A stretch of 64,000 bases of DNA from the NCBI GenBank assembly GCA_031253625.1, contig JAIRVZ010000122.1, forward strand, positions 1 through 64,000, in the 5' to 3' direction. The notes beneath the pieces are model-generated. The model was not told where the DNA came from. It did not search any database and saw only the letters and a program-made list of their open reading frames with translations. The translations under genes and the position numbers were made by a program. Shown piece by piece: positions 1 to 64,000 of the stretch. Numbering within the stretch: the first letter of the stretch is position 1; every line of letters begins with the position of its first letter. This DNA comes from Dysgonamonadaceae bacterium. Lineage in GTDB: Bacteria > Bacteroidota > Bacteroidia > Bacteroidales > Azobacteroidaceae.

Positions 1-839
1 GCTGTAGCACCATTGTATAATTCCATCAAATTCTCATCACTTATATTTTTCAAGATATGAATACGCGGATTCTTTCTTAACAATTCTTCCACATCCTTGC
101 CATAATGATTCCACACTAACACCAAATCATTCACCGGATTTTGCTTTGCCAAGTCATTGTATGCGTGAATCAATTCAATAGTATTTTTCCGCTTATAACC
201 ACAAGAAACAGAAAAGAAATAAGGGTTATTAATTGCAAATTTCTTCGCCAACTTATCTTTTAAATATTCTTTGTCAGGATAAGGTTTGAATAAACGATGG
301 TTAATGCCCCAATAAATGACATGTATTTTATCCGGATCTACTCCGATATATTTGACTATATCATTTTTCGTTGATTGCGAACATGTAATAACGGCACGAC
401 ACGAACGCATATTATGAAGAACGACATTTTCGAATTTTTTATGAGCCTCCGGTGAAAATTCAGTCGGGTAAGTATACATCAGCATATCATGCATCGTAAA
501 TATGGTTTTTGAAACATTATCTACATAATCAGAATTATGGGGGCAATGCCACAAATCATATCGAGTTAGAACTGTTCGAACATGAACCGGTGAAATGAAT
601 TTGTTGATATAATCTCGAAATGGAAGATGTAAATTTTTATACGGCAACGAAATGCCAAAATCAGCAGGAGTGATTCCACGAATATTTTGCAGATATAATA
701 CGACATCGAAAGGTAATTCATCTTTTAATCGATCAATTTCTTTGACCAATTCGAAAGTCGTTCTACCAACTCCGGTTAAATAGCCCATCGATTTAAGCGG
801 AACAATAGAATTTATATCAATGCAAACTCGTTTTCTCAT
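1..839 (-). CDS. Glycosyltransferase family 4-like protein (3' end outside window)
   Basis: Partial gene read on the minus strand from an ATG at 839; it stays open to the window edge, so about 279 residues of the N-terminal part are seen. The translation starts MRKRVCIDINSIVPLKSMGY and goes on with a segment around HIYWGINHRLFKP and SVSCGYKRKN, typical of the GT-B fold GT4/GT1 glycosyltransferases that pass a sugar from a nucleotide donor to a glycan or lipid acceptor. There is no signal peptide, so it should act in the cytoplasm or at the inner membrane. Its start lies 23 bp inside the end of the next glycosyltransferase gene, so the two are very likely co-transcribed and translationally coupled. 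Donor and acceptor cannot be told from sequence. Confidence 0.85.
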   Translation of the reverse strand, partial: MRKRVCIDINSIVPLKSMGYLTGVGRTTFELVKEIDRLKDELPFDVVLYLQNIRGITPADFGISLPYKNLHLPFRDYINKFISPVHVRTVLTRYDLWHCPHNSDYVDNVSKTIFTMHDMLMYTYPTEFSPEAHKKFENVVLHNMRSCRAVITCSQSTKNDIVKYIGVDPDKIHVIYWGINHRLFKPYPDKEYLKDKLAKKFAINNPYFFSVSCGYKRKNTIELIHAYNDLAKQNPVNDLVLVWNHYGKDVEELLRKNPRIHILKNISDENLMELYNGAT

Positions 840-2157
840 ATACATCAAGTAAATCTTTCACATGTTCTTCCATTGAAATCACTTTTTCCGGTGCAAGTTT
901 CGCCATCTTTTTCCTTTCTGCCGGATGATCGATCATCCATTGCATGGCGTTTTTCAGTTCATCAATATTATTCGGCTCGATTAATAAGCCGTTTATCTTG
1001 TCTTGTATTTGCATTTCGGCACCACCGCAACGAGTGGCAATAACCGGTTTACCTTCCGATAAGGCTTCGCTGATATTTAGTCCGAAAACCTCCAAGTAAA
1101 TCGCAGGATGAACCAACACATCCCATTGCTGAATACATTTTGCGACTTCATCCGGTTGTATTTTCCCATGAAAGAAGATATTCGAACAGTGCTTGTATTG
1201 TTTTACCCACTTTTGTTCACATTTCCCTTTTATGTCGCCCACCAAATGCAATTCACACAGGGAAGTATCCAATTGAGAAAATGCTTTCAAAAGTAAATGA
1301 ATGCCTTTGATATGGCCGATACGACCTACATAAAAGAATTTTAATTTATTGTGAAAGGATGACAAATTGCGTTCGTCATTGCGAGAGCTTTGCTCGAAGC
1401 AATCTATTTTCTGGTTTGCTTCCTGCTTCGTTCCTCGCAGTTCGCAATGACGAACCGGAATTCCATGAGGAACAATTTTTATTTTGTCTTTCGGAAATCT
1501 GTTCAACACCATACTATCGGCAATCGCATACGAAGGTGCAATCATTCGATCGGTATTTCGGATGATTGTCTCCCATTCTTTTTGTTTGTTTTCGATATGC
1601 AAATTGGCACTTACAATGGGTGTAACAAAATAAATAAACGGAAGTTTAGCCAATGCTTTCCCCATTTTCAACCGAAGTGAAAGCGGCATTATTTTCAATA
1701 ACGGATAGAAACATTCGCCTGTTTTCGTATTTCGTAAAACACATCGTGTGCAATCTTTTTGATTCACCGGAACCTTGCATATTTCATCCTTGCAATTCAA
1801 TAATGTGCCTGCCGGACAAACAATTCCACCGTGGTGTGCCGTAACTACATTCCGAATAGAAAGTTCCCTACTGATTCGGGAAATCAATGCTTTTTCCGCA
1901 TGAATGTGAATAATATCGGGAGCAATTTTTTGAATCAGAGTTTTAATTATCGATTCGTCTTTTTGATAGACTTCATAGAGATCTACTCCTTTGTAGTTCT
2001 GTTTTTGAAACGGAATATCCGATTTTTTATTAACAAACGACAATACCGAAACATCCAAACCTTGACGAATCATTTCATCGACCAAGTTTTTCACATAGAC
2101 CTGTCCTCCCCCGTATGTGGAAAAGAAATCTCCGTTTGCTATTTGAAGTATCTTCAT
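817..2157 (-). CDS. Glycosyltransferase family 4 protein with an in-frame repeat insertion
   Basis: 446 residues. The N-terminus (MKILQIANGDFFSTYGGGQ) is the glycine-rich acceptor-side loop of GT4 enzymes. The C-terminal half has FYVGRIGHIKGIHLLLKAF and the donor-binding stretch EVFGLNISEALSEGKPVIAT, where EVFGLNISE carries the usual E-x7-E glutamates. A cysteine-rich segment around residues 113-150 (CPAG, CKDEIC, CTRC) occurs in some GT4 proteins. Residues of about 235-263 do not belong to the fold: they are the translation of an 85-bp palindromic repeat at 1371-1455, read through without a stop. The insert sits at the linker between the two Rossmann-like domains, just before the C-terminal domain, where extra residues are tolerable. 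Probably an envelope or exopolysaccharide transferase; substrate unknown. Confidence 0.88.
   Translation of the reverse strand: MKILQIANGDFFSTYGGGQVYVKNLVDEMIRQGLDVSVLSFVNKKSDIPFQKQNYKGVDLYEVYQKDESIIKTLIQKIAPDIIHIHAEKALISRISRELSIRNVVTAHHGGIVCPAGTLLNCKDEICKVPVNQKDCTRCVLRNTKTGECFYPLLKIMPLSLRLKMGKALAKLPFIYFVTPIVSANLHIENKQKEWETIIRNTDRMIAPSYAIADSMVLNRFPKDKIKIVPHGIPVRHCELRGTKQEANQKIDCFEQSSRNDERNLSSFHNKLKFFYVGRIGHIKGIHLLLKAFSQLDTSLCELHLVGDIKGKCEQKWVKQYKHCSNIFFHGKIQPDEVAKCIQQWDVLVHPAIYLEVFGLNISEALSEGKPVIATRCGGAEMQIQDKINGLLIEPNNIDELKNAMQWMIDHPAERKKMAKLAPEKVISMEEHVKDLLDVYEKTSLH
1371..1455. repeat. 85-bp interspersed palindromic repeat inside a glycosyltransferase gene
   Basis: The ends are exact 14-bp inverted repeats, GTTCGTCATTGCGA at 1371-1384 and TCGCAATGACGAAC at 1442-1455. 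Inside are further partial copies (GCTTTGCTCGAAGCAATC, GCTTCGTTCCTCGC). The type resembles the common interspersed CGTCATTGCGAGGAACG-like repeats of bacterial genomes. It is in frame with the glycosyltransferase and contributes no stop codon on the coding strand. Confidence 0.8.
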
Positions 2158-2164
2158 TAAGGCT

Positions 2165-2195
2165 CAAAGATACATTATCTCTAAATAAAAACAAA
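2165..2195 (-). promoter_or_regulatory. Bacteroidota-type promoter for the glycosyltransferase pair
   Basis: On the minus strand TATCTTTG (complement of 2165-2172) follows TTTG (complement of 2192-2195) after 19 bp. The start codon at 2157 is only 7 nt past the -7 box, so the transcript should have almost no leader. The -33 TTTG is made from the T tract of the frdB terminator. Confidence 0.65.
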
Positions 2196-2227
2196 AAAGA
2201 AGGGAATGAAATTACTATCATTCCCTT
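2193..2227 (-). terminator. Rho-independent terminator of frdCAB
   Basis: On the minus strand a perfect 10-bp stem (AAGGGAATGA with TCATTCCCTT; 2218-2227 and 2200-2209) and an 8-nt loop are followed by a T tract (complement of 2193-2199). It lies 32-66 bp past the frdB stop codon. Confidence 0.85.
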
Positions 2228-2258
2228 TATTTTTTTATTTATATCTTCTATTTTTACA

Positions 2259-3014
2259 TCAATCTGCGAGTTTTGCTTTCAAAAACTCCCTGTTCAAGCG
2301 AGCAATGTTGCTAATTGAAATATTTTTAGGACATTCTTGTTCACAAGCAGCTGTATTCGTGCAGTTTCCGAAACCGAGTTCGTCCATTTTAGCAACCATT
2401 GCTTTGGCACGACGGGCTGCCTCTATCCTACCCTGTGGCAACAACGCCAACTGGCTTACCTTGGCTGAAACAAACAACATTGCCGAACCGTTTTTACAAG
2501 CAGCCACACAAGCACCACAGCCAATACATGATGCAGAATCCATTGCCTCATCGGCATCAATTTTGGAAATCGGAATTGCATTGGCATCCGGAATTCCTCC
2601 TGTATTCACAGAAACATATCCTCCGGCTTGAATGATTTTATCAAAAGCTGTGCGATCGACCATCAAATCACGAATTACAGGGAAACCTGCCGAACGCCAA
2701 GGTTCTACGGTGATTGTTTCTCCATCTTTGAATTTACGCATGTGCAACTGACAAGTAGTTATGTCTTCGTCGGGTCCGTGTGGATGCCCGTTTACATACA
2801 AAGAACACATACCGCAAATTCCTTCGCGACAATCGTGATCAAACACTACAGGCTCTTTTCCTTCGTTGATTAGGTTCTCGTTCAAGATGTCTAACATTTC
2901 GAGAAAAGAAGAATCTACCGAAATACCATCTAATTTATATGTTTCAAATGCACCCTTGGCCTTTGGCCCTTTTTGACGCCAGACCTTCAAATTTATATTG
3001 ATATTTTTTTCCAT
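2259..3014 (-). CDS. frdB: Fumarate reductase/succinate dehydrogenase iron-sulfur subunit
   Basis: 251 residues. It carries electrons between the membrane cytochrome b and the flavoprotein in the quinol:fumarate reductase / succinate dehydrogenase complex on the cytoplasmic face of the inner membrane. Cysteine groups are visible in order: [15 protein letters not shown] for the plant-type [2Fe-2S] cluster (near residues 62-73), [11 protein letters not shown] for the [4Fe-4S] cluster, and [12 protein letters not shown] for the last cluster. Length and motifs match the Bacteroides type. It is the last gene of frdC-frdA-frdB, 5 bp after frdA, and a strong terminator follows. In anaerobic Bacteroidota this complex usually runs as fumarate reductase; sequence alone does not settle the direction. 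Confidence 0.96.
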
Positions 3015-3019
3015 GACTT

Positions 3020-4960
3020 TTACGCTTTGTAATTTCTTTGTTGACGTTGAACGAACTCATAATCAAGAGGTTCCTTAATTAACTCAGGATCTTGATCTTC
3101 TCCTATATATTTCCAGCAAGCTGCGTATGAATAATGTTCATCATCACGAAGTGCTTCTCCATCAGGTGTTTGATATTCTTCGCGGAAATGGCCTCCACAA
3201 GATTCGTTGCGATTCAATCCGTCTAAAGCCATCAAATAACCAATTTCTAAAAAGTCGGCTACGCGCAATGCTTTTTCGAGTTCGACATTCAATGTATTGG
3301 GTTCTCCCGGAATGCGTACATTAGACCAGAATTCTTTTTTCACTTCTTTTAATTTCTTCAAAGCTGTTTCCAAAGATTCTTTGGTGCGTCCCATTCCTAC
3401 ATAATCCCACATAATGTGACCAAGTTCTTTATGGATAGAATCAACCGAACGTTTTCCATTGATACTCATCAATTTGGCAATCTTTTCGTTGATTTCGTTT
3501 TCTGCTTGTTGGAATTCGGGCAAATCGGTACTGAAACGAGGTACACCAATTTGATCAGATAAGTAGTTTTGTATTGTATAAGGAAGAACGAAATATCCGT
3601 CGGCCAAACCTTGCATCAAGGCAGAAGCACCCAAACGGTTGGCTCCATGGTCGGAGAAGTTAGCCTCTCCAATAGAAAACAATCCGGGGATGGAGGTCAT
3701 CAGTTCATAATCTACCCAAATTCCACCCATAGTGTAGTGGATAGCCGGATAAATCATCATCGGAGTTTCATACGGATTTTCATCTACTATTTTTTCGTAC
3801 ATCTGGAACAAGTTTCCGTAACGTTCTTCTACTGTTTTCATTCCCAAACGCTTGATTGAGTCGGAAAAATCCAAATAAACAGCTAAACCGCTACCTACGC
3901 CAAATCCGGCATCGCAACGTTCTTTAGCGGCACGAGAGGCAACATCACGAGGAACCAAGTTTCCGAAAGCGGGATATCTTCTTTCCAAATAATAATCGCG
4001 ATCTTCTTCTTTCAGTTGAGTTGGTTTCAATTTGCCTGCACGGATAGCTTCGGCATCTTCTTTCTTTTTGGGAACCCAAATACGTCCATCGTTACGCAAT
4101 GATTCGGACATCAAGGTTAATTTTGACTGAAACTCTCCGTGAATGGGAATACAAGTCGGGTGGATTTGTGCAAAACAAGGATTGGCGAAGTAAGCTCCTT
4201 TTTTATAACATTGCAAAACTGCCGATCCGTTAGAACCCATGGCATTGGTAGAAAGGAAGAACGTGTTTCCGTATCCTCCGGTTCCGATTACAACAGCATG
4301 AGCCGAGAATCTTTCAACTTTTCCTGTTACCAAATTGCGAGCGATGATACCGCGGGCACGACCGTCGATAATCACCAAATCCAACATTTCGTAACGAGTA
4401 TATAATTTTACCGAACCTTGGTTTACCTGACGGCTTAATGCAGAATATGCACCCAACAATAACTGTTGTCCGGTTTGACCTTTGGCGTAGAAAGTACGGG
4501 AAACCTGCGCGCCACCAAAAGAACGGTTATCCAACAAGCCACCGTATTCGCGAGCGAAAGGAACTCCTTGAGCCACACATTGGTCAATAATACTGTTAGC
4601 AACTTCTGCCAAACGGTAAACATTGGCCTCGCGTGCACGATAATCGCCTCCTTTAAGTGTATCGTAAAACAAACGATAAACAGAGTCGCCATCATTTTGA
4701 TAATTTTTTGCAGCATTGATACCGCCTTGAGCAGCAATCGAATGCGCCCGACGCGGAGAATCCTGAATACAGAAATTCAACACATTGAAACCCAATTCTC
4801 CGAGAGATGCAGCTGCGGAAGCTCCGGCCAAACCTGTTCCGACAACGATAACATCTAAACGACGTTTATTGGCAGGATTCACCAGTTTCTGATGGTCTTT
4901 ATAGTTGGTCCATTTTCTTTCTAATGGCCCTTGAGGTATTTTTGAATCTATCTTTGTCAT
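3020..4960 (-). CDS. frdA: Fumarate reductase/succinate dehydrogenase flavoprotein subunit
   Basis: 646 residues. Catalytic subunit interconverting fumarate and succinate with covalently bound FAD. The dinucleotide-binding motif [20 protein letters not shown] is at about residues 39-58. The FAD-attachment region [15 protein letters not shown] contains the expected histidine. [11 protein letters not shown] and SESLRNDG belong to the active site, and [19 protein letters not shown] is the FAD/capping segment. The C-terminal part has [15 protein letters not shown], typical of these subunits. The length fits the non-classical family of Bacteroides, Wolinella and Bacillus that pairs with one cytochrome b protein. 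It lies 17 bp after frdC and 5 bp before frdB. Confidence 0.97.
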
Positions 4961-4977
4961 GATTTATGTTTTTTTAA

Positions 4978-5685
4978 TTATATTCCGCAAGCGGCTCCGT
5001 AAGAGCAAATATTTTTGATGAAAAATACGAGAACAACAGCTACATATCCGAGAATTACAGCAGTTACATAGATATTTCCTATCCATTTCCAGCGATTGAA
5101 CCACACTTTACCGTTGATACCCATTGTTTGGAAAGCACTCCAAAAACCGTGAGTCAAGTGAAACCACAAAGCACCTAATCCCACCAAATAAAGGATAACT
5201 ACAATCGGGCAAGAGAAAGTGTTTTGAATGTGGAAAACACCATTTTGAGCATTCGCTATGTCCACATCCATACCTACTTTATGCAATATTTCGACCAATT
5301 GCATTTTTGCCCAAAAGTTATACATGTGCAATGCTAAAAATGCAACAACTGCGATACCTAAAGCCAACATGTTTTGTGACGCCCACTCCACATTTTTAGG
5401 TTTTGCATTGACAGCATAAGCATCGTTTCCACGCGCACTTCTGTTTTGGAAATACAAAATAAAAGCATACACGATATGAACAAACACGCCCGCAGCAAGC
5501 ACCATAGTACCTGCAAGTGCATACCAGTTAGCACCTAAAAATTCGCATATCATGTTGTAAGCTTCAGGTGAGAAAATAGCCACCAAATTCATACATACAT
5601 GAAACGTTAAAAAAAGAATAAGAAAAAGACCGGAAATACTCATTACCAGCTTTCTCCCAATAGAAGATTTAAATAGCCAATACAT
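4978..5685 (-). CDS. frdC: Fumarate reductase/succinate dehydrogenase cytochrome b subunit
   Basis: 235 residues. Membrane anchor that holds haem b and the quinone site of the frdCAB complex. The sequence has five hydrophobic segments, roughly residues 12-38, 55-80, 105-125, 160-180 and 205-228. Histidines suitable as haem ligands occur in FHVCMNLV, VHIVYAF, LHMYNFW and FHLTHGFWSAFQTMG. The family is the single-subunit, Bacillus/Bacteroides-like cytochrome b558. It is the first gene of the operon, preceded by a clear TAnnTTTG promoter, and frdA starts 17 bp later. Confidence 0.95.
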   Translation of the reverse strand: MYWLFKSSIGRKLVMSISGLFLILFLTFHVCMNLVAIFSPEAYNMICEFLGANWYALAGTMVLAAGVFVHIVYAFILYFQNRSARGNDAYAVNAKPKNVEWASQNMLALGIAVVAFLALHMYNFWAKMQLVEILHKVGMDVDIANAQNGVFHIQNTFSCPIVVILYLVGLGALWFHLTHGFWSAFQTMGINGKVWFNRWKWIGNIYVTAVILGYVAVVLVFFIKNICSYGAACGI

Positions 5686-5734
5686 AATTTTTATGATTAT
5701 TTTTATTAATTGATTAATTTACTAATTTGCGTCG

Positions 5735-5765
5735 CAAAATTATATTAATAAAGTATAAGAAACAA
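5735..5765 (-). promoter_or_regulatory. Promoter of frdCAB
   Basis: On the minus strand TTG (complement of 5763-5765), 20 bp, then TAATTTTG (complement of 5735-5742). This fits the TTG-N19-21-TAnnTTTG pattern and gives a leader of about 45 nt before the frdC ATG at 5685. Confidence 0.65.
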
Positions 5766-5827
5766 GGGATTACAGAAATTTTTCTTCAATACAACATGAG
5801 TTCAAAATGAGGATCAGTAATTATTAT

Positions 5828-6781
5828 TTAAAACACTGACTTACATACTTTTACAACATTGTCCGGAATTCCAAAAGTATAAATATGGATTGCCGGGACA
5901 TTTGCTTGTTTGAGTTCTTTTGCCTGTGCGATAAGCCATTCCGTACCGACATTTTTTGCATCGGCATTGGTTTTACAAAGACGTAAAGCGTGTTCGAGCG
6001 GCTCAGGAAGTGTTACGTTAAAAAGTTTCGGCAACACGTCAACCTGACTAGCAGTGGCAATGGGTTTAACACCCGGAACTATCGGAACTGTAATTCCAAT
6101 TTCGCGACACCGCCGGACAAATTCAAAATATTTTGTATTGTCAAAAAACATTTGAGTAACAATATAATCAGCACCTGCATCGACTTTTTCTTTCAAATAA
6201 TGCAGATCTTGCTCAAAATTAGGAGCATCGCTGTGTTTTTCGGGGTAACCAGCTACTCCGCACGAAAATGAAGTTGGCGTAACTACTTCTGTTTCTGAAT
6301 GCAACAACACTCCCCTATTCATGTTTTGTACCTGTTTTAGCAAATCAATGGCGTGTGCATATCCACCGTTTTCAGCAATAAACATCAGCTCCGACCTCAT
6401 TTTGTCGCCTCGCAAAACAAGCAAATTTTCCATTTCAAGATAATGAAAATCAATGAGTTCGTCTTCAATTTGGTCGCGAGTAAACCCTGCACAAATAACG
6501 TGCGGGACAACTTCAATTCCGTATTTGAATTTCACAGATGCAGCCACACCCGCATTTCCCGGACGTTTTTTTATCAAAACGCGCTCCGTTTCGCCATCAG
6601 GCTTTTTGCGATAAGCTATGTCGGCACGATGGCTTGTTACGTTGATATACGACGGTGCAAATTCGAGCAAAGGCTCTATTATTCGCTGAATTTCGACAAA
6701 ACTTCCTCCTTTTAACGGTGGCAGAATTTCGAAAGTAAACAGCGTTTTCTGCGTATTTTTTAATAAATCTGAAACTTTCAT
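5828..6781 (-). CDS. metF: 5,10-methylenetetrahydrofolate reductase
   Basis: 317 residues. FAD enzyme that reduces 5,10-methylene- to 5-methyl-tetrahydrofolate, the methyl donor for MetH. The TIM-barrel family is shown by FTFEILPPLKGGS near the N-terminus (with the conserved glutamate), INVTSHRAD, LLVLRGDK, FSCGVAGYPEKHSDA, and DAGADYIVTQMFFDN, which are the folate- and flavin-binding segments. The length is normal. It begins 2 bp after the metH stop, so product and user of methyl-THF are made from one transcript. Confidence 0.95.
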   Translation of the reverse strand: MKVSDLLKNTQKTLFTFEILPPLKGGSFVEIQRIIEPLLEFAPSYINVTSHRADIAYRKKPDGETERVLIKKRPGNAGVAASVKFKYGIEVVPHVICAGFTRDQIEDELIDFHYLEMENLLVLRGDKMRSELMFIAENGGYAHAIDLLKQVQNMNRGVLLHSETEVVTPTSFSCGVAGYPEKHSDAPNFEQDLHYLKEKVDAGADYIVTQMFFDNTKYFEFVRRCREIGITVPIVPGVKPIATASQVDVLPKLFNVTLPEPLEHALRLCKTNADAKNVGTEWLIAQAKELKQANVPAIHIYTFGIPDNVVKVCKSVF

Positions 6782-6783
6782 AA

Positions 6784-9700
6784 TTATATTTTTTTGGGCA
6801 CATTAAAATATTTTGCATTCTTATTTGCAAAATACAATCCACAAACCGATGACGATGGAATTATTGCGTAAGTTTCTGTTAATCTTACGTTTATATTTAT
6901 TTCAGCATTAAGAATATCAAAAATTTTCCGCTTTTCGATGTGTTCGGGATAGACGGGATAACCCACCGCAGGACGTATGCCTTGATGCGAAAATTTCCAA
7001 AGTTCAGTGCGAACTTTTTGGTGCAAAAATTCGGAAGCTGCCTCTACAAGAGCATCTGACAGTGCTTTCACAAGAACTTTTTGATACTCGTCGTCCGTAT
7101 GCATAAATACTTCTGTTGTGGCAGCAAAACAACCGATATAATCACGTTTTCCATATTCCAAAGGCGCAATAAAATCGGCAAGACTTGGATTTTTTTCACT
7201 CATAGCCAACGAACGCTTTGCGTGCAATCGACAAATTTCTTTTCTTTGTTCAAAAATGATAATATCCTCATTTTGGGCATTTGCCTCAAAAATTCCGATT
7301 ACTGCACGAACGGAAATGTTTTTGCTATGGGTGGATTTCTCACTGCGCTCGAAATGACGCTCGGTATTAGCCAAAAGACGCTCACAATCTCTACGAAGTT
7401 TTTCCTGTTCCTCCGCACTGTTTTTCACTGCGAAAACATGATAAATCTCTTTCCAATTGATGAAAGGAATAAGATCTGCTATGTCTAAATTCTTAAAAAC
7501 TTTTATCCCCAAAAATTCCGGTTTAATAATTTGTTCATCATCCCATTGGATTTGAATTTTATTTAACCGCGCTGTTTCTAACGAGACTGTTTTTTTATTT
7601 TTTTGTTCTTCTTCGTATTGCTGTTTTATTTTTTGATAATCAGCCGTTATTTGTTTTAAATAATTCTCCTTATTTTCAACCGAAAGTAGATTTTTTACTA
7701 CATCTACGCTACGCGATGCATCTTTTACATACACTACTCCTCCCTCGTACTTGTCTGCCATTGCGACGGCTGTATGTAGTTGGCTCGCAGCTGCGCCACC
7801 GATCATAAACGGAATGTTCAGATTTCGATTTTTTGCCTCGTCGAACACACGAATCATTTCATCGAGAGACGGAGTTATCAAGCCGCAAAGTCCGATAATA
7901 TCTGCATTTTCGCGAATGGCAGCATCGATAATTTCTTTTGCAGGCACCATAACGCCCAAATCAATCACTTGGCAACCACTGCACGAAAGAACAATTCCCA
8001 CAATATTTTTTCCAATATCGTGAACATCACCTTTGACGGTAGCAAGCAGAATTTTTCTTGCGCTCTGCAAAGTATTGTTTTTTAATTTTTCCTGCTCAAT
8101 CAAAGGTTCTAAATACGACACTGCCTTTTTTATCACTCGTGCGCTTTTTATCACTTGCGGCAAAAACATTTTTCCAGCTCCGAACAAATCGCCAACGCTA
8201 TTCATCGCTTGCATCAACGATTTTTCAATAATTTGCACAGGCGAGCCGTATTGCTGCAAAAGTTCGTCGAGCAGAGGTTCAATATTTTCCGAAACACCTT
8301 TTATCAACATATTTTGCAGTTGCTCATCGGCAGAAAAATTTGAAATTCCGGTTACGGGAATTTCGGCAGATTTTTGTTGTGTTAAATTGGTACCGTATTC
8401 CAACAATCGCTCGGTTGCATCGCTATTTTTGTTTAAAACAACGTCTTCGATTAGTTGCAAAAGTTTTGGCTCAATTTCGTTATAAACAATCAGTGAACTC
8501 GGATTTACAATTCCCATATCAAGTCCGTTTGCAATAGCGTGATACAGAAAAACAGCATGCATCGCCTCACGAATGGCATCATTCCCGCGATACGAAAACG
8601 ACAAATTACTAATTCCACCGCTCAATTTTACATGAGGCAAATTTTCCTTTATCCATTTACAAGATTTTATAAAATCAACTGCATACGAATTGTGTGCCTC
8701 AACACCTGTGGAAATGGCCAAAACATTTGAATCGAAAATGATGTCTTGCGGTGGAAAATCAATCGTTTTCAACGAGCGATATGCCCGCCCGGCAATCTCG
8801 ATTTTTCGCTCAAAAGTATCAGCTTGCCCATTTTCATCGAACAAAATGACAACTACCGCTGCTCCAAATTTTTGAATATATGCGGCCTTTTCTAAAAACG
8901 CTTTTTCGCCATCTTTCAAACTGATGGAATTGACAATAGATTTGCCCTGTGTGGCTTGCAAGCCTGTTTTTATTACTTCCCATTTTGACGAATCAATCAT
9001 TATCGGAACTTTGGCAATGTTTGGTTCAGAGGCAATCAGATTTAAAAATTCGTGCATCGCTTCTTCCGAATTTATCATTGCATCGTCCATGCAAATGTCG
9101 ATAATTTGCGCTCCGTCTTCAATCTGCTTGGCCGCTATCGACAAGGCTTCTTCAAATTGCCGGTCGCGAATCAACCGGGCAAATTTTTTAGAGCCTGCCA
9201 CATTGGTACGTTCCCCGATATTTACAAAATTATTTTTGCTCAAAATTTTCACGGTTTCCCATCCGCTAAAAGCAGTAATCGGCCCAATGTTAAGAATTTG
9301 TCGTGGTGGATATAGTGCCGCTTTTTCGGCAATCAATTTAATATGTTCGGGCGTAGAGCCACAGCAGCCACCAATGATATTTACATAGCCGTTTTTCAGC
9401 ATCGTTTCAATATCGGCGACCATTGTTTCGGGCGATTGTTCATATTGCCCCAATTGGTTTGGAAATCCTGCGTTTGGATAAATGCAAACATTGAAACGCG
9501 AAATTTGCGACAATTCTTGCGCAAACGGCATCATTTGGATGGTACCGCAACCGCAATTAAGTCCGATACTGAACAGATTTAAACTCGAAAAAGTGATGTA
9601 AAAAGCCTCTAAAGTTTGTCCCGACAAAGTTCTGCCGCTCGTATCACTCAATGTAACCGACAACATAACAGGAAGTTGCACCGATTTTTGCGCCAAACAA

Positions 9701-10278
9701 TCTTGAATCGCCACCAACGCTGCTTTTGCATTTAACGTATCAAAAACTGTTTCTACCAAAAGGGCATCCACTTTTCCGTCAATCAATCCGCTGACTTGCT
9801 CAAAATAAGCATTATACAGCGTTTCAAATGTTACACTGCGTAAAGCCGGAGCATTTACATCGGGAGAAATGGAGAGCGATTTACTGGTTGGACCAATGGA
9901 GCCGGCAACAAAACGTGGTTTTTCGGGAGTAGAAAACTCATCAGCCGCTTGCCGCGCCAACGTAGCTGCTTGCAAATTAATTTCATACGCTAAATCTTCG
10001 CAAGCATAATCGGCAAGCGAAACAGCAGTTGCGTTAAGCGTATTCGTCTCAATAATATCTGCACCGGCAGCCAAATATGCTTTGTGAATATCTAAAATTG
10101 CCTTGGGCTGCGTGAGGACAAGAATTTCGTAATTGCCTTTCAAATCTGCTGTTGCATCGGCAAAACGCAACCCACGATAATCATTTTCAGTAAATGAATA
10201 TTGCTGAATCATTGTTCCGATTGCACCATCAAGCACCAAAATTCTTTCCTTGATACTCTGCTCCAAGGTTTTATACAT
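6784..10278 (-). CDS. metH: Cobalamin-dependent methionine synthase
   Basis: 1164 residues from the ATG at 10278 (MYKTLEQSIKERILVLDGAI). An ATG at 10290 is also open, but the chosen start matches the usual family N-terminus. Domains in order: homocysteine-binding barrel, about 1-325, with zinc cysteines in GLNCGCG and GGCCGST; pterin-binding barrel, about 340-610 (NIGERTNVAGSKKFA); cobalamin cap and B12-binding domains, about 640-880, with the DVHDIGKNIVG motif whose histidine ligates cobalt; and a C-terminal SAM-dependent reactivation domain, about 900-1164, with RPAVGYPVYPEH. Residues near 970-990 (HFERSEKS) look like a translated interspersed repeat inside the reactivation domain. The start overlaps the acyltransferase gene by 8 bp; metF follows 2 bp downstream. 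Confidence 0.96.
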   Translation of the reverse strand: MYKTLEQSIKERILVLDGAIGTMIQQYSFTENDYRGLRFADATADLKGNYEILVLTQPKAILDIHKAYLAAGADIIETNTLNATAVSLADYACEDLAYEINLQAATLARQAADEFSTPEKPRFVAGSIGPTSKSLSISPDVNAPALRSVTFETLYNAYFEQVSGLIDGKVDALLVETVFDTLNAKAALVAIQDCLAQKSVQLPVMLSVTLSDTSGRTLSGQTLEAFYITFSSLNLFSIGLNCGCGTIQMMPFAQELSQISRFNVCIYPNAGFPNQLGQYEQSPETMVADIETMLKNGYVNIIGGCCGSTPEHIKLIAEKAALYPPRQILNIGPITAFSGWETVKILSKNNFVNIGERTNVAGSKKFARLIRDRQFEEALSIAAKQIEDGAQIIDICMDDAMINSEEAMHEFLNLIASEPNIAKVPIMIDSSKWEVIKTGLQATQGKSIVNSISLKDGEKAFLEKAAYIQKFGAAVVVILFDENGQADTFERKIEIAGRAYRSLKTIDFPPQDIIFDSNVLAISTGVEAHNSYAVDFIKSCKWIKENLPHVKLSGGISNLSFSYRGNDAIREAMHAVFLYHAIANGLDMGIVNPSSLIVYNEIEPKLLQLIEDVVLNKNSDATERLLEYGTNLTQQKSAEIPVTGISNFSADEQLQNMLIKGVSENIEPLLDELLQQYGSPVQIIEKSLMQAMNSVGDLFGAGKMFLPQVIKSARVIKKAVSYLEPLIEQEKLKNNTLQSARKILLATVKGDVHDIGKNIVGIVLSCSGCQVIDLGVMVPAKEIIDAAIRENADIIGLCGLITPSLDEMIRVFDEAKNRNLNIPFMIGGAAASQLHTAVAMADKYEGGVVYVKDASRSVDVVKNLLSVENKENYLKQITADYQKIKQQYEEEQKNKKTVSLETARLNKIQIQWDDEQIIKPEFLGIKVFKNLDIADLIPFINWKEIYHVFAVKNSAEEQEKLRRDCERLLANTERHFERSEKSTHSKNISVRAVIGIFEANAQNEDIIIFEQRKEICRLHAKRSLAMSEKNPSLADFIAPLEYGKRDYIGCFAATTEVFMHTDDEYQKVLVKALSDALVEAASEFLHQKVRTELWKFSHQGIRPAVGYPVYPEHIEKRKIFDILNAEININVRLTETYAIIPSSSVCGLYFANKNAKYFNVPKKI
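7333..7359. repeat. Short interspersed repeat arm inside metH
   Basis: GGATTTCTCACTGCGCTCG followed by AAATGACG belongs to the same type of repeat as the copies at 16933-16959 and 17037-17062. On the metH strand it is translated as HFERSEKS, a peptide typical of this repeat. It lies between two segments of the reactivation domain (RRDCERLLANT and SVRAVIGIFEANAQN) that are normally much closer. Confidence 0.55.
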
Positions 10279-11434
10279 GTTCAAGCGCATCTAAATGGTT
10301 TTTAACCGGAAAAGCATACATCTCCAGTAATTTTTCTGTCAGAAATGGAATGTCTTTGTTAGGAATATTGATTTTATCCAATTGTTGTTGGAAATAATTT
10401 TCTACTTCTTTCAGGTCATCTTCGGTATATTTGGATTTGAAAAAGTCGCCTTTGCCCCAAAGTTTATCATAAGCAACATAGTTGATAGGATAAAAACGAT
10501 AATTCAAATAGATTTCCTTGTCGATGATTGCTGCCACTTGTGCGATCTGCTCATTTTTATCAATTGATTTATCTATCTGTGAAATAAATGGATTGATAGG
10601 CCGACCTATCTGAAAATGAATATTCCCTTTGTAACCGAGAATACCTGTTTCCATATTTTTTAAATCATCGGCAGGTGCTTTTTTATAATCAGGATTATCT
10701 CGTTTTGACTGAAATTCTGCAGCTTTGAGATAGTCGCATGGGTCGAATTCGTAAGAAAGAGAAATCGGGACAATATTTACCTTGGAAATACTCTCAAGAA
10801 AATCTTTTCCTCCTCCCAAACTTAACATTTTCAATACACTAAGCTGAGTCTTATCGTCTGAGTTTTTAGCTCTTCCTTCTCGTTGAGCCAACCATACCGA
10901 CTGTTTTTCTTCATTAATCGCAAAATGAATATATTCCGAAAGTTGTTTCGAAACTTCATATTGTTGGCGAGTTCCTACTCCTCGTTTTACAATAATTCCC
11001 TTATTGAGGCGCACCAATTCAGTAATCCAAGGTTGAGCTAACAAATTATCTCCAAGACAAATTTCGCAAGTGTCATATCCGATATTTAACAGTAAGACAC
11101 AAAGAATAGCGGCATCCAACACAATATCCCTATGATTGGAAATATAAGTATAAGCCTCTGATTGAGGAACATTTTCAAATCCGGTACAATCAACCGACCC
11201 TGATTTTCCGGCAAGTAAGGCAAAAACAGCCGGTTTAATTATCGAGTTTTGAAAATCATATTTGCGCTTAAAAGTAAGCAATAAGGATTTTAATTCTTCC
11301 CAATTCATCTGATGGAGATTAACCTCCACAACTCTTTGAAATTGCGGGTCAGTCACTAACTTAGCAATTACAGATGGTATTTCATCATCATAAAACGGAC
11401 GTATATCGTCAAAACCTTCTTTCTTAATTTCCAT
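10271..11434 (-). CDS. Putative glycerolipid acyltransferase (PlsC/GPAT-like)
   Basis: 387 residues from the ATG at 11434 (MEIKKEGFDDIRPFYDDE). An upstream ATG at 11476 adds 14 residues unlike the family and is less likely. The motif NHRDIVLDAA near residue 118 is an acyltransferase block I variant, and the later REGRAKNSDDKTQ resembles the glycerol-phosphate binding block. This points to transfer of an acyl chain onto a glycerol-phosphate or lyso-lipid at the inner membrane. The family is widespread in Bacteroidota and usually annotated only as acyltransferase. It sits between ddl and metH in an operon-like run, which says little about its substrate. Confidence 0.75.
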   Translation of the reverse strand: MEIKKEGFDDIRPFYDDEIPSVIAKLVTDPQFQRVVEVNLHQMNWEELKSLLLTFKRKYDFQNSIIKPAVFALLAGKSGSVDCTGFENVPQSEAYTYISNHRDIVLDAAILCVLLLNIGYDTCEICLGDNLLAQPWITELVRLNKGIIVKRGVGTRQQYEVSKQLSEYIHFAINEEKQSVWLAQREGRAKNSDDKTQLSVLKMLSLGGGKDFLESISKVNIVPISLSYEFDPCDYLKAAEFQSKRDNPDYKKAPADDLKNMETGILGYKGNIHFQIGRPINPFISQIDKSIDKNEQIAQVAAIIDKEIYLNYRFYPINYVAYDKLWGKGDFFKSKYTEDDLKEVENYFQQQLDKINIPNKDIPFLTEKLLEMYAFPVKNHLDALEHV

Positions 11435-11497
11435 TTTTAATAAAATTAGCCATTTTTCACGACTCGGCATAGTCAAAAATACTTTTTGCCTCTGCTC

Positions 11498-12490
11498 TCA
11501 CTGCTCAAAATGTTCAATAATATCTGTCATTATATCTTTAATATCCATTCCTGCCGCTCTCACTTGTTGCGGAATAAAGCTGGTTTCCGTCATTCCCGGT
11601 GTGGTATTTACTTCCAATAGTCTAACAATTCCTTCCGGAGAAACAATATAATCTACGCGAATAATCCCTTTGGCATTCACTAAATCGTATATTTTCAATG
11701 TCAATTGTTGTACTTCTTTTGTTAATTCGGGAGATATGCGAGCGGGAGTTATTTCTTCTACTTTTGAGGCTGTGTATTTGGCCTCAAAATCGAAGAATTC
11801 GTTTTTACTTACCACTTCCGTAACGGGGAAAACCACTTCTTTGCCTTTTATTTTGTAGCAACCACAGGTCAATTCCGTACCCGGCATAAAGCGCTCGATA
11901 ATCACTTCTTGTCCTTCATCAAAAGCTTTTTTGATTGCCGGCTGTATTTCTTCTTCCAATTTAACTTTCGTCGTGCCACAGCTGGAACCACCGTCATTCG
12001 GTTTAATAAAAACAGGTAAACCTAATTGTTTAACAACTGTTTGGTTATCAATCGTATCTCCTGCACGCAGCAGAATAGATTCCGAAATCTGCACACCAAA
12101 TGCTTGTAAATATTTATTGCAAGTGTATTTATCAAAAGTAAGAGCTGAAGCCAAAACTCCACAGGAAGAATACGGCAGACCGATTAAATCGAAATAGCCT
12201 TGCAAGCGTCCGTCTTCACCCGGAGTGCCGTGTATGGTGATATAAGCAAAATCAAATTGGATATTTTCTCCGTCGAGCATAAAACTGAAATCATTTTTGT
12301 CAATATCAGCTTTTTTATCATTCTCCAATTGAACATACCACTCTCCTTTTTTAAGGATAACAATGTAGCAGTTGTATTTTTCTTTGTCGATAAAAGAATA
12401 GATTCCCTTGGCACTTTTCAGGGAAACAACAATTTCGGAAGAATCACCTCCGGCCACAATAGCTATATTTTTCCTCAATTCATAATTCAT
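11498..12490 (-). CDS. ddl: D-alanine--D-alanine ligase
   Basis: 330 residues. ATP-grasp enzyme that joins two D-alanines for the peptidoglycan stem peptide in the cytoplasm. Visible are the N-terminal NIAIVAGGDSSE, ITIHGTPGEDGRLQGYFDL (substrate loop), the ATP-binding LPVFIKPNDGGSSCGTTKV, ERFMPGTELTCGCY, and the metal-binding end RLLEVNTTPGMTETSFIPQQ. The length is normal for Ddl. The start codon overlaps the rluD stop by 4 bp. Its neighbour upstream is a PASTA protein, also linked to the cell wall. Confidence 0.95.
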   Translation of the reverse strand: MNYELRKNIAIVAGGDSSEIVVSLKSAKGIYSFIDKEKYNCYIVILKKGEWYVQLENDKKADIDKNDFSFMLDGENIQFDFAYITIHGTPGEDGRLQGYFDLIGLPYSSCGVLASALTFDKYTCNKYLQAFGVQISESILLRAGDTIDNQTVVKQLGLPVFIKPNDGGSSCGTTKVKLEEEIQPAIKKAFDEGQEVIIERFMPGTELTCGCYKIKGKEVVFPVTEVVSKNEFFDFEAKYTASKVEEITPARISPELTKEVQQLTLKIYDLVNAKGIIRVDYIVSPEGIVRLLEVNTTPGMTETSFIPQQVRAAGMDIKDIMTDIIEHFEQ

Positions 12491-13554
12491 AATTCATAAT
12501 TATTTTTAAATCCTCTCCATTTTTCAATTAAAAGGCTCATATCGACAGGTATTTCCGAACCAAAGAACATTTCTTCTCCGGTGCGAGGATGTCTGAATCC
12601 CAATGTTTTAGCATGTAATGCCTGACGGGGACAAATTTCAAAACAGTTCTTAATATATTGTTTGTATTTTGTATGCGTAGTTCCTTTCAGTATTTCGTTT
12701 CCTCCATAGCGGGAATCGTTGAAAAGCGTATGACCAATGTATTTCAGATGTACGCGAATTTGATGGGTTCGTCCGGTTTCCAAACGGCATTCAATCAAGG
12801 TAACATACCCCAATCGCTCTAAAACCTTGTAGTGAGTAACGGCAGGTTTTCCGTGGTCTCCTTCAGGAAAAACAGACATTAACATCCGGTCTTTCAAATC
12901 GCGTCCAATATTTCCTTCAATAGTTCCTTCATCTTCCTTGATGATTCCCCACACAAGTGCAATATATCTTCGTTGAGTGGTTTTATTGAAGAATTGCAGT
13001 CCTAAATTTGTTTTGGCATCAGGAGTTTTGGCTACAACTAACAGACCCGAAGTGTCTTTATCTATCCGGTGCACCAAACCCAATCGAGGGTCTTTGACAT
13101 CATATTTGGGATTACCTTTTAAATGCCAAGCGATAGCGTTGACAAGCGTTCCGGTATAGTTTCCATGCCCGGGATGAACCACCAATCTGGCAGGTTTATT
13201 GATAACCATCAGGTCATCGTCTTCATAAACAATATTTAAAGGAATATTTTCGGGAATTATCTCTAACTCGCGACGTGGACGGTCCATCACAACCGTAACA
13301 ACATCGCCCGGTTTTACCTTATAATTCGATTTAACAGGATTGTTGTTGACTAATATATAGCTGGCATCAGCAGCTTGTTGAACGCGATTGCGCGAAACAC
13401 CTTCAATTCTGTCATGAAGAAATTTATCTACGCGGAGTAAGTTTTGTCCTTTATCGGCAATGAATCGAAAATGCTCATAAAGTTCAGGCGAATCTGTTAA
13501 ATCGTCAGATTCCTGCCAGTCATCATCAGCTATATCTTGCAATAAATCTGTCAT
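12487..13554 (-). CDS. rluD: Large-subunit rRNA pseudouridine synthase, RluD family
   Basis: 355 residues. An S4 RNA-binding domain (about residues 38-100, LLRVDKFLHDRIEGVSRN) precedes the RluA/RluD catalytic domain with the signature LVHRIDKDTSGLLVVAKT; the aspartate of RIDKDTSG is the catalytic residue. LETGRTHQIRVHLKYIGH is the other conserved block. It isomerises uridines in 23S rRNA; the exact positions are inferred from the family (helix 69 for RluD). An acidic N-terminal extension of about 30 residues precedes the S4 domain, as in other Bacteroidota. It overlaps ddl by 4 bp and starts 4 bp after the PASTA gene. Confidence 0.92.
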   Translation of the reverse strand: MTDLLQDIADDDWQESDDLTDSPELYEHFRFIADKGQNLLRVDKFLHDRIEGVSRNRVQQAADASYILVNNNPVKSNYKVKPGDVVTVVMDRPRRELEIIPENIPLNIVYEDDDLMVINKPARLVVHPGHGNYTGTLVNAIAWHLKGNPKYDVKDPRLGLVHRIDKDTSGLLVVAKTPDAKTNLGLQFFNKTTQRRYIALVWGIIKEDEGTIEGNIGRDLKDRMLMSVFPEGDHGKPAVTHYKVLERLGYVTLIECRLETGRTHQIRVHLKYIGHTLFNDSRYGGNEILKGTTHTKYKQYIKNCFEICPRQALHAKTLGFRHPRTGEEMFFGSEIPVDMSLLIEKWRGFKNNYEL

Positions 13555-13558
13555 AGAA

Positions 13559-14182
13559 TCAATTTAACCAAGACTCATCTACAGAAACATCAGAATTCGG
13601 TACGATAAAATTTTCGTAGAAATCTTCCATATCTTGTGATCCTCCGTCGCTAACCAAAAGTATGAGTTTACTGTCAAGAGGCAGTCGCTCTCCGGCATTT
13701 ACCTTTCGTCCTTTGTGTTCCAAACCTATAACCAAATCCTTCCATGGAGCCGGAATGCGTTTTATCTGAATATTTTTAAATTCAACGGCATTTAATTTGG
13801 CAATAGCTTGTCGCAACGATTGGTCTTTTACGTCCGGAATTATAGATGTGCGCGAAGAATAGGCATTGATAGTTATGTAAATATTCCTTTGCTCTTTGAC
13901 TTTCGTCCCTGCCGTAGGAACAGTTTCGATGATACTGCCCGGTTTTACACCTTTATTGTAGACAGAGTCAACCACTTCATATCTCAAGTTGCTATTGTTG
14001 AAAAAGGCAGCGGCTTCCAACACGCTAAGTCCTTTGACATCAGGAACAACAACTGCCTGTCCATGACGGGTGTATTTATTCAACCACCATTTCAAACCGG
14101 AGAAAAGAACGATGCTGACAAGAATCGCAAAAAATATATTTTTAACGAAGATGTTGTTTTTTAAGAAATTCCAGATTTTCAT
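13559..14182 (-). CDS. Membrane-anchored protein with two PASTA domains
   Basis: 207 residues. One N-terminal membrane helix (about residues 15-34, IFFAILVSIVLFSGLKWWL) is followed by a periplasmic part with two PASTA repeats: about 41-108 (VVVPDVKGLSVLEAAAFF, then VPTAGTKVKEQRNIYITI) and about 112-185 (IPDVKDQSLRQAIAKL, then AGERLPLDSKLILLVSDG). PASTA domains bind peptidoglycan or beta-lactams in kinases and penicillin-binding proteins. Here there is no kinase or transpeptidase domain, which is usual for the small Bacteroidota version. First gene of a run with rluD and ddl. The promoter lies upstream, and a 99-bp inverted repeat occupies most of the leader. Confidence 0.9.
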   Translation of the reverse strand: MKIWNFLKNNIFVKNIFFAILVSIVLFSGLKWWLNKYTRHGQAVVVPDVKGLSVLEAAAFFNNSNLRYEVVDSVYNKGVKPGSIIETVPTAGTKVKEQRNIYITINAYSSRTSIIPDVKDQSLRQAIAKLNAVEFKNIQIKRIPAPWKDLVIGLEHKGRKVNAGERLPLDSKLILLVSDGGSQDMEDFYENFIVPNSDVSVDESWLN

Positions 14183-14205
14183 TGTTGCTAAATATTAGTT
14201 AGTTT

Positions 14206-14304
14206 TACCCCTAAATCCCCTAAAGGGGACTTCAATTTCTGAAAAAACCGAAACAACTATGGTCTTTTACGCACTCCAAGTCCCCTTTAGGGGATTTAGG
14301 GGTA
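14206..14304. repeat. 99-bp inverted repeat in the leader of the PASTA-rluD-ddl operon
   Basis: Perfect 27-bp arms at 14206-14232 and 14278-14304, separated by 45 bp. Each arm contains CCCCTAAATCCCCTAAAGGG or its complement. The element lies between the promoter (14312-14342) and the ATG (14182), so it would fold in the 5' untranslated RNA. The sequence type looks like a dispersed repeat and not a gene-specific regulator. Confidence 0.85.
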
Positions 14305-14311
14305 GATGGGG

Positions 14312-14342
14312 CAAAGGTAATAAAAAAGGGATAATCTTCAAA
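14312..14342 (-). promoter_or_regulatory. Promoter of the PASTA-rluD-ddl-metH-metF run
   Basis: On the minus strand TTTG (TTG core = complement of 14339-14341), 19 bp, then TACCTTTG (complement of 14312-14319). It overlaps the terminator of rpmH. The predicted leader is about 125 nt. Confidence 0.65.
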
Positions 14343-14354
14343 AGCTTATCCCCT
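14322..14354 (-). terminator. Terminator of rpmH
   Basis: On the minus strand GGGATAA (14346-14352) pairs with TTATCCC (14328-14334) around an 11-nt loop, then TTTTTT (complement of 14322-14327). It follows the rpmH stop at 14379 by about 25 nt. Confidence 0.7.
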
Positions 14355-14378
14355 TCTTATTTGTTTGTTACTCCGAAA

Positions 14379-14531
14379 TTATCCGACATATTCATCAGAT
14401 ACCGTTAATTTTTTTCTTCCTTTGGCACGGCGAGAAGCTAATACTCTGCGACCATTAGCGGTTTCCATTCTTGAACGAAAGCCGTGTTTGTTTTTTCTTT
14501 TCCTGTTGGATGGTTGGAATGTACGTTTCAT
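14379..14531 (-). CDS. rpmH: 50S ribosomal protein L34
   Basis: A 50-residue gene. The translation starts [20 protein letters not shown] and continues with [20 protein letters not shown] and a short acidic tail [10 protein letters not shown]. The first 44 residues are a textbook L34: KRTFQPS, then HGFRxRM and GRRVLxxRRxKGR. L34 is a small basic protein on the solvent side of the large subunit. It stands alone with its own promoter and terminator. The usual rnpA or dnaA neighbours are not here, which is normal in Bacteroidota. Confidence 0.97.
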
Positions 14532-14576
14532 GACGTTATACTTGTTTTATTGTTATTTCAAAATCTATTCGGGGTG

Positions 14577-14607
14577 CAAAGATAATATTTATTTTTCAAT
14601 TTGCAAA
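14577..14607 (-). promoter_or_regulatory. Promoter of rpmH
   Basis: On the minus strand TTTG (complement of 14604-14607), 19 bp, then TATCTTTG (complement of 14577-14584), an excellent match to the Bacteroidota consensus. The leader is about 40 nt. Confidence 0.75.
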
Positions 14608-14621
14608 TTTTTATTTCAAGA

Positions 14622-14651
14622 TTGTTTTCTACCTTTTTTATACTACCTTTG
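14622..14651 (+). promoter_or_regulatory. Promoter of the FkbM methyltransferase-ahcY pair
   Basis: TTG at 14622-14624, 19 bp, then TACCTTTG at 14644-14651. It is divergent from the rpmH promoter, with the two -33 regions about 15 bp apart. The ATG is at 14698. Confidence 0.7.
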
Positions 14652-14697
14652 CACTCAATAAATATAAATGGATGAATACTTTAATATGAAGTAAATT

Positions 14698-16928
<2,231 letters not shown>

Positions 16929-16932
16929 GATT

Positions 16933-16959
16933 GGATTCTTCACTGCGTTCGGAATGACA
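16933..16959. repeat. Interspersed repeat arm downstream of ahcY
   Basis: GGATTCTTCACTGCGTTCGG followed by AATGACA; same type as 7333-7359. It lies in opposite orientation to 17037-17062, so the pair could form a large imperfect stem around the ahcY terminator. Confidence 0.55.
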
Positions 16960-16980
16960 ATACTCCTTGAGAGGGCATGA

Positions 16981-17023
16981 TAGAGGAGATGGCGGCCTTG
17001 CCGCCGTCTCCTCTATTTTTTTC
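16981..17023 (+). terminator. Terminator of ahcY
   Basis: A 15-bp stem with one G-U pair (16981-16995 with 17001-17015), a short loop and TTTTTTT at 17016-17022. It contains GGCGGCCTTGCCGCC at its tip. It lies 52 bp past the ahcY stop. Confidence 0.85.
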
Positions 17024-17036
17024 CGTAGTTTCTGCC

Positions 17037-17062
17037 GTCATTTCAAGCAAAGCGAGAAACCT
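17037..17062. repeat. Interspersed repeat arm upstream of the ORF6N gene
   Basis: GTCATTTCAAGCAAAGCGAG followed by AAACC; the reverse-oriented partner of 16933-16959. Confidence 0.5.
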
Positions 17063-17146
17063 CCTTCCAAAATAGTAAAGTAATATTTGGAGTTTCCCAA
17101 ATTGTTCTTTATTTTTGCCTCAATTTATTAATCAAAATAAAAAATT

Positions 17147-17767
17147 ATGAACCAAACAAAATCCACTGAGATTCAAGTTATCCCCAAGGAATTACAGATT
17201 ATTCAAGACAAGATTTATGAAATTCGTGGCTACAGAGTAATGTTAGACTTTGACATAGCCGAGTTATATGGTACAGAAACTAAACGTCTGAAAGAACAAG
17301 TAAGGCGTAATATCGAAAGATTTCCGGATGATTTTATGTTTGAGATTACTCGAGAAGAATATAATTCTCTAAGGTCGCAAATTGCGTCCTTAGAAATTGG
17401 TCGAGGAAAATGTTCTAAATATCTGCCTTTTGCATTTACAGAACAAGGTGTTACAATGTTATCATCTGTTCTAAATAGTAAACCTGCAATAACTACAAAT
17501 ATTAAAATTATGCGTGCCTTTGTCGCAGTGCGTCAACTTGTATTAAATCCACCTGTAAACGAAACAAAAGAGTTGCAAAACGAAGTTCGAGAATTGAAAC
17601 AATATATCGAAGATGTATTCACAGACTACAACGACATTAACGAAGATACCCGTATGCAATTGGAACTAATCAATGAAACATTAGCAGAATTACAGAATAA
17701 AAACAGAGAACTCAACAAGCCGAGAAGACCAATAGGTTACCAATACTGCCATGCTGCACAAGAATAG
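17147..17767 (+). CDS. ORF6N domain protein
   Basis: 206 residues. The N-terminal ORF6N domain (about 15-125) has the family blocks YEIRGYRVMLDFDIAELYGT, RNIERFPDDFMFEITREE and YLPFAFTEQGVTMLSSVL. The C-terminal part (about 140-195) looks coiled coil (ELQNEVRELKQYIEDVF) and ends GYQYCHAAQE. ORF6N domains were first described in phage and baculovirus DNA-binding proteins; the function of the chromosomal Bacteroidota copies is not established. Residues 74-83 (SLRSQIASLE) are encoded by a near-perfect 27-bp DNA palindrome. A second copy of the family is at 41176-41700 in the suf cluster. No phage genes are adjacent. Confidence 0.88.
   Translation: MNQTKSTEIQVIPKELQIIQDKIYEIRGYRVMLDFDIAELYGTETKRLKEQVRRNIERFPDDFMFEITREEYNSLRSQIASLEIGRGKCSKYLPFAFTEQGVTMLSSVLNSKPAITTNIKIMRAFVAVRQLVLNPPVNETKELQNEVRELKQYIEDVFTDYNDINEDTRMQLELINETLAELQNKNRELNKPRRPIGYQYCHAAQE
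17368..17394. repeat. Palindrome inside the first ORF6N gene
   Basis: Arms TCTAAGGTCGCAA (17368-17380) and TTGCGTCCTTAGA (17382-17394) around a single A; 12 of 13 positions pair. It is the same size and design as the palindromes in the YhcG gene at 56970-57086. Confidence 0.8.
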
Positions 17768-17823
17768 CTCAGATAAACAAAAAATAACACCGAAATTCGT
17801 GGCTAAATTTTAAATAGAATGAT

Positions 17824-17831
17824 TACCTTTG
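17824..17831 (+). promoter_or_regulatory. Promoter -7 box of fba
   Basis: TACCTTTG followed by C, with a weak -33 region about 21 bp upstream. The fba ATG is at 17880, giving a leader of about 45 nt. Confidence 0.5.
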
Positions 17832-17879
17832 CAGCGAAATTTTTAAAGCGGCAATTATTAATTACTAAAATACAAAGCA

Positions 17880-18872
17880 ATGGTAAATTACAAAGAATTA
17901 GGATTGGTAAACACCAAAGAAATCTTCAAAAAAGCCATCGATGGCAAGTATGCAATTCCTGCATTCAATTTCAATAACATGGAACAGATGCAAGCAATTA
18001 TCCAAGCTTGCGTGGAAGAAAAATCACCTGTGATTCTACAAGTTTCAAGCGGTGCTCGTAAATACGCAAACCAAACATTGTTGCGTTACATGGCTCAAGG
18101 TGCTGTTGAATATGCCAAAGAATTAGGATATGCAATTCCTGTTGTTCTTCACTTAGATCATGGCGATAGCTTTGAATTATGTAAAGACTGTATCGATATG
18201 GGATTCTCTTCCGTAATGATCGACGGTTCTCATCATTCATACGAAGACAATATCGCTTTAACCCGTAAGGTTGTAGAATATGCTCATGCACACGGAGTAA
18301 CCGTAGAAGGAGAATTAGGAGTATTGGCAGGTATCGAAGACGATGTTGTTGCAGAACACCATACTTATACTCAACCGGAAGAAGTTGAAGATTTCGTTAA
18401 AAAAACAGGCGTTGATTCTTTGGCAATTTCAATCGGGACTTCTCACGGTGCCAACAAGTTCACTCCCGAACAATGCACACGCGATGCTAATGGCGTATTG
18501 ATTCCGCCTCCATTGCGCTTTGACATCCTCGAAGAAATTGAAAAAAGAATACCGGGTTTCCCAATCGTATTACACGGAGCATCTTCTGTTCCTCAAGATT
18601 TGGTTGCTATCATCAATAAATACGGTGGAGCTATGAAAGATGCTATCGGTATTCCTGAAGACGAATTGCGCAAAGCTGCTTCTTCTGCTGTATGTAAAAT
18701 CAATATCGACTCCGACGGTCGTATCGCAATGACTGCTGCTGTTCGCGAAGTGCTTGCAACACAACCTGCTGAATTCGACCCAAGAAAATATTTAGGTCCG
18801 GCTCGCGACGGTTTGAAAAAACTTTACAAACACAAAGTTGTAAATGTTTTGGGTAGCGCAGGTAAAGCATAA
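17880..18872 (+). CDS. fba: Class II fructose-bisphosphate aldolase
   Basis: 330 residues. Zinc enzyme of glycolysis and gluconeogenesis that interconverts fructose 1,6-bisphosphate with glyceraldehyde 3-phosphate and dihydroxyacetone phosphate. Class II signatures: VVLHLDHGDSFELCKDCID (zinc histidine and catalytic aspartate), GFSSVMIDGSHHSYEDNI, VEGELGVLAG, the zinc histidines in SHGANKF, and VLHGASSVPQ. Length is typical. It is a single-gene unit with its own promoter, followed at once by a 95-nt palindrome. Confidence 0.96.
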   Translation: MVNYKELGLVNTKEIFKKAIDGKYAIPAFNFNNMEQMQAIIQACVEEKSPVILQVSSGARKYANQTLLRYMAQGAVEYAKELGYAIPVVLHLDHGDSFELCKDCIDMGFSSVMIDGSHHSYEDNIALTRKVVEYAHAHGVTVEGELGVLAGIEDDVVAEHHTYTQPEEVEDFVKKTGVDSLAISIGTSHGANKFTPEQCTRDANGVLIPPPLRFDILEEIEKRIPGFPIVLHGASSVPQDLVAIINKYGGAMKDAIGIPEDELRKAASSAVCKINIDSDGRIAMTAAVREVLATQPAEFDPRKYLGPARDGLKKLYKHKVVNVLGSAGKA

Positions 18873-18876
18873 TCCC

Positions 18877-18971
18877 TGTATTTGGAAAATCCAGAACGGA
18901 TTCAATTTTGGTAGCCCGACGTTTTACGTCGGGCTACCAAAATTGAATCCGTTCTGGATTTTCCAAATGCA
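18877..18971. repeat. 95-nt near-perfect palindrome after fba
   Basis: Arms of 43 bp (18880-18922 and 18926-18968) pair without a single mismatch around a 3-nt centre (TTT); one T/G mismatch and two more pairs extend it to 18877-18971. The tip is GTAGCCCGACG followed by TTTTA and CGTCGGGCTAC. It starts 4 bp after the fba stop. It may serve as a transcript end or a 3' stabiliser; no T tract follows, so a simple terminator is less likely. Confidence 0.9.
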
Positions 18972-19027
18972 AGATTTTGTTAGCGAACCGAAACTGACAC
19001 TTAAATATTAAAAATATAATTAAATTA

Positions 19028-19057
19028 TTGATTTATTCGAAAATATGTATATCTTTG
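19028..19057 (+). promoter_or_regulatory. Promoter of the Uma2-like gene
   Basis: TTG at 19028-19030, 19 bp, TATCTTTG at 19050-19057. The ATG follows at 19083. It probably also serves the radical SAM gene 11 bp downstream of the Uma2-like gene. Confidence 0.65.
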
Positions 19058-19082
19058 TGCTTGTATAATAAAAGAATAAAAA

Positions 19083-19748
19083 ATGGGAAAAGAAACGAAA
19101 CCACTCAAAGAATACGAATATCCGGAACCGGAAGAAGAAAACATTAATAAAGTAGAAGATCCTGCTACCGCTTACGGCCTTCAGCGCTACTCTTATGCCG
19201 ATTATTTATCATGGACTGATGATGTAATGCGAGAATTGCTGAATGGAATTGTTTATACGTTTGCTGCGCCTTTCCGCAATCATGCGAAAGTCATTTCTAC
19301 ACTTATGATAAAAGCTGACGCTTTTATAACAAGAAGAAAAGGTAAATGCGAAATTTATACTGCTTCATTCGATGTTCGTTTGCCGCTGAATGGAAGTACG
19401 GAAGATAATAAAATCTATAATGTGGTTCAGCCTGATATTTGTGTCGTTTGCGATCCATCGAAATTAGATAAAAGAGGATGTATCGGCGCTCCTGATCTGA
19501 TTGTGGAAGTGATTTCGCCAAGCACTGCTAAAAAAGATTTGAACGAGAAACACAATCTTTACGAAGCTGCCGGTGTTTACGAATATTGGGTGGTTTATCC
19601 TAAAGACAAAGCCGTTACTGTTTTCCTTTTGCAAGAGGATAGGCAATTTGATACCGGCACTACTTATCAAATAATTGATAAAAAAGTCCGTGTTCCGGTT
19701 CATACTTTAGAAGGATTAATCATTAATTTAGACGAACTTTTTGAATAA
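19083..19748 (+). CDS. Uma2 family (DUF820) putative endonuclease
   Basis: 221 residues. PD-(D/E)XK-fold family of unknown target, abundant in cyanobacteria and present in Bacteroidota. The motif order is visible: an acidic N-terminal tail, YSYADYLSWTDD, the metal-binding aspartate in VVQPDICVVCDPSKLDKRGC, then APDLIVEVISPSTAKKDLNE (E-V-I in place of E-x-K) and YEAAGVYEYWVVYPKDKA. The role of these proteins is not known; a nuclease is inferred from the fold only. The radical SAM gene starts 11 bp later. Confidence 0.85.
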   Translation: MGKETKPLKEYEYPEPEEENINKVEDPATAYGLQRYSYADYLSWTDDVMRELLNGIVYTFAAPFRNHAKVISTLMIKADAFITRRKGKCEIYTASFDVRLPLNGSTEDNKIYNVVQPDICVVCDPSKLDKRGCIGAPDLIVEVISPSTAKKDLNEKHNLYEAAGVYEYWVVYPKDKAVTVFLLQEDRQFDTGTTYQIIDKKVRVPVHTLEGLIINLDELFE

Positions 19749-19759
19749 AAATACAACTT

Positions 19760-20530
19760 ATGTTATTTCACGAAATCGTTTTTGGCCCTATCAAAAGCCG
19801 CCGTTTGGGAATTTCTTTAGGCATTAATTTACTGCCGACTTCCGGAAAAATCTGTACTTTCGACTGTATCTATTGTGAATGTGGATACAACGCCGACGGT
19901 CGCACCAAACAAGGCTTTCCGCCACGCGAAACAGTTGCACAGGCGCTTAAGGCTAAATTACAAGAATTAAAATCCTCCGGAATCACTCCCGATGTAATTA
20001 CATTTTCCGGAAATGGAGAACCGACATTGCATCCCGAATTTGAAAGCATTATCGATGATACAATCGAATTTCGGAACAAATATTTTCCTCAAGCCAAAAT
20101 CAGTGTACTTTCCAATTCTACAATGATTGATAAAGAAAGTGTTTTTAGGGCGTTAAATAAAATTGATAATAATATTTTGAAATTAGATTCTGTTTTTGAC
20201 GACAGTGCAAAATTAATAGACCAGCCTTTGCAATCATCTTTTTCTGTTACCAAGTTAATTGAAAATCTGAAACGATTTAAAGGGAATCTTATTATTCAAA
20301 CCATCTTTTTGAAAGGCGTTCATAACGGGCAATATATCGACAATACCAACGAAGAAGAAGTAAACGCATGGATTAACGTTTTGAAAGAAATCAATCCCAA
20401 GCAAGTCATGATTTATACCATCGACCGTGCAACTCCCGAAAAAAATCTGCAAAAAATTTCGTTAGAAGAATTAAATATTATTGCAAAAAAACTCAAAAAA
20501 GCCGGATTTGATGTCAGTGTTTCGGGATAA
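19760..20530 (+). CDS. Radical SAM protein
   Basis: 256 residues. CTFDCIYCECGY near residue 33 has the CxxxCxxC arrangement that binds the [4Fe-4S] cluster with SAM. VITFSGNGEPTLHPEF is the GGE-like SAM-binding block, and SVLSNSTMI follows as in the COG0731 family related to archaeal wybutosine enzymes. The substrate of these bacterial homologues is unknown. It probably shares a transcript with the Uma2-like gene upstream. No partner peptide or cofactor gene is adjacent. Confidence 0.85.
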   Translation: MLFHEIVFGPIKSRRLGISLGINLLPTSGKICTFDCIYCECGYNADGRTKQGFPPRETVAQALKAKLQELKSSGITPDVITFSGNGEPTLHPEFESIIDDTIEFRNKYFPQAKISVLSNSTMIDKESVFRALNKIDNNILKLDSVFDDSAKLIDQPLQSSFSVTKLIENLKRFKGNLIIQTIFLKGVHNGQYIDNTNEEEVNAWINVLKEINPKQVMIYTIDRATPEKNLQKISLEELNIIAKKLKKAGFDVSVSG

Positions 20531-20546
20531 GGAAATAAAAAATTAT

Positions 20547-20554
20547 TACCTTTG
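20547..20554 (+). promoter_or_regulatory. Promoter -7 box of the GH3 gene
   Basis: TACCTTTG, with no good -33 match. Because the box covers 20552, the upstream in-frame start there is unlikely, which supports the ATG at 20582. Confidence 0.5.
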
Positions 20555-20581
20555 GCATTTTGTAAATATAAAGACTTTAAA

Positions 20582-22087
20582 ATGATACTCGATAAATCGG
20601 CATTAATCTTATTTAAATCCCGTCTAAAAAGTATTGAACGCTTTGAAAAACACCCCGATATAGTTCAATCCGAACAATTTAACAACCTGATAAAAACAGC
20701 ACAAAACACAGAATGGGGCAAAATGTATGATTACGCCTCCATCCGGTCGTATGAAGATTTTGCATCTCGTGTTCCCCTACAAAATTATGAAAATATAAAA
20801 CCTTTTGTGGAACGCATCACAAAAGGCGAAAACAATATTCTTTGGCCTGAAAAAATCAGATGGATGGCCAAATCATCAGGAACAACCGATAAAAGTAAAT
20901 TTATTCCTGTTAGCGAATCATCGCTTCATGAATGCCATTATAAAGGAGGAAAAGATACGGTTGCTACTTATCTGAATAACAAGTCGGATAGCCGTCTTTT
21001 CTCCGGAAAAGGTTTGATATTGGGCGGAAGTTACAAACCAACAGCTTATAATCAACATGTAGTGGCAGGCGATTTATCTGCTGTACTTATCAACAATATG
21101 CACCCGTTGGCTAATTTTTTCAGAACACCATCAAAAAAAATCATCCTGATGGATGAGTGGGAAACTAAGCTGGAGGCTATTTGTCAAAGTACCATCAACG
21201 AAAATGTAACCAATCTATCAGGAGTGCCTTCTTGGTTTATGGTTTTGATTAAGAATATATTGGAACGTTCCGGTAAACAATATCTTACAGAAGTATGGCC
21301 TAACCTGGAAGTATTTTTCCATGGAGGCATCAGTTTTACGCCTTACAGAGAGCAATATCAAGCTCTTATTCCTTCTCCTCGAATGTGTTACATGGAAACT
21401 TACAATGCCTCGGAAGGATTTTTCGGCATTCAAAACGATTTGTCCGATTCTACTTTATTGTTGATGTTAGATTATGGCATTTTTTACGAATTTATTCCAT
21501 TAGAAGAAATCGGTTCGGATAATCCTAAAACATACCGGTTGCAAGATGTTGAACTGAACAAAAATTATGCTTTGGTAATGACAAGCAATAATGGTTTGTG
21601 GCGATACATCATTGGAGATACGGTTATGTTCAAAAACAAAAGTCCCTACAAATTTATAATCACCGGACGAACTCACCATTTCATCAATGCTTTTGGAGAA
21701 GAGCTGATGGTTAGCAATGCTGATAAAGCTTTGCATCGAGCATGTATGGAGAGTAAGTGTAAAATCAAAGAATATACGGCCGCTCCGGTATATATGTCTT
21801 CTGAAAATAAGGGCAGACACCAGTGGATAATCGAATTTGAAGAAGAACCGGTTTCATTAACCGAATTTACTACCGTTTTAGATAAAACGTTGCAAAGTTT
21901 GAATTCAGATTACGAGGCAAAACGCTACAAAAATATAACGCTCGATATGCCACTTATAACCGTTGCTCGCAAAAATCTGTTTTACGATTGGCTGAAAGAA
22001 CGAGGCAAATTGGGAGGGCAAAACAAAATTCCAAGATTATCGAATAATCGGGAGTATATGGATATTTTGCTAATTTTGAATAACTGA
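20582..22087 (+). CDS. GH3 family (auxin-responsive GH3-like) acyl-adenylate enzyme
   Basis: 501 residues from the ATG at 20582 (MILDKSALILFKSRLKSIER). ANL-superfamily fold of GH3/JAR1 type. ATP-binding blocks are WMAKSSGTTDKSKFIPVS (near residue 100), YNASEGFFGIQND and the hinge region YRYIIGDTVMF-like (LWRYIIGDTVMFKN), followed by ITGRTHHFINAFGEELMVSN. Plant GH3 enzymes join amino acids to jasmonate or auxin. Bacteroidota have many copies whose acyl acid and acceptor are unknown, so an acid-amido synthetase role is inferred only from the family. It ends 11 bp before the convergent maf gene. Confidence 0.87.
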   Translation: MILDKSALILFKSRLKSIERFEKHPDIVQSEQFNNLIKTAQNTEWGKMYDYASIRSYEDFASRVPLQNYENIKPFVERITKGENNILWPEKIRWMAKSSGTTDKSKFIPVSESSLHECHYKGGKDTVATYLNNKSDSRLFSGKGLILGGSYKPTAYNQHVVAGDLSAVLINNMHPLANFFRTPSKKIILMDEWETKLEAICQSTINENVTNLSGVPSWFMVLIKNILERSGKQYLTEVWPNLEVFFHGGISFTPYREQYQALIPSPRMCYMETYNASEGFFGIQNDLSDSTLLLMLDYGIFYEFIPLEEIGSDNPKTYRLQDVELNKNYALVMTSNNGLWRYIIGDTVMFKNKSPYKFIITGRTHHFINAFGEELMVSNADKALHRACMESKCKIKEYTAAPVYMSSENKGRHQWIIEFEEEPVSLTEFTTVLDKTLQSLNSDYEAKRYKNITLDMPLITVARKNLFYDWLKERGKLGGQNKIPRLSNNREYMDILLILNN

Positions 22088-22097
22088 AGTCAATTAT

Positions 22098-22670
22098 TCA
22101 AAACTGTTTCAAGTGTTGATATAACATCCTCACCGGCAATCCCATAACATTATAAAAAGATCCTTCGAGGCTTTCTACACCAATATAACCAATCCATTCT
22201 TGCACACCATACGAACCGGCTTTGTCGTAGGGTTTGTATTTTTCAACATAATATTGGATTTCGGAATCTTCCAAATCGGCAAATTTCACTTTAGATACGG
22301 CCGAAAAAACAACCTGCTTATCTTTTGAGGTAAGACAAACGCCCGTAATCACTTCATGTGTTTTTCCCGACAAGGCTTTTAACATGGAAAAAGCATCTGC
22401 TGCATCGACCGGCTTTCCGTAGACTTTATTATCCAACCAAACAATGGTATCTGCCGTAATCAGCAGGTTTTTCTCATCCAAAAACTGTCTGTAAGCATCT
22501 GCTTTGACTTTGGCAATGTAAACCGGGATTTCTAATCCCGGTAAATTTTCGGGGAAAGATTCGTCTATATCAGGCAAGGTTTTTACTTCAAACGGAATAT
22601 CTAATCCGGCCAATAATTCTTTTCTTCTTGGCGAATTAGATGCTAATATAATATTGTATTTCAATAACAT
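22098..22670 (-). CDS. maf: Maf family nucleoside triphosphate pyrophosphatase
   Basis: 190 residues. House-cleaning enzyme that hydrolyses non-canonical or modified NTPs (dTTP/UTP type in many Maf proteins). The signature ASNSPRRKELLAGL is at residues 10-23; then DESFPENL, VAxxKA-like YIAKVKADAY, and ITADTIVWLDNKVYGKP with the catalytic aspartate. The C-terminal GSYGVQEWIGYIGVESLEGS is typical. It follows ispG by 15 bp on the same strand and is the last gene of the rpoN-gcvH-purE-ispG-maf run. Confidence 0.94.
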   Translation of the reverse strand: MLLKYNIILASNSPRRKELLAGLDIPFEVKTLPDIDESFPENLPGLEIPVYIAKVKADAYRQFLDEKNLLITADTIVWLDNKVYGKPVDAADAFSMLKALSGKTHEVITGVCLTSKDKQVVFSAVSKVKFADLEDSEIQYYVEKYKPYDKAGSYGVQEWIGYIGVESLEGSFYNVMGLPVRMLYQHLKQF

Positions 22671-22685
22671 AAGAGGAGTTTCTCT

Positions 22686-23849
22686 TTAATCTTTCCAATC
22701 GCCATGCTTTTTTATCAAGGCAATTAAGTGTTCAACGGCCTCTTCTTCGGGAATATTTTTCTCCATACATTCCTTGCCTTTGTAGAGGTAAACTTTGCCT
22801 TTGCCCGCTCCTACATAGCCGTAGTCAGCATCGGCCATTTCTCCGGGACCATTGACGATGCAACCCATGATGCCGATTTTCAAGCCGGTAAGATGTGATG
22901 TAGCTTGCTTGATGCTTTTGATGGTCGATTGCAAATCATACAATGTGCGCCCGCAACCGGGACATGAAATATATTCGGTTTTTGTAATCCGTGTACGGGT
23001 TGCCTGCAAAATACCAAAAGCCACAGGAATTTCATTTTCAGGATCTTCCGATAATGAAACACGGATTGTATCACCAATGCCGTCAACAAGTAGTGCGCCG
23101 ATACCAATTGCCGATTTGAGCCTGCCATCTTCTCCATCTCCTGCCTCAGTAACACCTAAATGGAGCGGAAAATGAAAATCTTCGGCACACATTCTTTCTG
23201 CCAACAAACGCACAGCTTGCACCATCAATACTGTGTTTGACGACTTGAGCGAAATAACAACCTTCTCAAAACTTTCCTCACGGCAAATACGCAAGATTTC
23301 CAAACAGCTTTCCACCATTCCGAGCGGTGTGTCGCCATAGCGGTTCATCATTCGCTCACTGAGCGAGCCATGATTAACACCAACGCGAATGGCGGTGTTG
23401 TGCTTTTTGCAAATATTCAGAAAATGAATAAATTTCTCTTTCAGTAAAAGCCGTTCTTGTTCAAATTCTTCGTCGGTATAATCGGACAAATCCTTTTTAA
23501 TTGATTTCACAAAATTGCCCGGATTAATGCGCACTTTTTCCACATATTGCGCTGCCACTTCAGCTGTAGCAGGATTGAAATGAATATCGGCAACAAGAGG
23601 TGTATCTCCGTAACCGCGCTGCGTCAATTCGGCTTTAATATTTTTCAGATTTTCAGCCTCGCGCACACCCTGCGCTGTGAGCCGCACCAACTCGCCACCT
23701 GCCTCAATGATACGGATTGCCTGTTCCACACACGCAACAGTATCCATTGTGTTGGTATTGAGCATCGATTGCACCCGCACAGGATTTTCACCACCCATAG
23801 CGAGTTTGCCGATTTGTACGACAGAAGATTTGCGACGCGAGTTATTCAT
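22686..23849 (-). CDS. ispG: 4-hydroxy-3-methylbut-2-en-1-yl diphosphate synthase (compact form)
   Basis: 387 residues. [4Fe-4S] enzyme of the MEP isoprenoid pathway that converts MEcPP to HMBPP. It has an N-terminal TIM barrel (VRVQSMLNTNTMDT, VADIHFNPATAEVAA, VRINPGNF, IRVGVNHGSL) and a C-terminal Fe-S domain with ISCPGCGRTLYDLQ and GIMGCIVNGPGEMADADYG. Side motifs such as GVTEAGDGEDGRLKSAIGIG and GYVGAGKGKVYLYKG resemble the large plant/Bacteroidota type. The big insertion domain that usually separates barrel and Fe-S domain in that type (proteins of about 600 residues or more) is missing: IPVAFGILQATRTRITKTEY bridges them directly. Confidence 0.95.
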   Translation of the reverse strand: MNNSRRKSSVVQIGKLAMGGENPVRVQSMLNTNTMDTVACVEQAIRIIEAGGELVRLTAQGVREAENLKNIKAELTQRGYGDTPLVADIHFNPATAEVAAQYVEKVRINPGNFVKSIKKDLSDYTDEEFEQERLLLKEKFIHFLNICKKHNTAIRVGVNHGSLSERMMNRYGDTPLGMVESCLEILRICREESFEKVVISLKSSNTVLMVQAVRLLAERMCAEDFHFPLHLGVTEAGDGEDGRLKSAIGIGALLVDGIGDTIRVSLSEDPENEIPVAFGILQATRTRITKTEYISCPGCGRTLYDLQSTIKSIKQATSHLTGLKIGIMGCIVNGPGEMADADYGYVGAGKGKVYLYKGKECMEKNIPEEEAVEHLIALIKKHGDWKD

Positions 23850-23863
23850 CTTGAGAGTCTTTT

Positions 23864-23958
23864 ATAGAACGCGGATGACGCAGATAACGCGGATTTACGC
23901 AGATAAAATAATTTAAAATCCGCGACAATCCGCGTTATCTGCGTCATCCGCGTTCTAT
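23864..23958. repeat. 95-bp inverted repeat between purE and ispG
   Basis: Perfect 32-bp arms at 23864-23895 and 23927-23958, built from AACGCGGATGACGCAGATAA-type units. The same family occurs at 53453-53566. It fills the gap of the minus-strand run between the purE stop and the ispG start. Confidence 0.88.
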
Positions 23959-24465
23959 TTAATTAGTTTTGTATTTGAATTTTATAGTAGAAAGTTCTTC
24001 GTTGGCTTGAACGATTTTCTTTTTCAGATCTTCTTTGTAATGAACTAATTTCTTTTGCAGGTCTTTATCTCCGGTTGCCATTATTTGCACAGCTAAAATA
24101 CCGGCATTCATTGCACCATTGATACCCACGGTTGCCACCGGAATTCCGGGAGGCATTTGAACAATCGCCAGCAAAGCATCCATTCCGTCTAACGACGCAT
24201 TGATGGGCACCCCGATAACCGGAAGTGTTGTCATTGAGGCGATCACTCCGGGTAAGTGAGCGGCCATCCCTGCAGCTGCGATAATCACTTGTATTCCTCT
24301 GTCTTTCGCGTGTTTTGCAAAATGTTCAACTTCGGCCGGAGTACGATGTGCCGATAAAGCGTTTATTTCGAAAGGAATTTCGAATTCGTCAAAAATTTTT
24401 GCTGCCTTTTCCATAACAGGAAAATCAGAGGTGCTTCCCATAATTATGCTTACGATTGGTTTCAT
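23959..24465 (-). CDS. purE: N5-carboxyaminoimidazole ribonucleotide mutase
   Basis: 168 residues. Purine synthesis enzyme that moves the carboxyl group of N5-CAIR to give CAIR. PurE signatures are complete: IIMGSTSDFPVM near the N-terminus, INALSAHRTPAEVEHFAKHA with the catalytic histidine, VIIAAAGMAAHLPGVIAS, and LLAIVQMPPGIPVATVGING. Length is normal for class I PurE. It begins 3 bp after gcvH. No other purine gene is in the window. Confidence 0.96.
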   Translation of the reverse strand: MKPIVSIIMGSTSDFPVMEKAAKIFDEFEIPFEINALSAHRTPAEVEHFAKHAKDRGIQVIIAAAGMAAHLPGVIASMTTLPVIGVPINASLDGMDALLAIVQMPPGIPVATVGINGAMNAGILAVQIMATGDKDLQKKLVHYKEDLKKKIVQANEELSTIKFKYKTN

Positions 24466-24468
24466 ATT

Positions 24469-24849
24469 TTATTTTCCAATAAATGTTTTATATTCTGCTA
24501 CCGGCATTAACCCGTCGACTTCTGCCGGATTTGACAATTTGACTTTAATAATCCAACCTTCTTCATAAGGAGAATTATTGACTAATTCGGGATGATCTTC
24601 TAAGGCTGCATTAAGTTCCAAGACTTCGCCTGATACGGGTATCATCAAATCGGAAACCGTTTTTACGGCCTCAATCGAGCCAAAAACCTCACCTTGTTCA
24701 ATAGTTTCGCCAACAGTATCTACGTCAACAAAAACGATTTCGCCCAATTCACTTTGCGCATAATCTGTAATACCGATATAGGCTTCACCACCTTCCAAAC
24801 GAATCCATTCGTGATCGTTTGTGTACTTTAAGTTTTCAGGAAACAACAT
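24469..24849 (-). CDS. gcvH: Glycine cleavage system H protein
   Basis: 126 residues. Lipoyl carrier of the glycine cleavage complex; it shuttles the aminomethyl group between GcvP, GcvT and the L protein. The lipoylation site is K63 within [40 protein letters not shown] at the N-terminus and [20 protein letters not shown] at the C-terminus are classic. It lies between rpoN (46 bp upstream) and purE; gcvP and gcvT are not in this window. Confidence 0.97.
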
Positions 24850-24895
24850 ATTTAATAATGATTAATGTTTAGTGATTAATGATTAATTTGGGGAA

Positions 24896-26359
24896 TTAAA
24901 TTTCTTTTCTCATACGGGCAACCGGGATTCCCAATTGCTCTCTGTATTTTGCTATTGTTCTTCGGGCTACTTCATAGCCTTTGTCTTTCAGCACTTTCAC
25001 CAAAGCATCGTCGGTGAGAGGTTTTGATTTATCCTCTTCTTCGATGCTCTCTTTCAAGATTGCTTTCACTTCGCGTGTTGAAACTTCTTCTCCGGCCTCA
25101 TTGATTAATCCTTCAGAGAAAAAATATTTCAACGGGAAAGTTCCGTAATTGGTTTGCACATATTTGCTATTACTAACCCTCGAAATGGTAGATATATCGT
25201 AGCCGCTCAAATCCGCTACATCTTTCAATATCATTGGCTTTAAGTCGGATTCTTCTCCCGATAAGAAGAAATCTTTTTGAAACTCGATGATTGCCAGCAT
25301 GGTATCTCGCAATGTGTTTTGCCTTTGCCGAACAGCATCGATAAACCAACGGGCAGAATCCAATTTTTGTTTTACAAAGATAAGTGCGTCTTTTTGTTCT
25401 GTCGATGTGTTTTTCTTATTCTTGTTATAATCATCAAACATATCGACATACTCTCTACTTACCCTCAATTCCGGAATATTTTGATTAGCCATATTGAAAA
25501 TAAGTTCCCCATTGATGGCTTCCACAACAAAATCAGGCATTATCTGCGACAACTTGGAGTCTAAATTGATATCCCACGCATTACCGGGTTTAGGATTCAG
25601 AATCACGATCTCATGGATAATATCTTTTAACTGCTCCTCTGTAACCTCAAGCGTTTTGAGAATTTTTTCGTAATGTTTTTTCGAAAATTCCTGAAAATAT
25701 TCGGTCAAGATACAGAGAGCACACTGCCGTTCGGGAGTAGACTCTTTCCTTTTTAATTGCAAGATTAAACATTCCTGCAAATCTGAGGCAGCAATTCCGG
25801 GAGGATCCAATGCTTTGATAATCTTCAGTACTTCTTGAATTTCCTCAACAGACACTTCCATTCCATATTGAAATGCCAAATCGTCGGAAATGGCCGACAA
25901 ATCGCGACGTAAATAGCCGTCTTCATCAATATTTCCGATTAAATATTCTCCGATTTTCAGTTCACTTTCCGAGACGTTCCTTAATTGCAGTTGCCCGAGT
26001 AGATTTTCCTGAAAAGATTCACCTTCCGAATAAGGAATAAATTCCCGTCGGTCGTCATCTTTCGAATAATTGTTTTCTTGTAGTTTATAATCGGGGATGT
26101 CGTCTTCTGTTCGATAATCTCCAAGCGATAAATCTATATCCGAATCTGCCTGCGGATCATAATCATCACTTTCGGGCAAGTCGATTTCATTTTCGGCCGT
26201 ATCAAAATCATTGCCTTCTTCCAATGCAGGATTTTCCTCAATTTCCTGATTGATTCTATCTTCGAGTTCAAGAGAGGTCAACTCCAACATTTTTATCTGT
26301 TGGATTTGCAAAGGAGATAATTTCTGTTGTAACTTTTGACTGAGTTGTTGCTTTATCAT
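24896..26359 (-). CDS. rpoN: RNA polymerase sigma-54 factor
   Basis: 487 residues. Alternative sigma factor that needs enhancer-binding ATPases and reads -24/-12 promoters. Region I is glutamine- and leucine-rich (KQQLSQKLQQKLSPLQIQQI), region II is very acidic (about residues 45-115), then come the core-binding domain and the C-terminal RpoN box ARRTIAKYREQLGIPVARMR. Full length. No enhancer-binding protein or clear -24/-12 site was seen nearby. It is first in a same-strand run with gcvH, purE, ispG and maf. Confidence 0.96.
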   Translation of the reverse strand: MIKQQLSQKLQQKLSPLQIQQIKMLELTSLELEDRINQEIEENPALEEGNDFDTAENEIDLPESDDYDPQADSDIDLSLGDYRTEDDIPDYKLQENNYSKDDDRREFIPYSEGESFQENLLGQLQLRNVSESELKIGEYLIGNIDEDGYLRRDLSAISDDLAFQYGMEVSVEEIQEVLKIIKALDPPGIAASDLQECLILQLKRKESTPERQCALCILTEYFQEFSKKHYEKILKTLEVTEEQLKDIIHEIVILNPKPGNAWDINLDSKLSQIMPDFVVEAINGELIFNMANQNIPELRVSREYVDMFDDYNKNKKNTSTEQKDALIFVKQKLDSARWFIDAVRQRQNTLRDTMLAIIEFQKDFFLSGEESDLKPMILKDVADLSGYDISTISRVSNSKYVQTNYGTFPLKYFFSEGLINEAGEEVSTREVKAILKESIEEEDKSKPLTDDALVKVLKDKGYEVARRTIAKYREQLGIPVARMRKEI

Positions 26360-26380
26360 ATTCCATATAGAAAAACATCA

Positions 26381-26388
26381 CAAAGATA
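26381..26388 (-). promoter_or_regulatory. Promoter -7 box of rpoN
   Basis: TATCTTTG on the minus strand, 21 bp before the rpoN ATG; no clear -33 match. It overlaps the region just past the DUF1080 gene end. Confidence 0.45.
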
Positions 26389-26404
26389 GAAAAAAAAGTC
26401 TTCT

Positions 26405-27043
26405 TTACTTCTGTTTAACAATCACATTACGAAATTCAATTTCTTTACCTTCACTCTGTAAACCAATATATCCTGATTTAGAGGAAATTCCTGTGATTTG
26501 ATTCTGTAGTTCGCCATTAATCCATACCGTAATCGTATCGTTGCCTACAGTAATTTCAGCTTTATTCCACTCTCCCACCGGATTTTCGTTCGATAGATTC
26601 ATCTTTGAAATTATACTGGGTTTTTGAACGGTCGAATCGGCCATATTCGCGATATACTCGTTACTGGTAGCACCTCCCGCATTAATCAAATCACCGGCAT
26701 CTCCGGCTTTTAATTGAATTTCGTACATTGTCGGCCAAATGCCATCTTTGCATATATTCACGAAAATACCACTGTTGGTGGCCTCATTTATCCAACGCCA
26801 TTCTACGCTCAATTCGTAATCGGAATAAGTCTCCATGGTGCGGATGTAGCCGAAATCGCCACGCGCACGAATCACTCCATCTTCTATGGAAAACACTTCA
26901 GTCGGGTCAATGCTGTCTTTCAGTTCGATATACCACTCGGAGATAGGACGCATTGCGAGATTAATCCCTTGCTCTTTTTTTTCGCAACCGGAAACAAGCA
27001 GCATTACACTTATTGCAGTTAAAATAAAATGATTGATTTTCAT
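26405..27043 (-). CDS. DUF1080 (3-keto-disaccharide hydrolase-like) lipoprotein
   Basis: 212 residues. Signal peptide with lipobox (MKINHFILTAISVMLLVSGC, cysteine at residue 20), so it is predicted to be a lipoprotein. The rest is one concanavalin/LamG-like DUF1080 domain: IEDGVIRARGDFGYIRTMET, YSDYELSVEWRWINEATNSG, YEIQLKAGDAGD, WNKAEITVGNDTITVWING, and the end GYIGLQSEGKEIEFRNVIVK. Some family members hydrolyse 3-keto-glycosides; the substrate here is unknown. It is divergent from a second lipoprotein gene. Confidence 0.88.
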   Translation of the reverse strand: MKINHFILTAISVMLLVSGCEKKEQGINLAMRPISEWYIELKDSIDPTEVFSIEDGVIRARGDFGYIRTMETYSDYELSVEWRWINEATNSGIFVNICKDGIWPTMYEIQLKAGDAGDLINAGGATSNEYIANMADSTVQKPSIISKMNLSNENPVGEWNKAEITVGNDTITVWINGELQNQITGISSKSGYIGLQSEGKEIEFRNVIVKQK

Positions 27044-27167
27044 AACAAATGATTTTTCAGGTATTAATTTAAAAACATCGCAAGGTACAAAAAAAGGGAA
27101 TAGGATAAAAATAAAATGCTAAAAATAAAATATTTTGGTATTTTTTTCAAAAAAAGAAAAATCATGC

Positions 27168-27175
27168 TAATTTTG
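27168..27175 (+). promoter_or_regulatory. Possible promoter -7 box of the 27220 lipoprotein gene
   Basis: TAATTTTG, about 45 bp before the ATG at 27220; -33 region weak. The rest of the 27044-27219 gap is A/T rich and shows nothing else. Confidence 0.4.
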
Positions 27176-27219
27176 TAAATAGTATATGTGTTTAAAAATA
27201 AATCTTAAAATTGACAGAT

Positions 27220-28140
27220 ATGAAAAGTGTCTTAAAAAACGCAATAATCATGCTGGTGTTAGTGACAATTACCTTCGCATGTAATAAAGACCCTGAAATG
27301 AACTTTAATGAAGGAGAGGAGTTTTGTTCGTGTCTTACCATGGATAATATTAACAAAACAATTCCCATTGTTAATGATTTTTTAGCAAGGTTGCCTAATG
27401 AAATGAGGCTTAACAATGGTTATGAACACAGTGAGCAGATTTATGAACTTTTAGTAAAATGGCTAAAATCATTCCCTTGTGACACTGATGCAAAGATTTT
27501 GATTGGAAAGGATTGGGAATGGGGGCATGATGTGATATGTGGAGTTGCTATTTCGATTAAAGACAACGAAATGGTCAGAGAACTTGAATTTGATTTTGCA
27601 TGTATTGATAACAGGTACACTTTCACGCAAATTGCAGGTTATCTCTATGACAAACAAGACGCTATCCATGTAGCGACAAAGTATACCAAAATGGATGATT
27701 TGTTTGGTTTTATTAATTCTCTTGAGTTTGATGTAAAGGAAATTCAATATGGAACATTTATATCGTCGTTGCCATCTGACTCGACTAATCTTAAAAATAT
27801 TACAAACACTCTAAAGGCAAAACCATATACTCGTGATTATTGGGTTGTTGGGCATTTGAATTGGTATCTTTCCGGAATTACTTTTTTCGTTCAGTTATAC
27901 GATATGCACAACAGGGACTATCAGGCAAATTGGATTAAAACAATGGATGAATATAAACTTATTGAGTACGATTACCCTGATTACAAAGAATCAGTAATTG
28001 ACGGTATTGTTTACGGCCCCGGAGATGTAATTGTGTTCATGATTCCTGAAGGGACAGGCAAACAATGGGAAACGAAGTTCATGGAATATGATTTTGTTCG
28101 TTGGGCTCAAATGAGTTATACGCGATATACAATACGTTGA
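27220..28140 (+). CDS. Hypothetical lipoprotein
   Basis: 306 residues from the ATG at 27220 (MKSVLKNAIIMLVLVTITFA then C, a lipobox). The segment following, CSCLTMDNINKTIPIVNDFL and WLKSFPCDTDAKILIG, resembles an N-terminal domain seen in many Bacteroidota lipoproteins of unknown function. The C-terminal half (VVGHLNWYLSGITFFVQLYD, GPGDVIVFMIPEGTGKQWET) matches nothing I recognise. Codon and base use look like the surroundings. No homologue is nearby; the flavin-binding protein downstream is 85 bp away and may be independent. Confidence 0.8.
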   Translation: MKSVLKNAIIMLVLVTITFACNKDPEMNFNEGEEFCSCLTMDNINKTIPIVNDFLARLPNEMRLNNGYEHSEQIYELLVKWLKSFPCDTDAKILIGKDWEWGHDVICGVAISIKDNEMVRELEFDFACIDNRYTFTQIAGYLYDKQDAIHVATKYTKMDDLFGFINSLEFDVKEIQYGTFISSLPSDSTNLKNITNTLKAKPYTRDYWVVGHLNWYLSGITFFVQLYDMHNRDYQANWIKTMDEYKLIEYDYPDYKESVIDGIVYGPGDVIVFMIPEGTGKQWETKFMEYDFVRWAQMSYTRYTIR

Positions 28141-28225
28141 TATATGAATTTTACATAGAATACCCGATAAAAACAGAAAAACAAGAGTATAAACCGTCCG
28201 ACAAAAACACAAAAAGGAAAAAAAC

Positions 28226-28645
28226 ATGAAAAATTCAGCAGAAACAATCGAGAATTTGATAGACCAACAGGATGTTAGTTTTATAAGTTCTGTCGATGAA
28301 AATGGTTATCCAAACACAAAAGCGATGTTAGCGCCTGTCAAGCGAAACGGTATCAAAACATTTTATTGGCATACAAACAGTCCATCGATGAGAATAAAGC
28401 AATACCGAAACAATCAGAAAGCTTGTATTTACTTTTGCGACAAGCATTCTTTCCGTGGAGTAATGTTGAAAGGAATAATGGAAGTCATTGACGATGTGGA
28501 TATTAAAAAAGAAATTTGGAAAGACGGATTTTCGATGTATTATCAGGGTGGAAGGGACGGTGGAGATTTTATAATATTAAGATTTACGGCCGAAACAGGA
28601 AGATATTACAGCAATTTCCGTTCAGAAGATTTTGATATTGTATGA
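28226..28645 (+). CDS. Pyridoxamine 5'-phosphate oxidase-like flavin-binding protein
   Basis: 139 residues, the length of single-domain FMN split-barrel proteins. Motifs: DVSFISSVDENGYPNTKAML (first strands), FYWHTNSPSMRIKQYRNNQK (the flavin phosphate region), CIYFCDKHSFRGVMLKGIME and the end GRYYSNFRSEDFDI. Such proteins include pyridoxamine oxidases and general stress proteins; the Bacteroidota version has no assigned reaction. It converges with rsmF, 14 bp apart. Confidence 0.8.
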   Translation: MKNSAETIENLIDQQDVSFISSVDENGYPNTKAMLAPVKRNGIKTFYWHTNSPSMRIKQYRNNQKACIYFCDKHSFRGVMLKGIMEVIDDVDIKKEIWKDGFSMYYQGGRDGGDFIILRFTAETGRYYSNFRSEDFDIV

Positions 28646-28659
28646 ACATAAAAAAAGCA

Positions 28660-30120
28660 TCAACTCTTGCGAATCCGCCATTCTTGCGGATATAAATTAT
28701 TAGCCCGATTGCCGATATTTTTCACAAATCCGATGGGTTGATTTTGAAAAGTTAAAACTACATATCCTTTTGGTGTTTGAGGTGGAAGTTGGATAGACTC
28801 CCGCCTCAAATAGTTTATAGCGGTTTCTTTGTCAACTTCTACTAACGGAAACGCTTTCGGATTAAAATTTACAGACATTGCCAATGAATGGTCGGGGATA
28901 ATGTCTTTTCCTTTGATTTCTCCGATAGTTATTCCAGCATGAATAATGCGCAAAGCGTTTTTTACTTCCAAATATTCAGATTCATATTTTTTAGGAAAAG
29001 CTGAAATAATATTGTTATTCGCATGAATAGAAAACGACTCAAAATCTGTTATCCAGTCGTTTATTTGTTGCGGAATAATCGTTTTATCTTTTGCCTTCTG
29101 TCTTTTATCTTTGTTCTTTACTCTTTGTTCTCTATTCTCCCCCGACACCTCCGGTTTCTGAAGAGCAGCGATAAAAAAACCTTCTCCTTTGGTTTTTCCG
29201 GGAATAAACCGAAAAACAGAATAATCATATTTTTTGGCACGAGTGATATTCCAATCTTGCTGCAAAGGAATATCCAAAGGGATTGCATTGAATGTTTTGA
29301 TTATCCAGTGAATATTCTCTTCATTTTCTTCCAAATTAAAAGTGCAAGTACTGTAAACCAAAACGCCTCCGGGTTTAAGAGCGGGCCAAATATCGGCAAT
29401 AATGCGTTGTTGCCTTTCCGCACAAAGGTTGACATTCGACAACGACCACTCCGAAACGGCATTTTTATCTTTACGAAACATTCCTTCTCCCGAACAAGGC
29501 ACGTCTGCCACAATCAAATCGAAAAAATCAGGCAATGAATTTCCGATAACTTCAGGGTCGTTATTGCTTACAATGGTATACGGATTTCCCCATTTAGTGA
29601 GATTTTCACTCAAAATATAAGAACGGGAACGAATTACTTCGTTGGCTATCAATAAACTTCCTTCCGGTAATAGTGAGGATAAATGAGTTGATTTTCCTCC
29701 AGGGGCTGCGCACAAATCTAAGCACCTAATCGGTAAATCATTAAGGGATTTAAAACCCTTAAGAATTTGCTCAAGAAACATGGATGAGGCCTCTTGAACA
29801 TAATAGCAACCTGCATGAAATAGCGGGTCGAAAGTAAATGAGGGGCGCTCTTTTAAATAGTAGGCGTTGGATGCCCAAGGAACACGTTCGGCGTAGTCTC
29901 TGACTACGTCGGTGTTAAATACAAAGCTCTGCTTTGCGAATATGCAAGTCAGAGACTTGCTTTTAGTCGCGACGTAGTCAGAGACTACGCCGAACCGAGA
30001 CATGTTCAACCTAACACTCGTAACCGGTTCTTCATCCATTGCCTGAATAAAAGAATCGAAATCATCGCCCAAAACGGCTTTTGTTCTTGTAAGAAATGCT
30101 TCCGGGAAATTCATCATCAC
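28660..30120 (-). CDS. rsmF: rRNA (cytosine-C5)-methyltransferase, RsmF/NOL1 family, with repeat insertion
   Basis: 486 residues. SAM enzyme methylating C5 of a cytosine in rRNA. The domain order is intact: N-terminal region, VPWASNAYYL followed by FTFDPLFHAGCYYVQEASSM, SAM site LDLCAAPGGKSTHLSSLL, catalytic DVPCSGEGMFRKD and YSTCTFNLEENE, then a C-terminal RNA-binding tail. Residues of about 42-79 are the translation of a 110-bp palindromic element (29886-29995), inserted between the N-terminal RLNMSR and VPW, normally near each other. A second odd stretch, residues near 328-346 (GENREQRVKNKDKRQKAKDK), is a charged low-complexity linker coded at about 29081-29142. Despite both, the frame is whole. 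The first three codons are ATG; the third (30114) may be the true start. Confidence 0.9.
   Translation of the reverse strand: MMMNFPEAFLTRTKAVLGDDFDSFIQAMDEEPVTSVRLNMSRFGVVSDYVATKSKSLTCIFAKQSFVFNTDVVRDYAERVPWASNAYYLKERPSFTFDPLFHAGCYYVQEASSMFLEQILKGFKSLNDLPIRCLDLCAAPGGKSTHLSSLLPEGSLLIANEVIRSRSYILSENLTKWGNPYTIVSNNDPEVIGNSLPDFFDLIVADVPCSGEGMFRKDKNAVSEWSLSNVNLCAERQQRIIADIWPALKPGGVLVYSTCTFNLEENEENIHWIIKTFNAIPLDIPLQQDWNITRAKKYDYSVFRFIPGKTKGEGFFIAALQKPEVSGENREQRVKNKDKRQKAKDKTIIPQQINDWITDFESFSIHANNNIISAFPKKYESEYLEVKNALRIIHAGITIGEIKGKDIIPDHSLAMSVNFNPKAFPLVEVDKETAINYLRRESIQLPPQTPKGYVVLTFQNQPIGFVKNIGNRANNLYPQEWRIRKS
29886..29995. repeat. 110-bp nested palindromic element inside rsmF
   Basis: The outer arms pair perfectly over 26 bp (29886-29911 with 29970-29995) and contain GCGTAGTCTCTGACTACG. 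Two smaller hairpins lie within: CAAAGCTCTGCTTTG, and GCAAGTCAGAGACTTGC. All share a CTCTG/CAGAG centre, so it looks like a compound of related short palindromes. It keeps the rsmF frame open. Confidence 0.88.
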
Positions 30121-30121
30121 A

Positions 30122-30151
30122 TTGATACTTTCCGCAAAAATACTAATTTTG
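30122..30151 (+). promoter_or_regulatory. Promoter of the RsmI-like gene
   Basis: TTG at 30122-30124, 19 bp, TAATTTTG at 30144-30151, and the ATG at 30165; the leader would be under 10 nt. It overlaps the rsmF start region on the other strand. Confidence 0.6.
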
Positions 30152-30164
30152 CAAAAAACAATTT

Positions 30165-30890
30165 ATGCAACCCTCACTTTTTCTTATTCCGGTCACTTTA
30201 GGAGAAACAGAAACGAAGTTCGGCATTAGCCAAATCGACCGTGTTCTCCCGCCATACAACCGCGAAATTATTTCACAAATAAGCTATTTTATTGTGGAAA
30301 ATATCCGAAGTGCACGACGCTTTTTAAAGAAAACCGACAATGCCATTGACATTGATAAGCTCACTTTTTTTGAGTTAAACAAACATACTTCTTCCGATAG
30401 TATCTCCGGTTTCTTAAATCCGATTTCAGAGGGATATTCCGTAGGTGTGATTTCGGAGGCCGGTTGTCCTGCGATTGCCGACCCGGGTGCGGATGTAGTC
30501 GCCATTGCTCAAAGAAAAAATATCCCGGTAATTCCTTTGGTTGGTCCATCTTCGATACTGATGTCGCTGATGGCCTCCGGATTCAACGGACAAAGTTTTG
30601 CATTCCACGGTTATTTGCCCATTGATTCAAACGAAAGAATATCCAAACTAAAATTATTGGAGCAAAGTATTTATACCGAAAATCAAACACAATTATTTAT
30701 CGAAACACCTTACAGAAATCAAAAATTAGTTGAAGACATTCTAAAAACTTGTAAGCCTTCGACCAAACTTTGCATTGCAGCCGATATTACTTGCGAGGGC
30801 GAATTTATCAAAACAAAAACGGTTGCAGAGTGGAAGAAGCAACTTCCTGATTTAGATAAAAGACCCTGCATTTTTTTAATCTATAAATAA
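30165..30890 (+). CDS. RsmI-like SAM-dependent (tetrapyrrole methylase family) methyltransferase
   Basis: 241 residues. The fold family is shown by GVISEAGCPAIADPGADVVAIAQ and VIPLVGPSSILMSLMASGFNGQSFAFHGYLP, the SAM- and substrate-binding blocks of RsmI, which 2'-O-methylates C1402 of 16S rRNA. The N-terminus differs from E. coli RsmI (LFLIPVTLGETETKFGISQI) and the protein is shorter (241 versus about 286), so it may be a Bacteroidota paralogue with another target. It is divergent from rsmF, and GT2 begins 4 bp after its stop. Confidence 0.85.
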   Translation: MQPSLFLIPVTLGETETKFGISQIDRVLPPYNREIISQISYFIVENIRSARRFLKKTDNAIDIDKLTFFELNKHTSSDSISGFLNPISEGYSVGVISEAGCPAIADPGADVVAIAQRKNIPVIPLVGPSSILMSLMASGFNGQSFAFHGYLPIDSNERISKLKLLEQSIYTENQTQLFIETPYRNQKLVEDILKTCKPSTKLCIAADITCEGEFIKTKTVAEWKKQLPDLDKRPCIFLIYK

Positions 30891-30894
30891 TATT

Positions 30895-32085
30895 TTGAAA
30901 CAATCAGCCTGTAAAATATATTTAGAAAAGCAAAAGTCAAAGGCTTTGACAAACGACATTCCTGTTTCAACAGATACGGAATTAATCGTTGTTATTCCAT
31001 GTTATAACGAACCTGATGTTAAAAAAACATTAGATAGTTTGTTTGCTTGCGATACAGGAGAATTTTGTACCGAAATCATTTTATTGATTAATTCTTTCGA
31101 AATCAGTAGTAACGAAATTAAAGAACTTAATCGAAAAACATTTGCCGAAGCTCAAGAATTTGCCTTACTCAACAATAATCCACACCTGAAACTAATACCA
31201 TTATTTATTGAAAATTTGCCCGGACACCAAACCGGAGCAGGACAACCTCGAAAAATCGGAATGGACGAAGCCCTGAGGCGATTTATTTCTATCGACAAAG
31301 AAGACGGTGTAATCGTTTCATTAGATGCCGATTGCTTGGTAGACAAAAATTATTTGACGGAAATCCAAAAAATATTTTACAAAAATAAAAAACTTTTATC
31401 TGCTACAATTGCATTTTACCATCCGGTTGAACATTTGTCTGAAAATGACCCAATTAGAAAATCCATCGAGTTGTATGAAGTTTACTTGCATTACTATCGA
31501 GCCGCGTTGAAATATACCGGCTATCCTTATGCGTATCATACTGTTGGTTCGGCTTTTGCTGTAAGATGTACGCCATACTCACAAGTCGGAGGAATGGGAA
31601 AACAACAAGCCGGAGAGGATTTTTATTTTCTTCAGAAAATTTTTCCTTTAGGACCAACCATAGAAATTACAAAAACGAAAGTGTATCCTGCAGCACGCTT
31701 GTCCGACAGGGTTCCGTTTGGCACAGGTCCCGCCTTGGCCAAAATGATTGCAGAAAAAGAAATTGTAAAGTATACCTATTCTTTCGAATCTTTCCAAATA
31801 TTGAAATCGTTATTCGATATCATCGACAATTTGTTCAAAGCGTCTTCCGAAAATATTGAACAAATTTTGAAAACGCTTTCTCCATGCTTAGCCGAATTTC
31901 TCTTAAACGACAATTTTATAGCAGAAATAGAAACGATTAATAAGACAACTTCTACCCTACCGGCTTTTAGAAAAAGATTTTTCAATTATTTCAACGCTTT
32001 TAAGATTTTGAAATTTCTAAACTTTGTGCATCCCAATTATTTGGAATTCAAGGAAGTTAGGCAAGAAATTTCGAAGGTTTTATAA
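30895..32085 (+). CDS. Glycosyltransferase family 2 protein
   Basis: 396 residues from a TTG codon at 30895, 4 bp after the previous stop; no ATG gives the conserved N-terminus. GT-A fold: LIVVIPCYNEPDVKKTLDSL near residue 30, then SLDADCLVDKNYLTEI with the DxD metal site, and a C-terminal acceptor region HTVGSAFAVRCTPYSQVGGM and QAGEDFYFLQKIFPLG. An insertion NLPGHQTGAGQPRKIGMDEA lies between. No signal peptide or clear membrane helices. Probably an envelope glycan enzyme; DUF4254 and GT9 follow downstream. Confidence 0.87.
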   Translation: MKQSACKIYLEKQKSKALTNDIPVSTDTELIVVIPCYNEPDVKKTLDSLFACDTGEFCTEIILLINSFEISSNEIKELNRKTFAEAQEFALLNNNPHLKLIPLFIENLPGHQTGAGQPRKIGMDEALRRFISIDKEDGVIVSLDADCLVDKNYLTEIQKIFYKNKKLLSATIAFYHPVEHLSENDPIRKSIELYEVYLHYYRAALKYTGYPYAYHTVGSAFAVRCTPYSQVGGMGKQQAGEDFYFLQKIFPLGPTIEITKTKVYPAARLSDRVPFGTGPALAKMIAEKEIVKYTYSFESFQILKSLFDIIDNLFKASSENIEQILKTLSPCLAEFLLNDNFIAEIETINKTTSTLPAFRKRFFNYFNAFKILKFLNFVHPNYLEFKEVRQEISKVL

Positions 32086-32101
32086 TTCATAATAAAATGA
32101 C

Positions 32102-32109
32102 TACCTTTG
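32102..32109 (+). promoter_or_regulatory. Promoter -7 box of the DUF4254-GT9 pair
   Basis: TACCTTTG with a weak -33 region; the ATG is at 32138. Confidence 0.45.
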
Positions 32110-32137
32110 TCGGCCTAAACTTGTAAAATACAACAAA

Positions 32138-32743
32138 ATGAAATTCTCTTCAGCAACGTTACCTATATTTGAGCAATCTTGTAATGATTATCACCAATGG
32201 AATGATGTAGATGCCCCTGATCAAAATCCTTATCCATTTAAATCAATCGAATATTATTTATATTTAAAAAATTGGATCGATACGATTCAGTGGCATTTAG
32301 AAGATATTATCAGAAATCCCAATATCGACCCTGTTGAAGCTTTGGCAATCAAAAGAAGAATCGATAAATCGAATCAAGACAGAACCGATTTGGTCGAATT
32401 GATTGACAGTTATTTCCTTGATAAGCACAAAGATATTAAATTGCTTTCGGATGCTACTATCAATACTGAAAGTCCGGCTTGGGCAATCGACCGGCTGTCG
32501 ATTTTAGTGTTGAAAATCTATCACATGCAACAGGAAGTCGACCGCGAAGATGCAGAAAACGTTCATCGCGAACAATGCAGAGCAAAATTAAATATATTGC
32601 TGGAGCAGAAAGAAGATTTATCCTCTGCTATCGACCAATTATTAACCGATATTGAAAACGGAGTGAAATACATGAAAGTTTATAAACAAATGAAAATGTA
32701 TAACGACCCTTCTTTGAATCCCGTTTTATACGGTAAAAAATAA
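32138..32743 (+). CDS. DUF4254 domain protein
   Basis: 201 residues. All-alpha, charged protein without signal peptide. Recognisable family stretches are FEQSCNDYHQWNDVDAPDQN, IEYYLYLKNWIDTIQWHLED, and IDKSNQDRTDLVELIDSYFL. The function is unknown. In Bacteroidota it is regularly found directly before a family 9 glycosyltransferase, as here (1 bp gap), so a role in envelope sugar transfer is a reasonable inference by neighbourhood only. Confidence 0.85.
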   Translation: MKFSSATLPIFEQSCNDYHQWNDVDAPDQNPYPFKSIEYYLYLKNWIDTIQWHLEDIIRNPNIDPVEALAIKRRIDKSNQDRTDLVELIDSYFLDKHKDIKLLSDATINTESPAWAIDRLSILVLKIYHMQQEVDREDAENVHREQCRAKLNILLEQKEDLSSAIDQLLTDIENGVKYMKVYKQMKMYNDPSLNPVLYGKK

Positions 32744-32744
32744 A

Positions 32745-33827
32745 ATGTCAAAAACGCTTGTCATCAGATTATCTGCGTTGGGAGATGTGGCAATGCTTAT
32801 TCCCGTACTGTATTCTTGTGCGCAAAAATATCCGCATGAAGAATTTTTGTTGATTACTAAAAACCCTTTACTTCCTATTTTCGAACACCGTCTCGCAAAT
32901 ATTGAGGTTTTGGGCGTAGATAGCAAAGATAAACACAAAGGTATTTTGGGATTAAAAAGGCTTATAAACGAACTTTCCAAACATAAGTTTAGTAGAGTTG
33001 CCGATATGCACGATGTGTTGCGCTCTAAAATGATTCGATACCATTTTCAAGCAAGAGGGGTAAAAGTAGCAGTTATAGATAAGGGGCGCAAAGAAAAAAG
33101 AGCATTAACCCGTAAACACAATAAAATCTCACATCCTTTAAAAACATCTTTCGAAAGATATTATGATGTCTTTCATCAATTAGGATATAATTTCGATATC
33201 GATTTCAAATCCATTTTTGATTTTGGAACAAGAGATTTTGATTTGATAAAGCATGTTTCCGGAACAAAAAACAATACTTGGATCGGGATAGCACCTTTCG
33301 CCAAACATCAAGGGAAAATCTATCCGGTTGAAAAAATGGAGAAAGTAGTCGAACTATTAGCCTCCGATTCGGATAAAACCATATTCCTTTTTGGAGGGAA
33401 AGAGGAATTAATGCAGTTAGAAAAACTTGCAGAGCCCTATACAAATGTTATTCCGACTACAAATAAAAAGCTTACATTTTCGACCGAATTACTGCTGATG
33501 TCGTATTTAGATGCTATGATTACCATGGATTCGGGAAATATGCACTTAGCATCGTTGGTCGGCACACCTGTTGTTTCAATTTGGGGAGCAACGCATCCTG
33601 ATGCCGGTTTTTTCGGCTACAAACAAAATCCGGACAATGCTGTACAGACCGAATTATTTTGTCGTCCCTGCTCCGTTTTTGGGAATAAACCTTGTTTTAA
33701 GAAAAATTGTGAATGTATGGAGCTAATAACTCCCGAAACGATCGTTTCAAAATTATCAAGCTTGCTCGTAAGTTACATTTCGCTTACCTATAGTTGTGAA
33801 AAAATCGCTAAAAAAGATGTTTTGTAA
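32745..33827 (+). CDS. Glycosyltransferase family 9 (heptosyltransferase-like)
   Basis: 360 residues. LVIRLSALGDVAMLIPVLYS is the heptosyltransferase N-terminus; WIGIAPFAKHQGKIYPVEKM is the nucleotide-sugar region, MDSGNMHLASLVGTPVVSIWGATHPDAGF is the C-terminal donor-binding block. A cysteine-rich tail follows (FCRPCSVFGNKPCFKKNCEC), common in this family. It probably adds a heptose or related sugar to the lipid A core on the cytoplasmic side of the inner membrane. It shares a transcript with DUF4254. Confidence 0.92.
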   Translation: MSKTLVIRLSALGDVAMLIPVLYSCAQKYPHEEFLLITKNPLLPIFEHRLANIEVLGVDSKDKHKGILGLKRLINELSKHKFSRVADMHDVLRSKMIRYHFQARGVKVAVIDKGRKEKRALTRKHNKISHPLKTSFERYYDVFHQLGYNFDIDFKSIFDFGTRDFDLIKHVSGTKNNTWIGIAPFAKHQGKIYPVEKMEKVVELLASDSDKTIFLFGGKEELMQLEKLAEPYTNVIPTTNKKLTFSTELLLMSYLDAMITMDSGNMHLASLVGTPVVSIWGATHPDAGFFGYKQNPDNAVQTELFCRPCSVFGNKPCFKKNCECMELITPETIVSKLSSLLVSYISLTYSCEKIAKKDVL

Positions 33828-33851
33828 AACAAAAAAAATCATGTAAATTTG
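33821..33851 (+). promoter_or_regulatory. Promoter of the toxin-antitoxin pair
   Basis: TTTG at 33821-33824 (overlapping the GT9 stop), 19 bp, TAAATTTG at 33844-33851; the ATG is at 33890. Confidence 0.65.
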
Positions 33852-33889
33852 CCTGTTGAAAAAATATTAAAAACAATAAGCAATAAAAA

Positions 33890-34051
33890 ATGACAACAAT
33901 AAAGAAAAAAACGACAAGACCTAAGGTAAGAGCAACTGCTGCATCTGTCAAAAGTAAGATTAAGCCCAGAGGTTTGGCCGGTTGGATGAAAGGGAAGATT
34001 CATTACGACGAAGATGCTGATATATTTAATTTAGAACCTCTGCCTCAATGA
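33890..34051 (+). CDS. Small protein upstream of PIN toxin, probable antitoxin
   Basis: 53 residues: a basic N-terminus (MTTIKKKTTRPKVRATAASV, many K, R and T) and an acidic tail (GKIHYDEDADIFNLEPLPQ). The stop overlaps the start of the PIN-domain gene by 3 bp, a typical coupling of type II toxin-antitoxin pairs. The tail resembles the C-terminal toxin-binding part of short Bacteroidota antitoxins next to VapC-like genes (GWMKGKI... EDADIF). It is assigned mostly by position and size. Confidence 0.75.
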   Translation: MTTIKKKTTRPKVRATAASVKSKIKPRGLAGWMKGKIHYDEDADIFNLEPLPQ

Positions 34052-34470
34052 TTAATTATTTGCTTGATACGCACATATTTATTTGGTTGCTAACAGACAG
34101 CGATAAACTTAATAATAACATACGCGAAGACATTGAATATTTCCAACATCCTTGCTATGTGAGTATAGAAACCTTACATGAGGTTGTTATTCTACAATCG
34201 TTGAAGAAGATAACATTAGATTACAGTTTAGAAAAAATTGTAGATTATTTGAAAACCACTCAAATTCAAATTTTACCACTTGAAATTAACCATGTAAAAG
34301 CATTAGGAAAGCTGCCGACAAACAGAATTGATAAACAAATACACGACGACCCTTTTGACAGGATGCTGATTGCTCAGGCGATTGCAGAAAAACTAACAAT
34401 TATTAGTTCAGACGGCAAATTTCCTCCTTATTGCGATTATGGACTAAAATTACTTGTAAACAAAAAATAA
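34048..34470 (+). CDS. PIN domain toxin, VapC-like
   Basis: 140 residues. PIN-fold ribonuclease: the first acid is D7 in LLDTHIFIWLL; further acids are in SIETLHEVVI (E), DDPFDRMLIAQAI (D), and ISSDGKF (D). Many VapC toxins cleave tRNA or rRNA; the target here is unknown. Overlap with the small gene upstream indicates a toxin-antitoxin operon with its own promoter, placed between a GT9 and dapB. Confidence 0.9.
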   Translation: MINYLLDTHIFIWLLTDSDKLNNNIREDIEYFQHPCYVSIETLHEVVILQSLKKITLDYSLEKIVDYLKTTQIQILPLEINHVKALGKLPTNRIDKQIHDDPFDRMLIAQAIAEKLTIISSDGKFPPYCDYGLKLLVNKK

Positions 34471-34481
34471 TAATCAATTAT

Positions 34482-35219
34482 ATGAAAATTGCGCTTATTG
34501 GATATGGAAAAATGGGTAAGGAAATCGAAAAAATTGCCTTAGACCGTGGACATGAAATTGTCTCCATTATCGACATCGACAATCTACATGATTTTGATTC
34601 AGAGGCATTTAAAAGTGCCGAAGTTGCCATCGAATTTACCCAACCACAAATAGCCATAAACAATTACAGAAAGTGCTTAGAACGAAATATGCCCGTAGTT
34701 GCCGGAACAACCGGTTGGTTGGAGCATTTGCCCGAAATTAAAACTGCCTGCGAGAAAGAAGGAAAAACTTTTTTCTACGCATCGAATTACAGTTTGGGCG
34801 TGAATGTATTTTTTGCTGTGAATAAATATTTAGCTCGTATTATGAACCAATTTCCTAACTACGATGTAACAATGGAAGAAGTTCACCATATACACAAATT
34901 AGATGCCCCAAGCGGCACAGCCATTACGCTTGCAGAAGGAATCTTAGAAAATATAAGCCGGAAAAACAAATGGGTTGAAGGCAAAGAGGCAAAATCCGGT
35001 GAAACAACGTTCGGCATTAGCGAATTGGAAATTCGCTCCATCCGAGAAGGAGAAGTCCCCGGTATTCATGAAATTACTTATGAATCGGAGGCCGACATTA
35101 TCAGCATTAAACATGATGCAAAAAATCGAAAAGGTTTCGCTCTCGGAGCCGTTATAGCTGCTGAATTTACTAAAGGAAAAAAAGGTTTTTTAACCATGAA
35201 TGATATTTTTAATTTTTAA
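34482..35219 (+). CDS. dapB: 4-hydroxy-tetrahydrodipicolinate reductase
   Basis: 245 residues from the ATG at 34482 (MKIALIGYGKMGKEIEKIAL). An earlier in-frame ATG lies inside the toxin gene and lacks family support. NAD(P)H-dependent reductase of lysine/diaminopimelate synthesis, supplying peptidoglycan. Rossmann motif GYGKMGKEIE, then FTQPQIAINNY, VAGTTGWLEH, NYSLGVNVFF, and the signature VEEVHHIHKLDAPSGTA-like block (MEEVHHIHKLDAPSGTAITL). It begins 11 bp after the toxin gene and is followed in 5 bp by lepB. Confidence 0.95.
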   Translation: MKIALIGYGKMGKEIEKIALDRGHEIVSIIDIDNLHDFDSEAFKSAEVAIEFTQPQIAINNYRKCLERNMPVVAGTTGWLEHLPEIKTACEKEGKTFFYASNYSLGVNVFFAVNKYLARIMNQFPNYDVTMEEVHHIHKLDAPSGTAITLAEGILENISRKNKWVEGKEAKSGETTFGISELEIRSIREGEVPGIHEITYESEADIISIKHDAKNRKGFALGAVIAAEFTKGKKGFLTMNDIFNF

Positions 35220-35224
35220 ATAAA

Positions 35225-36682
35225 ATGAGAAAAGCTTCTAAATCACAATGGATTAAATTCGGCATCGTATCGCTGATATATATTCTTTTCATAGCTTGGG
35301 TTGGTAATTTCTGGTGGCTCCTGCTTTTACCTGTTTTTTTCGACATTTACATTTCCAAAATTGTTCCTTGGGGAAAATGGAAACAGTCAAAAAACAAAAG
35401 CGTAAGAAAAATTGCAGAATGGGTAGATGCTATTGTATTCGCCTTGGTAGCAGTATATTTTATTAATATTTTTGTCTTCCAAAACTACAAAATTCCGTCA
35501 TCTTCGCTCGAAAAAACTTTGTTGGTTGGCGACTTTTTATTTGTAAGCAAAGTGAGCTACGGACCACGTGTGCCTAACACCCCTCTTTCTTTTCCGTTGG
35601 CGCAACACACATTGCCGGTTATAAATACCAAATCGTATATCGAGTGGCCTCAATGGCCCTACAAACGCCTGAAAGGTTTTGGAGAAGTGCAACGTTACGA
35701 CATTGTTGTTTTCAATTTCCCTGCTGGAGATACTGTAGCTCTTAATTTTCAAGACAGAGATTTTTATACGTTGGCTTATCAGAAAGAAAGAGAATTCTCT
35801 CATGTGAAAAATGGCTCTCAGTATATCAGAAATAATCCGCAAGTGTTTGGAAAAGTAGTCTTCCGCCCCGTTGACCGACGCGAAAATTATGTAAAACGAT
35901 GTGTAGGTATGCCCGGAGATTCTTTGCAAGTCGTAGATAATCAAGTATATATTGATGGAAAGGCATTAGAAAATCCAAAAAAAATGCAGTTGAATTATTT
36001 TGTAGAAACAACCGGTTCTCATTGGAATGAAAAAACATTTTCAATGTTCGGTGTAAGTAAAGACGACTATACTTATATAGATGAAAATGGTCAGAGAAGA
36101 ATGGCTATGTGGGAACCTTATTGGTTGCAAAGGGTGGGAATAACCCCTGCCGGAAAAAATCAAATGGGACAAGAATACTTTAATCCTGTGTATAATATTC
36201 CTCTGACACAAGAGGCGTTGGCTAAATTGAAGAAAAGCGGTTATGCCAAATCAATTATAATCGAACCCGATTTTTTAGGCGGACCGGTTTATCCTATTCG
36301 TTACAATACGGGATGGACTCGTGATAATTACGGCCCGATATGGATACCTAAAAAAGGTGCAACTATCGAACTCAACGAAAAAAACATCGCCATCTACGAG
36401 CGTTGTATTGTCAACTATGAACACAATCAAATGAAAGTCGAAAACGGAAAAATCTTCATTAATGGAGAACCTGCGGACTCATATACGTTTAAGTATGATT
36501 ATTACTGGATGATGGGCGACAATCGACACAAATCGGCCGATTCTCGTTCTTGGGGATTTGTTCCCGAAGATCATGTGGTTGGAAAACCTATCCTTGTTTG
36601 GCTCTCTTTAGATAAAGACCATAGCTTGTTCAATGGAGGCATCCGCTGGAACCGCCTATTCAGATTTGTCGACAATGAGTAA
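35225..36682 (+). CDS. lepB: Signal peptidase I
   Basis: 485 residues, the long Bacteroidota form (E. coli 324). Two N-terminal membrane segments (about 11-47 and 66-86) precede the periplasmic catalytic domain. The catalytic serine is S94 in IPSSSLEKTLLVGDF, the lysine K224 in NYVKRCVGMPGDSLQV; box E is GDNRHKSADSRSWGFVPEDH. Large insertions (about 115-215 and 250-400) are usual in this phylum. It removes signal peptides from exported proteins. It follows dapB and overlaps a degenerate paralogue by 8 bp. Confidence 0.95.
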   Translation: MRKASKSQWIKFGIVSLIYILFIAWVGNFWWLLLLPVFFDIYISKIVPWGKWKQSKNKSVRKIAEWVDAIVFALVAVYFINIFVFQNYKIPSSSLEKTLLVGDFLFVSKVSYGPRVPNTPLSFPLAQHTLPVINTKSYIEWPQWPYKRLKGFGEVQRYDIVVFNFPAGDTVALNFQDRDFYTLAYQKEREFSHVKNGSQYIRNNPQVFGKVVFRPVDRRENYVKRCVGMPGDSLQVVDNQVYIDGKALENPKKMQLNYFVETTGSHWNEKTFSMFGVSKDDYTYIDENGQRRMAMWEPYWLQRVGITPAGKNQMGQEYFNPVYNIPLTQEALAKLKKSGYAKSIIIEPDFLGGPVYPIRYNTGWTRDNYGPIWIPKKGATIELNEKNIAIYERCIVNYEHNQMKVENGKIFINGEPADSYTFKYDYYWMMGDNRHKSADSRSWGFVPEDHVVGKPILVWLSLDKDHSLFNGGIRWNRLFRFVDNE

Positions 36683-37649
36683 AACAAAAAAACGCAAATT
36701 CCTGGTTATCATATTGTCTTCGCTTGTGATAGCATTGATTTTGCGTGCCTTTGTTTTTGAATCCTACAAGATGCCATCTTCACAGATGGAAAACGCTGTA
36801 TTGAGGAGGGATTATTTGTTTGTCAACAAACTCGCTTATGGAATCCGTATGCCAATGACATGGCTATCTATCCCATTCATTCCGGATTCTATTCCTGCAT
36901 TAAGAATGAAAACTTACTCCGGATTTCTTTCTTTGCCATATCGGAGATTTTTTGAAAGAAGAATTAGGCGCAACGATATAGTGTTGTACAATATACCTTC
37001 ATTGCGAAAAGATGTACCCATAGATAAATTGCCTTTATCCATCAGTCGCTGCATTGGATTGTCCGGTGATTCGGTAGAGGTACTTAACGGCAGTTATTTT
37101 ATAAATGCAAATAGAATCGCTCAGAGTCCGGATTTGATATTGCCATACAAATACCTGCAGCAATTTGATTCGGCAATCACGCTCGCAATGAACAAATTGA
37201 ATATTCCAATCCGGAAAACAGTCTCCAATCGCGATAATCATATAACACGATTTTTCAGCCGGTTTGAAGCGTTTTCTCTTCGAGAAGAATTACCCGATTC
37301 GATAAACATAATCCTCGAAGAAAGAGAAGATTTGAATTACAAATTGTTTATTCCTAAAAGAGGTCTTACCGTAAAACTCACTCCGGAAAACCTGCATATC
37401 TACGAACAAATTATTTTGGATGAATTAAAAGATAACGCAGAAACCATATTCGGAGAACTTTACATCGATAACAAACTTACAGAGTATTACACATTTAAAT
37501 CGGATTATTACTGGATGCTTTCCGACAATACTGAGGCATCGGCCGATTCCCGTCATTTCGGATTTATCCCCGAAACTCATATTGTGGGTAAAGCCAACCT
37601 GATTTGGATGAGTAAAAATCCCAATAGAATCTTTTCAAAAATACACTGA
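36675..37649 (+). CDS. Signal peptidase I paralogue lacking the catalytic Ser-Lys pair
   Basis: 324 residues from the ATG at 36675 (MSKTKKRKFLVIILSSLVIA). One N-terminal membrane helix (9-29), then the S26 fold: ESYKMPSSQMENAVLRRDYL aligns with the catalytic box but glutamine 37 stands where the nucleophilic serine should be, and LSISRCIGLSGDSVEV aligns with YVKRCVGMPGDS with serine 124 in place of the general-base lysine. The last box is SDNTEASADSRHFGF, with G to S and R to T changes. Fold residues are kept, so it is a probable pseudoenzyme. Translational coupling to lepB (8-bp overlap) and to wbqC (TGATG) suggests a working gene, perhaps a LepB partner or substrate presenter; that role is inference. 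Confidence 0.88.
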   Translation: MSKTKKRKFLVIILSSLVIALILRAFVFESYKMPSSQMENAVLRRDYLFVNKLAYGIRMPMTWLSIPFIPDSIPALRMKTYSGFLSLPYRRFFERRIRRNDIVLYNIPSLRKDVPIDKLPLSISRCIGLSGDSVEVLNGSYFINANRIAQSPDLILPYKYLQQFDSAITLAMNKLNIPIRKTVSNRDNHITRFFSRFEAFSLREELPDSINIILEEREDLNYKLFIPKRGLTVKLTPENLHIYEQIILDELKDNAETIFGELYIDNKLTEYYTFKSDYYWMLSDNTEASADSRHFGFIPETHIVGKANLIWMSKNPNRIFSKIH

Positions 37650-38278
37650 TGCAACCAAATTTTTCAACTGCTTATTTTTCAACTGCTTATTTAGCTCCGG
37701 TTGAATATTATATGCAGATGTTGGCATTTCCGCAAACCGTGATTGAGAAACATTGCAATTATGTGAAACAAACTTATCGGAACCGTTGCGTTATTGCATC
37801 AGCCAACGGATTGCAAACATTGAGTATTCCTATCGAGAAACCTGAAACAATTAAATGCCTCACTAAAGACATTCGCATCGCAGAACATGACAATTGGCGA
37901 CACTTACACTGGATTGCTATTAAATCGGCCTATAATTCCACGCCTTTTTTCGAATATTACGAAGATGATTTTATTAAATTCTACGAGCGTCCATACAATT
38001 TTTTATTCGATTTCAACGAATCTTTAAGAATGTTAATTACTGATTTATTGGATATTGAACCGCAAGTAACTTATTCTTCAGAATATAAAGCCGATTTTTT
38101 GTCAAACGAGATAGATTACAGGGAAACTATTCATCCTAAAAAAAATCCTGTGACAAGCTCATTCAAACCTTATTATCAGGTTTTTGAATCTCGATTCGGA
38201 TTTCAACCCAACTTGAGCATTATCGATTTATTGTTTAATATGGGACCTGAATCAATTTATATATTACGTCAAAATTAA
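37649..38278 (+). CDS. WbqC family protein
   Basis: 209 residues. Family stretches: YLAPVEYYMQMLAFPQTVIE, KQTYRNRCVIASANGLQTLS, DNWRHLHWIAIKSAYNSTPF and FFEYYEDDFIKFYE. WbqC-like proteins occur in O-antigen and other gene clusters; the biochemical function is not well defined. The start overlaps the previous stop by one base. Near the N-terminus the five residues FSTAY are repeated exactly (an in-frame 15-bp duplication at 37663-37692), probably extra relative to relatives. Confidence 0.87.
   Translation: MQPNFSTAYFSTAYLAPVEYYMQMLAFPQTVIEKHCNYVKQTYRNRCVIASANGLQTLSIPIEKPETIKCLTKDIRIAEHDNWRHLHWIAIKSAYNSTPFFEYYEDDFIKFYERPYNFLFDFNESLRMLITDLLDIEPQVTYSSEYKADFLSNEIDYRETIHPKKNPVTSSFKPYYQVFESRFGFQPNLSIIDLLFNMGPESIYILRQN
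37663..37692 (+). repeat. 15-bp exact tandem duplication in wbqC
   Basis: TTCAACTGCTTATTT occurs twice in a row (37663-37677 and 37678-37692), giving FSTAY-FSTAY. It is in frame. Confidence 0.85.
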
Positions 38279-38284
38279 TTACTT

Positions 38285-39037
38285 ATGAAGATTAGATTTC
38301 TATATTGTCTGTTTCTTTTATTCACAATTGCATCTTGTAATGAAAGTAAATATGTTATAAGCCATATTGATGCAAGTTATGTTGCAATGGATAGCACTTT
38401 CGACGGAAAAGCAAATCCCGATATTGTTTCTTTAATCAATTTGTATAAAAAACAATTAGATGCGGAAATGAATGTAGTAATCGGGAAGGCCACTCGCAAT
38501 TTGACAATCGACCCACCTGATTATTTACTTGTTAATCTGACGGCCGATGCCATGAAACAGTATGGAGATGAGCACATTAAAGATGGTGTTGATATGGCAT
38601 TTATGAATATCAACGGACATCGTGCTTCTTTAAATAAAGGCACAATAACGCTTGGAGATATTTATCGCATTTATCCGTTCGATAACGAACTTGTATTCTT
38701 GGAATTAAAAGGAGATGATTTGGAAAAAATATTTAATTCTTTTGCCGAAAAATCGCCTCAAGGATTTTCCTCCAACATAAAGCTAACGATTCAAAATCAA
38801 CAAGTTAATTCCTTAACGATAGACGGAAAACCTTTGGATAAAGATAAAATCTACAAAATCATCACCTTGGATTATCTGGCCGAAGGAAACGATGGTATGT
38901 CTTCGTTGAAAAATGCAATAACAACCTCAACAACAGGCATTTTACTCCGAAATATGATGATTGATTATATTAAACGCAGCACCATCGAAGGTAGAGAAAT
39001 CGATATGGTTGCAGATCAAAGATTAACAATAAAATAA
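38285..39037 (+). CDS. 5'-nucleotidase C-terminal domain lipoprotein
   Basis: 250 residues. Signal peptide with lipobox (MKIRFLYCLFLLFTIASC). The rest is the 5_nucleotid_C domain: VNLTADAMKQYGDE, MAFMNINGHRASLNKGTITL, DIYRIYPFDNELVFLELKGD, and YKIITLDYLAEGNDGMSSL. In UshA this domain binds the nucleotide and follows the metallophosphatase domain in the same chain. Here it is a separate gene placed before the gene for the other half, 10 bp apart, so the two products probably work together in the periplasm. Confidence 0.9.
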   Translation: MKIRFLYCLFLLFTIASCNESKYVISHIDASYVAMDSTFDGKANPDIVSLINLYKKQLDAEMNVVIGKATRNLTIDPPDYLLVNLTADAMKQYGDEHIKDGVDMAFMNINGHRASLNKGTITLGDIYRIYPFDNELVFLELKGDDLEKIFNSFAEKSPQGFSSNIKLTIQNQQVNSLTIDGKPLDKDKIYKIITLDYLAEGNDGMSSLKNAITTSTTGILLRNMMIDYIKRSTIEGREIDMVADQRLTIK

Positions 39038-39047
39038 ACGATTAATT

Positions 39048-39905
39048 ATGAGGCGATTATTATTCATATTTTCATTGACTGTTTTTTCAATCGTTATCTA
39101 TGCACAAGAAAACGAACGACTAGTCATATTATATACAAACGATACACACAGCATTATCGAACCGATGCCTGCCAACGATTCAAAATTTCCTAATTTGGGA
39201 GGAATGGAACGCCGGGCGGCTTATGTCGAAATGGTCAGGCATGAAAACCCTCACGTTTTATTACTTCAAGCCGGAGATATTGTTCAGGGAACCCCTTATT
39301 TCAACATCTTTCAAGGCAAAGTTGAAATGGAATTAATGAACAGTATGAAATACGATGCCTCTTGCTTAGGAAATCACGAATTCGATTTAGGTCTTGAAGG
39401 GCTCTCCCAATTGGTAAAATGGGCAAAATTTCCCTTTTTAGCAGCCAATTACGATTTTAGTCAAACATCATTACAAAATGAGATAAAAGATTATATCATT
39501 ATCAAGAAAGGAGACATCAAAATCGGCATTTTCGGAATCGGCATCAATCCCGAAGGACTAATCGCTAAAAAGAACTATGAAGGTATGCAATTTTTATCGC
39601 CATTGGAAACCGCAAATAAAATTGCCGATTATCTGAAACAGGAAAAAACGTGCGATTTGGTTATATGCCTTTCTCACTTAGGTTATTATAACGAAAAAGA
39701 ATCAACAGATTTCGGAGATATACAATTAGCATCCGAAAGTAAAAATATCGACATCATTATCGGAGGACATACCCACACCTTTCTATTTACTCCCGACAGA
39801 GTGAAGAATCAAAACGGAAACGAGGTGATTATCACGCAAATGGGAAAAAACGGCATATTTGTCGGTCGCTTGGATGTTGAGATGGAAAAAATAAAACCGG
39901 ACTAA
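39048..39905 (+). CDS. 5'-nucleotidase N-terminal (metallophosphatase) domain protein
   Basis: 285 residues with a signal peptide (first 20 residues, ending VIYAQ). Calcineurin-like metal-binding motifs in order: LYTNDTHSIIEP (D, H), LLQAGDIVQGTP (D), CLGNHEFDLG (N, H), LVICLSHLGYY (H), IIGGHTHTFLF (H, H). It carries the dinuclear metal site that hydrolyses nucleotides or related phosphoesters. It ends after the metallophosphatase domain; the substrate-binding C-terminal domain is supplied by the gene upstream. It converges with sufS, and the stop codons overlap by 4 bp. Confidence 0.93.
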   Translation: MRRLLFIFSLTVFSIVIYAQENERLVILYTNDTHSIIEPMPANDSKFPNLGGMERRAAYVEMVRHENPHVLLLQAGDIVQGTPYFNIFQGKVEMELMNSMKYDASCLGNHEFDLGLEGLSQLVKWAKFPFLAANYDFSQTSLQNEIKDYIIIKKGDIKIGIFGIGINPEGLIAKKNYEGMQFLSPLETANKIADYLKQEKTCDLVICLSHLGYYNEKESTDFGDIQLASESKNIDIIIGGHTHTFLFTPDRVKNQNGNEVIITQMGKNGIFVGRLDVEMEKIKPD

Positions 39906-41122
39906 AACATTTTTACAACTCTTTCAATACCAGCTTTCAAAACATCAATTTCTTCCTTTGTATTGTAAAAAGCAAGCGAGGCACGGGCGGTTCCTTCAAC
40001 TCCTAAGGCTTTCATCAAAGGTTGTGCACAATGATGACCGGTGCGAATGGCAATTCCCAATCGGTCGAGCAACATACCCATATCGTAATGGTGAATATCT
40101 TTTACTGAAAAAGAAACAACACTGCTTTTGTTTGATGAAGTTCCGAAAATGCGCATACCTTCAATTTGCATCAGTTGCTCCATTGTATAATGTAGTAATT
40201 CATCTTCGTAAGCTTTGATATTGTCAAGTCCTAAAGCGGTAACGTATCGCAATGCTTCGGCCAATGCGGTAGAGCCGACATAATCAGGCGTTCCGGCCTC
40301 AAATTTGAATGGTAATTCGTTGTATGTTGTTTTTTCGAATGTTACACTTGCAATCATTTCGCCTCCTCCCTGATAAGGCGGAAGTTTATCCAACAGATTT
40401 TCTTTTCCGTATAAAACACCTATTCCCGTAGGTCCGTAAATTTTATGGGAAGAGAAAACAAGAAAATCGCAATCTAACTGTTGAACATCAATCGGGATAT
40501 GTTGAACAGATTGTGCGGCATCTATCAAAACAGGAATATTATGTGCATGAGCCGTTTCTATAATTTTCTTTATCGGATTGATAGTCCCCAATACGTTTGA
40601 AATATGTGTAACCGAAATCAACTTTGTTTTTGACGAAATTAGCTTCTCCAATTCGTTTAATTTCAAATCGCCGTTTTCATCGAAAGGAATGACTTTCAAC
40701 TTGATGCCCGAAATTTCTTCTTGCAATTGCCAAGGGACAATATTGGAATGGTGCTCCATTGCCGATACAATAATTTCATCGCCGGGTTTGCAATAGGCGC
40801 GACAAAAACTCGACGCTACGAGATTAATTGCTTCGGTTGTTCCACGAGTAAAAATAATTTCATTCGAAGAACGGGCATTGATAAATTGCTGCACGGTTTT
40901 ACGTGCTGCTTCATGAGCGTTAGTTGCTTCTTGGCTCAAAAAATGCACGCCACGATGAATATTGGCATTTATATTTGTGTAAGCCTCCTCGATTTTTTTA
41001 ATAACACTCCAAGGCTTTTGAGTCGTGGCAGCATTATCCAAGTAAACTAACGGCTTATTATAGATTTCCCTTTTGAGGATTGGGAAATCCTGACGGATTG
41101 TATTGATATCTAATTTTTTCAT
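39902..41122 (-). CDS. sufS: Cysteine desulfurase
   Basis: 406 residues. PLP enzyme that takes sulfur from cysteine for Fe-S assembly. Motifs: PLVYLDNAATTQKPWSVIKK, MEHHSNIVPWQ, VLIDAAQSVQHIPIDVQ, the PLP lysine in CDFLVFSSHKIYGPTGIGVL, and the persulfide cysteine in AIRTGHHCAQPLMKAL (type II, SufS-like). Full length. In most Bacteroidota it follows sufD directly; here an ORF6N gene on the same strand lies between them. sufE or a sufU-like gene was not found in the window. Confidence 0.95.
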   Translation of the reverse strand: MKKLDINTIRQDFPILKREIYNKPLVYLDNAATTQKPWSVIKKIEEAYTNINANIHRGVHFLSQEATNAHEAARKTVQQFINARSSNEIIFTRGTTEAINLVASSFCRAYCKPGDEIIVSAMEHHSNIVPWQLQEEISGIKLKVIPFDENGDLKLNELEKLISSKTKLISVTHISNVLGTINPIKKIIETAHAHNIPVLIDAAQSVQHIPIDVQQLDCDFLVFSSHKIYGPTGIGVLYGKENLLDKLPPYQGGGEMIASVTFEKTTYNELPFKFEAGTPDYVGSTALAEALRYVTALGLDNIKAYEDELLHYTMEQLMQIEGMRIFGTSSNKSSVVSFSVKDIHHYDMGMLLDRLGIAIRTGHHCAQPLMKALGVEGTARASLAFYNTKEEIDVLKAGIERVVKMF

Positions 41123-41175
41123 ATTTGCGAATTATTTTCTACACAACAAAAGTATAATATTTTTTCTAAAGATTA

Positions 41176-41700
41176 TCATTGTTTGTATTGTGGAGCAGCA
41201 AATCCTATCGGATTACGAGGCTTTTCTGAAGCCTTTTTTTGTTCTGCCAACTCTGTTAATGCCTGATAAATTTCATTGAATTGCATATTGGTTTCAACCA
41301 TAAAGTTTTCTAATTTCCGGTTAAGTTCTGCATACCCTAAAGCATATTGACGGAGTAAAACAAATGCTCTTATAATGCTAATATTTATCTGTATAGCAAA
41401 AGGACTATTTAACACACTTGACAATTGAGCGACACCCTGTTCTGTAAATGCAAACGGCAAATACTTTGTATGTTGCCCTCTACTTCCTGTTTCTAAGGTG
41501 CCAAAATTGCACCTTAAAGAATCAACTTCATTTTGAGTTAATTCAAACATAAAATCAGAAGGGAATCTGTCAATATTACGTTTTACTGCACGTTTAAGAT
41601 TTTTGGTTTCTACCTGATACATTTCTGCCAAGTAGAAATCTAACATTACTCTGCAACCTCTGATTTCATAAATTCTGTTTTGGATAATTTTTAATTCCAT
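41176..41700 (-). CDS. ORF6N domain protein within the suf cluster
   Basis: 174 residues. ORF6N blocks: YEIRGCRVMLDFYLAEMYQV, KRNIDRFPSDFMFELTQNEV, YLPFAFTEQGVAQLSSVLNS. The C-terminal part (LNRKLENFMVETNMQFNEIY) looks helical, ending AAPQYKQ. It lies in the direction of the suf genes between sufD and sufS, with gaps of 99 and 53 bp. The sequence is clearly related to the protein at 17147-17767. Residues 62-69 (DSLRCNFGTLE region) are coded by a DNA palindrome. Probably a mobile or accessory gene that settled here; function unknown. Confidence 0.87.
   Translation of the reverse strand: MELKIIQNRIYEIRGCRVMLDFYLAEMYQVETKNLKRAVKRNIDRFPSDFMFELTQNEVDSLRCNFGTLETGSRGQHTKYLPFAFTEQGVAQLSSVLNSPFAIQINISIIRAFVLLRQYALGYAELNRKLENFMVETNMQFNEIYQALTELAEQKKASEKPRNPIGFAAPQYKQ
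41494..41516. repeat. Palindrome inside the second ORF6N gene
   Basis: Arms TAAGGTGC (41494-41501) and GCACCTTA (41509-41516) pair perfectly around a 7-nt centre. It sits at the same protein position as the palindrome at 17368-17394, with a different core sequence. Confidence 0.7.
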
Positions 41701-41799
41701 GATTGTTTGGTTTAAAATTTCAACGCAAAGAAAATCATTTGTTTTGAATGTTGCAAATCAAATCTTGTTACAGCTTAATAGAATTTTGTGTACAACAAG

Positions 41800-43158
41800 T
41801 CAATTTACCTTTGGTATGGTACGACATTCCTTGCATTTTGCTAATTCGCCTCTGAACCGTTTTTCAATTAATAATCTCAAGCGGTCTTTCAATGGTTCCA
41901 AACGGATGCCTTCGATTACGTCGTTGGCAAAAGCAAATTTCAGTAACATGCGGGCTTCTGCTTCAGGTATTCCACGAGAGCGCATATAGAAAAGCGCCGT
42001 TTCATCTAATTGCCCGGTAGTAAGTCCGTGAGAACATTTTACATCATCGGCATAAATTACTAATTGTGGTTTGGCAAACATACGGCTTTCACGACTGACG
42101 CAAAGGTTGCGGTTGGTTTGATAAGCTTGTGTTTTCTGAGCGTCTTTACAAACAACAATGCGTCCGCTGAAAGAGCCAATCGCTTCATCGTCCAACACGT
42201 ATTTAAACAATTCGTTGCTGCGGCAATTGGGAACTTTATGCTCAATATTGGTGTAATTATCAATATGTTGCTCTCTATCGGCAATTACCATTCCATAAAG
42301 ATGTGTTTCGCAATGCTCGCCTTCGAGGCTAACATTGTAATTATTCCGCGTATGTCCGCTCGTAAGCGCGATTCCGTTTATCATTACGTCAGAACCGGCA
42401 GCTTGGCGGGTATGATTGCTTGCCAAACGAATTGTATTAGTTGAGCTTTCTTCCAACTCATAAAAATCGAAGACCGCATTTTCTCCGACAAATATTTCGG
42501 TTACCTGAGTAACGGCAAATGTTGGCTTTTCATCAATTGTATGGTCACAAACCAAAAGTTTGGCTTGCGCTCCGGCTTCTATGATAATAAGTAAGCGGCG
42601 ATTGACCAATGTGTCGATATTACCTCGTAAAATATTTATTAACTGTATGGGCTTTTCTACAATCACATTTTCAGGGACATAAAGTACATAACCGTCTTGA
42701 ACGAACATCGTATTAAAAGCAGTCATGCCGTCGTCGGAATCGGGCGTTGCCTGTTTGCCATAATATTTTAAAAATATTTCAGGATATTTTATTGCAAATT
42801 CGTTGAGGCTTCCGGAAAAAACACTTTCAGGAAGTTTTCCTTCCGATTGTGGATTCGGATAAAATCGTTCATTAACCACAAAGAATAACCGTGTAGACAG
42901 GTTGGGAACATCACAACAGAATACATCTTGCGGATTAACATCAACAGGAACATTATTGATATTGAGTCCATAATCGGGTTCCAATAATACGGATATATTT
43001 GTATGTTGGTATTCTTCCGAACCATAAGCAGGAAAACCTTTTGCTTTGAATGCTTCGAATGCTTTTTCACGAAGAGCATTGAGTCCATCGGCACAAGGTT
43101 TATCTATCTGTTGCCTGTATGTTTGGAAAAAATCTATATATTGTTGTTCTGATTTCAT
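41800..43158 (-). CDS. sufD: Fe-S cluster assembly protein SufD
   Basis: 452 residues from the ATG at 43158 (MKSEQQYIDFFQTYRQQIDK), placed 1 bp after the sufC stop. Upstream in-frame ATG codons lie inside sufC and are not needed. Beta-helix scaffold protein of the SufBC2D complex: VIVEKPIQLINIL, IEAGAQAKLLVCDHT, HTRQAAGSDVMINGIALTSG, DDEAIGSFSGRIVVCKDAQK and YADDVKCSHGLTTGQLDETA, whose DVKCSHG is shared with SufB. With SufB and SufC it builds Fe-S clusters in the cytoplasm. Confidence 0.95.
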   Translation of the reverse strand: MKSEQQYIDFFQTYRQQIDKPCADGLNALREKAFEAFKAKGFPAYGSEEYQHTNISVLLEPDYGLNINNVPVDVNPQDVFCCDVPNLSTRLFFVVNERFYPNPQSEGKLPESVFSGSLNEFAIKYPEIFLKYYGKQATPDSDDGMTAFNTMFVQDGYVLYVPENVIVEKPIQLINILRGNIDTLVNRRLLIIIEAGAQAKLLVCDHTIDEKPTFAVTQVTEIFVGENAVFDFYELEESSTNTIRLASNHTRQAAGSDVMINGIALTSGHTRNNYNVSLEGEHCETHLYGMVIADREQHIDNYTNIEHKVPNCRSNELFKYVLDDEAIGSFSGRIVVCKDAQKTQAYQTNRNLCVSRESRMFAKPQLVIYADDVKCSHGLTTGQLDETALFYMRSRGIPEAEARMLLKFAFANDVIEGIRLEPLKDRLRLLIEKRFRGELAKCKECRTIPKVN

Positions 43159-43159
43159 T

Positions 43160-43897
43160 TTATTTGAGCCAATCATAACCTTTTTCTTCCAATTCAAGCG
43201 CCAGTTGAGGACCACCGGTTTTTACAATTTTCCCTTCATACAATACATGAATGATATCAGGTTTGATATAATCCAACAAGCGTTGATAGTGGGTAATAAC
43301 AATTGTTGCGTTTTCGGGAGTTTTCAATTGGTTTACGCCATTGGCAACAACGCGCAAAGCATCAATGTCTAATCCGCTATCGGTTTCATCTAAAATGGCG
43401 AGAGTTGGTTCGAGCATCGCCATTTGGAATATTTCGTTGCGTTTCTTTTCTCCTCCCGAAAATCCCTCATTGACCGAGCGGTTGGCTAACTTGCTATCTA
43501 ATTCAACTACAGCCCGTTTGTCGCGCATCATTTTCAGAAAATCGCTTGCAGAAATAGGTTCAAGACCTTTATATTTGCGGTGTTCATTTACTGCAGCACG
43601 CATGAAATTAACCATACTCACTCCGGGGATTTCCACCGGATATTGGAAACTGAGGAATAATCCTTCGCAAGAACGTTGTTCGGGCGATAACTCCAACAAG
43701 TTTTTTCCGTTAAAAGTTACTTCGCCCTCGGTTACGGTAAATGCCGGATTTCCGACCAACACCGAAGATAACGTACTTTTCCCCGAACCGTTAGGTCCCA
43801 TAATGGCATGAACTTCACCGGCATTGACCTGCAAGTCAATTCCTTTTAATATCTCTTTTCCGCCGATTGACGCATGTAAGTTCTTTATTGTCAGCAT
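43160..43897 (-). CDS. sufC: Fe-S cluster assembly ATPase SufC
   Basis: 245 residues. ABC-type ATPase without membrane partner; it powers the SufBCD scaffold. Walker A is GPNGSGKSTLSSVLVGNP, the signature region is SVNEGFSGGEKKRNEIFQMA, Walker B is LAILDETDSGLDIDAL, and the switch histidine is in TIVITHYQRLL. It begins 31 bp after sufB and is followed in 1 bp by sufD. Confidence 0.96.
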   Translation of the reverse strand: MLTIKNLHASIGGKEILKGIDLQVNAGEVHAIMGPNGSGKSTLSSVLVGNPAFTVTEGEVTFNGKNLLELSPEQRSCEGLFLSFQYPVEIPGVSMVNFMRAAVNEHRKYKGLEPISASDFLKMMRDKRAVVELDSKLANRSVNEGFSGGEKKRNEIFQMAMLEPTLAILDETDSGLDIDALRVVANGVNQLKTPENATIVITHYQRLLDYIKPDIIHVLYEGKIVKTGGPQLALELEEKGYDWLK

Positions 43898-43928
43898 ACA
43901 ATTTTATTATTTTGAAACTCATAGGTAC

Positions 43929-45377
43929 TTATCCCACCGAACCTTCCAATGAAATTTGTAACAATTTCTGCGCTTCCACCGCAAACTCCATCGGAAGCTT
44001 ATTCAACACTTCTTTTGCATAACCATTGACAATCAAACCGACTGCTGTTTCGGTCGGGATGCCTCGCTGGTTACAATAGAATATTTGGTCTTCACTTATT
44101 TTTGATGTACTGGCTTCATGTTCTACAATCGCTGTTTCGTTCTGAATATCCATGTATGGAAAAGTATGCGCACCACATTTATCGCTTAACAGCAAACTGT
44201 CGCATTGCGAATGGTTACGCGCATTTTCTGCTCCTTTCATTATTCGTACCAAGCCGCGATAACTGTTTTGACTGAATCCGGCGGATATTCCTTTCGAAAC
44301 AATACGGCTTTTGGTGTTTTTACCCACATGAATCATTTTCGTTCCGGTATCCGCTTGCTGGTAATTATTGGTTACGGCCACCGAGTAAAATTCTCCGATC
44401 GAATTATCTCCCGAAAGAATACAGCTGGGATATTTCCATGTAATGGCAGAACCGGTTTCTACCTGCGTCCACGAAATTTTAGAGTTTTTTCCTTTGCAAA
44501 TACCTCTTTTGGTTACGAAGTTATAAATACCGCCTCTCCCCTCTTTATCTCCGGGATACCAGTTCTGAACCGTAGAATATTTCACTTCGGCATTTTCTAA
44601 TACAATGATTTCGACAATTGCGGCATGCAACTGGTTCTCATCACGCATAGGAGCCGTACAGCCTTCTAAATAACTAACATACGATTCATCATCGACAACA
44701 ATTAATGTGCGCTCGAACTGTCCTGTGTTGGCAGCATTGATGCGGAAATAAGTAGAAAGTTCCATCGGACAACGAACTCCTTTGGGAATATAAACAAATG
44801 AACCGTCGCTGAAAACAGCGGAGTTGAGCGCTGCAAAGAAATTATCGCGATAAGAAACAACCGTGCCTAAATATTTTTTGACCAAATCGGGATAATCCTG
44901 CACCGCTTCGCTAAACGAACAAAAAATAATTCCTTTTTCAGCTAAACTTTCTTTGTATGTGGTTTTCACCGAAACACTATCCATTACGGCATCGACTGCC
45001 ATTCCCGAAAGCATCTTTTGTTCGTGCAAGGGAATGCCGAGTTTATCAAAAGTTCTCAATAGCTCAGGGTCTACTTCATCTAAATTCTTGGGACCTTCTC
45101 TCTTTTTAGGAGCAGCATAATAAATAATATCCTGATAATCGATTTCAGGAATATTCAAATGCGCCCAATTTGGCATTTTCATTGTTTGCCAATGACGAAA
45201 AGCGTTCAAGCGGTATTCAAGCAGCCATTTGGGCTCGTTTTTTTTACTCGAAATCAACCGCACAATATCTTCGTTCAATCCTTTGGGAGCAAATTCGGTA
45301 TCAATATTTGTAGTGAATCCGTATTTGTATTCACCAGAGGTTAAGTCGTCTAATATATTATTTGAATTGTCTTGCAT
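43929..45377 (-). CDS. sufB: Fe-S cluster assembly protein SufB
   Basis: 482 residues. Core scaffold of SufBC2D. Conserved stretches: [116 protein letters not shown] and [20 protein letters not shown]. The last cysteine-rich parts include the cluster-binding cysteine region. It is first in the suf cluster with a strong promoter just upstream. Confidence 0.97.
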
Positions 45378-45396
45378 AACATTAAATTCATCCGTG

Positions 45397-45426
45397 CAAA
45401 GTTACAACAGTTTCTGCGTTTAGCAA
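45397..45426 (-). promoter_or_regulatory. Promoter of the suf cluster
   Basis: On the minus strand TTG (complement of 45424-45426), 19 bp, TAACTTTG (complement of 45397-45404), followed by CACGG and the sufB ATG at 45377. Confidence 0.7.
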
Positions 45427-45439
45427 CAATGTACGGCAG

Positions 45440-48142
45440 TTATTTCTGCGCATTTTCTTTCACACTTTTCCTTGCCGCATCTAAAATTTTGACAACAATC
45501 AAATTATTTTCCAAAGAAGATAAGTCAGTTGTAGCCACTTTAACTTTTCCTCTGATAACATTAGCAAAATAACCAAACGGTTCGTTTTCCAGTGCCGGAA
45601 GTGGTGATAGTTTTTCTTGAATTTCAGGTTTTTCCTCGGTCAGGCGGAATGAAAAATCGGTAGAATTCAAGGCTTTTACATATCCGGTTACTCCGTATAT
45701 TTCCATATCTTTGCGACCAATAGGCCAATTCCATGAAGCTTGTATTATGGCTTGCGCTTTAGGATAAGTTAATATAATAGTTGCTTCATCATCCACTTTC
45801 GGATAAATCTCAGGCTTGATCTGTTGAAGAACAGCCGATACGGATAAGGGTTCCTCATTTTGCATCAACCAAGTTATCAGGTTAGCGCCATAGCAACCAA
45901 AATCAATGACTGCTCCTCCTCCATTTAAAACAGGATCGGTTAACCAGTCTAAAAATTCTTGACTACAGCCGATTTCTTTTGGGCCTTTGTGTCCGGCGCA
46001 GACAATTACTTTGCGGATGTCTCCGATTTCATGATTGGTAACAACCATTTTATAAGCTTCATGATTAGAGGGATACCAAGTGGTTTCGTAGTTGGTAAGC
46101 AGGTATGTATTATGTTTGCGGGATAATTCAGCCATTTTATTTGCATGTTCAGAGTTTACAGCCAACGGTTTTTCAACCATGACATGAATTCCTTTGGGTG
46201 CACACACTTCTACCGTATGCAGATGGTCGTAAATGGAATTAAAAGCGCAAACAGCTTCAGGTTTTGTTTTTTCAATCATTTCTTCTACCGTACTGTAAAC
46301 GATAGACATGTCAAAACCATATTGTTTGGCATACCTTTGCACTAAATCTTTGTCCTTTTCAGCAATTCCGACAATTTGAATATCAAAGCGGGAAAGATTA
46401 CTTAACAATCCATTTACATGATCGTGAATTAATCCGTCGATGCCGATACGAACCGGATGTGTAACGCCATTTTCATTAAACGCGTCAATAGAGAAATAAT
46501 ATGGAGAATCACGGTTAAAGAAACCTCCTTCCAGTTGGTTGGTAAAAACCATTGTTGCACTTTTTAATTCATCTTTTTTTACTCCCCACCGGACAATATA
46601 TCCGGTTACGTTTGCTTGCCCATCCCAATTCAGCAGGAATCTTCTTTTGTCGTTTTCGTTTCTTTGCACTTGAATTCCGGAAACTTTTTCAGGTAATTCG
46701 CCTCCTTCCGAACCAAACACACGAAATCCCGACAAAGAGAATTTTCCTTCCATATCTTTTGTATTAGTGATTCGTATATATCTGGCTTTTTGAGGATTAT
46801 CCGAAACTATCAATTCATGAGGCATGTCTTTCATGTTTTGTGTTCTGTCTATAAAAGGTTCCCATTTTTGTCCGTCATCAGAAATTTCGATACAATATTG
46901 ATAGAATACATAAGAATTTGATGCCCTGTTTGTGAAATCTTGGTCTGCAAAGTTTACCTGAATGGCGTTGACTTCCATTGTTTTTCCTAAATCTATTTGC
47001 CACCATTCTCCGATATTGCCAGTTTGAGCCGACCACCATGTTTCTATTTGCTCATCGTTAGCGTATTTCGAATCAAATTCGGGAAGAGAAGATGATGCTG
47101 ATGTTGGTTTGTTATACGAAAGTAGATTCCAATTCATGGAGCAATTATTCGTTTCAAAGTCAGCTTTATGATCGGGAATATAAAAAGGATAATCTGTCCA
47201 AACGGCATGAGTATGCATAGTCCCATCTTCTGAAAAATAAGCAGGAAATAGACCCAGTCTTCGTTCAAACTTGTGCCGGACAGACTTTACCATGGTAGAT
47301 ACACGCCAATAGTTTCCATATTTATCTTGGAAGGTATGACTATGACCGGCGCCACCGATAAATCCTCCGGGTTTAAACGAAAACGGACTGTTTTCCATAT
47401 AAGTAAGTGGGCCTAACGGATTATCTCCAACATAAACGCCGTCGCCATAAATTCTGTATTCTGTACCCGGAGCGGCATATTGCAGATAATATTTCCCGTT
47501 GTGTTTATTCATGCAAGGCCCTTCATTCCAACCGTTTCGGTCTGCATCATTGTTTTTTCCGGGAACTTCCCAACCGTGTTTTTCGGGATTATGTTCGATT
47601 AACTTTACCGGAGTACCAATGGACTTAAATCCATTGGAAGGATCTATTTCCACTCCCATGATAGGATCTTTATCCGAACAACCCCAATACAAATACACTT
47701 TTCCAGTATCATCATCTTTGAAAAACGCAGGATCAGTCATATCGTATTCAAATTTTGCATTTACAGGTCTCCAATCATCTATATCAGGATTTGTTGTATA
47801 AAAAATTCGTGGCGAGTTGGAAGCGATAAAATACAATGTGTCATTTAATACCAAAATCGAGGGAGCATACTCTTCAATTGTGTCAATGGTTTTACAAGGG
47901 ATATAACTCCATTCCACTAAATCGGGAGAACTCCAATATCCTCCTGATACGGATGCAAATAAATAATATTTTCCATTGAAATATTCAAGAACCGGATCGG
48001 CAGCCTCTCTGCGGGAAGGCTCGTCAACTTGAAAACGATAATTCAGGTTTATCGGATTGGAAACTATATTTTTTGTTTGCGCTTGTGAACTCCATGATAT
48101 AATTGACAAAAACAATATGGAAATTAGTTTTGTATTTTTCAT
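45440..48142 (-). CDS. Secreted fusion: GH43-like, F5/8 type C, Fn3-like and Gfo/Idh/MocA oxidoreductase
   Basis: 900 residues with a signal peptide (1-22, ending SSQAQ). Parts in order: five-bladed GH43-like domain, about 40-325, with all three expected acids (D49 in EAADPVLEYF, D137 in YDMTDPAFF, E208 in WNEGPCM) and GHSHTF near 266; a discoidin/F5/8 type C carbohydrate-binding domain, about 335-478 (WWQIDLGKTMEVNAIQV, ARYIRITN); a fibronectin III-like domain, about 485-560; and from about 563 a complete Gfo/Idh/MocA NAD(P)-dependent oxidoreductase (VRIGIDGLIHDHVNGLL, HVMVEKPLAV, GGGAVIDFGCYGANLI). The join has no linker. A glycosidase and a dinucleotide-dependent sugar enzyme in one exported chain is unusual. 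It is divergent from the GH95 gene. Confidence 0.88.
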   Translation of the reverse strand: MKNTKLISILFLSIISWSSQAQTKNIVSNPINLNYRFQVDEPSRREAADPVLEYFNGKYYLFASVSGGYWSSPDLVEWSYIPCKTIDTIEEYAPSILVLNDTLYFIASNSPRIFYTTNPDIDDWRPVNAKFEYDMTDPAFFKDDDTGKVYLYWGCSDKDPIMGVEIDPSNGFKSIGTPVKLIEHNPEKHGWEVPGKNNDADRNGWNEGPCMNKHNGKYYLQYAAPGTEYRIYGDGVYVGDNPLGPLTYMENSPFSFKPGGFIGGAGHSHTFQDKYGNYWRVSTMVKSVRHKFERRLGLFPAYFSEDGTMHTHAVWTDYPFYIPDHKADFETNNCSMNWNLLSYNKPTSASSSLPEFDSKYANDEQIETWWSAQTGNIGEWWQIDLGKTMEVNAIQVNFADQDFTNRASNSYVFYQYCIEISDDGQKWEPFIDRTQNMKDMPHELIVSDNPQKARYIRITNTKDMEGKFSLSGFRVFGSEGGELPEKVSGIQVQRNENDKRRFLLNWDGQANVTGYIVRWGVKKDELKSATMVFTNQLEGGFFNRDSPYYFSIDAFNENGVTHPVRIGIDGLIHDHVNGLLSNLSRFDIQIVGIAEKDKDLVQRYAKQYGFDMSIVYSTVEEMIEKTKPEAVCAFNSIYDHLHTVEVCAPKGIHVMVEKPLAVNSEHANKMAELSRKHNTYLLTNYETTWYPSNHEAYKMVVTNHEIGDIRKVIVCAGHKGPKEIGCSQEFLDWLTDPVLNGGGAVIDFGCYGANLITWLMQNEEPLSVSAVLQQIKPEIYPKVDDEATIILTYPKAQAIIQASWNWPIGRKDMEIYGVTGYVKALNSTDFSFRLTEEKPEIQEKLSPLPALENEPFGYFANVIRGKVKVATTDLSSLENNLIVVKILDAARKSVKENAQK

Positions 48143-48207
48143 CGATGTATAATTTAAGCCATTTATAGATAAGGCGCTAAGTTAAGGATATATTCGAATA
48201 CTTTTCT

Positions 48208-48215
48208 TATTTTTG
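48208..48215 (+). promoter_or_regulatory. Possible promoter -7 box of the GH95 gene
   Basis: TATTTTTG, 18 bp before the ATG at 48233; the -33 region is poor. Confidence 0.35.
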
Positions 48216-48232
48216 TCAAAAATTCAAATGCC

Positions 48233-50680
48233 ATGAGATTGAAAGCACTGATTATAGGTTTATTTTTGACAAGCAGTTTTATTTTAACACAAGGTCAGGT
48301 TTCCGGACTAAAGTTGAGTTATGATTTTCCGGCAACGGTTTGGGAAAGTGAGGCATTGCCCATTGGAAACGGACATATAGGAGCAATGGTTTTTGGCGGT
48401 GTTCCGGTTGATGTAATCCAAGTGAATGAACATACATTGTGGTCGGGAGGACCGGGGAAAAATCCTAAATATAATGGTGGGCATTTAAGAACTGCCGCTG
48501 AAAATCACCAAAGTTTGCAAAATGCGAGAAGGGCTTTGCAACAAAAAGTAAGAGATTTCAGGGCTAACAATAACATCAAAGTAGGTGCCGACGGTGTGAC
48601 TTCAGGTGATTATGCTCCTGAAGATGAACAATTAAGATCTTATATTGAGGGTTTAATGGGAGATAGAACAGATTTCGGCTCTTATCAGTCGCTAAGTAAT
48701 ATCCATATCGCAGATACTCAATCTTCGGCATTTACGAATTACTCCCGTGAGTTGGATATTGATAATGCTACTCAAAAAGTTACTTATTTACAAGATGATG
48801 TAAATTACACACGAGAATATTTTATCAGCTATCCCGACAATGTAATGGTTATACGCCTTTCAGCTGATAAACCTAGTAAAATTTCAAAAACATTTTATCT
48901 TACATCGTCGCAAACAAACATCAGCATCGTGGCAAACAACGATGTAATTACGTTAGAAGGTTCTCCGGCCGACCACATTGCTCCCAATAGATTAAAATTT
49001 GCACAGCAATTGAAAGTTATTCCTGTTGGGGGAAAATTAACTTCTTACGAAAATAAAATTACTGTTGAAAATGCTGATGAAATACTGATTCTTTCTTCAG
49101 TTGCAACCAATTATATCCAGTCGATGGATGCTAATTTTAACTTTTTCTCGAAAAAACCTCCACTTGCAACCGTAAAGCATACACTCAATCGAGCTGCTCA
49201 AAAAACTTATGCCGAATTATTGAACACCCACATCCAAGATTACAAATCTTTGTATAACAGGATGAGCGTTTCTTTCGGAAATGCTGCCAACGAAAACAAT
49301 AAAACCACAGATAAATTATTGCAAGGATATAAAGACAACACCAATTCTACGGCAGAAAATTTATACCTCGAACAATTATATTATCAATATGGACGATATT
49401 TGCTGATTTCTTCTTCTCGAAAAAACACATTGCCGGCAAATCTGCAAGGAATTTGGGCAGAGGGACTTAATCCACCATGGGACTCTGATTATCACACCAA
49501 TATCAACCTGCAAATGAATTACTGGTTGGCCGAACAAACGAATTTAGCCGAATGTCATTTGCCGGTAATCGAATATGTAAAAAGTCTTGTCCCTCGCGGA
49601 ACTTTCACGGCTCAACATTATCATTGCAGACCGGATGGAAAACCTGTGCGCGGTTGGGTTTTTTATTTGGAAAACAATATTTGGGCCAACACAGCTCCGG
49701 GAACATGGTATACTGCCTTTTATTTCCCTGCTGCCGCTGCTTGGATGTGTCAGGATGTTTGGGAATATTACCGATTTAATCAAGATAAACAGTTTTTGGA
49801 AGAAAATTACCAAATGATGTTGAATGCTGCCTTGTTTTGGGTGGATAATTTGTGGCGAGATACCCGGGACGGCAAGCTTGTTGCCAATCCCTCCTATTCT
49901 CCAGAACATGGACAATATTCAATCGGTGCCTCGAGCGATCAGGCAATTATCTGCGAATTGTTCGACATGGTTATCAAAGCAAGCGATGCATTAGGAAAAA
50001 GCACACCGGAAGTTGAAGAAGTAAAGGCAGCTAAAAGACAATTATCCGGACCTCATATCGGTATCGGGGGACAATTCATGGAGTGGAAAGACGAACTACA
50101 GATGGATATTACCGGAGATAACGAACATCGGCACGCCAATCACCTGTTTTGGCTACATCCGGGAACACAGATTATTCCGGGAAGAAGTCAACTTGACGAT
50201 TTGTTTGCCGAGGCGATGAAAAAAACGTTGAATGTTCGTGGTGATGGTGGAACCGGTTGGAGTAAAGCGTGGAAAATTAATTTTTGGGCAAGATTGCGCG
50301 ATGGTAATCGTTCTCACAAGTTAGTAACGGAAATATTGAAAGAATCAACGCTGACCAATTTGTTCGATACGCATCCTCCTTTCCAAATTGATGGGAATTT
50401 TGGCTCTACGGCAGGAATGACCGAAATGTTGGTGCAAAGTCAGGGTGACTGTATCGAAATATTATCTTCACTTCCTAATGCGTGGTCAACAGGCAGTTTC
50501 AAAGGAATAAAAGCTCGTGGAAATTTTGAAATTGACGCAGAATGGGCTGACGGTAAAGTTACATCATTGAAAATCACATCTAATTCGGGAAATGACTGTG
50601 TTATAAAATGCAACGAAAAAACAATTGCTCTCGAAACGATTGCTGGAAGTAGCTACGATTTAAGCACAGAAGTCCGATAG
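48233..50680 (+). CDS. Glycoside hydrolase family 95 (alpha-L-fucosidase-type)
   Basis: 815 residues with a signal peptide (1-22, ending QGQ). GH95 blocks: WESEALPIGNGHIGAMVFGG, VNEHTLWSGGPG, LPANLQGIWAEGLNPPWDSD, YHTNINLQMNYWLAEQTNLA (the catalytic asparagines), NPSYSPEHGQY (the acid glutamate), HRHANHLFWLHPG, GGTGWSKAWKINFWARLRDG and HPPFQIDGNFGSTAGMTEML. GH95 enzymes remove alpha-1,2-L-fucose or L-galactose by inversion, usually in the periplasm or at the surface. The last codons run into a repeat-like segment. The divergent GH43 fusion suggests degradation of a fucosylated or plant glycan. Confidence 0.95.
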   Translation: MRLKALIIGLFLTSSFILTQGQVSGLKLSYDFPATVWESEALPIGNGHIGAMVFGGVPVDVIQVNEHTLWSGGPGKNPKYNGGHLRTAAENHQSLQNARRALQQKVRDFRANNNIKVGADGVTSGDYAPEDEQLRSYIEGLMGDRTDFGSYQSLSNIHIADTQSSAFTNYSRELDIDNATQKVTYLQDDVNYTREYFISYPDNVMVIRLSADKPSKISKTFYLTSSQTNISIVANNDVITLEGSPADHIAPNRLKFAQQLKVIPVGGKLTSYENKITVENADEILILSSVATNYIQSMDANFNFFSKKPPLATVKHTLNRAAQKTYAELLNTHIQDYKSLYNRMSVSFGNAANENNKTTDKLLQGYKDNTNSTAENLYLEQLYYQYGRYLLISSSRKNTLPANLQGIWAEGLNPPWDSDYHTNINLQMNYWLAEQTNLAECHLPVIEYVKSLVPRGTFTAQHYHCRPDGKPVRGWVFYLENNIWANTAPGTWYTAFYFPAAAAWMCQDVWEYYRFNQDKQFLEENYQMMLNAALFWVDNLWRDTRDGKLVANPSYSPEHGQYSIGASSDQAIICELFDMVIKASDALGKSTPEVEEVKAAKRQLSGPHIGIGGQFMEWKDELQMDITGDNEHRHANHLFWLHPGTQIIPGRSQLDDLFAEAMKKTLNVRGDGGTGWSKAWKINFWARLRDGNRSHKLVTEILKESTLTNLFDTHPPFQIDGNFGSTAGMTEMLVQSQGDCIEILSSLPNAWSTGSFKGIKARGNFEIDAEWADGKVTSLKITSNSGNDCVIKCNEKTIALETIAGSSYDLSTEVR

Positions 50681-50735
50681 GACTGAATATGAATAACCCC
50701 CATGAAGCGGCAGCGATTGGGGGCAGACGAATGAC
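50662..50735. repeat. Probable interspersed repeat overlapping the GH95 gene end
   Basis: GAAGTCCGATAGGACTGAAT, followed by a segment containing CCCCCATGAAGC and GATTGGGGG (a short inverted pair), resembles dispersed Bacteroidota repeats. It has the small palindrome AGTCCGATAGGACT. No second copy is in this window, so the assignment rests on memory of the type. Confidence 0.4.
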
Positions 50736-50754
50736 TCGGAAATATTACTGTAAC

Positions 50755-51561
50755 CTATATAAAAAGGAATAAACTAAAAGCCATAACAACCATTCCGGCA
50801 ATCATTCCGGCAATGGATATATGATGTTTGCCGTATTTTTCAGCTGTTGGCAAAAGTTCGTCCAACGCAATATACACCATGATTCCTGCTACTGAAGCTA
50901 ATACTATTCCATGTATCAACGGTGACCAAAATGGCATTAAGAAAAGAAAGGCAATCAAAGCTCCCAACGGCTCTGCCAATCCTGACAAAAACGACAGCCA
51001 AAAAGCTTTTCGTTTGTTACCGGTGGCATGATATATAGGTACGGAAACGGCTATACCTTCGGGAATGTTGTGTATAGCTACAGCAATAGTAATCGGTATG
51101 GCTACCGAAAGACCATTTAACGCAGATGCAAACGTAGCAATACCTTCCGGAAAATTGTGGATGGCAACCGACATTGCTACCATAATACCTGTGCGATGCA
51201 ACGCTTTATGCTGAGTATCAGGCTTATTCATCTCTTCTACATTCTGAAATTCGTGAGGGTTATTGGGTTCCGGAACCAAGAGGTCGATCAGCGCAATCAG
51301 TCCTATTCCTCCAAAAAAAGAAAGCAATAAAAACAATGTTCCTGTTTTCTCACCAAAATGCAGTATAAATTCATTTTTGGCATCAGGAATCAATTCCATA
51401 AACGACACATAAAGCATTACACCTGCCGAAAATCCCAGCGAGGCACATAAAAATTTTGTATTGGTTCGTTTGGATGTCAAAGCAATCAAACTACCGATAC
51501 CGGTCGAAAGTCCGGCAATCATGGTCAATCCGAAAGCAATCCAAATACTATTTTCCGGCAT
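50755..51561 (-). CDS. zupT: ZIP family zinc transporter
   Basis: 268 residues, about eight membrane helices. ZupT signature: VAIHNFPEGIATFASALNGL and IAVAIHNIPEGIAVSVPIYH, the two HN(F/I)PEG motifs of the metal path. A histidine-containing loop lies at about 112-128 (NKPDTQHKALHR). It imports zinc and other divalent metals across the inner membrane. It follows rsmA on the same strand (2 bp gap). No Zur-like site was recognised. Confidence 0.94.
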   Translation of the reverse strand: MPENSIWIAFGLTMIAGLSTGIGSLIALTSKRTNTKFLCASLGFSAGVMLYVSFMELIPDAKNEFILHFGEKTGTLFLLLSFFGGIGLIALIDLLVPEPNNPHEFQNVEEMNKPDTQHKALHRTGIMVAMSVAIHNFPEGIATFASALNGLSVAIPITIAVAIHNIPEGIAVSVPIYHATGNKRKAFWLSFLSGLAEPLGALIAFLFLMPFWSPLIHGIVLASVAGIMVYIALDELLPTAEKYGKHHISIAGMIAGMVVMAFSLFLFI

Positions 51562-51563
51562 AA

Positions 51564-52346
51564 TTACTGTTGCAATAAGTTTGCGGCTAAGTTTGTGAGT
51601 TCGATAAATTCCTCGACCGACAATTGTTCCGGACGCTTGTCGAAAACAGGCAATGAATATATCTCACAATCTTTACCGAGCAATGGTTTTAATGAGTTTC
51701 TTAACGTTTTTCTTCTCTGATTAAACGCTGTTTTAACGACCGTTTTGAAAAGTTTTTCATCGCAATCCAAATTTTGCCGTTGATTTCTGGTGAGACGAAT
51801 AACAGCCGATTTCACTTTTGGTGGAGGGTCGAATACATCTTCACTTACAGTAAACAAATATTCTATATCATACCAAGCCTGAAGTAAAACGCTGATAATT
51901 CCGAATGCTTTTTTTCCGGGTTTAGATGCAATCCTTTCGGCAACTTCTTTTTGAATCATGCCTGCACAACACGGAATTCGGTCTTTGTAATCCAAAACTT
52001 TGAAAAAAATCTGACTGGATATATTATATGGATAATTTCCTATCACACAAAAGTTTCCGGGATACAATTTGCTTAAATCAAGTTTCAGGAAATCTTCTTC
52101 AATAATTTTTCCCGAAAGCGACGAGAAATGTTCTTTCAGATAAGCAACAGATTCTCTATCTAACTCAACAACAGTCAAATCTGCATTATTTTCCAACAGA
52201 AATTGAGTAAGTACACCTGTACCCGGACCTACTTCCAACACCGGTAACTGATAATCTTTAATGGTGTCGGCAATACGCTTGGCTATTTGCAAATCTTTCA
52301 AGAAATGCTGCCCAAGAGATTTTTTCGGTCTTACGAATGATGTCAT
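51564..52346 (-). CDS. rsmA: 16S rRNA (adenine1518/1519-N6)-dimethyltransferase
   Basis: 260 residues, KsgA/RsmA. FVRPKKSLGQHFLKDLQIAK at the N-terminus, SAM motif VLEVGPGTGVLTQFLL, VELDRESVAYL, IEEDFLKLDL, catalytic NYPYNISSQIFFKVL (NPPY/NLPY-type), and VFDPPPKVKSAVIRL. It dimethylates two adenines in the terminal helix of 16S rRNA, a late step of small subunit assembly. It is divergent from a flippase-like gene and in one unit with zupT. Confidence 0.96.
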   Translation of the reverse strand: MTSFVRPKKSLGQHFLKDLQIAKRIADTIKDYQLPVLEVGPGTGVLTQFLLENNADLTVVELDRESVAYLKEHFSSLSGKIIEEDFLKLDLSKLYPGNFCVIGNYPYNISSQIFFKVLDYKDRIPCCAGMIQKEVAERIASKPGKKAFGIISVLLQAWYDIEYLFTVSEDVFDPPPKVKSAVIRLTRNQRQNLDCDEKLFKTVVKTAFNQRRKTLRNSLKPLLGKDCEIYSLPVFDKRPEQLSVEEFIELTNLAANLLQQ

Positions 52347-52365
52347 TGAATTGATATAAAATTAT

Positions 52366-52395
52366 TTGATGCAAAATAATCTTTGCTTATCTTTG
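52366..52395 (+). promoter_or_regulatory. Promoter of the flippase-like gene
   Basis: TTG at 52366-52368, 19 bp, TATCTTTG at 52388-52395 followed by CAGAG. Transcription would begin near 52402, which rules out the earlier in-frame start at 52383 and supports the ATG at 52437. Confidence 0.75.
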
Positions 52396-52436
52396 CAGAG
52401 GTTACAAAAGTAGACAAAAAAAGTAGAAAAATATAT

Positions 52437-53492
52437 ATGGCTAAAGATTTTGTTCTCAAGCTAAAGCAAATACTAAAAATCACCATCCCTTTGGCTTTGG
52501 GAATCATCATATTATACTTCTTATATAAAGGTACTAATTTCAATGAGTTATGGCTTTACATCAAAGAGGCCAATTGGTTGATATTAACTTCTTCTTTGAT
52601 TTTCGGATTATTGGGCAATGTAATTCGAGGTTTGAGATGGGAGTTGTTGATTAATCCTTTGGGCTATTATCCCAAAAGAAGTAATTTGATATACGCGGTG
52701 CTGGGCAATTATGCCGTTAATTTTGCTCTTCCGAGAGCGGGAGAAATATGGAGATGTGGAGTGATAAACAAAAAAGAAAAAATCCCCTTTAAAAAATTAA
52801 TCGGAACCGTTATTATAGACCGGATGTTCGATATGATTATGGTAATAATAATCGCTTTAATTGCCTTTGTCTGTAATGTGTCCGATTTTTTTCAGAACAT
52901 TACTAAATTTAATCAAAATATTGATGAAATTAATCAGAATATTGAAAAAACCGATTGGCAAAAATTCTTGACATCTCCTTATCCTTATTTAGCTATTTTA
53001 GTTTTATTGATATTATTTATTTTATCTGTCATTTTTTTAAAAAATAACTTTCTCGTCAAAAAAATCAGGTCTTTTCTGATCTCGATGTGGAACGATTTAT
53101 TAATGGTATGGAAGATGAAAAAAAAGACACTTTTCATCATTTATTCTTTCGGAATATGGACTTCATACTTTTTATATTTTTATATAACATTTTATGCGTT
53201 TGATTTTACTTCCCATTTAGGAATCGCTGCCGGATTGTTTATTTTTACACTTGGCAGCATAAGCATGGGAATACCTTCAAACGGAGGACTCGGACCTTGG
53301 CAGGTTGCTATTGTTTTAGGTCTATATATTTACATGGTAAGTCCCGAACAAGCTTTAGCTTTTGCTACCGGTGTATTTACTTTTCAATCTATTTGGATGG
53401 TCGCTTGCGGCCTTTTCGGAATTTTTGCATTATCATTTAATAAATCTCAAAAGAACGCAGATGACGCGGATAACGCGGATTTGCGCAGATAA
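52437..53492 (+). CDS. Flippase-like membrane protein (LPG synthase TM domain family)
   Basis: 351 residues from the ATG at 52437 (MAKDFVLKLKQILKITIPLA). About eight membrane helices. Family stretches: LIFGLLGNVIRGLRWELLIN, VLGNYAVNFALPRAGEIWRC, IGTVIIDRMFDMIMV and SMGIPSNGGLGPWQVAIVLG. The family covers the membrane part of MprF/AglD-type proteins and is annotated as flippase or UPF0104; the substrate is unknown. The last residues (NADDADNADLRR) are translated from an inverted repeat at 53453-53566, so the repeat supplies the stop codon. Confidence 0.85.
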   Translation: MAKDFVLKLKQILKITIPLALGIIILYFLYKGTNFNELWLYIKEANWLILTSSLIFGLLGNVIRGLRWELLINPLGYYPKRSNLIYAVLGNYAVNFALPRAGEIWRCGVINKKEKIPFKKLIGTVIIDRMFDMIMVIIIALIAFVCNVSDFFQNITKFNQNIDEINQNIEKTDWQKFLTSPYPYLAILVLLILFILSVIFLKNNFLVKKIRSFLISMWNDLLMVWKMKKKTLFIIYSFGIWTSYFLYFYITFYAFDFTSHLGIAAGLFIFTLGSISMGIPSNGGLGPWQVAIVLGLYIYMVSPEQALAFATGVFTFQSIWMVACGLFGIFALSFNKSQKNADDADNADLRR

Positions 53493-53566
53493 TATAATGA
53501 ATAGAAAAATCAATATGGTAAATAAAAAATCCGCGCAAATCCGCGTTATCCGCGTCATCTGCGTTC
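53453..53566. repeat. 114-bp inverted repeat between the flippase gene and pepD
   Basis: Perfect 34-bp arms at 53453-53486 and 53533-53566, with units such as GAACGCAGATGACGCGGATA. Same family as 23864-23958, with GCGGATGACGCAGAT-type variation in which both arms changed together. Confidence 0.88.
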
Positions 53567-53582
53567 AAAATAATTTTTGATT

Positions 53583-55067
53583 ATGTCTAAAGAAATTATG
53601 AATTTGGCTCCGGCCAATGTTTGGAAACATTTTTATGCTCTGACTCAAATTCCGCATCCATCCGGACAAATGAAAGAAATCACCGAATTTATTGTCAATT
53701 TCGGGAAATCTTTAGGTTTGGACACCCGAAAAGATGAAGGCGGTAACGTTTTGATTTCCAAGCCCGCAACTCCCGGATTGGAAATCTTGCAGACAGTTAT
53801 CCTGCAAAGTCATTTGGATATGGTGCCGCAAGCCAATTCTTCAACAAACTTTGATTTTTCAAAAGATGCTGTAGATGCATACATCGATGGCGGCTGGGTA
53901 AAAGCCAAAGACACAACTTTAGGAGCCGACAATGGCATCGGTATGGCTGCTATGATGGCTGTTTTGGAAGATAATACATTGCAACACGGACCTATCGAAG
54001 CCTTGTTTACTTACGACGAAGAAACCGGGATGTATGGAGCTTTGGATATTCGTCCGAATTTTATATCAGGAACCGTTATGCTTAACTTAGACACTGAAGA
54101 GTTTGGAGAATTATGTGTAGGTTGTGCCGGTGGAGTCGATTTGAACATCAGTTTTCAATATAAAGACGACATGAATATCCCGAAAGGAGATATTGCCGTC
54201 AAAATTTCTTTAACCGGAGTAAAAGGCGGGCACAGTGGCATAGATATTCATTTACAGCGGGTTAATGCCAACAAATTGATGTTCCGTTTCTTGAAAGAGG
54301 CTGTACAAGATTATGGTGCTCGTTTGACATCCATCGATGGAGGTTCGTTGCGTAATGCCATTCCTCGCGAGGCTTTTGCAGTGGTTACCATTCCCGAAGA
54401 TGATTGCGAAGGATTCTTCGAATTGGTTTCCGATTATCAAGATTTATTTATAGAAGAATACCGCAATATTGAAACCGGAATTCATTTTACGGCCGAACAG
54501 GTAGAATTACCCAAAATGTTGATTCCTGAAGAAATACAAGACGATTTAATCAATGCAGTAGAAGGATGCCAAAATGGTGTTGTCAGTTTCTTGACAGATT
54601 TTCCCGGAGTAGTGGAAACTTCTTCCAATTTAGCCATTGTAAAATCATCTGAAGGACGAATTGACGTAAAAATCCTTGTAAGAAGTTCATCCGAAACAAA
54701 AAAAGCTGCGGTTTGCTCCAGTTTGGAAAGCATTTTTTCTTTGGCAGGAGCCAAAGTGGAATTTGAGAATGCCTATCCGGGCTGGGATCCCAATATCGAT
54801 TCTCCTTTGTTGTCGGTTATGCAGTCAATATATAAAAACAAATATGGCATTGATGCTAAAGTAAAAGTCATACATGCCGGATTGGAATGTGGAATTATCC
54901 TCTCTAACGTTCCCGGATTAGATATTGTTTCTTTTGGGCCGACTATCAAATTTCCGCATTCTCCCGACGAAAAAGTAGAGATAGCTTCTGTTCAAAAATT
55001 CTGGGATTATTTGACAACAACGTTGAAACATATCCCTCTTAGAAAAAGTATCGGAACTATAGAATAA
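53583..55067 (+). CDS. pepD: Aminoacyl-histidine dipeptidase (cytosol non-specific dipeptidase, M20)
   Basis: 494 residues from the ATG at 53583 (MSKEIMNLAPANVWKHFYAL). M20 metallopeptidase: metal and catalytic residues in VILQSHLDMVPQ (H, D), TLGADNGIGMAAMMAVLED (D), FTYDEETGMYGAL (catalytic glutamate pair), LNLDTEEFGELCVGCAGG (D), and HAGLECGI (H). KGGHSGIDI is the lid domain. It cleaves Xaa-His and other dipeptides in the cytoplasm. It stands alone after an inverted repeat. Confidence 0.95.
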   Translation: MSKEIMNLAPANVWKHFYALTQIPHPSGQMKEITEFIVNFGKSLGLDTRKDEGGNVLISKPATPGLEILQTVILQSHLDMVPQANSSTNFDFSKDAVDAYIDGGWVKAKDTTLGADNGIGMAAMMAVLEDNTLQHGPIEALFTYDEETGMYGALDIRPNFISGTVMLNLDTEEFGELCVGCAGGVDLNISFQYKDDMNIPKGDIAVKISLTGVKGGHSGIDIHLQRVNANKLMFRFLKEAVQDYGARLTSIDGGSLRNAIPREAFAVVTIPEDDCEGFFELVSDYQDLFIEEYRNIETGIHFTAEQVELPKMLIPEEIQDDLINAVEGCQNGVVSFLTDFPGVVETSSNLAIVKSSEGRIDVKILVRSSSETKKAAVCSSLESIFSLAGAKVEFENAYPGWDPNIDSPLLSVMQSIYKNKYGIDAKVKVIHAGLECGIILSNVPGLDIVSFGPTIKFPHSPDEKVEIASVQKFWDYLTTTLKHIPLRKSIGTIE

Positions 55068-55095
55068 TAATGTTATATACCTCAAAATTAAACTT

Positions 55096-55701
55096 ATGAT
55101 TTCTGTTTATAATATCAAACCCAAATTTCAGGCATTTCTGCAACCTGTTTTGGATTCGCTCCACAAAATGGGAGTAACGGCTAATCAAATCACAATTGGT
55201 TCTCTGTTTTTATCTCTCATTATTGGGCTCTTATTTTGGTTTGCCGATGTGTATCATGTGTTTTTTCTTGCCTTGCCCATCGGACTTTTCTTGCGAATGG
55301 CATTGAATGCTTTGGATGGAATGATGGCTCGAACATATAATCAACAATCAAAAAAAGGAGAACTATTGAATGAATTGGGCGATGTGGTTTCCGATTTATT
55401 CATCTTTTTTCCTTTGTTAAAGTTTGAACAAACGAGTTTGTACCTTATCGTTATATTTATCAGTTTAAGCGTTGTAAATGAGTTTGCGGGATTATTGGGA
55501 AAAGTTATATCGGGACAAAGAAGATATGAAGGACCCATGGGGAAAAGCGACCGGGCTTTTATAATGGGACTGTATGGTTTACTTGCTTTTTTATATGTTG
55601 ATATAACACTTTACTCCATCTATATATTTGTGGTTATTAACGCTCTACTTATATTGAGTACGGCAATTCGTGTAAATAAAACATTGAAATCAAATGGATA
55701 A
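55096..55701 (+). CDS. CDP-alcohol phosphatidyltransferase family protein
   Basis: 201 residues, membrane protein with about six helices. The signature D-G-x2-A-R-x8-G-x3-D-x3-D is present as ALDGMMARTYNQQSKKGELL followed by NELGDVVSD, with asparagine where the first aspartate of the last pair is expected. The NELGD variant seems usual for this subfamily. It joins a CDP-activated lipid with an alcohol such as inositol or glycerol phosphate; acceptor unknown. It overlaps cdsA by 8 bp, and CdsA makes its CDP-diacylglycerol. Confidence 0.9.
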   Translation: MISVYNIKPKFQAFLQPVLDSLHKMGVTANQITIGSLFLSLIIGLLFWFADVYHVFFLALPIGLFLRMALNALDGMMARTYNQQSKKGELLNELGDVVSDLFIFFPLLKFEQTSLYLIVIFISLSVVNEFAGLLGKVISGQRRYEGPMGKSDRAFIMGLYGLLAFLYVDITLYSIYIFVVINALLILSTAIRVNKTLKSNG

Positions 55702-56647
55702 AATATTTCATTTAAGGATTTTCGAGAACAATGATATTTTAATCATTGTCGGACTGATTTTCGGTATATTGAGTATTGTTTCTCTTGGACTTTTCATTTT
55801 CGGAAAAATAAAGCCGGAAGCTAATATCAGAGAACTTAAATCCCGCACCAAATCATGGTGGGTTATGTCGATAATGTTCATCGGAGCAACTGTTTTCAGT
55901 ACAAAAATCTCTTATATTGCCATCGCATTTCTTTCGTTTGTCGCATTTCGAGAAATTTATTCTCTATTAGGATTCAGACAATCAGACCGACGTGCAATCT
56001 TTTGGGCATTTTTGGCGATACCCATACAATATTATTTGGCTTACCTTGGTTGGTACGGTGCATACATCATATTTATTCCTGTTGTAATGTTCTTATTTTT
56101 ACCGTTACGCTTGGTATTAAAAGGAGATACGAAAGGAATTGTAAGTTCAATGGCAGGTTTGCAATGGATATTGATGTTGACGGTATTTGGTATCAGCCAC
56201 ATGGCTTATTTACTATCGCTCCCCGATATAGAAGGATTTAATGCCGGAGGTCGCGGATTGTTGCTATTTCTTGTTTTTCTCACGGAAATCAATGATGTTA
56301 TGCAATTTGTTTGGGGTAAATTATTTGGAAAACATAAGATTATACCGAAAGTAAGTCCCAATAAAACATGGGAAGGATTCATAGGGGGAGTTATTTCTAC
56401 CACGGCCATTGGATACGGACTTGGCTTTTTAACGCCATTAAGTACCGGATACCTGTTGTTAGTTAGTTTTCTTGTTGCAATAGCAGGCTTTGTAGGAGAT
56501 GTGGTAATGTCGTCCGTCAAAAGAGACGTTGGCGTGAAAGATACCGGAACAGCCATTCCCGGACACGGAGGAGTTTTAGACCGGATTGATTCGTTGGCTT
56601 ATACTGCTCCCATATTTTTTCATTTGGTTTATTATATAGCTTATTGA
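55694..56647 (+). CDS. cdsA: Phosphatidate cytidylyltransferase
   Basis: 317 residues, about eight membrane helices. The CDS signature is VMSSVKRDVGVKDTGTAIPG then HGGVLDRIDSLAYTAP. A preceding conserved stretch is VSPNKTWEGFIGGVISTT. It makes CDP-diacylglycerol from phosphatidate and CTP in the inner membrane. The 8-bp overlap with the CDP-alcohol transferase gene fits a joint phospholipid step. Confidence 0.95.
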   Translation: MDKIFHLRIFENNDILIIVGLIFGILSIVSLGLFIFGKIKPEANIRELKSRTKSWWVMSIMFIGATVFSTKISYIAIAFLSFVAFREIYSLLGFRQSDRRAIFWAFLAIPIQYYLAYLGWYGAYIIFIPVVMFLFLPLRLVLKGDTKGIVSSMAGLQWILMLTVFGISHMAYLLSLPDIEGFNAGGRGLLLFLVFLTEINDVMQFVWGKLFGKHKIIPKVSPNKTWEGFIGGVISTTAIGYGLGFLTPLSTGYLLLVSFLVAIAGFVGDVVMSSVKRDVGVKDTGTAIPGHGGVLDRIDSLAYTAPIFFHLVYYIAY

Positions 56648-56673
56648 TAGTTAAGCGCAAGCAGTAGACAGCA

Positions 56674-57828
56674 ATGAATAACAATCTCAAACAAAACAAC
56701 GAATATAAAAAGTGGCTGACCGACATTAAAAAACGGATTAAGCAGACGCAAATAAAAGCGGCAATAAAGGTAAATACCGAATTATTGCGTCTTTATTGGG
56801 ATTTGGGTGAGGAAATTGTAGAAAAACAACTTAAATCTCAATGGGGCGACACGGTTATTCGGCAGTTGAGTTCAGATTTGAGAGAGGAATTTCCAAATGT
56901 ACAGGGATTTTCAGAAAGGAATCTTTTATATGCGAAACAATTATATTCCTTTTATAATCAAGAAGATAAAATACTGCAACAAGTTGTTGCAGTATTGCCA
57001 AAAAAACAAATCCCAATTACGCAACAAGTTGTTGCGCAATTACCGGACAAACAAACTTCAATTGTCCAGCAAGTTGCTGGACAATTAGAAAACCACCCCA
57101 TTTTTCAAATTCCTTGGGGACATAATTTATTGATAATAACCAAATGCCAATCCATAAAAGAAGCCCTCTTTTACGTTCAAAAAACCATACAAAATGGTTG
57201 GAGCCGTTCAATGCTCACGCATCATCTCGAACTGAATCTGTATGAGCGTGAAGGTAAAGCCGTTACCAATTTTGCCAGCACACTCCCTGCTCCGCAAAGC
57301 GATTTAGCTATGCAAACCTTGAAAGACCCCTATATATTTGACTTAATGACATTAACCGAAAAATATAATGAGCGGGAATTGGAAGACGCTTTAACGGAAA
57401 ACATCACAAAATTTCTGCTTGAACTGGGTGCCGGTTTTGCATACGTCGGACGACAAGTCCCTTTGAATATCGACGGTACGGATTACCCTGTTGATTTATT
57501 GTTCTATCACTTAAAATTGCGTTGTTTCGTTGTGATTGAATTGAAAACCGTTAAATTTGTTCCCGAAACAGCCGGAAAAACAAGTTTTTATTTATCTGCC
57601 ATTGACGATTTGATGCGTCACCCGACAGATAATCCGACTATCGGTTTGATTATTTGTAAAAACAAAAACAATCTTGTTGCCGAATATGCTTTACGAGGTA
57701 TAAATCAGCCTATTGGTATTTCGGAATATCAATTAACAAAAGTATTTCCCGAACAATTTAAAGGCAGTTTGCCTTCGATTGAAGAAATTGAAGAGGAATT
57801 AAATAGCATGAAAAAAAACAAAAATTAA
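56674..57828 (+). CDS. YhcG/DUF1016 family PD-(D/E)XK nuclease-like protein
   Basis: 384 residues. N-terminal DUF1016 domain (about 10-95, YWDLGEEIVEKQLKSQWGDT, FPNVQGFSERNLLYAKQLYS), then a repetitive linker at about 99-138, IPWGHNLLIITKCQ, and a C-terminal PD-(D/E)XK domain with DYPVDLLFYHLKLRCFVVIE then LK (D and E-x-K positions). Such proteins are associated with mobile or defence genes; enzymatic activity is inferred. The linker is coded by three 45-bp units, each with a 27-bp palindrome and reading (I/T/V)-QQV(V/A)... No restriction or phage genes are adjacent. Confidence 0.9.
   Translation: MNNNLKQNNEYKKWLTDIKKRIKQTQIKAAIKVNTELLRLYWDLGEEIVEKQLKSQWGDTVIRQLSSDLREEFPNVQGFSERNLLYAKQLYSFYNQEDKILQQVVAVLPKKQIPITQQVVAQLPDKQTSIVQQVAGQLENHPIFQIPWGHNLLIITKCQSIKEALFYVQKTIQNGWSRSMLTHHLELNLYEREGKAVTNFASTLPAPQSDLAMQTLKDPYIFDLMTLTEKYNERELEDALTENITKFLLELGAGFAYVGRQVPLNIDGTDYPVDLLFYHLKLRCFVVIELKTVKFVPETAGKTSFYLSAIDDLMRHPTDNPTIGLIICKNKNNLVAEYALRGINQPIGISEYQLTKVFPEQFKGSLPSIEEIEEELNSMKKNKN
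56970..57086. repeat. Three 27-bp palindromes with exact 45-bp spacing in the YhcG gene
   Basis: Palindromes at 56970-56996, 57015-57041 and 57060-57086, each two 13-bp arms around a central G. Left arms: AATACTGCAACAA, AATTACGCAACAA, AATTGTCCAGCAA. The first and third pair without mismatch; the second has one mismatch. The middle of each arm differs between units while pairing is kept. Confidence 0.92.
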
Positions 57829-57832
57829 AAAC

Positions 57833-58475
57833 ATGCAAGCACTTTTTCTAAAAATAATTTATAGTGTCGTTATTCGTAACTTTTTGAAACTGATTGTCGG
57901 CGTCAAATTCGACAAAGCAGATTTTTTGTTGCAAGAAAAACAGTTTATTATAGTGGCTAACCATAACAGTCACATGGATACTATGGCATTGATGGCATCT
58001 TTACCATCTTCCATCATTCATCATTCATAAAGTGAAGCCTGTGGCTGCTGCCGATTATTTTGGTAAAACTAAATTCAGAGCAGCAATAAGCAATTATTTC
58101 ATAAACACCTTGTTGATTTCTCGAAAAGGAGGAAGTGCCATTCAAACAATGAAAAAAGCATTGGACAACGGTAATTCGTTGATTATATTTCCCGAAGGCT
58201 CACGCGGAGAACCTGATAGCGAACAACAAATGAAACCGGGAGTTGCCCTATTGCTTTCTCTTTGCCCCGATGTGAAATATGTTCCTGCGTATATGTTTGG
58301 AATGGGAAGAATCATGCCTAAAGGCGATAGCTTAATTGTTCCTTACGATTCTATTTTGATATATGGCAAGCCAACTCTTCCCCATTCAAATGAAACAAAA
58401 GAAATTTTGGCGCAGATTGAAAATGACATGAAAGAATTAAAAAATAAAGTGAAAAACAGAGATTCCGGCATATAA
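57833..58475 (+). pseudogene. Lysophospholipid acyltransferase, frameshifted by a 7-bp duplication
   Basis: Two reading frames together give one PlsC protein of about 212 residues. The first part (57833-58030) holds FIIVANHNSHMDTMALMASL with the HX4D block (HMDTM reads as NHNSHMD), then reads into a stop after SSIIHHS. The second (58032-58475) holds VKPVAAADYFGKTKFRAAIS, LLISRKGG, and LIIFPEGSRGEPDSEQQMKP (block III, EGSRG). At the junction ATCATTC is present twice (58013-58019 and 58020-58026). Removing one copy gives PSSIIHKVKPVAAADYF, as in intact relatives. Either a true mutation, a switchable repeat, or a sequence error. It lies between the YhcG gene and hexokinase. Confidence 0.85.
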
Positions 58476-58513
58476 CATAAAAATTAAATTAATCCATAAA
58501 AAACAATTGTAGT

Positions 58514-59716
58514 ATGAAAGAGAACATTTTTGCCCTGACAACAGAAGAATTGAAAGGCATTGCGAATAATCTTCAAGTAAAAATCGAAGAAGGTCTTATA
58601 AAAGATGGTATGGAAATTTCAGACATACCCACTCACATCGTTCCTAAAAAGGACATCAAAGACGGAAAAGTATTGGCACTCGATTGGGGCGGTACTAACT
58701 TCAGAGCAGCTATCGTTGAGTTTAAAAACGGTAACCCTACCATTTTAGAGGCTAAAAAGAAACCTTTATCTGCCAAAGAAACAACAGGATTCAAACAAGA
58801 TGACTTACATCGGGAAATGGCTGCTTTGATTAGCGAACTTCAAAACTTGGATAAAAGCGTTACCCAAATTGGTTATTGTTTTTCCTATCCTGCCAAATCA
58901 GAATTAAACGGAGATGCTACTCTTTTGCGTTGGACCAAAGGAATCGAGATTTCCGAAATGGTAGGAAAACCCGTTGGCGTATCATTCCTCAACTACTTGA
59001 ACAATCACAAAAGTATCGACACTACCTTTACAAACATCAAGGTTATCAACGATACGGTTGCCTGTTTGTTTGCCGGATTAAGCGAAGCCGGCTATGATAC
59101 TTACATGGGACTGATTGTCGGAACCGGTACCAACATGGCAAGTTTAATGCCTTTGAACAAGATTGAAAAATTAGACAGCAAAGAAACCGGCTTAATTCCT
59201 GTCAATCTTGAATCCGGCAACTTCCAACCTCCTTATTTGACGGTTATAGATGGTTTGGTCGATGCTATGTCGAATAATAAAGGATTTCAACGTTTCGAAA
59301 AAGCAATTTCCGGAGGATATTTAGGAGAAATTTTTAAGATGGTTTTCTGCGAAGAAAAAATCAAATACGATTTTGATGGCGGAGATTTAGCCAAAATGAT
59401 TAGAAACCCTGATGAATACTCGGAAGAAAAAGTAGCTGTTGCCCGTTGGATTGAAGACAGGTCGGCTAAACTTGTTGCTGCTTCTTTGGCAGGTTTAGTG
59501 CAAGTGTTAATCGCACAGGAAAAATCAATCAAAAATATTTGTTTGGCAGCAGATGGCAGCGTTTTTTGGAGTAAGCATCAAAACAATAAACCATATTACA
59601 AAGAACTTGTTGCAAAAGAATTGCAAAGCTTGTTACCTGCCGGAGTGAGTGTTGCGATTATTGACGAAATGTCTGATCCTAATCTGGTTGGTTCGGCTAT
59701 TGCTGCATTATCGTAA
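58514..59716 (+). CDS. Hexokinase family protein
   Basis: 400 residues. Actin-like ATPase fold of eukaryote-type hexokinase: VLALDWGGTNFRAAIVEFKN (phosphate-1 loop), FCFSYPAKSELNGDATLLRW, INDTVACLFAG (catalytic aspartate), GLIVGTGTNMASLM, LESGNFQPPYL, and the C-terminal LAADGSVFWSKH. Length as in Bacteroides hexokinase, which phosphorylates glucose and related hexoses in the cytoplasm. It stands alone, about 38 bp after the broken acyltransferase gene. Confidence 0.92.
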   Translation: MKENIFALTTEELKGIANNLQVKIEEGLIKDGMEISDIPTHIVPKKDIKDGKVLALDWGGTNFRAAIVEFKNGNPTILEAKKKPLSAKETTGFKQDDLHREMAALISELQNLDKSVTQIGYCFSYPAKSELNGDATLLRWTKGIEISEMVGKPVGVSFLNYLNNHKSIDTTFTNIKVINDTVACLFAGLSEAGYDTYMGLIVGTGTNMASLMPLNKIEKLDSKETGLIPVNLESGNFQPPYLTVIDGLVDAMSNNKGFQRFEKAISGGYLGEIFKMVFCEEKIKYDFDGGDLAKMIRNPDEYSEEKVAVARWIEDRSAKLVAASLAGLVQVLIAQEKSIKNICLAADGSVFWSKHQNNKPYYKELVAKELQSLLPAGVSVAIIDEMSDPNLVGSAIAALS

Positions 59717-59751
59717 ACTTGATGCTCTCGTTAATAAAATAGAAACAAGTT

Positions 59752-60750
59752 ATGAAAAACATCATTATTCTATTTATGGCACTATTATTAGCCGGTTGTG
59801 CAAAAAAAGAACCGGCAAACTACGAAATCGCCACTTGGTATGGTTTCAAACAAGCAGCCATAAGCTACACTTTCGACGATCAAACTCCCAAGCAATTTAC
59901 GGTAGCCATTCCTATGTTGGATGAATTCGGTTTCAAAGCTACTTTGTATCCTGTAGTGAATTGGGGACGTTGGGACGAAATCAAACAAGCTGCTGCCAAC
60001 GGACACGAAATTGGCAGTCATACGGTTTCGCATCCGAGATTGAGTACACTTTCAATAGCTGATCAAGAAATGGAATTAAGGGATTCAAAAGCTTTCATCA
60101 ACGAGCAGCTGAGTTCGTTAAGAATCGATTGTAATACAATTGCTTACCCTTATTGTGATGCGAGCGACCTCGCGATTACCGCCAAGTATTATATCGCGGC
60201 ACGAAACTGTGCAACGCAAATTGCACCTTCAACACCGGAGGATTATTACAATATTCCTGCGATTCTTTGCGGTGATCAGGGAAACACTCAATCTTTGGAA
60301 GACTTCCGGCAATGGTTCAACTCTGCCGCTGATACAAACGGATGGTGTATTTTGTTATTTCATGGGATAGATGATGATGGAGGATATTCTCCTGTAACAT
60401 CCGAGGTTTTTCGGCAAAGCCTCGAATACCTCGACAACAAAAGAGAAACTTACTGGGTTACTACTTTCCGAAATGCCGTACTCTACGCAAAAGAGCGAGA
60501 TGCAGTATCGGTAGTCGAAAAGCAATGTACAAAATCTGAAATTACCATCGCAGTTACTAATACATTAGATAATACGGTTTATAATCTTCCATTAACTATT
60601 CGTCGCTCTTTACCGGCCGGATGGAAAAAGGTAGAGGTAAAACAAAACGACCAAGTAATATCTTCTGATATTGTAACTATCGATCAAAGCAAATACATAG
60701 TATTCGATGCAATTCCCAACAGAGGAATGGTTTTTATCAAACGGCAATAA
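59752..60750 (+). CDS. Polysaccharide deacetylase family lipoprotein
   Basis: 332 residues. Signal peptide with lipobox (MKNIIILFMALLLAGC, cysteine 16). NodB-type domain: AISYTFDDQTPKQFTVAIPM (TFDD for the catalytic aspartates), GHEIGSHTVSHPRLSTL (HxxxH zinc site), IAYPYCDASD, and CILLFHGIDDDGG. Members remove acetyl groups from glycans. A C-terminal beta-rich tail (about 255-332) follows the catalytic part. Substrate not known. Confidence 0.9.
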   Translation: MKNIIILFMALLLAGCAKKEPANYEIATWYGFKQAAISYTFDDQTPKQFTVAIPMLDEFGFKATLYPVVNWGRWDEIKQAAANGHEIGSHTVSHPRLSTLSIADQEMELRDSKAFINEQLSSLRIDCNTIAYPYCDASDLAITAKYYIAARNCATQIAPSTPEDYYNIPAILCGDQGNTQSLEDFRQWFNSAADTNGWCILLFHGIDDDGGYSPVTSEVFRQSLEYLDNKRETYWVTTFRNAVLYAKERDAVSVVEKQCTKSEITIAVTNTLDNTVYNLPLTIRRSLPAGWKKVEVKQNDQVISSDIVTIDQSKYIVFDAIPNRGMVFIKRQ

Positions 60751-60812
60751 AACAACATGTAACGTGTACACAACAATGTGAAACAAGATAATGAAAAAAT
60801 ATCTTGAAAATA

Positions 60813-60844
60813 TTTGCATGAATTGTTGAAAGTACATACATTTG
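60813..60844 (+). promoter_or_regulatory. Promoter of the secreted protein gene at 60925
   Basis: TTTG at 60813-60816, 20 bp, TACATTTG at 60837-60844. The leader is about 75 nt, ending in an AT-rich stretch (TTTTATTTTTTTATTTTTTA) before the ATG. Confidence 0.65.
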
Positions 60845-60924
60845 CAGCATTATTGTAACATTTTGTAACAATATAGTGAGTTTTAATTAAATTTTATTTT
60901 TTTATTTTTTAAACAGTATTAATC

Positions 60925-61734
60925 ATGAAAAAAATTGTACTTATTTTAGCAGTTCTTATTATGAGCTTTGGTGCTTTTGCACAACAATATCAAATCGCTA
61001 TCGATTTTGCCGACGATGCCGAAGGAACAGAATATCCGGCATTTCGATTTAATGGAGGAGGTTCACTAGGCGTATTGGAAGCCGGAGTAGCCACAGTGGT
61101 TGCGAATCCTGTTGGAGCCGGAAATTGTGTTCAATTTACAGTTTCAAATTGGGACCAAGCGATTAAGGTCGCTACAGTTGAAATTCCTGCAAGTGTAAAC
61201 GCAACTTTAGGAAATTTTGCAAGTATTTCTGTTGACGGACTTTCAGCCGCTGTAGAATACAAAGAAGCGTTAGTAAGACTTAGTGCTCCTGTTGAAATAA
61301 CAACAGATCCTACTCCTATTTTTGGAGCTGACGATTATAAACCAGTTGTAGGTGCAAACGCTTGGGCTACTACTTTCATGTCGCTTAACGAAGATGGAGA
61401 GGTTCAGATGTTTTACAATTACAACCCGGAAGAACCAAGAACCCCTATCATTAAGATTTCAGGAAAAGCAGCTAATCCGATTGTTGCCGCAGGTGATGAA
61501 GATTTAAAAACCTTCGACGTTTATGTTGGTTTTAATGACAACAAATTTACCTATAGCTTAAGTAATATCATTTTGACATTCGACTTGGCTACAAGCACAA
61601 TACAAACTAAAGTTGCAGATGCTAATGCAGTTGGCTATTACAACCTGATGGGTGTAAAATTGTCGCAAGCTCCGGAAAACGGAATTTACATTATCAAATA
61701 CGATAATGGCACAGCAGCAAAAGTTATGAAATAA
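60925..61734 (+). CDS. Secreted hypothetical protein with C-terminal sorting-like tail
   Basis: 269 residues. Signal peptide (1-20, MKKIVLILAVLIMSFGAFAQ). The middle is a beta-rich domain I do not recognise (YPAFRFNGGGSLGVLEAGVA, AVEYKEALVRLSAPVEITTD). The last 33 residues, from GYYNLMGVKLSQAPENGIYI to TAAKVMK, resemble the short C-terminal domains (NLxGxKV... GxYIIxxxxGxxxKV) that in many Bacteroidota sit at the end of type IX-secreted or surface proteins; export by that route is inference. It is followed by a terminator. Confidence 0.8.
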   Translation: MKKIVLILAVLIMSFGAFAQQYQIAIDFADDAEGTEYPAFRFNGGGSLGVLEAGVATVVANPVGAGNCVQFTVSNWDQAIKVATVEIPASVNATLGNFASISVDGLSAAVEYKEALVRLSAPVEITTDPTPIFGADDYKPVVGANAWATTFMSLNEDGEVQMFYNYNPEEPRTPIIKISGKAANPIVAAGDEDLKTFDVYVGFNDNKFTYSLSNIILTFDLATSTIQTKVADANAVGYYNLMGVKLSQAPENGIYIIKYDNGTAAKVMK

Positions 61735-61758
61735 GCTTTTTTCGATAAGTTTTGTAAA

Positions 61759-61790
61759 GAAGGTGTCTCAAAAGCGAGGCACCTTCTTTT
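61759..61790 (+). terminator. Terminator of the secreted protein gene
   Basis: GAAGGTGTCTC (61759-61769) and GAGGCACCTTC (61776-61786) form an 11-bp stem with one G-U pair, then TTTT at 61787-61790. It ends 3 bp before the convergent mutS. Confidence 0.85.
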
Positions 61791-61793
61791 ATT

Positions 61794-64000
61794 TTATTTC
61801 CCCTTCAATATCCGCTTGATTTCATTCAGTTTGTTCAAAGCCTCAACCGGAGTTAAATTATTAATATCCAAATTATTGATTTCGTCGCGAACTTGCGAAA
61901 GTACAGGGTCGTCTAATTGAAAGAAACTGAGTTGAAAACCTTCTCGCTCGGAAGATATTTTCTTCATCGGCTTGGCTATGCCCATTTTGCGGTTATCCGT
62001 TTCCAATTGAGATAAGATTTCGTTTGAACGTTTCACAATACTTTGAGGCATTCCTGCCATTTTAGCCACATGAATACCAAAACTGTGTTCACTTCCACCT
62101 TTGACTAATTTACGCAGGAAAATAACTTTGTTATCGACTTCTTTTACAGACACATTGTAATTTTTGATGCGCTTGAAAGACTTCTCCATTTCGTTCAATT
62201 CATGATAATGCGTGGCAAAAAGCGTTTTAGCCCTTGCCTTGGGATGCTCATGAATATATTCTACAATCGACCAAGCAATGGAAATTCCGTCGTAGGTTGA
62301 AGTTCCGCGGCCTAATTCATCAAACAAAATCAAGCTGCGAGAAGAAATATTGTTCAGAATATCGGATGCCTCGTTCATTTCAACCATAAAAGTCGACTCG
62401 CCCAACGAAATATTATCACTTGCTCCTACGCGAGTAAAAATTTTATCTACCAAACCGATTTTTGCCGATTCGGCCGGTACAAAAGAACCGATTTGAGCCA
62501 TTAAAGTTATCAATGCCGTTTGACGTAAAAGCGCAGATTTACCCGCCATGTTCGGACCGGTAATAATAATAATCTGTTGCGTTGTATTATCCAAATAAAC
62601 GTCATTAGCGATATAAGGCTCTCCCGGAGGTAATTGTTTTTCAATAACCGGATGTCGGCCACCCGTAATGTCGAGGGCATCTCCGTCTTCAATTACCGGA
62701 CGTATATATTTATTTTGTTGAGCAGATTTAGCGAACGACAACAAACAATCCAAATTGGCGATCAAATTGGCATTCGTTTGAATGGGAGCAATATAACTCA
62801 TTAATTCCAATATCAAATCGTTAAACAGCTTTGACTCTAATGCCAGAATTTTATCTTCCGCTCCCAATATTTTTTCTTCGTAAACTTTTAATTCTTCAGT
62901 AATGTAACGCTCCGCATTAACCAAAGTTTGCTTGCGAATCCAATCTGAAGGCACTTTATCTTTATGGGTATGCCGTACTTCGATATAGTAACCAAACACA
63001 TTATTATAACTTACTTTCAACGACGGAATACCTGTCCGCTCGCTTTCGCGTTGCTGAATTTGAAGCAGGTAGTCTTTACCGGAATACGCTATTTGACGTA
63101 ATTCATCAAGTTCCGTATTTACACCATGACGGATTGTACTTCCTTTACTCAATAAAATAGGTGGATCTGGCGTTATTTCCCGCTCGATTTTGTCCCTAAT
63201 CAACCGGCAAACATTTAATTGATCACCAATCCTGCGTAGACTTTCATCATCCGAATTCAAACAAACCTCTTTGATAGGCTCAATGGCATTCAAAGCTACT
63301 TTCAGTTGTACGACTTCCCGCGGGTTTACTCTCCCGACAGCCACTTTAGAAATGATACGCTCCAAATCGCCAATCAAACTGAGTTGTTGATCCAATAAGT
63401 CTTTCATTTCCGGATTGCGAAAGAAATATTCCACAACCGACAATCTGTCTTCAATCAATTTAACCTCTTTCAAGGGGAAAATAATCCAACGTTTCAACAT
63501 GCGGGCACCCATGGGAGTCGTTGTTTTGTCCAAAACACTCAACAACGATTTTCCGCCGTCGTTCATTGTATCCAATAATTCCAAACTGCGGGCGGTAAAT
63601 TTATCCAAACGCACATAGCGGTCTTCTTCTATGCGGGAAAGCGAGGTTATATGACTTATCTGTGTATGTTGGGTAAGATCTAAGTAATGTAAAATCGCTC
63701 CGGAGGCAACAATCGCTTCTGTTAGATTATTCACTCCGAATCCTTTCAGATTTTTGGTTTCGAATTGTTTCGTCAAACGGTCGCGGGCGCAATCTTCAGT
63801 AAAAACCCAGTCTTCCATTTCGAAAGTCAGGAATTTGGTTCCAAAAGATTCTTCAAATTGTTTCCGTTTATTTCTTTCAAAAAGCACTTCTTTCGGAGAA
63901 AAATTATTCAGCAGCTTATCTACATAATCTGCAGGGCCTTGTGCCGTCAAAAACTCTCCAGTAGAAATATCCAAAAAAGCGACACCACAAATACTTTTAT
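61794..64000 (-). CDS. mutS: DNA mismatch repair protein MutS (5' end outside window)
   Basis: About 735 C-terminal residues; the reading frame stays open past the window end and continues upstream of [12 protein letters not shown] as KSICGVAF, so the methionine that a TTG would give at 63974 is not the start. Seen: connector and lever/core domains, clamp ([13 protein letters not shown]), Walker [21 protein letters not shown], Walker [26 protein letters not shown], and the C-terminal dimerisation part ending in [13 protein letters not shown]. It recognises mismatches and starts repair with MutL. The N-terminal mismatch-binding domain with its Phe-x-Glu is mostly outside. Confidence 0.95.

Follow-up and report, generated by a model that had tools for sequence, protein, structure and literature searches.

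The 27-bp palindromes in the inter-domain linker of a DUF1016/YhcG nuclease gene are proposed to be DNA-binding sites for the protein of the same gene. Palindrome bases co-vary with specific residues of the encoded protein across the family, which makes it very probable that the site in each gene is read by that gene's own product. This recognition is held with high confidence, although it rests on sequence comparison and there are no binding data. Self-recognition was one of the options raised in the original prediction, and the co-variation supports it directly. The complete statement, in which a dimer of the encoded protein reads its own site as a built-in operator, is favored with appreciably less confidence, with neither binding nor expression data to back it. 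No description of palindromes in DUF1016 genes was found in a search limited to open-access literature.

The window gene and its palindromes

The window is the whole 64,000-nt stretch of DNA analyzed, and its features are collected in Table 1. Pfam matches DUF1016_N (PF17761, E = 1.9e-40, 138.6 bits against a cut-off of 32.8) and YhcG_C (PF06250, E = 8.3e-63, 211.4 bits against a cut-off of 32.5) are the only domains detected in the window protein; the same Pfam search returned no HUH/Tyr nuclease domain and no ParB family match. A sequence search of solved structures gave no significant match. The PADLOC HMM PDC-S02 (candidate defence) matches with E = 1.6e-156. Residues D274 and K291 of the nuclease domain are invariant in the 37 sequences compared, and the best Foldseek matches to its fold are NucS/EndoMS (E = 1.6e-5). 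From these conserved residues and the modeled fold the window protein is predicted to be a PD-(D/E)XK nuclease, with catalysis itself inferred; this assignment exists for the DUF1016/YhcG family (PMC1189080).

Table 1. Coordinates of the gene, its palindromic sites, putative recognition elements and neighbors in the window
Feature	Position	Strand	Remarks
cdsA (phosphatidate cytidylyltransferase-like), left neighbor	55694..56647	+	plsC directly next in four relatives
DUF1016_N + YhcG_C gene	56674..57828	+	384 aa; predicted PD-(D/E)XK nuclease; PADLOC PDC-S02 candidate defence family
First putative recognition helix, residues 81-94 after GFS turn	56914..56955	+	Co-variation of 82, 85, 86; AF2 helix
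Palindromic site 1	56970..56996	.	AATACTGCAACAAGTTGTTGCAGTATT; 13/13 pairs; codes KILQQVVAVL
Palindromic site 2	57015..57041	.	AATTACGCAACAAGTTGTTGCGCAATT; 12/13 pairs; codes PITQQVVAQL
Palindromic site 3	57060..57086	.	AATTGTCCAGCAAGTTGCTGGACAATT; 13/13 pairs; codes SIVQQVAGQL
Residue 152 codon	57127..57129	+	Couples less strongly, to arm position 4
Second putative recognition helix, residues 178-186 after GWS turn	57205..57231	+	Co-variation of 178, 179; AF2 helix
YhcG_C nuclease domain, residues 214-367	57313..57774	+	Pfam; active-site residues; Foldseek
plsC-like acyltransferase, right neighbor	57833..58475	+	Reading frame broken near 58010-58032

Sites 1-3 are odd palindromes with 13-bp arms, and their exact 45-bp period in the linker is as originally predicted. 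The center of each is the first base of a Val codon, and the single mismatch in site 2 is A57019 against C57037. The codon contribution was evaluated by keeping the protein fixed and resampling codons from the gene's own usage in 100,000 trials. The per-unit chance of the pairing is 0.00017 for site 1, 0.00053 for site 2 and 0.00007 for site 3, and the summed pairing of 38 was reached in 0/100,000 shuffles (null mean 22.7, maximum 32). Only two other 27-mers in the window have at least 12/13 pairs. The argument that protein pressure or codon bias alone would not produce the paired arms is upheld by these shuffles, and such an origin is excluded family-wide too.

Pattern searches of the 3.1-Mb genome found the cognate pattern in the window gene, a DUF1016 fragment on contig 98 and one HTH gene. 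The match in the HTH gene is chance-like, with unpaired ends in an unrelated-looking gene. A general genome repeat was rejected on this distribution, as was a Rickettsia palindromic element, since the cognate sites in this genome are restricted to DUF1016 genes apart from the one chance-like match. Three paralogues in the genome have differing cores (L001, CAACA; L002, CCTCA; L003, CAGAC), which argues for cognate readers and against a host factor as the site reader. The contig 98 locus (L005:1477-1737) is a DUF1016_N fragment that has a perfect palindrome, AATTTCTGCAACAACTTGTTGCAGAAATT, and an 11/13 palindrome beside a serine recombinase gene.

The cdsA and plsC genes are adjacent in four relatives, with neither a DUF1016 gene nor a palindrome between them. 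The closest homologue has 80% protein identity and lies at a different locus, where DNA similarity is restricted to the gene. The empty junction and the gene-confined similarity therefore indicate that the gene moves alone, and this comparison of loci identifies it as a lone insertion between cdsA and plsC. The junction without a palindrome also rules out the palindrome as a general insertion target at cdsA-plsC. Domain shuffling at the palindrome was rejected because contrasts in N- and C-terminal identity gave merely scattered discordant pairs. Two minor observations concern the gene borders. In one Bacteroidota genus (L181-L195), two different DUF1016 alleles follow the same ~90% identical upstream flank, and similarity is often lost no more than ~12 bp from the stop codon, which marks a hotspot of allele exchange. 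The plsC-like gene 3' of the DUF1016 gene in the window loses its frame at a short repeat, catcattcatcattcat (58005-58032), and is a pseudogene or an assembly error because the frame is single and open in relatives.

Linker palindromes across the DUF1016 family

Homologues were drawn from contigs and whole genomes of species, from viral contigs and plasmids, and from E. coli, and a linker palindrome was counted at 10/13 or more pairs with same-length windows elsewhere in the same ORFs as controls. The first set has a linker palindrome in 125 of 131 unique homologues compared to 11/131 control windows, and the mean best pairing is 11.7 in linkers versus 8.3 in synonymous shuffles. The second set has one in 103 of 113 further genes versus 3/113 controls; at a threshold of at least 12 pairs, these numbers are 58 genes and 0 controls. 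Genes from Rhodococcus, Burkholderia and Curtobacterium (59-66% GC) and from high-GC Cupriavidus also have the site, as do genes from Nostoc, Deinococcus and Planctomycetota. Palindromes with differing cores were expected in most homologues, and nearly all of those collected have them. A scan of viral contigs with E. coli YhcG gave no match. About 5-9% of the genes have no clear site, and a few have a weak one, for example a Meiothermus gene adjoining hsdS. DUF1016 genes at L254, L247 and L244 (in Citrobacter, Meiothermus and Deinococcus plasmids) lie next to or within operons for type I restriction-modification (hsdM, hsdS) and have weaker palindromes of 9-10/13.

The logo of 140 canonical sites gives the consensus AATT-N3-CAACA-N3-TGTTG-N3-AATT with a sharp drop in information past position 13, and the Ile codon at the left edge has T as its third base in 96%. 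Most sites share one codon phase; seven are even-centered and two other phases are present. Comparison of units within a gene shows changes in both arms that are paired in 81 cases versus unpaired in 7, at positions 4, 7, 8, 9 and 12. A second analysis counted mismatches in otherwise paired arms, conditional on sites with at least 11 pairs, and found 86 A·C and 43 G·U. G·U is rarer than A·C and is not preferred; therefore, the signal is in the DNA and not the RNA. Codon shuffles, the logo edge, the Ile third base and the lack of a G·U preference together lead us to conclude that the palindrome is a DNA-level signal. The original prediction of a maintained and diversified DNA or RNA element stands for DNA, supported by the homologue palindromes, and is not supported for RNA. 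A terminator was also considered, as sites 1-3 are terminator-like on the minus strand, but there is no conserved T-run in the logo.

Co-variation of palindrome bases with protein residues

Weighted, APC-corrected mutual information between the palindrome bases and every protein column was calculated for 222 genes (85 effective). The strongest couplings link arm position 7 to residue 82 (Z = 9.1), 8 to 85 (Z = 7.3), 5 to 86 (Z = 6.3), 3 to 178 (Z = 7.1) and 2 to 179 (Z = 5.4), and each partner is the single outstanding protein column. Arg82 goes with G at -7 in 102/105, Arg179 with C at -2 in 86/86, and Arg or Lys178 with C at -3 in 108/115. The coupling is seen in both arms. It is not circular because the sites were chosen for palindromicity and not for residue fit. 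Synonymous third bases follow the coupling within one amino acid: the pre-core Val codon is GTG with R82 (39/41) and GTC with K82 (11/11), and the central Val codon with R179 is GTG (21/21). Peptide-peptide contact is therefore not the source of the coupling.

The couplings replicate in two separately collected data halves with overlapping lineages. Residue 149 is a close rival for arm position 2 in the first half, and the coupling of residue 152 to arm position 4 replicates in the second half only. In 109 disjoint sister pairs, the coupled columns rank first for arm positions 2, 3, 4, 5, 7 and 8, and residue 86 is top for position 6 too. Weighting and sister pairs remove kinship only partly. 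Arm positions 9 and 12 have no convincing residue partner, though they vary between units of one gene and still pair. Prediction trained on genes <50% identical gained for residues 178 (176/208 versus 86/208), 179 (164/202 versus 77/202) and 82 (160/210 versus 108/210). The gain is modest for residue 85 and for residue 86 with arm position 5, and this test found none for residue 86 with position 6. With a code trained on genes <60% identical, a protein's own site has a median rank at the 96th percentile when set among foreign sites, and the extra units of one gene rank at the 94th percentile. The window sites rank at the 97th (site 1), 92nd (site 2) and 67th (site 3) percentiles, and site 3 departs from the code at -7, where it has C in place of G.

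The AF2 model of the whole protein is of moderate quality (mean pLDDT 72), and the palindrome-encoded stretch, residues 99-136, is predicted to be disordered (pLDDT <50). The N part of homologue L099 gave a better model (pLDDT 81) with helix pairs at 49-62/71-83 and 112-125/129-137 and a G-F/W-S turn in each. The coupled residues lie at the start of the second helix of each pair, and in our own reading of the model the pairs are like two helix-turn-helix units. The top Foldseek matches to the N part are the ParB and Noc DNA-binding proteins, which are not significant (E = 0.37 or worse). In the proposed mechanism, helix-start residues 82, 85 and 86 would read arm positions 7, 8 and 5, and residues 178 and 179 would read positions 3 and 2. 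The protein is inferred to bind as a homodimer with one subunit per arm, and both arms would have to change together for this reason.

Possible uses of an intragenic site

Autocontrol is ranked first among the uses by inference, and homing-like or initiator-like use second. DUF1016 ORFs that move alone would rely on promoters at the landing place, so an operator inside the ORF would be useful anywhere, and the nuclease could stall or limit its own expression wherever it was inserted. The disordered linker would be the sole spot in the ORF tolerant of any peptide and hence the home of the site, and tandem copies would strengthen self-control. Autocontrol as the main use is the least certain step; it is inferred without expression data, and we propose it only tentatively. 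A pure operator leaves the conserved catalytic residues and the E. coli site rearrangements described below unexplained. Paired variation at the uncoupled positions 9 and 12 is not demanded by a dimer alone and is likewise unexplained. The moderate code fit of window site 3 and the genes without a site also count against the explanation.

Pairing without base-specific reading would leave the palindrome as a DNA cruciform or hairpin. The co-changing arm positions are in line with such a structure, but the strong base-residue coupling and the conserved AATT edge indicate that base identity is read, and structure alone is improbable. Any DNA palindrome can fold as RNA, and the tandem repeats resemble toxI arrays, so mRNA hairpins acting in attenuation, translation pausing or as an RNA antitoxin of the type III toxin-antitoxin kind were considered. 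Structured RNA would favor G·U, the opposite of the mismatch counts, and this explanation is very improbable; type III toxin-antitoxin RNA repeats were rejected because RNA-level pairing is not met. The symmetric changes at positions 9 and 12 could come from templated quasipalindrome correction, which, like protein plus codon constraint, would need no function. The presence of the palindrome at one spot across phyla, its conserved motif and the coupling of distant residues through synonymous bases contradict a functionless origin, which is the least credible of the explanations.

A mobility or homing site, at which cleavage of the cognate palindrome by the nuclease would lead repair to copy the gene or linker into site-bearing alleles, draws its support from the conserved nuclease residues and from E. 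coli. The K-12 yhcG gene has three linker sites and one downstream, and the non-coding copies in K-12 are located 16 bp 3' of yhcG and directly 3' of gltD. A yhcG match is present in 4,434 of 5,426 E. coli genomes and is nearly whole in 3,324, and the yhcG-less, CFT073-type gltD-nanQ junction is matched over at least 80% in 946/5,426. This junction retains one perfect site that scores at the 99th percentile for the E. coli YhcG residues; its left flank is that of the K-12 site after gltD and its right flank resembles that of the K-12 site after yhcG. The E. coli B sequence diverges immediately past site 3, and two of the sites are missing from O157. In PEC1020, gene nt 210-460 form a block that differs from K-12, with most other sequence 93-100% identical. 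These rearrangements fit breakage at the sites and also fit ordinary recombination between repeats. Of the binding or recombination site originally suggested, recognition by the gene's own protein is supported by the co-variation, and recombination is only suggested. Against mobility, no palindrome is present at the empty cdsA-plsC junction of the four relatives, and a nuclease that cuts such sites would attack its own gene, which holds one to five of them. The lone CFT073 site is perhaps the scar of a deletion, or a terminator where two genes converge. We consider mobility rather unlikely but still a possible role. In B-type E. coli (L083:3412-3877), a small gene with the annotation 'transposase' takes the place of the C-terminal part of yhcG; most of this gene is present in 715 genomes, and its product does not look like a transposase to us.

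Self-recognition with autocontrol, the preferred reading, has partial parallels. Toxin-antitoxin and restriction-modification C protein autoregulators share the co-evolution of specificity with operator and the control of their own gene, but their operators are in promoters, whereas almost all DUF1016 genes have the site within the ORF. A promoter-proximal copy is convincing only in L188, ~50 bp upstream; other candidates lie in neighboring DUF1016 fragments. ParB/Noc bind parS/NBS as dimers that read a palindrome with two helices per half-site and switchable specificity residues, and B. subtilis parS is located inside spo0J. The dimer-palindrome scheme is similar, and these proteins are the top, insignificant Foldseek matches; however, parS is nearly invariant with many copies outside parB, and DUF1016 proteins have an attached nuclease domain and no Pfam ParB match. 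The pT181-type RepC and phiX174 gene A proteins are initiator nucleases with the origin inside the initiator gene, and RepC specificity varies between related plasmids together with its origin. They share a nuclease recognition site within their own coding sequence, but they are HUH/Tyr-type plasmid or phage replication initiators, whereas DUF1016 proteins are of the PD-(D/E)XK type and are encoded mostly by lone chromosomal or mobile genes with no known replication role. Homing endonucleases are likewise site-specific nuclease genes that move singly, and a cognate site is present in one empty allele, the E. coli CFT073 type, and absent at cdsA-plsC. A homing gene interrupts its target, whereas the DUF1016 gene holds intact copies of its site. 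Rickettsia palindromic elements are selfish repeats of ~100-150 nt in many unrelated genes (PMC4316617); they too are in-frame palindromic DNA inside genes, but the DUF1016 sites have a length of 27 bp and are restricted to genes of this one family.

More broadly, a whole family of mobile single-gene nucleases might spread or defend itself by recognizing a private intragenic palindrome, with protein and site co-evolving as matched, mutually orthogonal pairs and linkers diversified by breaks at the site. Each gene would then serve as target, operator and identity tag for itself; this is speculative and rather unlikely at present. If self-recognition is true, the gene would be a clear case in which binding of a protein to its gene dictates codon choice. 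The DUF1016/YhcG family is large, has no known role and is a defence candidate, and the residue-to-base code would give it a first cognate target, opening its function to direct tests, in E. coli K-12 among others. The study of changing DNA-binding specificity would also gain hundreds of natural protein-site pairs.

Two further palindromic features were observed. A hairpin, GTAGCCCGACGTTTTACGTCGGGCTAC, at window positions 18911-18937, 3' of an ORF ending at 18872, is probably an intrinsic terminator. Four palindromes with the core TGCCTCTATAGAGGCA and ~60-bp spacing at L064:520-728 are unrelated to DUF1016 and are possibly another covarying array.
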